Virus record (IMG/VR): IMGVR_UViG_3300044801_000124
Location: 1 to 33,428 of that record
Source: a virus
Length of the DNA: 33,428 nt
Strand: one strand, 5' to 3'
Within the stretch, counting starts at the first letter, position 1, and the number at the start of each line of letters is the position of its first letter. A program made the translations under genes and the position numbers. Positions 1 through 33,428 of this stretch are shown here, in pieces. Under the pieces are notes generated by a model that was not told the DNA's origin, ran no database searches, and saw only the letters and a program-made list of their open reading frames with translations.

Positions 1-1
1 G

Positions 2-286
2 ACCTACAAGCAGCTCGACACGACCTTCGTCCAGAACCAGGCCAACATCACGCAGTGGAAGGCCGACATGGGGCAGCTCAAGGCCGACTACGACGCCAAC
101 ATCGCCAGGGAAAACGCGATCAAGGCGCAGCTCGCGGCCCTGTACGGCAGCGTGAACGCCTGCCTCAAGGCGATCCCGCCCGCGTGCGCGAACCCCGTGA
201 TCGGGCCCGACGGCAGGCCGATCCTCGACCAGAACTGCGAGATCATGAAGGCGCAGTGCAGCAAGATGTTCGACGGCAACAAATAG
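2..286 (+). CDS. C-terminal part of a small phage protein (5' end outside window)
   Basis: The reading frame is open from the first bases of the window to a TAG at 284-286, so the start lies upstream. The visible 94 residues are mostly helical and polar (heptad-like spacing in the stretch around QLKADYDANIARENAIKAQL), followed by a short tail with four cysteines (CLKAIPPAC, NCEIMKAQC). This suggests a coiled coil with a disulfide- or metal-linked tail. An in-frame ATG at 68 could also be a start, but the frame reads through upstream with the same GC-ending codon use, so I treat it as a truncated longer gene. A strong terminator follows 20 nt after the stop. I do not recognise the family. Confidence 0.6.
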   Translation, partial: TYKQLDTTFVQNQANITQWKADMGQLKADYDANIARENAIKAQLAALYGSVNACLKAIPPACANPVIGPDGRPILDQNCEIMKAQCSKMFDGNK

Positions 287-305
287 GCCGAGCAACCCCC
301 GCCTT

Positions 306-337
306 GCCTAGCAGGCCCAAACCTGCTAGGCTTTTTT
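306..337 (+). terminator. Rho-independent terminator
   Basis: A perfect 10-bp stem (GCCTAGCAGG / CCTGCTAGGC) with loop CCCAAA is followed directly by six T. It closes the transcription unit ending at 286. The next start codon (339) lies 2 nt after the T tract, so the hairpin also occupies the place where a ribosome binding site would be. Confidence 0.9.
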
Positions 338-338
338 A

Positions 339-539
339 ATGACCCCCGGAGACATCGTCCTCGGTATTCTAGGCGATCTTTTCCGCTTCCCCCAGAACGC
401 CCTGTGCGCGTTCACGGGGAAGTACCCGCCGCCGCGCCCGGTCGTGCAGTGCGACTGCCCGGACGTCTGCAACTGCTGCGCCCAATCCGAATGCAGCGAG
501 GACTGCGAGTGCTGGAACAACAGGGACGACGAGGAATGA
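339..539 (+). CDS. small cysteine-rich protein
   Basis: 66 residues. The first half is hydrophobic/amphipathic (MTPGDIVLGILGDLFRFPQ). The second half is packed with ten cysteines in CDC, CNCC, CSEDCEC arrangements, which looks like a metal-binding or disulfide-knotted tail ending in an acidic NNRDDEE. The stop overlaps the ATG of the next gene (ATGA), so the two are probably translationally coupled. The start is forced by the frame: no earlier in-frame start exists after the terminator, and no ribosome binding site is visible because the terminator stem sits there. No family recognised. Confidence 0.6.
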   Translation: MTPGDIVLGILGDLFRFPQNALCAFTGKYPPPRPVVQCDCPDVCNCCAQSECSEDCECWNNRDDEE

Positions 540-952
540 CGCACCCGACCACGTTCTTCAGTAAGCTCAACGACGGCCTCGGGGCCGACGTCGACGTCCA
601 GGTCGCGCCGATCGTCAACTACCTGACGTACCTCCACGTGGTGCCCGTCTCGAGCTGCCAGGGCGACCCCGGCCCGATCGAGACCGAGGGCGGCTTCTAC
701 GGGCATGTCGCGTTCACGCCGGAGAACCCGGAGGACTACGGGAAGCTCTGCGAGCTGATGTTCGAGCACCTCCGCCCGATGTTCGCCCACATGTACGACG
801 ACGTGCGCCTGGAGATCACCCTGTCCGAGGGGCTGGTGAACCGCGACTTCAGCGCCCACCCGGCCTTCATCGGCTGGCTCCGGTTCCGCAACGAGTGCAT
901 AGACGAGATAACAAAGAGGTTGGGCTGCTGGGTGGAGATGCTCCACAAGTAG
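536..952 (+). CDS. conserved phage-type hypothetical protein
   Basis: 138 residues, starting at an ATG that overlaps the preceding stop (ATGA), typical of a packed phage operon. The sequence around VVPVSSCQGDPG followed by a beta-rich HVAFTPENPE segment resembles small phage proteins that begin with a Ser-Cys-x-Gly loop and a ferredoxin-like alpha/beta core, but I cannot name a family. Codons end almost always in G or C, as in the other native phage genes. A longer frame runs upstream through the Cys-rich gene but is not supported by a start or by codon use. Confidence 0.7.
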   Translation: MTHPTTFFSKLNDGLGADVDVQVAPIVNYLTYLHVVPVSSCQGDPGPIETEGGFYGHVAFTPENPEDYGKLCELMFEHLRPMFAHMYDDVRLEITLSEGLVNRDFSAHPAFIGWLRFRNECIDEITKRLGCWVEMLHK

Positions 953-985
953 CCGTTTCCGCCGCCCGTCCCGTATACTAAAGGC

Positions 986-1378
986 ATGAGGATGCTGCTA
1001 CCAGCCCTGCTGCTCGCCATTACCTCGGTAACCCAAGCCCAGAGCCCCGCGTTCGCCCCCACGCAGCGGCGCATAGAGTACCAGGACATCGGCACGGGCC
1101 AGTACGGCGTGCGCGACGGCCAGACGAGCGCCTGCGAGCACACCGCTCTGCCGGAGCCGCTGGACACCCCGAACCCCGTGCTGCGTGAGGGGGCCAGCGT
1201 GCTGGTCGACGTGGTGATCGGCTGGGACGGGAAGATTTACAGCGGCTTCGTGCTTGACGGGAACCTCAAGAACTACAAGACGGTCGAGGACACCCTGCGG
1301 TCGTGGCGGTTCCGCCCCGCGACCTGCAACGGCTCGCCCGTCAACGTGGAGGGCAGGATCAGTTTCTCGCGGCGCTAG
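986..1378 (+). CDS. secreted TonB C-terminal-like domain protein
   Basis: 130 residues. Residues 1-19 form a classical Sec signal peptide (MRML, then a Leu/Ala core, then VTQA before QS), so the product should be exported in a Gram-negative-type host. Residues about 67-128 resemble the C-terminal domain of TonB-type energy transducers: a VDVVIGWDGKI strand pair, a helix with TVEDTLRSWRFRPATCNG, and a final VEGRISFSR strand. There is no proline-rich periplasmic linker or transmembrane anchor, so it is not a full TonB. AAAGG stands just before the ATG, and TATACT upstream could be a -10 element. A role at the host envelope is inference. The stop overlaps the stop of the convergent minus-strand gene. 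Confidence 0.65.
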   Translation: MRMLLPALLLAITSVTQAQSPAFAPTQRRIEYQDIGTGQYGVRDGQTSACEHTALPEPLDTPNPVLREGASVLVDVVIGWDGKIYSGFVLDGNLKNYKTVEDTLRSWRFRPATCNGSPVNVEGRISFSRR

Positions 1379-1671
1379 TCGCTCTTGAAGAACACGCGCC
1401 ACTCCTTTACCGCGGCCTCGCGCTCCTTGTCATACCGCTTGTCGTAGGGCGTCCCGCCCGTCTTCTTCCTCGGGTTCTCCCGCAGGTCGGCCGCCAGCCC
1501 AGTGACGTACCTCTGCCACGCCCCGCTCATCGCAGCGTGGTACTTCGCGTTAGCCTCGTCGTGAGCCTTGTGGAACGCCGCCTCGCGGGCCTGCTCCGCC
1601 TGCGCCGTCCTGTCCACGGGGGCGACCACGATCGCGTCCAGGGCCCTCGTTTTCCCGAGCTTCTTCCCCAT
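1375..1671 (-). CDS. hypothetical helical basic protein, minus strand
   Basis: 98 residues from the ATG at 1671 (a TTG three codons upstream is an alternative start). The protein is helical and charged (AQAEQAREAAFHKAHDEANAKY and a KKTGGTPYDKRYDKEREAAVKEW tail region). Its codons end overwhelmingly in G/C, matching native phage genes, which is the main reason to accept it although it is antisense to its neighbours. It is convergent with the TonB-C-like gene, and its start abuts the start of the HNH endonuclease gene on the other strand. An ATAAATAC element lies upstream on the minus strand. Function unknown. Confidence 0.65.
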   Translation of the reverse strand: MGKKLGKTRALDAIVVAPVDRTAQAEQAREAAFHKAHDEANAKYHAAMSGAWQRYVTGLAADLRENPRKKTGGTPYDKRYDKEREAAVKEWRVFFKSD

Positions 1672-2071
1672 GTTGAACAATACTCAGTATTTATGCCAAA
1701 TAGACAAAAGGCAGTACAACGGAAAGAAGAAGAGACCGTACGAGTCTCTTTACAACCATCTCCTTGCGGTAGCACGCCTCAAAAAACCGCCTGACCTCGT
1801 TACCCTCACCTTTGAGGACTTCGTCAAACTGACGGAGATCAAGACCTGTTCATACTGCCAAGACCCGGTCACGTGGGCGGAGTTCAACCGGCACAAAAAC
1901 GGAGCACAGTACAACCTGGATCGCAAGGACAACTCAGTGGGCTACACGCGGGACAATGTAGCCGTGTGCTGCATGCCCTGTAATCGAACTAAGGCCCATC
2001 GTTTTTCTCACGACGAGTTCAAAGTGATGATGAACGCTTTGCGCGAGTTCCGCAGGGCACCGAGTATTTAG
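1670..2071 (+). CDS. HNH homing-type endonuclease
   Basis: 133 residues from the ATG at 1670. The C-terminal half is a zinc-bound HNH nuclease: CSYC, then YNLDRKDNSVGYTRDNVAVCC and MPCNRTK, i.e. the two CxxC pairs that hold the fold and an xDxxD/N...N active-site pattern. The N-terminal part is basic and probably contacts DNA. It is clearly AT-richer than its neighbours (codons such as aaa, gta, ttt are frequent), which marks it as acquired. It sits in the intergenic space between the divergent minus-strand gene and the gene at 2076; its stop is only 4 nt before that gene's ATG. Free-standing endonuclease genes of this kind spread by cutting relatives that lack them. Confidence 0.85.
   Translation: MLNNTQYLCQIDKRQYNGKKKRPYESLYNHLLAVARLKKPPDLVTLTFEDFVKLTEIKTCSYCQDPVTWAEFNRHKNGAQYNLDRKDNSVGYTRDNVAVCCMPCNRTKAHRFSHDEFKVMMNALREFRRAPSI
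1687..1694 (-). promoter_or_regulatory. T4-type late-promoter-like octamer
   Basis: On the minus strand this reads ATAAATAC, about 15 nt upstream of the ATG of the minus-strand gene. It resembles the T4-type late element TATAAATA. A similar octamer, CTAAATAC, occurs on the minus strand at 2071-2064, just beyond the HNH gene, which could be the original copy separated by the insertion. No mapping data; motif match only. Confidence 0.35.
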
Positions 2072-2075
2072 TGTC

Positions 2076-2879
2076 ATGAGCGAATCCACCCCCTTTTGGC
2101 AGGAGGTCCGCCGCACCCTGATGGTGCGCGGGGACGCCTGGAAGCCCGTCATCGAGAGCCTACCCGAGCACATAACCCTGAACGGGATCAAGAGCCTGTT
2201 CCAGTCCCCTGACCAGCTGACCTACCTCGTCGGCCAGGGCCACATAGCCGGAAAACTCGTCAAGTCCGAGCCGTCCAAGGAAGCCCTGCTCCCGTTCCTA
2301 CAGCCCAAGACCGCGCTGGCCTACCACTTCCTGTCCCTGGAGAACGTGGCCATGCAGTGGCTCTACAGGTTCATCGTCCTTGAGGGCCTGATCGAGCACA
2401 ACCGCAAGGAGCCGCTGGAGAAGTGGCCGCCGATGTTCCTCCACATGGTGGAGGAGGGCCTGCGCTTCATGGTCTACATGGCCGCCCTGCTCGTCCTGAT
2501 GGAGGAGGGCAGGCTGGAGAACCCGCTGCCGAACCCGAAGATCGCGCCGTCCGAGCCGCTGGTCGTCGACCGCATCAGGGAGGCGTGCGCGTTCCTGCAC
2601 CCCAAGGCGCAGGACTACGGCGAGAGCTTCCGCCGCCACGGGCTGCCCGGCCTGCTGCCGCGCCTGTGGGACAAGATCGCCCGCTACGCCCAGCTCCAGG
2701 CGGACAACCGCCCGTCCAACTTCGAGAAGAAGGAGGACTCGGCCCGCGACCTCCTGGGCTACAGCCTCATCGCCTACTCACTTATGCTAGAATTGCCTGA
2801 GGACTTCCGCAAGAGCTTCCAGCCGATCGGCACCTACGAGACCGACCGCGTCGGGGGCGAGTGGAAGAAGGTCAACTGA
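2076..2879 (+). CDS. DUF1599 / Nmad1-like all-alpha protein
   Basis: 267 residues. The C-terminal part (about residues 180-250) carries the pattern KAQDYGESFRRHGLPGLLPR, then LWDKIARYAQLQ, then EDSARDLLGYSLIAYSLML. This DYG...G...R..DK..R...D..DL..Y signature belongs to the DUF1599/Nmad1-type families, helical proteins found beside phage nucleotide- and DNA-modification genes and resembling MazG-like folds. The first 170 residues are helical and not recognised. The context supports a modification link: a stub of a thymine-hypermodification enzyme lies 0.7 kb downstream. The enzymatic activity is not established for the family. No good ribosome binding site is visible, possibly because the HNH insertion replaced the leader. 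Confidence 0.6.
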   Translation: MSESTPFWQEVRRTLMVRGDAWKPVIESLPEHITLNGIKSLFQSPDQLTYLVGQGHIAGKLVKSEPSKEALLPFLQPKTALAYHFLSLENVAMQWLYRFIVLEGLIEHNRKEPLEKWPPMFLHMVEEGLRFMVYMAALLVLMEEGRLENPLPNPKIAPSEPLVVDRIREACAFLHPKAQDYGESFRRHGLPGLLPRLWDKIARYAQLQADNRPSNFEKKEDSARDLLGYSLIAYSLMLELPEDFRKSFQPIGTYETDRVGGEWKKVN

Positions 2880-2904
2880 TACGCACGGGCACGCGCACAC
2901 AATT

Positions 2905-3066
2905 ATGCCGACGCTTCCTTTCATAGTCCTCGCCGTCTTCCTGGCCCTCGTCGTGTGGCTGCTGGGCGGCGTGGGCGGCACCGAGGGCAGGGGCCCGGGC
3001 GTCACGGGCAGGTGCGACAAGTGCGGGCAGCCGAAGAAGCCGAAGGGCTGGGGCGGGCCGCTGTGA
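2905..3066 (+). CDS. small membrane protein with CxxC knuckle
   Basis: 53 residues. Residues 3-24 form one hydrophobic membrane segment (LPFIVLAVFLALVVWLLGG), followed by a Gly-rich linker and a short basic tail with a single CDKCG knuckle and PKKPKG. One knuckle alone would need a second half from a dimer to bind zinc. The stop overlaps the GTG start of the next gene (GTGA). Function unknown; a role in the host envelope is possible. Confidence 0.55.
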   Translation: MPTLPFIVLAVFLALVVWLLGGVGGTEGRGPGVTGRCDKCGQPKKPKGWGGPL

Positions 3067-3266
3067 TCGAGAGGATGCGGAAGTTCTTCGCGGAGCGCCG
3101 CCACAAGAAGGCGGAGCGGCTCCGCCGCATGGCCAAGCGGGGCGTCCTCATGGAGGACATGGCCGACTTCTTCGCGGGGAGGAAGACGACCGAGGAGTCC
3201 CTGAAGTGGCGGGACTTCGCGTACAAGGAGATCGACAAGATGAGCGACGACGAGGTACTGAGCTGA
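3063..3266 (+). CDS. small basic helical protein
   Basis: 67 residues if the GTG at 3063 is used, which overlaps the preceding stop (GTGA) and fits translational coupling; an ATG at 3075 is an alternative start. The protein is a charged helix (ERRHKKAERLRRMAKRG) followed by an amphipathic MEDMADFFAGRKTTEESLKW helix and an acidic end. The stop overlaps the ATG of the next gene. No family recognised. Confidence 0.6.
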   Translation: MIERMRKFFAERRHKKAERLRRMAKRGVLMEDMADFFAGRKTTEESLKWRDFAYKEIDKMSDDEVLS

Positions 3267-3613
3267 TGCCGTACATCAAGCCGTCACCGAACCGCGAGGC
3301 GATCGACCCGCACGTCCAGCCGCTAAGCGAGAACATCAACAACGTGGGCGACCTGAACTACGCGGTCACGCGCCTGGTCCTGCGCTACATCCTCGCCAAG
3401 GGCCTGAACTACGAGGACGTCAACGCCGCGATGGGCGTGTTCGTCGCCTCCATGCTTGAGATGTACCGCCGCGTCGGGGTCACGTACGAGAGCCTCAAGC
3501 TCTTTCAGAACGGCGACGTGCTGGAGTACACCGAGCTGGACGGCCTGATCAGGCAGATGCAGCGTGCTCTCCCGTCCAAGCACGTGGCCGACGAGACCCA
3601 GGCGCATGGCTGA
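3266..3613 (+). CDS. DUF6899-like conserved phage protein
   Basis: 115 residues starting with MPYIKPSPNREAIDPH. The order 'MPYIK...', 'VGDLNYAVTRLVLRYIL', 'NYEDVNAAMGVF', 'EMYRRVGVTYESLKLFQNGDV' matches a small family that is widespread in phages and some bacteria (DUF6899 type), where the pattern is GxLNYxIT, YxxxNxxxGVL, E(F/M)YRR..xYExxK..NGDV. Its function is unknown. The ATG overlaps the upstream stop, and the gene for the truncated hypermodification enzyme starts within its last codons, so all these small genes form one coupled operon. Confidence 0.7.
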   Translation: MPYIKPSPNREAIDPHVQPLSENINNVGDLNYAVTRLVLRYILAKGLNYEDVNAAMGVFVASMLEMYRRVGVTYESLKLFQNGDVLEYTELDGLIRQMQRALPSKHVADETQAHG

Positions 3614-3833
3614 CATCGTCCCTGAACTCTTCGCGTTCATGAAGGAGCGCCACGCCATCTGGGAGCGCAAGGTGGCTGGCCAGCCCAAGCCGTGGACGCA
3701 GGACCCCATCCTCCAGAGCTACCGCTTCTGCAACGTCTACCGCGAGCTCGACACCGTCACCGTCTGGATCAACAACAACTGGCGCACGCCGCACTACGAG
3801 GATCATGCAACTAAATACGGAAATCTAGGGTAG
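3606..3833 (+). pseudogene. N-terminal stub of a DNA-thymine hypermodification enzyme (aGPT-pyrophosphorylase type)
   Basis: 75 residues. LFAFMKERHAIWERKVAGQP, KPWTQDPILQSYRFCNVYREL and DTVTVWINNNWRTPH closely match the first about 70 residues of the alpha-glutamyl/putrescinyl-thymine pyrophosphorylase family, which acts on phosphorylated 5-hydroxymethyluracil in phage DNA hypermodification and has a DNA-glycosylase-like fold. Family members are normally about 300 residues. Here the match stops at RTPH, and the frame ends a dozen codons later in AT-rich sequence (YEDHATKYGNLG) that merges with the leader of the next gene. The catalytic remainder is absent from the window, so the gene is probably a deletion remnant, although the short product could still be made. 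Confidence 0.7.
3811..3818 (+). promoter_or_regulatory. late-promoter-like octamer upstream of virion genes
   Basis: CTAAATAC, 26 nt before the ATG at 3844, resembles the T4-type late element TATAAATA. It lies in a short AT-rich island between GC-rich genes and precedes the first large virion gene. A ribosome binding site, AGGGAGA, follows at about 3831-3837. Motif match only. Confidence 0.4.
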
Positions 3834-3843
3834 GGAGACCACT

Positions 3844-4893
3844 ATGGCAATCGTTCTGACACAGGGGATGCAGACCGGCGCGGCGGACCTGGCGATCCTG
3901 GTCCGGGACGCCTCCGGGAACCTCGTCGACCCCGTCTCGATAAGCTACACCATCTACAAGATCAAGGACCTGGTGCCAACCAAGCCGACCGTGGCGTACG
4001 AGTACGACCTGCACCAGCCCCTCAACATGGAGGGCGGCCCGCCGCTGCCCCCGGAGGGCTCCACCCTGGTCAGCCAGCCCCAGCAGACCCCCATCAGGGC
4101 GGGCGTGGGCACCTTCTACGCGCAGTTCACCATCCCGACGACCTGGAAGGGCGTCTACAAGATCGTCTGGACCCTCCAGCAGTACGCGGGCAACTGCCCC
4201 GCGAACTTCGTCCACATGGACTTCGTCGTGCAGAGCGTGGACCCGGCCGACCCCGCGTTCGAGGCCCCGTCCATGATCATCGGGCCGAACCCGAGCCTGC
4301 TCAACCAGTCCGCGCTGCTCGGCCTCGGGCAGATCACGGCCGCGCAGGCGGCCAAGGCCGTGCGCTTCGTGCGCGAGCTGATCTCGGACACGAACCCCGA
4401 CAGGAACTACCACTTCAGGCCCCCCACTCCCGGCAAGGTCGTCTCCAACTACACGACCCGCGTCGGCTTCATCTGGCTGGACAGCACGATCCTGATCAAC
4501 CTGGCGATCTCGATCTCGAAGCTGAACCTGCACAACCCGATGAACTACTTCAACTGGACGCTGGCCACGATCCCGATGGACTGGGGCAACATCGCCGCGA
4601 TCGGCGCGGCGTCGCTCTGCCTCAGCGGCGAGTCCGCCCGCTGGGCGGCCGACGAGTTCGGCTACTCGCTCAATGGCGTGTCGCTGGACATCAACAAGTC
4701 GGCGCTGTACCAGTCGCTCGCGCAGACCTACGACCAGCAGTTCAGCACGATGGCACCGCTCGTCACGGCGAACCGCCCGTTCAGCGCGGGGTTGAGACAG
4801 CAGAGATGGTTGCTTGGGGCTTTTCTTCCTTTTCCCTTTATCTGGCCGCTACTTATGGAGCTATTTCGCATACTCCAGCATGGTTTGTCATAG
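3844..4893 (+). CDS. virion structural protein, 3' end disturbed
   Basis: 349 residues as read. Residues 1-150 are beta-rich and Ig-like (LAILVRDASGNLVDPVSISY, then GVGTFYAQFTIPTTWKGVYK); the middle is helical (ITAAQAAKAVRFVREL). A good ribosome binding site (AGGGAGA) precedes the start. Up to about 4790 codons end in G/C. After that the frame reads an AT-rich, Leu/Phe-rich tail that looks non-native. Another frame from 4791 reads VETAEMVAWGFSSFSLYLAA and on to a TAA at 4902, which is far more protein-like. A missing base in the GGGG run at 4788-4791, or a -1 slip there, would join the two. The IsrB element starts right at this end. By position it may be a neck or baseplate component; that is inference. 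Confidence 0.7.
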   Translation: MAIVLTQGMQTGAADLAILVRDASGNLVDPVSISYTIYKIKDLVPTKPTVAYEYDLHQPLNMEGGPPLPPEGSTLVSQPQQTPIRAGVGTFYAQFTIPTTWKGVYKIVWTLQQYAGNCPANFVHMDFVVQSVDPADPAFEAPSMIIGPNPSLLNQSALLGLGQITAAQAAKAVRFVRELISDTNPDRNYHFRPPTPGKVVSNYTTRVGFIWLDSTILINLAISISKLNLHNPMNYFNWTLATIPMDWGNIAAIGAASLCLSGESARWAADEFGYSLNGVSLDINKSALYQSLAQTYDQQFSTMAPLVTANRPFSAGLRQQRWLLGAFLPFPFIWPLLMELFRILQHGLS

Positions 4894-4894
4894 A

Positions 4895-4912
4895 CCCAGA
4901 CTAAAGTCTGGG
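4895..4912 (+). repeat. left-end hairpin of the IsrB element
   Basis: CCCAGACT / AGTCTGGG, an 8-bp inverted repeat with a 2-nt loop. The stem is close to the right-end hairpin (CCCAGAG / CTCTGGG), and its first 12 bases recur exactly at 21583-21594. Such subterminal hairpins are recognised by Y1 transposases in this superfamily. Confidence 0.7.
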
Positions 4913-5106
4913 CTTGGGGAAGCCTGACCAGCAGGCGGAAGCAAGTTAAACCTGTGCACTAGACAAGTCGAGACTGGTATCCAATCCAGTTCGCAAACTG
5001 AATCGACTGGACGTGGTAGTCCACAGAATGCTGAGAATGCTTCTCTAGTTTTCAGCCACTTCTTCGGGCAGTGTCGAAGAGATGTACAAAGGAGGGCTTA
5101 CCGCCC
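4895..5106 (+). ncRNA. putative omega-RNA (HEARO-type) of the IsrB element
   Basis: The 210 nt between the left end and the isrB start codon are noncoding and densely structured. A closing stem AGTCGA / TCGACT (about 4965-5009) encloses CTGG...CCAG and CAGTT...AACTG hairpins; GTGG/CCAC and GGGC/GCCC hairpins follow, the last next to the start codon. In IscB/IsrB loci the guide RNA lies directly upstream of the gene and carries its guide at the 5' end, taken from the flank outside the left end, here the bases before about 4893. I see some resemblance of ACTAGAC and GTAGTCC to group I core strands, but the context favours an omega-RNA. Confidence 0.55.
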
Positions 5107-6075
5107 ATGCAATTTGTCCCGGTTGTCCAACAAAATCCGCTGATGCCGACCACGGCAAACCGTGCGGCATCATGGATCAAAACCCGCAAGGCAACGCCGT
5201 TCTGGAAGCGAGGGATATTCTGCGTTCGTCTAAATGCGGAACCCTCAGCACGTAACAAACAATCCATCGCTCTTGGGATAGACCCCGGAAGCAAGTTCGA
5301 GGGTTTTACCGTCAAGTCGGAAGCCCACACGTTCGAGAATCTGAATGCGGACGCGGTAACGTGGGTCAAAGATGCGGTTGAAACTCGCCGTAATCTTCGC
5401 AAATCGCGGCGCAACCGTAAAACTCCGTATCGCCAATGTCGTTGGAATCGCGGCGTTGGGTTCAGGCTGCCGCCTTCCACAAGAGCCAGATGGGGCTGGA
5501 AACTACGTATTGTGAATTGGCTCAGCAAGCTGTTCCCCATCTCGTGCTTCGTGGTGGAGGACATCAAAGCGAAAACCAAAGGGCAGCGCAAGTGGGACGC
5601 GTCGTTCAGCCCGTTGGAAGTTGGTAAGAAGTGGTTTTACGAGCAACTTGGCAAGTTGGGTCGCGTGGAGACCAAGCAAGGATTTGAGACATTTGAAATG
5701 CGGAACCTATCGGGGCTCAAAAAACTTAAGGACAAAGCGTCCAAAAGTTTCTATTCGCATTGCGTGGATTCTTGGGTACTCGCCAATTGGTTTGTCGGTG
5801 GACATACCAAGCCCGACCTTGAGCGGGTGCGCTGCGTAACTCCACTCAGGTTTCACCGCAGACAGTTGCATGTGCAGAATCCAGCAAAAGGCGGCATTAG
5901 GAAACCTTACGGAGGAACACGCAGCATGGGTTTCACTCGTGGCTCTTTGGTCAAGCATATTAGCAAGGGTCTCACCTATGTCGGTGGAACAAGGGTGGGA
6001 AAACCAGCCTGCACGATGTTTCCACAGGCAGGCGGTTGGGTCAAAATTTCAAGCCAGAAGATTGCAAATTTCTGA
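5107..6075 (+). CDS. isrB: IsrB-like RNA-guided nickase (PLMP + RuvC, no HNH)
   Basis: 322 residues from the ATG at 5107, preceded by AAAGGAGG. Domain order: PLMP domain (VVQQNPLMPTTANRA, about residues 5-40), RuvC-I with catalytic Asp in ALGIDPGSKFEGFT, an Arg-rich bridge helix (ETRRNLRKSRRNRKTPYR), RuvC-II FVVEDIKAKTK, then only about 60 residues to RuvC-III SHCVDSWVLANW, and a C-terminal domain with RRQLHVQNPAKGGIRKPYGG and GFTRGSLV. The PLMP domain with the tail marks the IscB/IsrB group (ancestors of Cas9); the missing HNH insert between RuvC-II and -III marks IsrB. Members of this type nick DNA guided by an omega-RNA. All three RuvC acidic positions are present, so it may be active. Confidence 0.85.
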   Translation: MQFVPVVQQNPLMPTTANRAASWIKTRKATPFWKRGIFCVRLNAEPSARNKQSIALGIDPGSKFEGFTVKSEAHTFENLNADAVTWVKDAVETRRNLRKSRRNRKTPYRQCRWNRGVGFRLPPSTRARWGWKLRIVNWLSKLFPISCFVVEDIKAKTKGQRKWDASFSPLEVGKKWFYEQLGKLGRVETKQGFETFEMRNLSGLKKLKDKASKSFYSHCVDSWVLANWFVGGHTKPDLERVRCVTPLRFHRRQLHVQNPAKGGIRKPYGGTRSMGFTRGSLVKHISKGLTYVGGTRVGKPACTMFPQAGGWVKISSQKIANF

Positions 6076-6103
6076 GTTTCAACACGTGGAGGACGGTGCT
6101 CCT

Positions 6104-6122
6104 CCCAGAGTAAAACTCTGGG
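6104..6122 (+). repeat. right-end hairpin of the IsrB element
   Basis: CCCAGAG / CTCTGGG, a 7-bp stem with a TAAAA loop, preceded by GTGCTCCT and followed by TTTCCGCC. It pairs in sequence style with the left-end hairpin and with the relic at 21598-21615. Confidence 0.65.
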
Positions 6123-6142
6123 TTTCCGCCGCTAAATTTTCG

Positions 6143-8506
6143 ATGATCACTAATCTTCTAGTTCTTAACTCGTCATACGTCGGAAGCCGCGACCTGTGGT
6201 GGGCCGAGGACGAGGACGCCAAGGTCGGCTACAACATCTACCGTGCCTTCGACCACCCATCCAACTGGGCCAGGCTGAACTCCTCGCCGTGGCTCGGGCA
6301 CTTCTACCGCGACATGTCCTCGCTTGAGCAGGTGACCTACACCGCGCAGCCAGCGGACTTCATCGAGCGCGGCGAGCTCGGGCGCTGGGCGTTCCGCCTG
6401 CCCAACACGCCTTACGCCACGGTGGACGCGGCCAGGGTCGTGGTCTCCAACAGCCCCGACGACGTGAGCGTGACCGTGTCCGTCTCCGGCTACCCGGCGA
6501 TCGACGGGCAGACGATCAGGCCCGTCAGGGTGGATGGCTTCGACCGCACGGTCTGGATGCAGATGGACAACACGCTGGCGCAGGGCGGCGCTGTCAGCGA
6601 CACGGCGCTCGTGAACGCGGGCAACGTGAGCGTGGCGGACTACTCCGAGATCACGCTCTGGCAGGTGACCTACAAGAGGCTGCTCAACTACGTCGACATC
6701 TACGCGTCGCTCAACCGGACGTACTATTGCTATTCGGATGACACTGAAGTCTTCACGAAGGACGGGTGGAAGCTGTTCACGGAATGCCAAAAAGGGGATT
6801 TGTTCGCTACTCGCAGGATTCAAACCAAAGAGTTCGAGTGGCAACAGGCGGACGGGTTTTTTAAGGCTCGCTATGACGGGGACTTAGTGCATTTTTATGG
6901 TCAAAGCATGGACCAATTGGTTACCCCCAATCACAGGATGCTGGTCGATTCCTTACCAGCCAAACTCGGTGGGCGCGGGCTGCCCAAGAAACGGGAACAC
7001 GTAATTGAAGCCGTTGACCTAGCAGCCGCAGCCACGGAGAATACGGGCATAGCGACAACTTCTGTATGGGCTGGAACTCAGTTAGGCCAAATGATTTTTG
7101 GTGGTAAACGTCGTCGCATTTTTGGGACTGTTCCCCGCAAGGTTGTCTTTTCAGGGGACGAGTTTTGCGCGTTCATGGGCATGTACTTGGCTGAAGGCTC
7201 GATTTTGTACGGCAACAACGGGTTCATGATTTCGCAACCGTGCGACGCTCGCGGATCGCGAGAATTGTACGCCTCTTTGCTGTTTAGGGTATTCGGGGAA
7301 GACAGTGTAACCGAGGATGATCGAGGGCTGGTGGTTCATTCGGCTGCTATGGGCGAGTACCTCCGTAAGTTTGGGCACGCTCATGAAAAATTCGTACCTG
7401 ATGAGATACGGGAAGCTGAACCGCATCAGCTTGAGATTTTTTGGAAATACTACTACGCCGGAGATGGCGCAGCCCATGGGGACAAACGAGGTACGCAGCA
7501 AGCATTTACCGTTTCGAAGCGATTGGCTGACCATTTGACTGAAGTTATACAAAAGATGGGTGGCTCCAGCACGGCCTGCATAAAACCTGCCAGCGTCGGG
7601 GAAATACGAGGGCGCAAAATCTCGTGCAGGCAGGGGTATTTTGTGTCTCGCCATGCTCGCAAATCTGGGTACACAGCCTGTTGGAAAATTGAAAATGTGG
7701 AATACCACGGGGATGTTTTCTGCGTCTCAGTGCCAAATATGTTTCTATACGTGCGCAGGAACGGAAAAGCATGTTGGAGCGGGAATACGGTCGTGCCGGT
7801 CGGCGAGAAGGGCGAGTGCCACGAGCCGGGCGCTCCGGGCACGGTCGTCAGGAACACGCAGGAGGTCGACGAGATCGACTGGATTTACGCGGAGATGGTG
7901 CGGCGCAACCAGTTCCTCTTCGAGATCGGCGGCGGGGAGCCAGCGTACTGCATGTTCAGGAAGTGGCGCGGCGAGAGGTGCGGCTGCGTGTACGGCACGG
8001 AGCAGCCGAAGCACGGGTGCCCGTCCTGCTACGAGACGGGGTTCGTCGGCGGCTACATCGGCCCGTACGACTTCGTGTTCGTCCCGCCGGACTCCGCGAT
8101 CACCCGCGAGATCACCGAGGGCGGCATCAAGACGACCCGCGACTCCCGCGCCTACCTGACGCGGACGCCGATCGTGCAGAACGGCGACCTCATCGTCAGG
8201 CGCAACGGCGACCGCATGGTCATCAGCAACGTGGTCTACAAGATGCCGAGGGGGATCATCCTCCAGCAGGACTTCACCGTCTCGCTGCTCCCGCCCGGCG
8301 ACACGCGCTACCTGATCCCGGTGGTCAACACGGGGCTGCCCACGCTCTACAACCCGGTCGTGCGGCGCGACCCGCTCGACGGGAAGGGCGGCGGCGAGCC
8401 AGTGTTCGACCCGCGCACGGTCCCCGCGGTCAACGGCGGCAAGGACTGGGAGAACAAGAACGTGCAGATCGGCAGGACGGTCACGTTCGGGCAGATTCAG
8501 ACCTAG
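6143..8506 (+). CDS. virion structural protein containing an intein
   Basis: 787 residues before splicing; 434 after removal of the intein (residues 196-548). The N-extein begins MITNLLVLNSSYVGSRDLWW and has a fibronectin-III-like segment (KVGYNIYRAFDHPSNWARLN, then HFYRD) common in large-phage virion proteins. The C-extein carries a Cys-rich knot (YCMFRKWRGERCGCVYG, then CPSCYETGFVGGYIG) that probably binds zinc, then beta-rich sequence. The ATG at 6143 is chosen because the frame upstream runs into the IsrB element; no ribosome binding site is visible there, perhaps displaced by the insertion. The first about 35 nt are AT-rich, then composition returns to native. Role (neck, baseplate or head-tail joining) is inferred from position only. 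Confidence 0.75.
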   Translation: MITNLLVLNSSYVGSRDLWWAEDEDAKVGYNIYRAFDHPSNWARLNSSPWLGHFYRDMSSLEQVTYTAQPADFIERGELGRWAFRLPNTPYATVDAARVVVSNSPDDVSVTVSVSGYPAIDGQTIRPVRVDGFDRTVWMQMDNTLAQGGAVSDTALVNAGNVSVADYSEITLWQVTYKRLLNYVDIYASLNRTYYCYSDDTEVFTKDGWKLFTECQKGDLFATRRIQTKEFEWQQADGFFKARYDGDLVHFYGQSMDQLVTPNHRMLVDSLPAKLGGRGLPKKREHVIEAVDLAAAATENTGIATTSVWAGTQLGQMIFGGKRRRIFGTVPRKVVFSGDEFCAFMGMYLAEGSILYGNNGFMISQPCDARGSRELYASLLFRVFGEDSVTEDDRGLVVHSAAMGEYLRKFGHAHEKFVPDEIREAEPHQLEIFWKYYYAGDGAAHGDKRGTQQAFTVSKRLADHLTEVIQKMGGSSTACIKPASVGEIRGRKISCRQGYFVSRHARKSGYTACWKIENVEYHGDVFCVSVPNMFLYVRRNGKACWSGNTVVPVGEKGECHEPGAPGTVVRNTQEVDEIDWIYAEMVRRNQFLFEIGGGEPAYCMFRKWRGERCGCVYGTEQPKHGCPSCYETGFVGGYIGPYDFVFVPPDSAITREITEGGIKTTRDSRAYLTRTPIVQNGDLIVRRNGDRMVISNVVYKMPRGIILQQDFTVSLLPPGDTRYLIPVVNTGLPTLYNPVVRRDPLDGKGGGEPVFDPRTVPAVNGGKDWENKNVQIGRTVTFGQIQT
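6728..7786 (+). mobile_element. intein 1 with LAGLIDADG endonuclease
   Basis: 353 residues. It starts at the Cys of CYSDDTEVFTKDGWKLFTE (block A), has block B LVTPNHRML with the TxxH histidine, two LAGLIDADG motifs (CAFMGMYLAEGSI and FWKYYYAGDGA), and block F/G VEYHGDVFCVSVPN...GKACWSGN, with terminal Asn and Thr as the first C-extein residue. The penultimate residue is Gly instead of the usual His, which is tolerated in some inteins but can slow splicing. Codon use is AT-richer than the exteins and changes sharply at both ends. Splicing would join NRTYY to TVVPV. Confidence 0.9.
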
Positions 8507-8754
8507 CCCAGACAGTTAGTTGAAATTAAACGGTAGTTCTCCTCGGTGTCGAACCCCTCCACGGTGTCGAAGTTCGCCGGGCAGAAGGTGTAGTCGCCGT
8601 GCGCCAGCGGGCGGGCGATCCTCTTCTCAAGGCAGCCCCGGCAGCAGAACTCCCTGGGGAACAGCCTGGCGGCCGCCCAGACCGAGTCGAACACTATGTA
8701 GGTGTCGTGCTCCTGGCGGCAGTCCTTGCAGGTGTAGTCTCTCGGGGGCCTCAT
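8503..8754 (-). CDS. small zinc-ribbon protein, minus strand
   Basis: 83 residues. CKDC near the N-terminus and CCRGCLEKR in the middle form a four-cysteine zinc site; the C-terminal part reads LAHGDYTFCPANFDT. Small phage proteins with this layout are common, but their function is unknown. Codons end in G/C as in native genes, supporting the minus strand. It overlaps the end of the intein-containing gene by 4 nt and faces away from the gene at 8811, so the 57 nt between them should hold divergent promoters; none is obvious. Confidence 0.7.
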   Translation of the reverse strand: MRPPRDYTCKDCRQEHDTYIVFDSVWAAARLFPREFCCRGCLEKRIARPLAHGDYTFCPANFDTVEGFDTEENYRLISTNCLG

Positions 8755-8810
8755 CCCCTCATTCTACAGCAAAAAGCGACTACCGCAAGCATTAGAAGAG
8801 AGGCACCCCC

Positions 8811-9350
8811 ATGGCATTCGATCCACAGGAATTGACTGCATCGCTGGCCAAAACGGCCCGCGTGCTCGACGAGAGCGACACCCCAAACGGGAACCCAGAG
8901 CTGCAAGCGCTGGTGGGCGACCCTGACGATTTCAGAACCAGTACTTTTGCTCAATTTCGCCCCAATCCCGGCAACATGCAGCTCCCGAACCCCCTCAGCC
9001 CGCTTGAGGGAGACGAGATGTTCTTCGCCTACATGATCCCAGGCGCGTGCTTCCAGTCCCGCGACGGCGGCCAGTGGAACGTCCTCGACTACCCGTGGCA
9101 GGGCATGGTCCACATCGAGAACCGCTGGTACCCGAGGGTCCAGGGCCAGGTCAACCTCAACGACATCCGCCGCTCGATCGAGCAGTGGGTCGAACCAGTC
9201 CAGCAGTTCGTCCCGGCCCCCGCGCCGGGCGTGGACTACGGCGCTCTCCCGGTCAAGATCGTGGACGGGCCGACGAACTACGGCCGCCCGGACGAGCTGT
9301 CCAAGGGCGAGATGGGCACCGGGAACTCGGACGTCAGCGGTGGATGGTGA
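8811..9350 (+). CDS. virion-associated hypothetical protein
   Basis: 179 residues. Preceded by GAAGAGAGG, a usable ribosome binding site. The middle reads EMFFAYMIPGACFQSRDGGQ and WPYRV-like aromatic strands (ENRWYPRVQGQVNLNDIRRS), suggesting a beta-rich structural protein with a Pro/Ala-rich linker (FVPAPAPGVDYG). The first 150 nt are a little AT-richer than the rest. Its stop overlaps a second ATG at 9344 that opens only a 9-codon frame, probably the relic start of the next structural gene. No family recognised. Confidence 0.65.
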   Translation: MAFDPQELTASLAKTARVLDESDTPNGNPELQALVGDPDDFRTSTFAQFRPNPGNMQLPNPLSPLEGDEMFFAYMIPGACFQSRDGGQWNVLDYPWQGMVHIENRWYPRVQGQVNLNDIRRSIEQWVEPVQQFVPAPAPGVDYGALPVKIVDGPTNYGRPDELSKGEMGTGNSDVSGGW

Positions 9351-9373
9351 TTCGCCTATTCAAAGCTAGATAG
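9344..9373 (+). other. 9-codon start relic or leader frame before a homing gene
   Basis: ATG at 9344 overlaps the stop of the gene at 8811 and reads MVIRLFKAR then stop, 9 nt before the GIY-YIG gene. It looks like the orphaned beginning of the large gene now read from 10054, whose native part starts VINVIDLTG. Confidence 0.4.
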
Positions 9374-9382
9374 AGGCTTTGG

Positions 9383-10111
9383 ATGGTTGTCTATCGCAGA
9401 ACCAATACGAAAAACGGGAAAGTCTACATCGGCAAGACTACGCGCACAGCCACGCAGCGTTGGACTAGTTTGTTAGCCGAAGTCAAACGCGGCGGCACGA
9501 ATCCTATTCACAACGCTATCCGCAAGTACGGTGCTGACGCCTTCGTCACCGACGTTATCTACGAAGCGAAGACCTTTGACGAGCTCAACGCGATGGAGAC
9601 CTTCTTCGTTGTCCTGCACCAATCCCGCAAGACGGAAAACGGGTACAACCTCACTCTTGGCGGGGACGGCGCGTCACCGGGTGAGCTGAATCCCATGTGG
9701 GGGAAGACGCACACAGATGAAGTTAAGGCTAAATTACGTGCGTTGCGAGTAGGAACGAAGAACACCCCTGAGTCAAATGAAAAACGCCGCCAAGCAGAAC
9801 TTGGTTCACAAAATCATTTTTACGGTAAGACACACTCGACGGAACGAGCACTTGAAGGCTGTCGAAAAGGCGGCCGTTCTCATTTAGGAAAAACGAGACC
9901 AATGGAAGTCGGTCAAAAAATTAGTAAGGCACTCACAGGGATTGTGAGATCAGAAGCAACACGGAAGCGTATCAGTCAGGCGAAGCTCGGCCAAGGCCTC
10001 GGTCGAAAGCACACGCCTGAAGCAATCGAACGTATACGTGAAATTAAACGCCTATGGTGGGCGCAACGCAAAGGGGGCAAAGCGACTGTAAGTTCTTTGT
10101 TATCAACGTAA
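9383..10111 (+). CDS. GIY-YIG homing endonuclease with NUMOD3 repeats
   Basis: 242 residues. The N-terminal nuclease domain has VVYRRTNTKNGKVYIGKTTR (the GIY...YIG strands), NAIRKYGADAF and the catalytic-type Glu in NAMETFFV, then ENGYNLTLGGDG. The C-terminal half is a chain of NUMOD3 DNA-binding repeats (NPMWGKTHTDEVKAKL, NHFYGKTHSTERA, SHLGKTRPMEV, LGRKHTPEAI). This is the layout of I-TevI-like and SegA-like free-standing phage endonucleases. It is markedly AT-richer than its neighbours. Its 3' end overlaps the currently predicted 5' end of the next structural gene by 58 nt. Confidence 0.9.
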   Translation: MVVYRRTNTKNGKVYIGKTTRTATQRWTSLLAEVKRGGTNPIHNAIRKYGADAFVTDVIYEAKTFDELNAMETFFVVLHQSRKTENGYNLTLGGDGASPGELNPMWGKTHTDEVKAKLRALRVGTKNTPESNEKRRQAELGSQNHFYGKTHSTERALEGCRKGGRSHLGKTRPMEVGQKISKALTGIVRSEATRKRISQAKLGQGLGRKHTPEAIERIREIKRLWWAQRKGGKATVSSLLST

Positions 10112-12210
10112 TCGACCTCACAGGGGCCAATTTAGTTGCGTACCTGCTGCGGATCATCCGCGACGTCGTGGACCGCAACCCCCGCTTCAAGCAGACCCTC
10201 GGGGAGGTCACCTTCCCCGCCAACACCATCCTCAAGTGGAAGGACGCCTGGGTCTCCGTCACCTCCGTCACCACGTCCGGCACGCGCCTCTCCCCCGACT
10301 ACTTCATGTGCACCCAGATTGGCCGCGCCATCATGGCGAAGGTCGGGGACAAGAACGGCCAGTTCATCGAGTGGACCCGCGAGACCGACAGGACCCGCCT
10401 CACCCCGGACGCGGGCGTCTACTACATCAACGTGGACTTCTTCAGCGACCAGACCCGCGACCTCGGGCTCACCGTGCAGAAGTACCGCTGGGTCGAGGGC
10501 AAGCTCAAGCAGGCGCAGGGCTCGGTCGTCTACTTCCGCCCGGGCATCGACGTCACGACGCTGACGATGTTCGACTCCTCCACCGGGGACCCGGTGCAGT
10601 TCACCCCCTACAACAACAGCCAGGGCGGCTTCGCGTACCTCCTCACCCCGACGCAAAGCCTGAGGTGCACGTACGGCGACGGCTCCGGCTCGCCAGCCTG
10701 GAGCCCGACGCTGGCGTACGGCCCGGGCGCGGTGGTCTCCTACGGCAGCGCCGCGTGGGTCAGCCAGGCCACGTCCACGGGGATCGCGCCGGGAACCAGC
10801 CCCGTCTACTGGGCAGCGCTCGTGCCGCTGGCCGGGCAGAACCTCGCGCCGCTCGCGGACTTCTGGTACCAGCGCGTCCAGAGCGTGGCGATCGCCAGCC
10901 CGACGAAGGGCGGCAGCGAGCTCCTCAACATCCCGGCCCCCTACGTGTCCGTGACGTTCACCGACCAGTCGGGGTACGAGCTGCGCCCCGTCCTGGACTA
11001 CAACTTCCAGGGGCCGCAGTGGATCACGCTGGCGCAGTTCTCCCCGGCCGGGTCCGTCGTCTACGCGAACATGGTCGTCAAGCTCAACCCGTACGACAAC
11101 GTCGGCACGAACCCGGAGAACATCCTCCAGGTCAACATGACGCTGAACGAGACGCTCGCGCCGAACCAGGTCTTCATATACACGCCCGCCGGGAAGTTCA
11201 CCAACCCGACGGTCAACTCCGACGGCACGCTCACGATCCCGCAGCTACTCCAGCCAGGCGACTGGATGCGCTGGGAGGTCAGGATCAACTCCGGGCAGGT
11301 GCAGGCGATAGCGAGGAAGTGGGAGCTCAACAGCCTTGAGGTCGTGGACCCGACCACGATCGCGTGGACGAAGACGGACAAGGAGGGCAAGCCCCAGCCC
11401 GTCCCGACGAAGTGGGTCATGTCCGCCGACCCGTCCCAGCTGGAGGGCGTCGCGCAGGCGTCGGCGGGCGTCCCGCTGCCCTACAACCCGACCCCCGTCC
11501 CGATCACCGCCACCAGCATTCTGAACGGCGTCCTGACGGTCACCGCCGCCAACTTCTACCAGCCGGGGGACCAGGTGCTCCTGGGCGGCACGGCGGAGGA
11601 GTTCCTGAACGGCAGCGTCGTGACGGTCGCCGCCGCCGCCCCGAGCCAGTTCACCGCCAGCTTCTCCCGCCCGGACTACTACAACGGGGCGGACGCGGGC
11701 ACGGCGAGGGGCGAGCAGAGGCTAGTCCTCCCCGGCCTCCGCCTGGCCGTCGGCGACAACGTCGTCGTCGGGGACCAGTGCGCCATCATCGTAAGCCCTA
11801 CTATCACAGAGACTTATGAGGTATTCGGCTCCAAGGAGAACCTGACGTTCACCCTGGAGATCAAGGCCAACGACCTCCAGACCGCCTCGAACCTGTCCGA
11901 GGAGCTCAAGCGGGAGTTCCTCATCAACCGCAGGCTGAGCATGGAGACGGACGGCCTGACCATCTTCGAGCTGACCCGCAGCGAGGTGGGGCAGGCCAGG
12001 GACGCCTCCGCGACCGCCCCCCAGTACGTTTACACCGTCCAGGTCAGCGCCTCGGCCGACTGGAAGGTCTACGTGCCCCTCGTCACGAGGCTCACGCACC
12101 TTGAGGTCAACGAGGTACAGACAACGCAAACCGACTTTCAAGGTAAATTACAGATGGCCCCGAGGATGGAGGCCTTCGGAGCCGCCAGCTTCGTCCCGTT
12201 CTACGGATGA
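10054..12210 (+). CDS. large virion protein (baseplate/neck-like) with CBM5/12-like segment
   Basis: 718 residues from the ATG at 10054, which lies inside the endonuclease gene; native sequence appears to start about residue 16 (VINVIDLTGANLVAYLL). Residues about 230-265 (PAWSPTLAYGPGAVVSYG, then AAWVSQATSTG and YWAAL) resemble carbohydrate-binding modules of the CBM5/12 type, often found in tail tips. The C-terminal third has beta sandwich-like repeats and a helical end (ANDLQTASNLSEELKREFL). Codons are strongly GC-ending after about 10140. The stop overlaps another short frame (ATGA at 12207). Baseplate or neck function is inferred. Confidence 0.7.
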   Translation: MVGATQRGQSDCKFFVINVIDLTGANLVAYLLRIIRDVVDRNPRFKQTLGEVTFPANTILKWKDAWVSVTSVTTSGTRLSPDYFMCTQIGRAIMAKVGDKNGQFIEWTRETDRTRLTPDAGVYYINVDFFSDQTRDLGLTVQKYRWVEGKLKQAQGSVVYFRPGIDVTTLTMFDSSTGDPVQFTPYNNSQGGFAYLLTPTQSLRCTYGDGSGSPAWSPTLAYGPGAVVSYGSAAWVSQATSTGIAPGTSPVYWAALVPLAGQNLAPLADFWYQRVQSVAIASPTKGGSELLNIPAPYVSVTFTDQSGYELRPVLDYNFQGPQWITLAQFSPAGSVVYANMVVKLNPYDNVGTNPENILQVNMTLNETLAPNQVFIYTPAGKFTNPTVNSDGTLTIPQLLQPGDWMRWEVRINSGQVQAIARKWELNSLEVVDPTTIAWTKTDKEGKPQPVPTKWVMSADPSQLEGVAQASAGVPLPYNPTPVPITATSILNGVLTVTAANFYQPGDQVLLGGTAEEFLNGSVVTVAAAAPSQFTASFSRPDYYNGADAGTARGEQRLVLPGLRLAVGDNVVVGDQCAIIVSPTITETYEVFGSKENLTFTLEIKANDLQTASNLSEELKREFLINRRLSMETDGLTIFELTRSEVGQARDASATAPQYVYTVQVSASADWKVYVPLVTRLTHLEVNEVQTTQTDFQGKLQMAPRMEAFGAASFVPFYG

Positions 12211-12242
12211 AGGCTTACATTTTCCGACTTCCTCAGTATTAA
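12207..12242 (+). other. 11-codon start relic before a homing gene
   Basis: The ATG overlaps the previous stop (ATGA) and reads MKAYIFRLPQY then stop, just upstream of the GIY-YIG gene. Residues Y4, F6 and a polar residue 7 align with the start of the FmdB-like gene beyond the endonuclease ([M]AIYEFQCEC), so this is probably the original first codons of that gene or of a relative's copy. Confidence 0.4.
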
Positions 12243-12257
12243 GTAGGAGAGGTCGAA

Positions 12258-12869
12258 ATGTACATCTATCTAATCGTCAACCGCGCCACGGGGAAGTACT
12301 ACGTCGGCCAGCACAAGGGCACAAACCTGCAACACTACCTGCAACAGAAGTTCTACGAGGCGGAGCATCGCCTGAAAGCTCGCTCCTACCTCTACGCCTC
12401 CATCCGCAAGCACGGCCGCGCCGCTTTCACCATCCACGCCCTTCTCTCTGAAGTCCAAACTAGGGCGGAGCTTGACGCCTATGAGCGCGACTTCATCGCT
12501 TTCCTCCGCTCCCGGGACCCCGGGCACGGGTACAACATCCAGCGCGGCGGAGAAGGGTTCACGGGTCCGCATTCCGAGGAGGCCCGCAAGAAGGCGAGCC
12601 AGAACAACTCTCGCTATTGGGCGGGTAAGAAACGACCCGCAGAGACGTATGAAAAGATCATTGCGACCAGGCGCAAAAACGGGAGAATGATGCCCTCGGA
12701 CTGGAACAGGGACCCGGAGATTATCGCCAAAAGGGTGGCTACTCGCAGGGCCAAAGGCAACTACGGGGTGCACCGCGTCGGCATCAGGCACACCCCAGAA
12801 ACCATAGAGAAAATGAGAGTCGCGCAGAGAAAACGGCTTTCAACTCCTACTACAGAAGGGCGGGGCTAG
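12258..12869 (+). CDS. GIY-YIG homing endonuclease
   Basis: 203 residues, preceded by GTAGGAGAGG, a strong ribosome binding site. N-terminal nuclease: MYIYLIVNRATGKYYVGQHK (GIY-YIG strands), an inserted AEHRLKARSYLYASIRKHG helix with the usual I.KHG, AAFTIHALL, and ERDFIAFLRSRDPGHGYNIQ ending the fold. The C-terminal part has NUMOD-like repeats (GPHSEEARKKASQN, GIRHTPETIEKM). It fills the space between a large virion gene and the FmdB-like gene, whose start codon it seems to have removed. Confidence 0.88.
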   Translation: MYIYLIVNRATGKYYVGQHKGTNLQHYLQQKFYEAEHRLKARSYLYASIRKHGRAAFTIHALLSEVQTRAELDAYERDFIAFLRSRDPGHGYNIQRGGEGFTGPHSEEARKKASQNNSRYWAGKKRPAETYEKIIATRRKNGRMMPSDWNRDPEIIAKRVATRRAKGNYGVHRVGIRHTPETIEKMRVAQRKRLSTPTTEGRG

Positions 12870-12873
12870 CCAT

Positions 12874-13221
12874 ATCGCGATCTACGAGTTCCAGTGCGAG
12901 TGCGGCGTCGTCACCGAGCACATCTGCCCCATGAGCGAGAGGCCCGAGACGGTGCCCTGCCAGCGGTGCGGCGGCAGGACGGTGCAGAAGGTAAGCGCCG
13001 TGGCGCTGCTCACGGGGAACATGACCCACGCCCCGATCGACGTGGTGATCGGCAGGGACGCGGCGAAGAGGTGGGACCGCATCCACGAGCGGCAGGAAGC
13101 AAGGAACAAGGTGCGCAGCGAGAGCGGAAAGCAGGCCCTCACGGCGACCGGGCGGAACGAGTACGAGGGGACGGACAAGAAGCTCCAGTTCGTGACTACA
13201 CCGGAGCCGACGGGGGACTAA
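12874..13221 (+). CDS. FmdB-type zinc-ribbon protein with lost start codon
   Basis: About 115 residues. The frame reads IAIYEFQCECGVVTEHICP and later VPCQRCGGRTVQKV, i.e. the FmdB/CxxC regulatory-type zinc ribbon whose members nearly always begin M(P/A)IYEY.C..CG. Here the codon in the M position is ATC (12874), and the first normal start is ATG 12931, which would delete the first Cys pair. AAGGGCGGGG lies at suitable spacing before 12874, so initiation at ATC is conceivable, or the gene is now translated from 12931 as a 96-residue form. The rest is helical and charged. In phages, proteins of this type are often encoded in virion gene clusters; function unclear. Confidence 0.6.
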   Translation: MAIYEFQCECGVVTEHICPMSERPETVPCQRCGGRTVQKVSAVALLTGNMTHAPIDVVIGRDAAKRWDRIHERQEARNKVRSESGKQALTATGRNEYEGTDKKLQFVTTPEPTGD

Positions 13222-13234
13222 ACCCCCGCAAACT

Positions 13235-13255
13235 ATGAGTTTTCGGACTTTGTAA
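13235..13255 (+). other. short frame between FmdB-like gene and HNH gene
   Basis: MSFRTL then stop. It has the length and style of the other start relics and weakly resembles the first residues of the sheath gene beyond the endonuclease (MALFTS). No ribosome binding site is visible, so this one is the least certain. Confidence 0.2.
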
Positions 13256-13276
13256 ATCCCCAGTGATGGGGATTTT
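13254..13276 (+). promoter_or_regulatory. hairpin at the HNH start codon
   Basis: AAATCCCC / GGGGATTT, an 8-bp stem with a 6-nt loop, ends 2 nt before the ATG at 13277. The only purine-rich ribosome binding site (GGGGA) lies inside the 3' arm, so the hairpin should mask translation initiation from read-through transcripts, a known way for phage homing genes to be kept silent. Its weak T tail could alternatively make it a terminator. Confidence 0.5.
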
Positions 13277-13849
13277 ATGCGTGGAGTGAAGCTCGATCTG
13301 ACGGGGCGGAGGTTCGGCAAGCTCCGGGTTATCGGCGAGTCTGAGGGTCGCAGGCGGGGCAACATCTGCTGGCGCGTCCAATGCGACTGCGGGAGCCCGG
13401 AGAAAGTCGTCACCGGGGCTGCGCTTGTCAGGGAAACGAAGCCTACACGGGCCTGCGGCTGCGGTTGGAGGAAGCCCTCCGGGGAATCCGCGAGGCATCG
13501 TGCACTGCTTAACTACAAGCGGAACGCCAGAACTCGAAGCATCGTTTGGGGGCTGTCCGACGAGCGGTTCGCCACGCTGACGCGAACCGACTGCCACTAC
13601 TGCGGCAGGCCACCCGCAAATACCTGCTCTGACAGGGAAAGCAACGGCTCGTACACGTACAACGGCATCGACCGCAGGGACAACGGCCTAGGGTACGCAG
13701 AGGGGAATGCGCTCCCGTGCTGCAAGGTCTGCAACTGGGCCAAGGGCGGGATGTCCTACGACGATTTCATGGCCTGGGTGGGAGATTTGGTTCGCCACCA
13801 GGCACAAAAAACGACTTCAAATCCTCTAGTTAGAGGTCAGTCAGCCTAA
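13277..13849 (+). CDS. HNH homing endonuclease with N-terminal Zn/AP2-like domain
   Basis: 190 residues. The N-terminal domain DLTGRRFGKLRVIGES, then WRVQCDCGS and RACGCGWR is the DNA-binding module seen in many phage HNH proteins. The C-terminal nuclease has CHYCGRPP, SYTYNGIDRRDNGLGYAEGN and CCKVCNWAKGGMSYDDF, giving the zinc pairs and the D...N active-site pattern. It shares this whole layout with the HNH gene at 26069, so the two are paralogous or of one lineage. Its stop overlaps the ribosome binding site of the sheath gene (AAGGAG at 13848-13853), so it is inserted tightly upstream of the sheath. Confidence 0.88.
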   Translation: MRGVKLDLTGRRFGKLRVIGESEGRRRGNICWRVQCDCGSPEKVVTGAALVRETKPTRACGCGWRKPSGESARHRALLNYKRNARTRSIVWGLSDERFATLTRTDCHYCGRPPANTCSDRESNGSYTYNGIDRRDNGLGYAEGNALPCCKVCNWAKGGMSYDDFMAWVGDLVRHQAQKTTSNPLVRGQSA

Positions 13850-13863
13850 GGAGCTTTACCAAT

Positions 13864-16800
13864 ATGGCCCTTTTCACGTCCTACGCACCGCCCGGAATTT
13901 ATACCACCGAAATCTTCAACTCGAACACGGCTTCCGCCGTCGGCACGGCGCGAATCCCGGTGATCCTCGGCGAGGGCGTGCAGTACTTCACGTTCAGCAA
14001 CATCGAGCTGTTCCGTGGCTCCTCCTCCAACACGGACGACCAGTCGGTCAACGAGAACATCTCGGACCAGGTCAACGGGCTCACGCAGAACTTCCGGACG
14101 ACCTACCACCCCGTCGTCCTCGGGGACGGCACGGGCACCCCGACCAACCTGCCGCAGTACGTGCAGGTGCAGGCGATCTACCCGAACGGCAACGTCATCC
14201 CGGTCACCGTCATCAGCCTCAACGGCCTGACTGGCCAGTTCATGACCCAGGACATCATCCCGGCCGGGACCGACCTGACGATCAGCTACTACTTCAAGCG
14301 CGGGGACACCCTCGTCGCGAACGAGGACGACTCCTTCCAGATTCCGCAGTACGCGACGCAGGTAGTGACCGCGGGCGGCACGCTCACGCTGAGCCTGACG
14401 AACCCGGGGCGCAACGGCAACAACGTCACCCTCCAGTTCGTGGCGGGCGCGAACGTCCCCGACTCCCAGGCCGTGAACGGCGCGGGCACCAACGCGATCG
14501 TCATCAACGTCAACTCGAACTCCCCCACCCCGGTCCGCACCCTGACGACACTGGCCGCCCTGATCTCCGCTGGCATCCCCACGCTGGACGGCAGCTACAT
14601 CACCGTCACGGCGTCCTCGGGCAGCCAGACCACGGCGATCACCGCCGGGGCGGCCGTCCCGTTCGCGGGTGGCGCTGGCCCGGCCAGCAACACCGTGTTC
14701 CAGGTCCGCAATTTCCCCATCACGGACGGCACCGGCGGCGGCGTCACGTCGAACAGCCCGGCCAGCGTCACCGCGCAAGTCAACGGCGTGGCAGCGACGG
14801 TCGCGTCGGTCGACGGCGCACTAGGCCTGGTCACGATGGCCCAGCCCGTGACGTTCGGCTCCACCCTCACCTTCACGTACTTCTACAACACCTGGCAGAA
14901 CACGTTCGACCTGCTCCCGTCGGCCAACGTCTCCTCGATCGTTGAGGTCGGCCTCGGCCCGAACCGCGAAGACTTCGCGCAGGGCGTGGACTACGTCCTC
15001 GGCACCGCCCTCGACTCCCACGGTAACGTGATGGCGAACACGGTCAACTGGGGCAACAACGTCAGCGAGGCGATCGGCGAGTCCGCCGCAGGCGAGCTCG
15101 CCAACTTCACCCCGGCCGAGGTCCTGACGACCCTGGTCGACGAGAAGGTCTACCTCCGCCCAGCGACCGGAGCGGTCAACGGCAGGAACACGGTCTTCCA
15201 GCTCCAGGACACCCCGACTGACGGCAACGGCGTCCCGACGGACGACGCGGGCCTGATCAAGGTCTACGTCGGCTCCGACCCGCTCACCGCGTTCGAGGCG
15301 CTCCCAGTCGCGGTCGCGTCGCTCAACGGTCAATCAGGCCAGGTCACACTGTACAACGCTCCGATCCCGAACACCAACCCGAGCGTCCAGCCCGCTGAGG
15401 CGGTCGGCGTGTGGGCAAGTTACTCCCGCAACACGCTGGCCTCTCACCAGTACGCTGTCAAGGTCATCCAGCCCGGCTTCGTCGGCCTCGGCACCTACCA
15501 GGTCGCGGACGAGCTCGGCCGCGTGGCCCCGCTGGTCTACGGAGGCTCCACCGCACAGACCCCGTCAGTGCCGACCAACTCGGTGGTCGCTGACAGCGGC
15601 TTCGCTTCAACCGGAGCACTCTACCCGAACACGATCTCATTCGACAGTCCGTACCAGTCGGGCGACGCGCAGGCGCAGGCTGGCGCGGCGGTTGATGAGG
15701 CGGTCACCCTCACCTTCAGGAATGACGGCAACTCGTCCGTGATCCCGGCGGTGCAGGCTAGCCTGACCTCGGCCTTCGGCTCAACGGGGGGTTCAATCAC
15801 GTTCACCGCCTCGATCCCCGGCACCAACGGCGACAACGTCCAGATCGCGCTGGACGCGGTCACGCAGAACCCAGTCCCCGTCACGGTCGTCGGCGACCTC
15901 GTCACGATCTACCCGAACTGGACCGGAACGCTGGAGACGATCAGCCAGATCGTGGCCCACTTCCCGTCCGCAGAGACGGCGAGCGGCGGGCAGATCGTGG
16001 TCTCCGCCTTCACGGCGGGCACGGGCCCGACGACCACCGCAGCCCAGAACCTCGCGGGCGGCGCGGACGGCAAGTTCACCCCAGTCACCCACAGCTACAC
16101 GGTCTCTTCGAGCGCACTCGCGGCTGGCTCCAACGGCGTCGGCTACCTCAACCAGACCTACATCGACGCGAAGACTGGCTTCCGCGTCACGGTCGTCCGC
16201 CCGCAGGACGCGGTCGCCTATGGTATCACCGCCACGATCACGCCCTACAACTACGGAGTCGGTGACCACCTCGACTACGCCGTCAAGGTCGCGACCTCGG
16301 GCGCGAACGCGGCGACCCGCTACTGCGGGACGCCGGGCGTCCTGCCCGCGTACTCGAACAACGCGGTCGCCGTCCCCGGCCTGACCATGGAGGTCATCAC
16401 GAACTTCAACTCCACGGCGGGCGACACGGTGGTCGTGAGCACCTTCAAGGCGTCCGGCGACGAGCCGAGCATCGGCACGTTCTACTACGTCACGTTCACC
16501 ACGAGCAAGGTCGCGGCGGACTACGCGCTCAAAATCTACACGAGCCCGTCAGTCGCCTACGCGAACTACGGCCAGCCGAGCACGGTCAACCGCCTGTCCC
16601 TGGGCATCCAGCTCATGGCGCAGAACGGCGTCCAGACCTTCGGCGCGATCCAGATTCCGGTGCAGCCGGGCACGAACATCGGCTCCCCGTCCGACTACAT
16701 CTCCGCCCTCCAGCAGCTCACGTTCAACCTGCCGGGCTTCAACACCAAGGCCAACGTCGTGGTGCCGCTCAGCAACGACCCGAGCGTCGCGCAGGCGCTC

Positions 16801-17526
16801 AGCCGCCAGCTGACGTCCCAGGCGACGGCACGCTACAAGGGCGAGGCGATCGGCTTCGTCGGCTTCAGCCAGTTCACGAGCGCCAACCAGGCGAGGGCCT
16901 ACGCGAGGTCGCTGCTCAACCAGCGCATCATCGCCATCGGCAACGCGGCCGCTGGCATCCTGATCACGGACCCGACCACGGGCGTCGCCGTCGAGTACCT
17001 CGTCGACGGGCCGTTCATGGGCGCGGCGATGGCCGGGCTGAACTGCAACCCAGCCAACGACGTCGCGACTACCCTGACGCTCCAGAACCTCACGGGCTTC
17101 AGCCGCCTGCTCATCACCTACGACGACGCCACGATGGACCTGATGGCGTCCGACGGCCTGACCATGCTGCTGGACAACAACGGTGCGCTCCAGATCAGGC
17201 ACTACAAAACCACCGACCCGCGCAGCACGCTGGTCAGCGAGCCGACGAGCACCACGATCGCCGACTACGTGGCCCAGCAGTTCCGCCTCAACCTCCAGCA
17301 GTTCATCGGCCGCAAGCTGGTGGACGCCCTGGTGACGGACATCACGGTCGTGTGCAACTCGCTCCTCCAGGGCCTCCAGGGCAGCCAGATCATCGACGCC
17401 TATGAGAACCTGGCCGTCTTGCAGAACCAGCAGGACCCGACAGAGGTCGACGTGACGGTGACGTTCAAGCCGATCTTCAGCCTGCTCTACCTCAGCGTGA
17501 CCTTCACGGTCCAGACGAGCCTGTAA
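13864..17526 (+). CDS. tail sheath protein
   Basis: 1220 residues. The start MALFTSYAPPGIYTTEIFN with ARIPVILGEG is the typical sheath N-terminus that threads neighbouring subunits together. The C-terminal part has GFVGFSQFTSANQARAYARS, AGILITDPTTGVAVEYLVDG and a final domain with RSTLVSEPTSTTIADYVAQQ and LNLQQFIGRKLVD, matching contractile-tail sheath proteins. About 700 residues of beta-rich, Ala/Gly/Thr/Val-rich domains are inserted between; T4 gp18 has about 660 residues in total, so this is a large decorated form. The sheath contracts to drive the tube into the host. The ribosome binding site AAGGAG is at ideal distance. Confidence 0.88.
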   Translation: MALFTSYAPPGIYTTEIFNSNTASAVGTARIPVILGEGVQYFTFSNIELFRGSSSNTDDQSVNENISDQVNGLTQNFRTTYHPVVLGDGTGTPTNLPQYVQVQAIYPNGNVIPVTVISLNGLTGQFMTQDIIPAGTDLTISYYFKRGDTLVANEDDSFQIPQYATQVVTAGGTLTLSLTNPGRNGNNVTLQFVAGANVPDSQAVNGAGTNAIVINVNSNSPTPVRTLTTLAALISAGIPTLDGSYITVTASSGSQTTAITAGAAVPFAGGAGPASNTVFQVRNFPITDGTGGGVTSNSPASVTAQVNGVAATVASVDGALGLVTMAQPVTFGSTLTFTYFYNTWQNTFDLLPSANVSSIVEVGLGPNREDFAQGVDYVLGTALDSHGNVMANTVNWGNNVSEAIGESAAGELANFTPAEVLTTLVDEKVYLRPATGAVNGRNTVFQLQDTPTDGNGVPTDDAGLIKVYVGSDPLTAFEALPVAVASLNGQSGQVTLYNAPIPNTNPSVQPAEAVGVWASYSRNTLASHQYAVKVIQPGFVGLGTYQVADELGRVAPLVYGGSTAQTPSVPTNSVVADSGFASTGALYPNTISFDSPYQSGDAQAQAGAAVDEAVTLTFRNDGNSSVIPAVQASLTSAFGSTGGSITFTASIPGTNGDNVQIALDAVTQNPVPVTVVGDLVTIYPNWTGTLETISQIVAHFPSAETASGGQIVVSAFTAGTGPTTTAAQNLAGGADGKFTPVTHSYTVSSSALAAGSNGVGYLNQTYIDAKTGFRVTVVRPQDAVAYGITATITPYNYGVGDHLDYAVKVATSGANAATRYCGTPGVLPAYSNNAVAVPGLTMEVITNFNSTAGDTVVVSTFKASGDEPSIGTFYYVTFTTSKVAADYALKIYTSPSVAYANYGQPSTVNRLSLGIQLMAQNGVQTFGAIQIPVQPGTNIGSPSDYISALQQLTFNLPGFNTKANVVVPLSNDPSVAQALSRQLTSQATARYKGEAIGFVGFSQFTSANQARAYARSLLNQRIIAIGNAAAGILITDPTTGVAVEYLVDGPFMGAAMAGLNCNPANDVATTLTLQNLTGFSRLLITYDDATMDLMASDGLTMLLDNNGALQIRHYKTTDPRSTLVSEPTSTTIADYVAQQFRLNLQQFIGRKLVDALVTDITVVCNSLLQGLQGSQIIDAYENLAVLQNQQDPTEVDVTVTFKPIFSLLYLSVTFTVQTSL

Positions 17527-17527
17527 T

Positions 17528-17608
17528 ATGGCGTGCGGGTGCCTGAGACAGAGACAACAGCCGCAGCCGCAACCGCAGCCTCGGCCGCCGCAGGGGAAGG
17601 GTAAATAG
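17528..17608 (+). CDS. tiny Cys/Pro/Gln protein
   Basis: 26 residues: MACGCLRQRQ, a (P/Q) alternating stretch, then basic GKGK. The start lies 1 nt after the sheath stop; the next short frame begins 1 nt after its stop, so it is in a tightly coupled row. Very short proteins starting MACGC occur in phages, and the CGC could bind metal or form a cross-link. Too short to assign; it could be chance, but its position and GC-ending codons favour a real gene. Confidence 0.4.
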   Translation: MACGCLRQRQQPQPQPQPRPPQGKGK

Positions 17609-17635
17609 ATGCAGGTAAAGGCGAGTGATGATTAA
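17609..17635 (+). other. 8-codon start relic MQVKA... before an endonuclease VII gene
   Basis: A strong ribosome binding site (GGGGAAGGG) precedes ATG 17609, reading MQVKASDD then stop. The real gene beyond the endonuclease, at 18075, also begins MQVKA (GTG CAA GTT AAA GCG) with different wobble bases. This is the clearest case of a duplicated gene start on both sides of a homing gene. Confidence 0.65.
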
Positions 17636-18074
17636 GATTTGCAGGAAGTGTGAATCGGAAAAAGACCTTGATAAAGACTTTTTTCGAGATAGTTCTAGCG
17701 CTGATGGTCGCACGTTGCGGTGTAAGGCATGCCGGAAGGAGTACGCAGACAACCGTTATAAAGACCCGATGGTAAGAGCGTCTCTTATACAGGAAGCCTT
17801 GCGGAGAAACTGCAAACGTTTGTACGGCATCACGCTAGACGACAAGCAAGCGATGCTAGTGTCGCAAGGAACGAGATGCGCTTGTTGTGAAACAGACGAT
17901 CCGGGGAAGAAGGGCTGGGTTATAGATCACGACCATGTAACTAAGGGCGTGCGTGGTGTTGTATGCAACGCCTGCAACACCATATTAGGCATGGCTAAAG
18001 ACTCGGCAGAAAATTTGGAGAAAGCGATCCAGTACCTAAAACGTTTTCAGAAAGTTGCGGGAGTAGGTGCTTAA
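17628..18074 (+). CDS. endonuclease VII-type homing endonuclease
   Basis: 148 residues from ATG 17628 (GTG 17625 is an alternative). The N-terminal zinc finger is CRKCESEKDLDKDFF with a second CKACRKEYADNRYK. The C-terminal nuclease has CACCETDD, VIDHDHVTKGVRGVVCNACN and ILGMAKDSAENLEKAIQYL, which is the T4 endonuclease VII-type fold (DHDH catalytic motif, CxxC pairs). Such proteins serve as free-standing homing endonucleases in phages. The gene is strongly AT-rich compared with its neighbours and overlaps the MQVKA relic. Its stop is directly followed by the GTG of the next gene. Confidence 0.88.
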   Translation: MIKICRKCESEKDLDKDFFRDSSSADGRTLRCKACRKEYADNRYKDPMVRASLIQEALRRNCKRLYGITLDDKQAMLVSQGTRCACCETDDPGKKGWVIDHDHVTKGVRGVVCNACNTILGMAKDSAENLEKAIQYLKRFQKVAGVGA

Positions 18075-18521
18075 GTGCAAGTTAAAGCGATAGTTTCACA
18101 AAGTAACGGAATCATTTCTGTAACCCTTCAAGCTTTATTTGTCGGGGATCAGACTGATGCCAGTGATAAGGCAAAAATCGCAGCTTTCGGTGATCCGGTG
18201 GTGAATATAGCCGGTAATTTTGTTGATCCTAACAATCCAAGTTTCACGTTCGCGTTCCCGACGACCGAGCTCTGGGTCGGCGTGACGACGCAGATGTCGA
18301 GCTACACGGCGAGGTTCATGGAGGCGCTCCCCGGCCCCCAGAACCCGAACCAGCCCGCCCCGACGCAGGGGCCGCTGGACTGCGTGACCATCAACCCGAG
18401 CGAGGCGTCGCAGGCCTGGGCCAACGTCCTCATGATGCCGGGGACGGGACGCATCGCGCAGGCGATGATGCAGCTCCGGGCGAACATTTTGGTTCCGCCG
18501 ATTCCGCCGACGACGGTTTAA
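18075..18521 (+). CDS. small virion protein with AT-rich 5' end
   Basis: 148 residues from GTG 18075 (MQVKAIVSQSNGIISVTLQA). Codons up to about 18240 are AT-ending, then change abruptly to the native GC-ending pattern in mid-gene (near FTFAFPTTELWVG), with no break in frame. This fits replacement of the first 165 nt by sequence from a more AT-rich relative when the upstream endonuclease gene was acquired. The protein is beta-rich at the start and has a helical, Pro-rich end. Its position between sheath and tube suggests a tail component. Confidence 0.65.
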   Translation: MQVKAIVSQSNGIISVTLQALFVGDQTDASDKAKIAAFGDPVVNIAGNFVDPNNPSFTFAFPTTELWVGVTTQMSSYTARFMEALPGPQNPNQPAPTQGPLDCVTINPSEASQAWANVLMMPGTGRIAQAMMQLRANILVPPIPPTTV

Positions 18522-18532
18522 GGGAAGGGTAG

Positions 18533-20323
18533 ATGTCGAGACTGATAGCGAACCGCCGCAAGCAGAGCACGATTTTGGTTTCCAAGCGCACCGTGGAAGA
18601 CGCGCTGCGCCGCGCCAACGCCCTCGCGTCGGCATGGATGCAGGAGAACCAGAATGACCCCCGCGTCGACGAGCTCCAAAGGGTCGTCGACCACCTGGGC
18701 AGCGTCCTCAAGAAGACGCCGCAGCAGATGAGGGCCGACGGAGCGTCCAGCATCGAGGACTACTTCGACGACGCCAAGATGGGGGACATGGCGAGGACAC
18801 TCAAGAGAGAGGTTGACATGATCGCAAAATGGCGCAGGGCGCAGCGTCCGGCAGCAGGCCAGCCGACGCCCGAACAGCGGGGGCTCGGATACGTCCCCGA
18901 CACGGCGGTCTCCGATCGCGGCATCCACGCCAGCCGGAAGAAGGCTGACGGGGCCGGGTTCGTGACGGACCGCGACGAGAAGGGCGAGCCGAAGGCTCCC
19001 GAGAAGCTCGAGGTCCCCCGCGTGGCGGCCAAGAAGAAGGAAGCCCAGCCAGAGGCGGTCCCCGCTGCGCCAGCGGCGGCACTAGCCCCGGCCCCGGCGG
19101 CGGAGCTCAACACGAAGGCCGACATCGGCAGCCTGTCCAGCGAGGCGCTGGCCAAGGCGATCAAGGCCCTGACGGGCATCAAGGAGTTCGAGACAGACAA
19201 GTCGGCGCAGGCGTTCATCGAGCAGATGGCGGCCGTGCTGAAGAACCGCCCGATCGAGCAGGAAGAGCCGAAGGCGGCTCCGGCGGCGGCAGCGCCTCCG
19301 GGGGCACTCGGGGCACCAGCGCCAGCGCCCCTCCCGGTCGCGGCGTCCAAGAAGAAGGCGCTAGACGGCGCTTCCTCGGCCGAGTCCTTCGTGAAGGACA
19401 TCCCGCAGGCGGAGGGCGCTTCCGCCCTCAAGCACGCCGACCTCGGCGACCACGCCATGGGCGGCAACGGGGACATCGGCGGCGGCAGCGGCGCGAGCAC
19501 CACGAGCCCCGCACGCGACACAGGCAACCCAGACCCGAAGGCGGCACCGACCGAGATCGACCTGGGCGGCTTGCAACTGGCCTCCTCCGAGGAAAAGACT
19601 GCGGACGACTACCGCCTGCACGACTTCAAGCTCCAGGACGAGGGCATCGTCCCGACAGGGGCGCTCCCGAGCGCGGACGAGCAGGCCAACCGGATGCAGC
19701 CCGAGGGCGAGTTCGACAAGGAGTCCAAGGCCCCGCCCCACAGCGAGAACGTGGTGCACGCGCTGAAGGGCGAGCCGGGCGTAGACAACCCGTTCGCGGT
19801 CGCCTGGTCCATGCACAACAAGGGCGACAAGATGTCCGCCGTCAAGGCGGCCATCGCGGCGGTCAACTCCATCCTCGCTAACGCGGGCGGAGGAGCCGGG
19901 TTCGTGAACGACGTCGGCGAGAAGGGCAAGATCGTCGAGGACGGCGGGAACTTGCCGGAGGTCGCGGAGGCCCACGCGGCCAAGGACGAGGCACCAGCGA
20001 AGCTGGACCGCCCCGCTACCGTCGCGCCGATGAAGCTCGCGGCCGACATGACCACGGGCAAGGCGGTCAAGGAGTCCGAGTCCCTGGGCGACCAGCTCAA
20101 GAAGATGTACCTTGACGCGAAGTCGCTGACGGCCGTCAACGACACCCGCGCAGTGCGCGAGGCGGTCGAGTCGATCTTCAGGGCGGCGAACATGTTCGAC
20201 GACGCCACGAAGGTCCTCAGCAAGCAACAGCAGCAAGAGGAAAACGAAGCGGCGGCGCAGGAGATCAAGGCCAAGAACAAGAAGTCCTCGGTCGGCGGCC
20301 TGGCGCTCACGGCGGCAGAGTAA
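18533..20323 (+). CDS. acidic Ala/Pro-rich virion-cluster protein
   Basis: 596 residues, preceded by GGGAAGGG. Residues 1-110 are helical and partly basic; the rest is low-complexity Ala/Pro/Lys/Glu with short helices. Two imperfect repeats, GAGFVTDRDEKGEP and GAGFVNDVGEKGK, occur about 330 residues apart. Several K(K/T)AD or KKA motifs (SRKKADG, SEEKTADDY, SKKKALDG) recur here and in neighbouring head proteins. It is not recognisable as a portal despite lying near that T4 position. It may be a disordered linker or internal protein cleaved during assembly; this is inference. Confidence 0.6.
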   Translation: MSRLIANRRKQSTILVSKRTVEDALRRANALASAWMQENQNDPRVDELQRVVDHLGSVLKKTPQQMRADGASSIEDYFDDAKMGDMARTLKREVDMIAKWRRAQRPAAGQPTPEQRGLGYVPDTAVSDRGIHASRKKADGAGFVTDRDEKGEPKAPEKLEVPRVAAKKKEAQPEAVPAAPAAALAPAPAAELNTKADIGSLSSEALAKAIKALTGIKEFETDKSAQAFIEQMAAVLKNRPIEQEEPKAAPAAAAPPGALGAPAPAPLPVAASKKKALDGASSAESFVKDIPQAEGASALKHADLGDHAMGGNGDIGGGSGASTTSPARDTGNPDPKAAPTEIDLGGLQLASSEEKTADDYRLHDFKLQDEGIVPTGALPSADEQANRMQPEGEFDKESKAPPHSENVVHALKGEPGVDNPFAVAWSMHNKGDKMSAVKAAIAAVNSILANAGGGAGFVNDVGEKGKIVEDGGNLPEVAEAHAAKDEAPAKLDRPATVAPMKLAADMTTGKAVKESESLGDQLKKMYLDAKSLTAVNDTRAVREAVESIFRAANMFDDATKVLSKQQQQEENEAAAQEIKAKNKKSSVGGLALTAAE

Positions 20324-20327
20324 AAGT

Positions 20328-20466
20328 TCTCGGGGGACGTACAAACCGGGCATCGCCACTTAGGACCGTTATCCTGTTACGGGCGCAGCACCGTAAGGCG
20401 TTCCCCGAGAGTCAATCCGGGTTTTCCGGATACGCGATTGTGGTAATAGATGCCCCCTGTAGGGGC
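20328..20466 (+). other. structured intergenic region before the tube gene
   Basis: A long-range stem TCTCGGGG / CCCCGAGA (20328-20335 with 20403-20410) encloses AGGA/TCCT and TTACGG/CCGTAA hairpins. ATCCGG/CCGGAT and GCCCC/GGGGC hairpins follow, the last just before the ribosome binding site AGGAG. It could be a structured 5' leader, an mRNA stabiliser or a processing site. It is not a tRNA. Confidence 0.45.
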
Positions 20467-20479
20467 AGGAGAGTAGAAC

Positions 20480-21172
20480 ATGGCTGGAACCGGAGCAGGA
20501 ACACCACCACCCGTAGGCGGGTCGTACGTCTATCGGCAGGGCACCACGCCCAACACCGAGACCGTACTCTCGACGCGGTTCAAGATTTTCACCGACCTGG
20601 TTAACGTGGGTCGATTCATCAAGTTGGGCGTGACCTCCACGTTCAGCTACACTGAGTCGAAGCCCATCGACCCCGTCCGCGGCCTCGGCTACGGCGACCA
20701 GGTGGCCGAGCTCGTGCCTGGCGTGACCACTCCGCTGAGCATCTCGATCACCCGCACCGCCCTGTACCTGGCGAACCTCCAGCAGGTTCTCGGCTACAAG
20801 GCAGGCGTCAGCGGCGCGGTCCGCTCCCTGAAGCACCACAGGTGGCCGTTCGACATCAAGACGGAGGTCGTGTTCTCGCAGCTGGCCTCTGAGGACCCGA
20901 ACCTCGGGCAGGCGACCCTCGCGGACGTACCGAACGAGGGCGGCCTGAACAACCTCGGCAACCCGCCAGTGTACTGCGTGGCGACCGTGTACGAGGGATG
21001 CTGGATGGAGTCGTACAACACGAGCTACACCGTGGACACGGCTGCCGTCGCGGAGGACTGCACGATCACAGTCACGGACATATTCGACGTCGCCGGGAGC
21101 GTCTACGGAGAGTTCCTGGATTCGGGCCTTGGGCCGGGAGACGTCACGGGCCAGAGCTTGCTGTACAGCTAA
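20480..21172 (+). CDS. tail tube protein candidate
   Basis: 230 residues, preceded by AGGAGAG. It is beta-rich, with VSTRF-like strands, IKLGVTSTFSYTESKPIDPV, GVTTPLSISITRTALYL and EDCTITVTDIFDVAGSVYG, fitting the fold of tube proteins that form the inner channel of contractile tails. The call rests on this pattern and on its place downstream of the sheath, as T4 gene 19 follows gene 18. It ends with its own terminator, as highly expressed virion genes often do. Confidence 0.6.
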   Translation: MAGTGAGTPPPVGGSYVYRQGTTPNTETVLSTRFKIFTDLVNVGRFIKLGVTSTFSYTESKPIDPVRGLGYGDQVAELVPGVTTPLSISITRTALYLANLQQVLGYKAGVSGAVRSLKHHRWPFDIKTEVVFSQLASEDPNLGQATLADVPNEGGLNNLGNPPVYCVATVYEGCWMESYNTSYTVDTAAVAEDCTITVTDIFDVAGSVYGEFLDSGLGPGDVTGQSLLYS

Positions 21173-21194
21173 GCCCGCAAACAACTCAACAGGG

Positions 21195-21219
21195 AAGCCC
21201 CGAGCGATCGGGGCTTTTC
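21195..21219 (+). terminator. Rho-independent terminator after the tube gene
   Basis: AAGCCCCGA / TCGGGGCTT, a 9-bp stem with a 4-nt loop, followed by TTCT. It closes the transcript of the gene ending at 21172 and separates it from the insertion-element relic. Confidence 0.85.
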
Positions 21220-21288
21220 TATTTCATGAGCTGGACGGTCTCCCTGGGGTGGTGCGTGATGACCGGATTTTAGCCCAGGCTGGTTGGA

Positions 21289-21477
21289 GTGGACTGCAAG
21301 TACACGAGTCAGACGTGCCCGAGTTGCGGGACTATAAAGAAAAAGTCGCTGTCGGAACGGGACCATAAATGCTCCGAGTGCGGGTACAAGACGCACCGGG
21401 ACACGGCAGCGGCAGAGGTAATCTTGGGAAGGTCATTCCCATCGAACGCCAACATGCCTGCTGTAGGGGGTGTGTAG
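21289..21477 (+). pseudogene. tnpB: TnpB C-terminal relic (IS200/IS605)
   Basis: 62 residues from a GTG: CKYTSQTCPSCGTIKKKS, then HKCSECGYKTHRDTAAAEVI. This is the zinc finger (two CxxC) and RuvC-III Asp of a TnpB RNA-guided nuclease, the last sixth of a protein normally about 400 residues long. RuvC-I and -II and the bridge helix are missing, so it is a dead fragment. The 60 nt upstream carry possible traces of more TnpB (a helix-like VVRDDRILAQAG in another frame). The typical right-end hairpin follows at 21487. Confidence 0.85.
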
Positions 21478-21480
21478 TTC

Positions 21481-21515
21481 GAGAATCCCCCGCCTTCAGG
21501 CGCGGGGAGTGTCAA
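21481..21515 (+). repeat. right end / reRNA 3' end of the TnpB relic
   Basis: A CCCCGCC-TTCA-GGCG-GGGG hairpin with one bulge (21487-21507) is followed by AGTGTCAA, the usual form of IS605-type right ends, where the TnpB guide-RNA scaffold also ends. The sequence right after 21515 would have been the guide. Confidence 0.7.
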
Positions 21516-21582
21516 TACCTTAAAAACCCAACTTTTCAGAGGCTTGATAGGGGGCCCAATGACCGAAATTAGCGGGCGCAAG

Positions 21583-21622
21583 CCCAGACTAAAGAATCCC
21601 AGAGTTTACTCTGGGAGTATCA
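21583..21622 (+). repeat. second right-end-like hairpin with shared IsrB-type stem
   Basis: CCCAGACTAAAG (21583-21594) is identical to the first 12 bases of the IsrB left end. It is followed by CCCAGAGT / ACTCTGGG (21598-21615) and AGTATCAA, parallel to the AGTGTCAA of the preceding hairpin. It looks like a second, minimal element or scar of the same transposition system. Confidence 0.6.
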
Positions 21623-21651
21623 AAAAAGTTAGCCTGCTGAGGAAAAGAGCC

Positions 21652-23895
21652 ATGGACGCCCTCCTGGACTCGATGGCCGACCCGACCTACGAGGAGCTCG
21701 GCGCTCACAGGCGCGGCGAGCCCTGGCTGCCCGAGGGCAAGGGCACCGAGACAGAATCCGTGCTGGACGCGCCCGCCCTCATCCCGTCCAAGGACATGCG
21801 ACCGCCGTCCTCCCCCGAGGACGCGACCTTCTTCAAGGAGTCAGACCCCGAGTTCGAGATGAGCGCGAGCGGCATGCGCCGCGTGCAGGCGGGAACCATC
21901 ATGCAGCACCTCCGCGAGGACCCCGCGCTGAACATACCCCCGCCGGAGCACCGTGATGAGGGGGGCGGCTGCCCCGTCTGCGGCGGCGGCCTGACGCGGG
22001 CCTACAAGGGCGACGGCAGCAACGACACCGAGATGATCTGCACGAGGTGCAGGTTCGCCCCGAGGAAGTCCGCTCTCAAGTCCTGCGCAGCCTGCGACTG
22101 CGGCGACTGCATCGAGCACGACGGGCGGCCGGAGCAGGAGATGGAGCACCACGAGTTCTTCAAGGAGAGCGAGCCCGACGTGAAGCTGGAGGACATCGGC
22201 ACCAAGATGTCCGGGTTCTCGGGCGGCGGCCCGTTCTCCTGCATGGACTGCGTCCACCGCACCCCGCACTCCAAGGACGCGAAGGGCGAGCAGCAGGACT
22301 CCTGCAAGCACCCGAAGGTGATGGCCGACCCCGAGCTCGGGGACCGCAAGCTGCCCGACGGCACGATCAGGGTGGGCTACGACGACTGCTGCAACTACGT
22401 GCGCCCGCACGAGAAGATTCCCGAGGGCCCGTCCGACGAGAAGACGGCGTACCGGACCCCCCGCTACCCCATTGACGCGACGGCGTACTGGGCCTTCGTC
22501 AAGCAAGTGCGGGAGGAGCACCCGGACTGGGGCGTCTCCCAAGTAGGCGCTGAGGCCACCCGCCGGGTGAACCAGAGCAAGGAAGAGAAGACGGCGGACA
22601 GTGAGACGAAGAGCTACGGCATGGACCAGCCGCTCGGCGGCTCCGCCAACCCGACCGGGGGCGGCGATGAGATCGACGCCGACGAGGACGAGAACCAGGA
22701 GCTACAGATGACGGGCGGCAAGACCGGGGCCGTTCCTCCCCCTCCCCCCGCTCCGCCCGCGTACGTCCAGAAGGCACCCGCCGTCCGCAGGCCCGCGCCG
22801 CCCTCCGGTGCGCCGAACGTTTATCTGCCGCACGTGGAGCACCCCGAGCGGGTCCGGGAAGAGCTCGACAAGAGGCGCATGCGAGAGGAAGAAAAAGAAC
22901 GCCACACGCGGTTGACTGGAGTTGCATCTATGAAGTTCGCGTCAAACCTCCTCAAGAAGAAGGCGCTCGTGGACATTCACGAGACCCCGACGATGCTCCC
23001 GCCCCGCGACGACATGAAGCGGCACCTGGACGAGGACGAGCAGGACGAGGCGATGCTTGGCGTCTTCGACCCGCTGGCGAAGCCGCGACGCCCCGCCAGG
23101 CCGGAGCAGATCGACCCCAACCTACACATCGGCGCGGCGAAGATCAGGTGGAAGGTGGACCCAGCGCCCGTGGGCCAGTACAGGAGCTTCGAGAGGCGCA
23201 GGTGGCCGTCCGCTGAGTACGCCAACGGCGACGTGGCGATGAGGATCGAGTGCGAGGACGACTACGTCCCGAGCCTAGCGAAGGGGGGCAAGCACGCCCC
23301 GCTCATCGTGTACGCGGCGGACTGGAACGTCAAGCCCGAGGAGAGGGGCAAGAAGGGCGCGTTCGTGTGGCGTAAGCTGAAGAGCGCGTTCCCGACGCTG
23401 GCGGATGCAAGGGCCGCCGCAGCGAAGGTCATCGACGAGCACCCCGAGTTGCACCCCGAGAAGCCAGCCGCATCTCCCGCGCCGACGCCGGAGACGCCGA
23501 AGCAGGCGGACTACGACGAGCAGCTCGATCAGGAGAGCGAGTACTTCCTGGACCAGGCGGCCGACGCGAAGGCGGAGGCCAAGCGCCACTTCATGGAGGA
23601 GGACTACCTCAAGCAGATCGCGGATGAGTACATCCCGCCGATCTCCATGGAGAAGCTCTGGAAGATCATGGGCGAAGAGTACACGGCGGAGTTCTACGGA
23701 TACCCCTACACCCGGACGCCTGACTTCACCGACGAGGAGACCCAGGGCTGGGAGGGCCAGCGCGTGTCCAGCTGCCCGCTCTGCAAGTCCGCCAACACCC
23801 ACAAGGTGGACGACGACGCCAAGGGCTACAGGTCCGGCATGGTCCTGGCCGAGTGCCGGGACTGCCGTGGCTATTACACCACTTCGGCGCACTAA
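21652..23895 (+). CDS. large zinc-rich head-region protein
   Basis: 747 residues from ATG 21652; the frame is open back to 21544, but that part is insertion-element sequence. Several zinc-binding clusters are visible: CPVCGGG with CTRCRF, CAACDCGDC, CMDCVHR with CKHPK, and near the C-terminus CPLCKSANTHKV with CRDCRGYY. Between them are acidic, Pro-rich linkers with FFKESDPEFEM and FFKESEPDVKL repeats and KTA-type motifs (DEKTAYRT, EEKTADSE, LKKKALVD). An in-frame ATG at 22930 with GGAG 8 nt upstream may start a second shorter product. It lies in the T4 portal position but shows no portal features. Function unknown. Confidence 0.65.
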   Translation: MDALLDSMADPTYEELGAHRRGEPWLPEGKGTETESVLDAPALIPSKDMRPPSSPEDATFFKESDPEFEMSASGMRRVQAGTIMQHLREDPALNIPPPEHRDEGGGCPVCGGGLTRAYKGDGSNDTEMICTRCRFAPRKSALKSCAACDCGDCIEHDGRPEQEMEHHEFFKESEPDVKLEDIGTKMSGFSGGGPFSCMDCVHRTPHSKDAKGEQQDSCKHPKVMADPELGDRKLPDGTIRVGYDDCCNYVRPHEKIPEGPSDEKTAYRTPRYPIDATAYWAFVKQVREEHPDWGVSQVGAEATRRVNQSKEEKTADSETKSYGMDQPLGGSANPTGGGDEIDADEDENQELQMTGGKTGAVPPPPPAPPAYVQKAPAVRRPAPPSGAPNVYLPHVEHPERVREELDKRRMREEEKERHTRLTGVASMKFASNLLKKKALVDIHETPTMLPPRDDMKRHLDEDEQDEAMLGVFDPLAKPRRPARPEQIDPNLHIGAAKIRWKVDPAPVGQYRSFERRRWPSAEYANGDVAMRIECEDDYVPSLAKGGKHAPLIVYAADWNVKPEERGKKGAFVWRKLKSAFPTLADARAAAAKVIDEHPELHPEKPAASPAPTPETPKQADYDEQLDQESEYFLDQAADAKAEAKRHFMEEDYLKQIADEYIPPISMEKLWKIMGEEYTAEFYGYPYTRTPDFTDEETQGWEGQRVSSCPLCKSANTHKVDDDAKGYRSGMVLAECRDCRGYYTTSAH

Positions 23896-23909
23896 GGTAG
23901 AGGGGAACT

Positions 23910-26069
23910 ATGCCTTTTAAGAAGACCGCGCAGGCGGTGATGACAGAGCCTCTCCTCAAGTCCTCGGACTGGGAGAAGATGTACGGCGACCGCGCCTTCC
24001 GCTCGTGCGCCCTGGACGGCGACCACCCGTTCTGCAAAACAGCGTCCCTCAAGACCGCTGCGGACTCCTCAAAGTATTTGCTTAGCCACTGCACGATCAT
24101 GGCGTCAGTGCAAACCGAGGAGGAGCCGTTCGACTACCTGATCAAGCCCGAGACCTCCCACCTCGTGAACAACAACGACGACGCCTGGACCAACGAGGTG
24201 CTGAAGCTCTCGCACCGCTCGTTCGTCGGCGCGTTCAACTTCGTCGAGCACTTCCAGAACAGCAAGTACGCGAAGGGCCACATCCTGGACGCCGTGCTCC
24301 GCAAGATCAACATCGCCGAGGGCGGCCAGATTTGGGTCTACTTCTGCGACATCCTGGTCGCCACGGACGTCACCCACGAGAAGCTGGTCGACGACATCCG
24401 CTCCGGCAGGGTCCGCTACCTCAGCATGGGCTGCGTGACCGACCTGGTTATCTGCTCCTACTGCGGCGGCCACGTCACGGACGCCAACACCTACTGCAAC
24501 CACCTTTCTTTTCAGAAGGGTACGTTCCTGGCGGACGACGACGGCATCCCGCGCCGCATCGCCGAGCTGTGCTTCCCGTCACCCACCAGAATCGTGATGC
24601 AAGACGGTTCCCGGAAAGCCATAAAGGATGTCCGTGAGGGGGACAGGATCATCACACACACGGGGAAAATACAGACCGTCACCAAAAAATATGTGCGCCC
24701 GTTCTCGGGCGACCTCACCGTGCTGGACATTCAAGGGCTTCCGCAAAAGCTGGCTTCGACGCCAAAGCACCCGTATTGGGTGATGACTCCGAGGGACAAG
24801 TGCACCTGTGGATGCGGACAAGCGCTGCCCCCAAAATACGTTTTTGGGCGCAAGGAGTACGGCAGGGCGTTTTTGCAGGGGCACAACCTATCCCTGGCGG
24901 CGGCGGTTGCTCCCGCCGTTGTTCCCACGGTTGTCCCAAAATTTGAGTTCAAGGAAGCACAGTGCATAAAGCAGGGCGACATAGTCGCCCTGCCCATACC
25001 CTCGGAAACCTTTACCCCGTCGGACACGGACGAGACCAGAGCCGAGATTTTGGGGTGGTTTCTGGCCGAAGGCAGCTACCTCAAGTACAAAAAAGACAGA
25101 GTGGGGGTCAGCTTCACCCTCAACGACAAGGATGAACAACAGTACGCCCTGCGGATCAAGACTGCGTTGGAGACGGCTTTCCCGCCCGAATTTTGGACCG
25201 GCAGCAAGCGCAGGACAAAATCCGCCAGAGTACACTCGTACCCTCGCCCAGAAGGCGGAAGAAAACTAGTAGTTTGTTACTCCAATAAGGCCGCCTCCCG
25301 CTGGCTTTACAGGCACGCCTCGGAATATGCGGGGCACAAAAAGTTGAGCGCCGGGGTGCTTTTGTGGGATCAAAAACTACAGCGAATTATGCTGGCGGCC
25401 TACGTGCACGGAGACGGCACCGTTGACAGTTTTGCCCGCCACAGCGCAAGTTCGGTCTCCGAGACCCTCATCAGCCAGATGCAGCTTGTCTCCGCCCGTT
25501 GCGGGGTGTGGAGCCGCAGGCAGGTGATTTTCGACGGCAAAGCGGTGCAGCTTGAGGAGGTTGTCGGCAAGGATCAACTACGCGACAACAGCAACTTCCG
25601 CCCCCTGCACACATTGCACTTCCAGCCGTGCGAAGAGACTACTGGTATCTTTCAAATGACTGAGCAAAAGGAGCGAGGCATCGGGCAGAAGTGGCGCAAA
25701 CAAGACAATTGCATGCTTTACCATGTCACGGGAGTAGGGCAGAAATTCTATGAAGGAGACGTGCACAACATAGAGGTAGAGGGGGACAACTCCTACCTCG
25801 TGGAGGGCATCGCGGTGCACAACTGCGGCCACAAGACCATGCCTAACGGCGGCGTGAAGTTCGTGGAGGCCTCCTGGGTCGCTACCCCGGCGTTCCCGGG
25901 CGCGGCGAAGAGGAACATCGTGGCGGAGGAGTGGGTGGGCCCGAGAACACGGTTCACTGAGTCAGCTTCAAAGTCAGCGAGTTTTGCTAAGGCCGCCTCC
26001 AAAGGAGTCTCATCGGAATTGAGTGACACCCTGCTTGACGCGGATTTTCGTGGAGGCTCACGACGTTAA
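23910..26069 (+). CDS. prohead-protease-like head maturation protein with intein
   Basis: 719 residues; 301 after removal of the intein (residues 221-638). The extein reads SFVGAFNFVEHFQNSKYAKG, GHILDAVLRKINI, a RYLSMGCVTDLVICSYCGG segment, YCNHLSF, and after the intein CGHKTMPNGGVKFVEASWVA with TPAFPGAAK. This set (SMGC, CSxCG, YCxHL, F.E.SWV.TPA) matches a family of phage head proteins annotated as capsid-maturation proteases in SPO1-like and other large phages; the zinc-type cysteines are part of it. Being just before the scaffold-like and capsid genes fits. I cannot prove the protease active site. The start has a ribosome binding site, AGAGGGGA. The last about 40 codons are AT-richer, next to the HNH gene. 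Confidence 0.65.
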   Translation: MPFKKTAQAVMTEPLLKSSDWEKMYGDRAFRSCALDGDHPFCKTASLKTAADSSKYLLSHCTIMASVQTEEEPFDYLIKPETSHLVNNNDDAWTNEVLKLSHRSFVGAFNFVEHFQNSKYAKGHILDAVLRKINIAEGGQIWVYFCDILVATDVTHEKLVDDIRSGRVRYLSMGCVTDLVICSYCGGHVTDANTYCNHLSFQKGTFLADDDGIPRRIAELCFPSPTRIVMQDGSRKAIKDVREGDRIITHTGKIQTVTKKYVRPFSGDLTVLDIQGLPQKLASTPKHPYWVMTPRDKCTCGCGQALPPKYVFGRKEYGRAFLQGHNLSLAAAVAPAVVPTVVPKFEFKEAQCIKQGDIVALPIPSETFTPSDTDETRAEILGWFLAEGSYLKYKKDRVGVSFTLNDKDEQQYALRIKTALETAFPPEFWTGSKRRTKSARVHSYPRPEGGRKLVVCYSNKAASRWLYRHASEYAGHKKLSAGVLLWDQKLQRIMLAAYVHGDGTVDSFARHSASSVSETLISQMQLVSARCGVWSRRQVIFDGKAVQLEEVVGKDQLRDNSNFRPLHTLHFQPCEETTGIFQMTEQKERGIGQKWRKQDNCMLYHVTGVGQKFYEGDVHNIEVEGDNSYLVEGIAVHNCGHKTMPNGGVKFVEASWVATPAFPGAAKRNIVAEEWVGPRTRFTESASKSASFAKAASKGVSSELSDTLLDADFRGGSRR
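24570..25823 (+). mobile_element. intein 2 with LAGLIDADG endonuclease and zinc insert
   Basis: 418 residues. Block A starts CFPSPTRIVMQDGSRKAIKD with EGDRIITHTG; block B is LASTPKHPYWV (TxxH). A CTCGCGQALPPKYVFG...GRAFLQGHN segment forms an inserted zinc-like module. LAGLIDADG motifs are AEILGWFLAEGSY and IMLAAYVHGDGTVD. The C-terminal part is FYEGDVHNIEVEGDNSYLVE with GIAVHN, and the +1 residue is Cys. All splicing residues (Cys1, block B His, penultimate His, terminal Asn, Cys+1) are present, so it should splice fully. It interrupts the extein inside the Cys/His cluster, right before CGHK. Confidence 0.93.
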
Positions 26070-26650
26070 TGGCGAACCCTTTTATTGACAGAACCGGGCA
26101 CATAGTAGGCCGCCTTACCGTTCTTGGTAAGGCCGAGTCCCGTCGAGACAAGTCTGGCAAAGGACTTGTGTACTGGGCGGTTGTTTGCGCGTGCGGAAAA
26201 CACAAAGAGGTTTCTAACACAAACATCACAAGAACACGGAGCTGCGGGTGCCTCCGCAAGGGCAATCCGAATAACCCTAACTACCTGCCGCTGGGAATGT
26301 CCGCAAGAAATTCTCTCCTGGCCGACTACAAAAAGAGCGCAAGGCGTCGCGGGCTTGAGTGGCGGCTGACCGACGACTGGTTCTTCGGCCTGACCCAGGA
26401 AAACTGCCACTACTGCGGGACGGCTCCAGGCGCGACGCACAACAGCGTTGGGAAGAACGGCACATACACCTACAACGGGATTGACCGCAAAAACAACTTT
26501 TTGGGCTACTTACATGACAACGTCGCCGCCTGCTGCAAATTCTGCCAATACGCCAAGCGCGACCTGCCCTACGCGGAGTTCCTGGAGCATGTCAAGAGGG
26601 CGGGCAGGTACCAGTTGAATCAAGAGACTATGAAAGCCTCTATAGGATAG
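26069..26650 (+). CDS. HNH homing endonuclease with N-terminal Zn/AP2-like domain
   Basis: 193 residues. The N-terminal domain reads DRTGHIVGRLTVLGKAESRR, then WAVVCACGKH and RSCGCLRKG. The nuclease part reads CHYCGTAPG, GTYTYNGIDRKNNFLGYLHD and CCKFCQYAKRDLPYAEF. It is the paralog of the gene at 13277, with the same module order and spacing. Its ATG overlaps the stop of the protease-like gene (TAATG), so it is expressed by coupling. It occupies the gap between protease-like and scaffold-like genes. Confidence 0.88.
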   Translation: MANPFIDRTGHIVGRLTVLGKAESRRDKSGKGLVYWAVVCACGKHKEVSNTNITRTRSCGCLRKGNPNNPNYLPLGMSARNSLLADYKKSARRRGLEWRLTDDWFFGLTQENCHYCGTAPGATHNSVGKNGTYTYNGIDRKNNFLGYLHDNVAACCKFCQYAKRDLPYAEFLEHVKRAGRYQLNQETMKASIG

Positions 26651-26664
26651 GTGTTTTCCACATT

Positions 26665-28947
26665 ATGGCAAACCTCAAAGCAGTTCTAGCGGCGATCGAG
26701 AAGAAGCAGGCCGACCTCGACATGATGGACGAAGAGCTCATGGACATGCCAGAGATGGCCCCCGACGCGGCCCCCGACATGGGCGCGTCCCCCGAGTTCG
26801 ACATGCTCTCCGAGAAGCGCGAGCAGCTCGAGGAGGAAATCCTCCAGATGCGTGAGGGTGTGGAGCTCATCTCCCAGTGGGAGACGTTCAAGGGCGGCCC
26901 CTGGTCCCCCGAGATCAAGAACCTCCTGGGCGAGATCGACATCGAAATCGCGGACATCGCGGGCGGCGAGGTGGCTACCCCCGACGCCGGACTGGACATG
27001 GGAATGGGCGGGGTGGACCCGCTAGCCGCAGGAGCGCCAGGGCCGGACATGGCTGGGCCCGCAGCGCCTCCCGCAGACATCCCCCTGGCAGCCCCGGAGG
27101 GTCTGGAAGCGCCTCCGGCACCCGCAGAATCAGCCCCCGCGCCAGCGGAGGAAGCAGCGCCCCTGGAGCCGCCCATGGCGTCCAAGGGGGCCTCAGAAAC
27201 CCCAGTTAGCAAGAAAAATAACTACCAATCCCCTGATAAGAAGGGCGTTTTCGCTCGTTCTGACTCACAAAAGGAAGGCTCAACTATGGCAACTCCGACC
27301 CCGGCTAAGGCTTCAGCAGTGAAAGAGAAGCTGGCAGACGTAAAGTCCAAGCGCGAAGCGATCAAGAAGGAAGCGCAGCAGCGCGTGGCCGCAGCGTGGA
27401 CCATCGCGAAGACGATGCTCCCCTCAGCTCCCGCTGACGTGCAGAAGACAGCCGCAGCCGTCCTCCTCCAGAACCCGACGAAGGTGCTCAACGCGATGCT
27501 CCGCCAGACCGCCAAGAACGCCCACTATTCGGCGGCCGCCGCGAAGTTCGCAGCGTCCCAGGGCGTCGACCTCGCCGAGTTCGCCAAGAAGGCAGACTCG
27601 TTTACCTCCGTGCACAAGAAGACCATGAACGACCTCATGGAAGAGCCGTCCGTGCTGAACGCCGAAAGGGCGGCAGCCGCGAAGGAGCTCTCGGGCGACC
27701 CGAAGAACGCCTCCTCGAAGACGGCCGACGACCGCAAGGACGCCGGGCCGCAGACCGAGACCTACAACGACGGCCGCGGATGCGGCGGCGGCAAGCACAC
27801 CGAGCCGAAGGAAATGGACGCGGGCAGCTCCTCGTCCCAGACCGAGGCAGCCGGACGCCCCGATAACACCGTGAACAAGTCCGACGGCGACAAGAAGGCC
27901 TCCAAGCAGGCCGACTTCGGCGACAAGAAGGCACCGCCCTTCGGCAAGAAGGACGAGAAGGCCGAGGACAAGAAGGAAGCGGCCGCGAAGTGCGGAGACG
28001 ACTGCAAGGGATGCGACAAGTGCGCGTCCGCTAAGAAGGCAGCCATTGACGCCGCTGTCGAGGCGAAGAGGGCCGCACAGAGCAAGAAGGCGGACGAGCC
28101 GATGATGGAGGGCATGGACGCAGCGCCGATGGGCGACGCGGCCCCCGCCGAAGAGGCTCCGATGGACGCAGCGCCCGAGGCCCCGGCGGAACTCCCGCCA
28201 GCCGAGGACGAGGCCGCCCTGCCCGAGGACAACGCCGCAGAGGTCCTCTCTGACGAGAAGAAGATGGTCGTCGAGGAGAAGATCGAAGAGGCGCAGGAAG
28301 CCATCCGCGCACTTGAGCAGGAAATCCTGCAAGAGGGAGAGGAGGAGCTCGACCTGTCCCAGGTGTTCAACGAGGAGGAGATGGACGAGAAGGTCTCCGC
28401 GTTGGCCAACGAGGGCGACGAGCACACCGCAGGCGACGGCGAGGAATCCTACTTCGGACCGTCCGCAGCGGAGAACATGGAAGCGTCCCTGGACGAGCCT
28501 CAGATGGCGTCCATGGAGGACTTCTTCTCGCTGAAGGGCTCCGACAGCGACCCGCTCCGCGCACTGATCGCGGGCGAAATCAAGAGCGCAGCCGACGTCG
28601 CCGGAATGGACGTCATCCCGACCAGCACCGGGGAGCTCGCCAACAAGATGGAGAGCGACACGGCCACGGGCGAGACCCGCGACAACGAGAACGACCACGA
28701 CGGCGACCTGTTCGCGGAAGCCATCGAGGACCAGAAGCCCGAGGACGGCGGTTTCAAGCGCGTGAAGCAGGACGAGACCAATGTCATGGAAGCGCCGAAG
28801 TCGGCGGCCAAGGCGAAGGGCGCTAAGACCGCCTTAGCGGCGGCCCCGGCCAAGAAGCCGGTCATCAGCAAGCTGAAGGGCGTCACCGCGTCCGAGGCGA
28901 AGCCGATCGACATCGCGTCCGCGCTGTTCGGCCAGGACGAGTTCTAA
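26665..28947 (+). CDS. acidic scaffold-like head protein with internal start
   Basis: 760 residues. Residues 1-60 are a coiled coil (AIEKKQADLDMMDEELMDM, then EKREQLEEEILQM); then come an acidic, Ala/Pro-rich linker, a Lys-rich helical region, a CGDDCKGCDKC cluster, and a long Glu-rich coiled coil (KKMVVEEKIEEAQEAIRALE). This low-complexity acidic helical character and the place between protease and capsid genes fit a scaffold or internal core protein. An in-frame ATG at 27286 has a strong ribosome binding site (AAGGAAGG, 7 nt spacing) inside an AT-rich, intergenic-looking stretch, so a second 553-residue product is likely. KK/KT/KQ-AD motifs recur throughout. Confidence 0.65.
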   Translation: MANLKAVLAAIEKKQADLDMMDEELMDMPEMAPDAAPDMGASPEFDMLSEKREQLEEEILQMREGVELISQWETFKGGPWSPEIKNLLGEIDIEIADIAGGEVATPDAGLDMGMGGVDPLAAGAPGPDMAGPAAPPADIPLAAPEGLEAPPAPAESAPAPAEEAAPLEPPMASKGASETPVSKKNNYQSPDKKGVFARSDSQKEGSTMATPTPAKASAVKEKLADVKSKREAIKKEAQQRVAAAWTIAKTMLPSAPADVQKTAAAVLLQNPTKVLNAMLRQTAKNAHYSAAAAKFAASQGVDLAEFAKKADSFTSVHKKTMNDLMEEPSVLNAERAAAAKELSGDPKNASSKTADDRKDAGPQTETYNDGRGCGGGKHTEPKEMDAGSSSSQTEAAGRPDNTVNKSDGDKKASKQADFGDKKAPPFGKKDEKAEDKKEAAAKCGDDCKGCDKCASAKKAAIDAAVEAKRAAQSKKADEPMMEGMDAAPMGDAAPAEEAPMDAAPEAPAELPPAEDEAALPEDNAAEVLSDEKKMVVEEKIEEAQEAIRALEQEILQEGEEELDLSQVFNEEEMDEKVSALANEGDEHTAGDGEESYFGPSAAENMEASLDEPQMASMEDFFSLKGSDSDPLRALIAGEIKSAADVAGMDVIPTSTGELANKMESDTATGETRDNENDHDGDLFAEAIEDQKPEDGGFKRVKQDETNVMEAPKSAAKAKGAKTALAAAPAKKPVISKLKGVTASEAKPIDIASALFGQDEF

Positions 28948-28960
28948 CCAACCCTAACTG

Positions 28961-28990
28961 AAAAGCCTCCGAGAAATCGGAGGCTTTTTC
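28961..28990 (+). terminator. Rho-independent terminator, probably bidirectional
   Basis: AAAGCCTCCGA / TCGGAGGCTTT, an 11-bp stem with a GAAA loop and flanking A and T tracts, works in both directions. It ends the scaffold-like gene and the minus-strand GIY-YIG gene, whose stop lies in its T tract. Confidence 0.9.
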
Positions 28991-29600
28991 ATTGCTCACG
29001 GTAATTCAGGCACCATCGCCTATGGCCGCAGTAGACGCCCTTCGTGACCTGCTCGAACCTCGTGCCGCAGTCTGGGCACTCGTAGTCCCGCAGCCTGGCG
29101 TTCTCAGCTTTGTTCACAGCCCTGGCGACACGTGCTTGCGCTTCACGACGCTCATCGTCCCAGGACGCGGCCATCTTCTCGCGTTGCGCGGCGGGCTTGG
29201 GCTTGCCCCTATGCGTTAAGCTAGCTACCGCCTTTTGCCTCTCGGACGCCGGTCGCCCCAAGGCTTTTGCCCGAATTTTTTCGCATACTTCTGGTGTTCC
29301 AGCGACGCCGTCGCCGCCGGACGTCATGTTGTAGCCGTTCGGGGCGGCGGTGCCCAGGGCCAAAATCCACAGTTTCTCCAGTTCGTTCAGGGCTTCCGGG
29401 GACGCGGCCTCCGCCAGCTCTTCAGCGCGAAAGTTCTCAGGCTTGTGACCGCGAATGGCGCGGTAGAAGTATTCCTGGTGTTTGGGGTTCCTGGCGTTGG
29501 CGAGATGCTCCTTCCAGCGCCTTTGGACGGTCTTCTCCGTCTTGCCCACGTACATTTTTCCGTCGATAAGGTTCGTTACCAGGTACACGAGCATGCCCAT
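28989..29600 (-). CDS. GIY-YIG homing endonuclease, minus strand
   Basis: 203 residues from ATG 29600 (or Met-3). Nuclease: MLVYLVTNLIDGKMYVGKTE (GIY-YIG), QRRWKEHLANAR, YFYRAIRGHKPENF, and the Glu in LNELEKLWI, then NGYNMTSGGDG. The C-terminal half has NUMOD-like helices and ends in a zinc finger (YECPDCGTRFEQ with CGHRRWCLN). It is more GC-rich than the other homing genes, hence perhaps resident longer. It lies between the scaffold-like gene and the intron-containing gene, opposite to both, so it must have its own promoter upstream of 29600. Confidence 0.88.
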   Translation of the reverse strand: MGMLVYLVTNLIDGKMYVGKTEKTVQRRWKEHLANARNPKHQEYFYRAIRGHKPENFRAEELAEAASPEALNELEKLWILALGTAAPNGYNMTSGGDGVAGTPEVCEKIRAKALGRPASERQKAVASLTHRGKPKPAAQREKMAASWDDERREAQARVARAVNKAENARLRDYECPDCGTRFEQVTKGVYCGHRRWCLNYREQ

Positions 29601-29767
29601 AGTAAATAGCTACGTAGTACGGACATGCCGCTAACTAACGAATTTTTGTTTTTCCCCGCCCTTAGGTGAGCGAGTCGTTTCTATAGTCCTACCCGCCCCC
29701 AAGGCGGCCGGATTGGCGGCGACAAATCAATCGCTCATGCTTCAAACCAAAACTGGAGAACCACTAT

Positions 29768-30576
29768 ATGAGTCTCAAACTGACTCGACCGAAAGGTTGC
29801 TAGGGCCAGTATAAATCTTCTCTGATTGACTCGAACGCTGAAATGCCAACGAGGCGGAACCTGAAAAGGACCGTGAGAGACTGAGCGAGAAGACACCGAA
29901 AGGTGATGCAACAGTCCGCCCTTGCAGGAATAGGAACTGCAAGAGGTAAGCAGAAATGACTTACCCCATTTCAAAAATATGAAATGAGTAACAAAATAAA
30001 TCCTTTAGAATAAAGGGTTTAGGGTATTACGGGCAGAACGACAGCGTGAACTGCACGCCAGCCGTCTACCTGACAGGCGATCCGGGAACCGACCAGCAGA
30101 CTCTTACCTCAGCCGGATACCTCGGCGGCGTGATCGTGGCTATCATTGATAGCGCAGCGACCCTGACCGCTCCGTTGGCATTCCAGTCGGCGTACGAGCC
30201 AGCATTCGGCTCCGTCGGCAACATCGTTCCGTGCGATTCAGTAGGCACGGCTTACGGCTCGTCCGAGGGCGACATCCCGTTCGCGACACTGCTCAATGGC
30301 CCCGGCGAGTTCTCGGGCTCCATCGGGCCGTCCGGCTCCCGCAAGGCTCCCGTCGTCCGCGCACTCTGGCAGGGCAACGTTGACTTCCAGGGCTATGACA
30401 GCGCGTCCACATTCCACCTCGGTCAGTACGTCTACTGCGGCGGCACTGGGCACACAAACATCGGCAAGTACGCTGACAGCACTCACTCGTCTGGCGCAAG
30501 CGCGATTGCGGTTGGCATCTGCACCCACGTGCCGTCTGCGACCGAGCCTTGGCTCGGCGTCGCGTCGCTTCTGTAA
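29768..30576 (+). CDS. decoration-type head protein, split by a group I intron
   Basis: Two exons: 29768-29785 (MSLKLT) and 30025-30576, giving 189 residues starting MSLKLTYYGQNDSVNC. If the 5' splice is at 29797 instead, the product starts MSLKLTRPKGYYGQND. Exon 1 has GGAG 8 nt before the ATG; exon 2 has no ribosome binding site and its frame continues upstream into the intron without one, so splicing is needed for a normal protein. The body is Gly/Ala/Ser-rich and beta-like (GYLGGVIVAIIDSAATLTAP, GEFSGSIGPSGSRK, then GVASLL). Lying directly before the capsid gene, it may coat the capsid; that is inference. Without splicing, a shorter product from GTG 30046 is conceivable. Confidence 0.75.
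29786..30024 (+). ncRNA. group I self-splicing intron
   Basis: 239 nt with a full compact core. P1: exon ACTGACT with GGCCAGT (29804-29810), with U.G at the splice site and one mismatch, capped by CGACC-GAAA-GGTTG. P3: CGCT 29836-29839 with AGCG 29884-29887. P4: TGCC/GGCG 29844-29856. P6: CCT-GAAA-AGG 29860-29869. P7: GACTG 29879-29883 with CAGTC 29912-29916. P8: CACC-GAAA-GGTG 29894-29905. P9: CTTGCAG/CTGCAAG 29921-29943. Further P9 hairpins are GGTAAG/CTTACC, CATTTC/GAAATG and AAATCCTTT/AAAGGGTTT. The intron ends in G (30024) as required. It carries no reading frame. Confidence 0.85.
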
Positions 30577-30612
30577 GGGCGAGGAAAAACAGGACACAGG
30601 AGAAACCAAACA

Positions 30613-31572
30613 ATGGCAAACCTAAGCAGGACTCAACAGCAGACGGCAATGCTCGGTCAGCTTCTCAAGACCGCAGGCGGACGCCAGAAGCTCGCCGCAT
30701 CTCTGGGACCGTCGCTCCGCAGGCGTCGTGACTACATGAGCATCGCGCGCAAGGCGCTCATGGTGGAAACGCTGCCCGATGGCGCACTGCCCATCTACGA
30801 TAAGGAATTCGACACCGCCGCGATGACTGTCGGCTCTACGCCGGGCAGCTCCTTCGTGGAGGCGTTCGTGGTCGGAGAAGAGGGCGGGGACATCGTCCGC
30901 GTCACCAAGCCGAAGCGCGTAACCGTGCCGACGTTTGAAATCGTCTCCAACCCGATGATTCCAATCACCCAGATCAAGGAGCGCCGCTTCGATCTCGTGG
31001 CCCGCTCACTGAACCTGGCGAAGGCCGAAGTCGGGGCCCAGGAAGACGCCTACGTCTTCTCGCTCTTCGACGCGGTCGCGATCGCTGCGGCAACGCACCC
31101 GACCAACGACCCGGTCTACAACCCGGACATCCAGATCAACGCGCCCACCGACATCAACTCGATGGCGGACGGCTTCGGCCAGGTCCAGCGCCACGATCTC
31201 TCGGTCGCGTTCTGCTTCTTCAACCCGCGCGACTACACCGATTTGCTCAAGTGGACGCAGCAGAACATCGACCGCGAGACGCAGCGCAAGCTGCTCAAGA
31301 CGGGCGTCATGGGCTACCTCTGGGGCGCAACGCTCCTCCAGAGCAGGAAGGTCGGCTACGGCTGCATCTACATCCTGGCGGACGCAGAGTTCCTCGGCGT
31401 CATCCCGGAGAGGGTGCCCCTCACCGTCATGTCGGCGGACCGCCCGGACCTCAGGCAGATCGGCTTCTCGATCTTCGAGATTCTCGGCTTCCTCGTCTTC
31501 AATCCTAGCGGAGTGCAGCGTTTGACCATCAACGGTCGCTTCGTCAGCACCGCGAACACCGGAGAGAACTAA
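30613..31572 (+). CDS. major capsid protein
   Basis: 319 residues, preceded by CAGGAGAAA. Helical N-terminus (SRTQQQTAMLGQLLKTAGGR), an E-loop-like stretch, then VTVPTFEIVSNPMIPITQIK and a long helix. The C-terminal half GVMGYLWGATLLQSRKVGYG, IYILADAEFLGVIPERVPLT and RQIGFSIFEILGFLVFNPSG is characteristic of HK97-fold capsid proteins of large myoviruses (A-domain hydrophobic core). It is followed by a very strong terminator, as expected for the most abundant virion protein. There is no intein or insertion in this gene itself. Confidence 0.85.
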   Translation: MANLSRTQQQTAMLGQLLKTAGGRQKLAASLGPSLRRRRDYMSIARKALMVETLPDGALPIYDKEFDTAAMTVGSTPGSSFVEAFVVGEEGGDIVRVTKPKRVTVPTFEIVSNPMIPITQIKERRFDLVARSLNLAKAEVGAQEDAYVFSLFDAVAIAAATHPTNDPVYNPDIQINAPTDINSMADGFGQVQRHDLSVAFCFFNPRDYTDLLKWTQQNIDRETQRKLLKTGVMGYLWGATLLQSRKVGYGCIYILADAEFLGVIPERVPLTVMSADRPDLRQIGFSIFEILGFLVFNPSGVQRLTINGRFVSTANTGEN

Positions 31573-31594
31573 ACCCCCTCGGTTTCACAAACTT

Positions 31595-31628
31595 AAAAGC
31601 CCCAAAGAAATTTGGGGCTTTTCTTTTA
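31595..31628 (+). terminator. Rho-independent terminator after the capsid gene
   Basis: A perfect 12-bp stem AAAAGCCCCAAA / TTTGGGGCTTTT with a GAAA loop, then CTTTTAG. It ends the head gene transcript and isolates the following endonuclease gene. Confidence 0.93.
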
Positions 31629-31660
31629 GTCCAGAAAATTTCAATAATTGAAAATGATAT

Positions 31661-31689
31661 TTGTGTTTTTGGTAAAAGCGGGGTATTAT
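31661..31689 (+). promoter_or_regulatory. possible sigma70-type promoter for the HNH/NUMOD3 gene
   Basis: TTGTGT (31661-31666), 17-nt spacing and TATTAT (31684-31689), 5 nt before the ATG at 31695, in an AT-rich stretch after the terminator. The -35 match is weak. If real, the transcript would be nearly leaderless; no ribosome binding site is visible. Confidence 0.3.
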
Positions 31690-31694
31690 GACGC

Positions 31695-32879
31695 ATGGAC
31701 TTCATGGCGCACCTTGCAGCCTTGGGGGCTGACCAAGCCTGGATTGGGCAGTACTTGGATTTTTTGACATCGACTATTCCCCCGGAGGGGCGTAGCCACA
31801 GGCATCACATTCTTCCTCGTGCCCTGTTCCCAGAATTCGCTAAGTTAAAAATGTACCCGATGAACTGCAAGCGCCTTACGCCTTCGGATCATTTTGTGGC
31901 ACACTATTACCTCTACCGCGCCCTGCCGAAAAACCCCGTGGCTTATTTGTCATTCCTCAAGATGGCTTCCGTGACGCGCCTGAGTGCGCTCGTGCAAAGC
32001 GGATATGACGAAACCTTGGTGAGGGAGATGTCCCTTGAGTACGAACGCATACGATCCGGTGCGGCGTCGCTGGACGGTTGGTCCCACATTTACAGGGGCA
32101 AGCTGCGCACAGTGTGCCCCGAGCAATTTTTGGAAAAAATGAAGGCAGACGGATGGACACAAGAAGCCCCGCCCCGGCAATGGGTGCACAAAGGGAAGGA
32201 GTCTTGCCGCATTCCTGTAGAGAAAACCCAAGAATATCTGGAACAGGGATTCGTTCTTGGGCGTCCCGCATTTCATACCCCTGAAAGCAAGAAACGCATT
32301 AGCGAGAAAACCTCCGCCCAGCATCAAGCAGAAGCAACCAAGGGCGAAGAGGCGTATTCATACATGCCGCATGGAGAAGAACACGTGTGGTTCGGTAAGG
32401 AACGGGACGAAAGAACTAAAGGCAAAATCCGCAAGACTCTAACTGGAGTGTCGAAACCGCCCAGTCGTCCTATACATCAAGGCATCGCCAAAGGCAAGCA
32501 TTGGTCTTGGTCTGAAGAAGCCAAGCACGCCCGTTCCGAGTCCATGAAAGGCAAAAAGCCAACCAACGGGTTGACGATGGAAGGAAGGACCCATTCCGAG
32601 GAAACAAAGGAACTGATGTCCGAGTCGCACAAGGAGTTTTACGCCAGCAACCCGGACGGTGTAGCCGCCCTTAATGCCGCCCGTCCCCGTGGCGAGAACC
32701 ACGTCTGGTTCGGCAAGGAGCGGGACAAGAAGACACGGGATGCGATTTCCAAGTCGCTGGAAGGAAAAACCCAGTCAAAAGCGACAAGGCAGACGCGGTC
32801 GGAGAGCCTAAAGGCGTTTCATGCCGCCAAAAAAAGCAGAAAAAACAGGCAATCTTGGTATCTAAGTAGAGGAACATAA
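31695..32879 (+). CDS. HNH-type homing endonuclease with NUMOD3 repeats
   Basis: 394 residues. The N-terminal domain has SHRHHILPRALFPEF and NCKRLTPSDHFVAHYYLYRA, the H-H...N...H pattern of the T4 Mob-type HNH nucleases. The C-terminal half is rich in NUMOD3 DNA-binding repeats: EEHVWFGKERDERTKGKIRK, KGKHWSWSEEAKHARS, GRTHSEETKELMSES and ENHVWFGKERDKKTRDAISK, the first and last being near copies. It is AT-richer than the neighbours. Its stop overlaps the ATG of the next phage gene (TAATG), so that gene now depends on it for translation. Confidence 0.8.
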   Translation: MDFMAHLAALGADQAWIGQYLDFLTSTIPPEGRSHRHHILPRALFPEFAKLKMYPMNCKRLTPSDHFVAHYYLYRALPKNPVAYLSFLKMASVTRLSALVQSGYDETLVREMSLEYERIRSGAASLDGWSHIYRGKLRTVCPEQFLEKMKADGWTQEAPPRQWVHKGKESCRIPVEKTQEYLEQGFVLGRPAFHTPESKKRISEKTSAQHQAEATKGEEAYSYMPHGEEHVWFGKERDERTKGKIRKTLTGVSKPPSRPIHQGIAKGKHWSWSEEAKHARSESMKGKKPTNGLTMEGRTHSEETKELMSESHKEFYASNPDGVAALNAARPRGENHVWFGKERDKKTRDAISKSLEGKTQSKATRQTRSESLKAFHAAKKSRKNRQSWYLSRGT

Positions 32880-33331
32880 TGACCAGAAGCTACCTAGTTA
32901 AGACCCCCGTCCACTTCGCCGACTTCGGCTTCTTCGTCAAGGTGGGTGACATCCTGGTCCACGACACGGCCAATTCGAACAGGCTGACGGTGTACCGGAA
33001 CGGGGAGGTGGTCAGGGCCGTCCAGCAGACGTCCCTGGGGATCGCCGCCATGGTCAAGAGCGAGTTCATCCGGGAGATCGCCCAGCCAGCCCACAAGGCC
33101 GCCCCGAAGGCCAGCCCCAAGGCGGCTTCCAAGCCAGCGCCGGAACCAGCCAAGGCGGCACCCAAGAGGGAAGACCCCAAGCCGACGCCCAAACCTGTCT
33201 CGGAGGAGCCCAAACTTGAACCGAAACCGGAACGCGTGAAGCTGCCGGAAACGACGAGCCCCAAGCTGAAGAGCAAGAGCGAGTACCCGGCTAAGCCGAA
33301 ACCCGAAGAGGTCGAAGACGAGACAGCCTGA
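32879..33331 (+). CDS. small domain protein with Lys/Pro/Ala-rich tail
   Basis: 150 residues. Residues 1-65 form a compact beta-rich domain (SYLVKTPVHFADFGFFVKVG, then TVYRNGEVVRAVQQ). The rest is a disordered tail with repeats of K-A/P units (PKASPKAASKPAPEPAKAAP) ending acidic. Codons are native (GC-ending). The stop overlaps a further ATG (TGATG) that opens only a 16-codon frame. No family recognised; such tails are common in phage head-tail connector and decoration proteins. Confidence 0.6.
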   Translation: MTRSYLVKTPVHFADFGFFVKVGDILVHDTANSNRLTVYRNGEVVRAVQQTSLGIAAMVKSEFIREIAQPAHKAAPKASPKAASKPAPEPAKAAPKREDPKPTPKPVSEEPKLEPKPERVKLPETTSPKLKSKSEYPAKPKPEEVEDETA

Positions 33332-33381
33332 TGTCTTTTGTGTCCTTGGCTACTAAAGTTGTTTATCTACTGAACCCTTGA
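33331..33381 (+). other. 16-codon start relic before the last homing gene
   Basis: ATG at 33331 overlaps the previous stop and reads MSFVSLATKVVYLLNP then stop, 5 nt before a GIY-YIG start. Its position and form match the other start relics; the downstream gene it would belong to is beyond the window. Confidence 0.35.
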
Positions 33382-33386
33382 ATAGA

Positions 33387-33428
33387 ATGATTGTCTACTG
33401 TATCACCAATCAATTGAACGGCAAGGTC
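33387..33428 (+). CDS. GIY-YIG homing endonuclease, 3' part outside window
   Basis: Only 14 codons are visible: MIVYCITNQLNGKV. This is the first strand of a GIY-YIG nuclease (compare LVYLVTNLIDGKMYVG in the gene at 28989), with the YIG half expected right after the edge. AT-rich like the other homing genes. Confidence 0.6.
   Translation, partial: MIVYCITNQLNGKV

What the first reader, a model, noticed from the sequence alone, without database searches (positions are those of the whole stretch)
4893..6131. IsrB (HNH-less Cas9 ancestor) element in a phage structural operon
The protein has the PLMP domain, all three RuvC motifs, the Arg-rich bridge helix and the C-terminal IscB/IsrB domain, but no HNH insert. 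A structured 210-nt RNA candidate lies directly upstream, and the ends carry transposase-type hairpins. IsrB systems are rarer than TnpB and IscB, and their presence in a lytic-type phage virion cluster raises the question whether it serves as a homing nickase. Its guide would come from about 4873-4892, i.e. the phage's own flanking gene sequence, so it would be directed at the empty allele in competing phages.
Basis: partly seen in the sequence, partly recalled or inferred. Interest (0 to 1): 0.7.

Follow-up and report, generated by a model that had tools for sequence, protein, structure and literature searches.

The report
Phage IsrB transposon at gene boundary
A small mobile element carrying an RNA-guided DNA-nicking enzyme (IsrB, a Cas9 relative) sits exactly at the stop/start junction of two phage structural genes; relatives show it inserts just before start codons and keeps a copy of its landing site as its guide, though this copy's protein-coding frame is broken near its end.

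Summary
The finding is real. The protein (5107-6075) is an IsrB, and a HEARO/omega-RNA (4887-~5119) lies directly upstream, supported by strong covariation. The guide is ~4867-4886, not 4873-4892. It breaks no gene. The predicted empty site, GGTTT|ATGATC, puts the upstream gene's stop codon TGA over the downstream start codon ATG.

Relatives settle the anatomy. L106 is a natural element-free allele of L007; it matches all 26 nt before the L007 element and continues directly into ATGA. Five copies in one 327-kb phage contig share identical ends, and ATGA follows each. ATGA or NTGG is the IsrB target-adjacent motif, and the 3' base tracks the TAM-reading residue (Gln with A; Arg/Lys with G).

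Correction: the window copy has a 1-nt frameshift at ~5997-6003. It replaces the end of the TAM-interacting domain, so as assembled it is probably inactive.

Best explanation: an IS200/IS605-type OMEGA transposon, mobilised by TnpA in trans. Its RNA-guided nickase targets the empty site and favours element retention and spread among co-replicating phage genomes. Homing is inferred, not shown. New member of a known kind.

The parts
4887..6142 (+). IsrB (OMEGA) mobile element, left end GTCATAG, right end TTTTCG, inserted between GGTTT and ATGATC
   Evidence: Ends aligned with 13 elements in viral contigs, the natural filled/empty pair L007/L106 and five copies in one phage with identical ends.
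4867..4886 (+). Guide segment CGCATACTCCAGCATGGTTT, taken from the 3' end of the upstream gene
   Evidence: Position directly 5' of the omega-RNA scaffold. 20-nt length as in DtIsrB (PMC9581776).
4887..5119 (+). HEARO/omega-RNA scaffold; its 3' end overlaps the start of the IsrB ORF
   Evidence: Rfam RF02033 E 0.0079 full length; covariation; fold z -2.2.
4895..4912 (+). Left-end hairpin CCCAGACTAAAGTCTGGG (SL1 of the omega-RNA)
   Evidence: Sequence; 6 of 7 pairs compensatory.
5107..6075 (+). IsrB open reading frame (322 aa), intact PLMP/RuvC/bridge helix, frameshifted C-terminus
5997..6003 (+). Frameshift point: G_GGA_AAA; the conserved C-terminal frame continues in the -1 frame from here
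   Evidence: No stable downstream structure.
6003..6113 (+). Out-of-frame conserved C-terminus (TSLHDVSTGRRLGQNFKPEDCKFLSFNTWRTVLLPE*), the TAM-interacting region
   Evidence: R and Q correspond to DtIsrB R323/Q326.
6104..6122 (+). Right-end hairpin CCCAGAGTAAAACTCTGGG
   Evidence: same position in relatives.
6143..6146 (+). ATGA: target-adjacent motif of the empty site and start codon of the downstream gene
   Evidence: NTGA/NTG TAM of IsrBs.
3844..4893 (+). Upstream gene (annotated 'head-tail connector protein' in Tunturi_5), whole; its stop TAG now lies inside the element
6143..8506 (+). Downstream virion gene, start codon directly at the element's right end; contains an intein-like insert (~6.7-7.8 kb)

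Best explanation
4887-6142 is an IS200/IS605-type OMEGA transposon carrying isrB and its omega-RNA and no transposase gene. It inserted without target duplication between ...CAGCATGGTTT and ATGATC, the overlapping stop/start (TTATGA) of two phage structural genes. The omega-RNA therefore begins with ~20 nt of the upstream gene, and the pre-insertion site is exactly guide plus ATGA TAM. In the intact system, IsrB-omegaRNA would nick element-free copies of that site, either the donor site left after excision or element-free genomes in a co-infection. Replication or recombination repair from an element-bearing genome then restores or copies the element. TnpA supplied in trans (by other phage copies or the host) moves it to new ATGA sites. 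Shown by sequence: element ends, insertion rule, guide/TAM match to an empty allele of a sister element, omega-RNA covariation. Inferred: nicking, repair-driven spread, TnpA in trans. As assembled, the window copy is probably inactive.
For: IsrB identity. Omega-RNA. Natural pair: L007 has GATGCACAGCGTAAACAAGCAGGAGG|element|ATGATG; L106 has the same 26 nt followed directly by ATGATG. Second orthologous site: L255-L257 run ...GTA|ATG uninterrupted, against L015 with the element in that place. Five copies 81-88% identical in one 327-kb phage contig with identical ends, different left flanks and ATGA at every right end, plus a Y1 transposase; two copies plus a transposase in another. Motif in 81 elements: ATGA 72/81 with a rule that fixed only ATG (or GTGA). 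Residue 326 tracks the fourth base: Gln A53/G10, Arg/Lys A1/G8, p 3e-5 under a rule blind to that base. It switches in separate lineages, e.g. L015 (R, ATGG) against its 87%-identical sister L014 (Q, ATGA). Q326 reads base 4 in DtIsrB, and Q326R accepts G. The reconstructed window site gives an in-frame TGA overlapping ATG. TnpB of the same transposon superfamily acts as a gene drive in plasmids (PMC11870625).
Against: No empty allele of this particular site was found. The window copy is frameshifted. L002-L004 carry an 80%-identical IsrB before the same downstream gene but with an unrelated left flank (guide), so same-site presence is not simple guide-directed homing. IsrB nicks rather than cuts, so strong homing is not guaranteed. 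Only sequence evidence.
Confidence: 0.75

Rival explanations
1. Passive passenger: a non-autonomous element moved by TnpA in trans that happens to tolerate gene boundaries; IsrB gives no homing advantage in phages, and start-codon bias is only survivorship in gene-dense genomes.
For: Multiple copies at unrelated sites, some with TnpA. Bacterial copies show the same ATGA preference.
Against: The RuvC residues and TAM-reading residue are conserved, and the latter coevolves with the site, which a nuclease without function would not show.
Confidence: 0.17
2. Domesticated regulator: the element controls expression of the downstream virion gene (through the omega-RNA, or by translational coupling of IsrB to that gene).
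For: In viral loci the IsrB stop lies within -4..+8 nt of the next start codon in 16/33 against 4/59 in bacterial loci.
Against: In the window the ORF stops 67 nt before the next gene (29 nt in the conserved frame); insertion sites differ between phages; multicopy.
Confidence: 0.04
3. TnpB-type element or ordinary homing endonuclease, misread as IsrB.
For: The same junction hosts GIY-YIG and other homing genes in relatives.
Against: Sequence, fold, omega-RNA and TAM residue all place it with IsrB.
Confidence: 0.01
4. The window copy makes full-length IsrB by -1 ribosomal frameshifting at G_GGA_AAA, so it is active.
For: The heptamer is in the correct frame, and a -1 shift rejoins the conserved C-terminus at the same length.
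Against: No stable downstream structure (z 0.2); the homologues in the alignment read through in one frame; a 1-nt loss in a homopolymer is a common mutation or assembly error.
Confidence: 0.08

Closest known systems
Desulfovirgula thermocuniculi IsrB (DtIsrB, PDB 8dmb; PMC9581776)
   Same: PLMP-RuvC-bridge helix-RuvC-TI layout without HNH, HEARO-type omega-RNA, guide at the RNA's 5' end, NTGA TAM with R323/Q326 matching the RxxQ of this family.
   Different: Phage-borne, at a gene junction; the window copy has a frameshifted TI domain. About 30% identity in the fold alignment.
K2IsrB (IsrB from a viral metagenome contig; PMC9581776) and virus-associated HEARO systems (PMC9755519)
   Same: IsrB/HEARO nucleases already known from viral contigs (over 16% of HEARO fragments called viral or prophage); NTG TAM for K2IsrB.
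   Different: Those reports centre on enzymes for editing. Here the natural insertion site, an empty allele and within-phage multicopy are described.
HEARO RNA, Rfam RF02033
   Same: Full-length match at 4887-5119 with covarying helices. From memory, the 2009 description (paper not held here) noted insertion beside ATGA/GTGA.
   Different: Window and relatives score below Rfam's gathering cut-off: a diverged subgroup.
IS200/IS605 TnpB elements acting as gene drive (PMC11870625)
   Same: Same logic: guide copied from the flank, empty site targeted, element-positive copies favoured.
   Different: TnpB is a double-strand cutter with its guide from the other end of the element; IsrB is a nickase.
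Phage homing endonucleases near essential genes (PMC10448857)
   Same: Free-standing nuclease gene between conserved phage genes.
   Different: Target specificity lies in an RNA guide, not in the protein.

Membership tests
IsrB | PLMP domain, split RuvC, Arg-rich bridge helix, no HNH | tested here: met
IsrB | C-terminal TAM-interacting domain with the TAM-reading Arg and Gln | tested here: not met
   Present and conserved in the family, but out of frame in the window copy. The family fits; this copy as assembled lacks it, i.e. a broken member.
IsrB | Upstream HEARO/omega-RNA | tested here: met
IsrB | Target = guide + NTGA/NTG(G) TAM at the empty site | tested here: met
   Met for the family at sequence level; for the window site only by reconstruction.
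IsrB | RNA-guided nicking of the non-target strand | not testable with these tools
   Needs biochemistry.
IS200/IS605-type transposon | Subterminal hairpins at both ends, no target-site duplication | tested here: met
IS200/IS605-type transposon | TnpA (Y1) transposase | tested here: not met
   None in the 33-kb window record; over the family cut-off in 3 of 24 related phage records, none of them adjacent to isrB. Non-autonomous if a member; the window is a fragment.
TnpB | TnpB-type RuvC/zinc ribbon, guide at right end | tested here: not met
   IscB/IsrB only; omega-RNA at the left end.
Homing element | Biased inheritance into element-free genomes at the same site | not testable with these tools
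   A filled/empty pair exists, but direction and bias need co-infection.

The most novel reading that the evidence does not exclude
Phage IsrB elements are a gene-boundary-specific RNA-guided drive. The TAM (NTGA/NTGG) is the start codon itself, often overlapping the upstream stop, so the guide covers the ribosome-binding site and stop/start region that phages cannot easily change. Right ends and the IsrB stop codon are adapted in phages to keep the downstream essential gene translated, and the TAM-reading residue coevolves with the start-codon context.
Probability: 0.35. Interest if true: 0.72.

Novelty: new member of a known kind. Interest (0 to 1): 0.5.

Why it matters
IsrB is the HNH-less relative of the Cas9 ancestor IscB, and why transposons keep an RNA-guided nickase is still open. 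Phage populations with filled and empty alleles of the same site give a natural system to test whether a nickase can drive inheritance. The site rule (insertion before ATGA start codons, TAM residue tracking the base) links the protein's target motif directly to where the element lands.

Tried and rejected
- The first idea, an insertion inside one gene (intron or IStron), was dropped. The low-GC tail of the upstream gene (GAFLPFPFIWPLL...) is a natural C-terminus shared with L003, L039 and L097, and no group I intron was found.
- Degenerate search for the window's own empty site found L103, a chance match inside an unrelated coding region.
- The downstream gene of L001 had no relatives, and that of L017 only one distant one.
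- Programmed frameshifting considered; no supporting structure.
- Automatic boundary calls were noisy: a lax rule picked wrong hairpins or NTG sites. One search is the cleanest rule blind to base 4 and still contains mis-picks among Gln cases. By eye the split is about 72:0 (Gln: A) against 1:7 (Arg/Lys: G), but that reading was not blind.
- The 2009 HEARO paper is not in the held library.

Full report
WHAT IS THERE. The window is a 33,428-bp IMG/VR fragment of a tailed phage with tail-sheath and major-head genes. Its upstream gene is related to one of Tunturiibacter phage Tunturi_5, 309 kb. An ORF at 5107-6075 encodes a PLMP motif, three RuvC motifs and an Arg-rich bridge helix, with no HNH. 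Pfam gives RRXRR. NCBIfam gives IscB, partial and below cut-off. The best solved relative by sequence is DtIsrB (E 2e-33). An AlphaFold model of the 79%-identical homologue in L003, built from 15 family members, finds DtIsrB first (E 1e-26, TM 0.71/0.78). TnpB is not among the matches.

THE RNA. HEARO RF02033 covers 4887-5119 end to end at E 0.0079, below the gathering score. Twelve related left ends give a consensus with 33 pairs, 25 with compensatory changes. The covariation score is 0.644 against at most 0.156 when partners are slid, and none of 500 shuffles reaches it.

THE ENDS. Twenty IsrB relatives in viral contigs align to a common left end (GTCA) and a right end that stops directly before ATG. 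L007 and L106 are a natural pair. L106 reads GATGCACAGCGTAAACAAGCAGGAGG|ATGATGATGG uninterrupted; L007 has the same 26 nt, then the element, then ATGATGATGG. So there is no target duplication and no loss, and the sequence 5' of the omega-RNA is a copy of the empty site's protospacer. One 327-kb phage contig carries five copies 81-88% identical; all start GTCAATAACCC and end before ATGA, with five different left flanks. For the window this gives 4887-6142. Joining the flanks yields CAG CAT GGT TTA TGA TC, in which the upstream gene's stop TGA overlaps the downstream start ATG. With the element in place, the upstream gene instead ends ...GLS* at the TAG inside the element's first bases.

THE INSERTION RULE. 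With a rule requiring only ATG (or GTGA) at the right end, the site is ATGA in 24/30 viral and 48/51 bacterial elements. An ORF of at least 40 codons follows in 21/30 and 37/51, against about 30% for all ATGA in the same DNA. In DtIsrB, Q326 reads the fourth TAM base and Q326R admits G (PMC9581776). Here the equivalent residue tracks the insertion site: Gln with A (53) rather than G (10), Arg/Lys with G (8) rather than A (1), Fisher 3e-5 under a rule blind to that base. The switch occurs in separate lineages; L014 (Q, ATGA) and L015 (R, ATGG) are 87% identical sisters. Loci are not independent, so the p-value is indicative only. One clear exception exists (L152, R with ATGA).

THE WINDOW COPY. 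Relative to homologues one base is missing near 5997-6003. The conserved TAM-reading segment (TSLHDVSTGRRLGQNFKPEDCKFLSFNTWRTVLLPE) lies in the -1 frame, up to 6113. The ORF as it stands ends in unrelated residues. This may be decay, an assembly error or, less likely, frameshifting at G_GGA_AAA; no downstream structure supports the last.

MECHANISM. Established for the kind (PMC9581776): IsrB-omegaRNA nicks the non-target strand next to an NTGA/NTG TAM. Shown here at sequence level: guide and TAM equal the empty site. Inferred: nicking of element-free copies promotes restoration or copying from element-bearing genomes, as reported for TnpB in plasmids (PMC11870625). TnpA is absent from the window record and from most related phage records, but present in three, so mobilisation in trans is plausible. 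Same-site copies in L002-L004 have a different left flank and an IsrB about as similar as the copy in L001 at another site (80% and 79%), so they look like separate insertions before the same start codon rather than descent by homing.

PLACE AMONG RELATIVES. On a tree of 116 IsrBs from viral and bacterial contigs the window protein falls in a viral clade with L001 and L002 (support 0.94), then L149 and L005 (0.995); viral and bacterial copies are interleaved (at least 10 changes), which fits repeated exchange between phages and bacteria such as cyanobacteria and Chloroflexi.

SELF-CHECK. No empty allele of the window's own site was found. Direction of change in L007/L106 (gain or loss) is unknown. 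The ATGA preference of HEARO elements is, from memory, already reported; the paper could not be read.

Noticed in passing
window 12226-12254, upstream of the GIY-YIG ORF 12258-12869; also L022, L023, L026, L031, L037, L038, L046: A conserved hairpin-like sequence (CTTTCTC-AGTATTAGACA-GAGAGG, variable arms that stay complementary) precedes GIY-YIG genes, with the ribosome-binding site in the 3' arm; reminiscent, from memory, of RBS-sequestering hairpins before T4 homing endonucleases.
   Followed up: partly
junction between upstream gene and downstream gene in L022-L101: Insertion hotspot: the gap between these two genes ranges from 38 nt to over 4 kb across related phages, with GIY-YIG genes in several, IsrB in L003/L004 and the window.
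   Followed up: partly
window 4795-4893; L039, L097, L003; separate mini-ORF in L073: Hydrophobic C-terminal extension of the upstream protein (GALIPFPFIWPQLVQMFHII...) present in few relatives; in L073 a similar peptide (MDYLFPLIWPLCNLYHVLR) is a separate tiny ORF.
   Followed up: no
L002, L013, L133, L148, L166, L007, L008, L011 and others: In viral loci the IsrB stop codon overlaps or abuts the downstream start codon in 16/33 cases against 4/59 in bacterial loci (p 7e-6, not corrected for relatedness), suggesting translational coupling in phages.
   Followed up: partly
right ends of cyanobacterial copies L195, L215, L222, L223 and phage copies L016 (reverse strand), L157: Shine-Dalgarno-like GGAG/AGGAGG lies at the element's right end a few bases before the target ATG, which might replace the displaced ribosome-binding site.
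   Followed up: no
window 6.7-7.8 kb and 24.6-25.9 kb: Two intein-like inserts in structural genes; the second has LAGLIDADG and Hint domains, the first matches only PHROG families that probably contain inteins.
   Followed up: no
window 1568-2071, 9383-10111, 12258-12869, 17625-18074, 28989-29600, 31695-32879; probable HNH-type at 13277-13849 and 26069-26650: Unusually many free-standing nuclease genes (endonuclease VII-like, GIY-YIG/NUMOD3, homing type) in 33 kb of structural operon.
   Followed up: no
L273-L277 (G022, 327-kb viral contig): Five IsrB copies, 81-88% identical, and a Y1 transposase in one phage contig; one copy lies before an HNH-type gene (MKRIDLTGQRFGKLTVI).
   Followed up: partly
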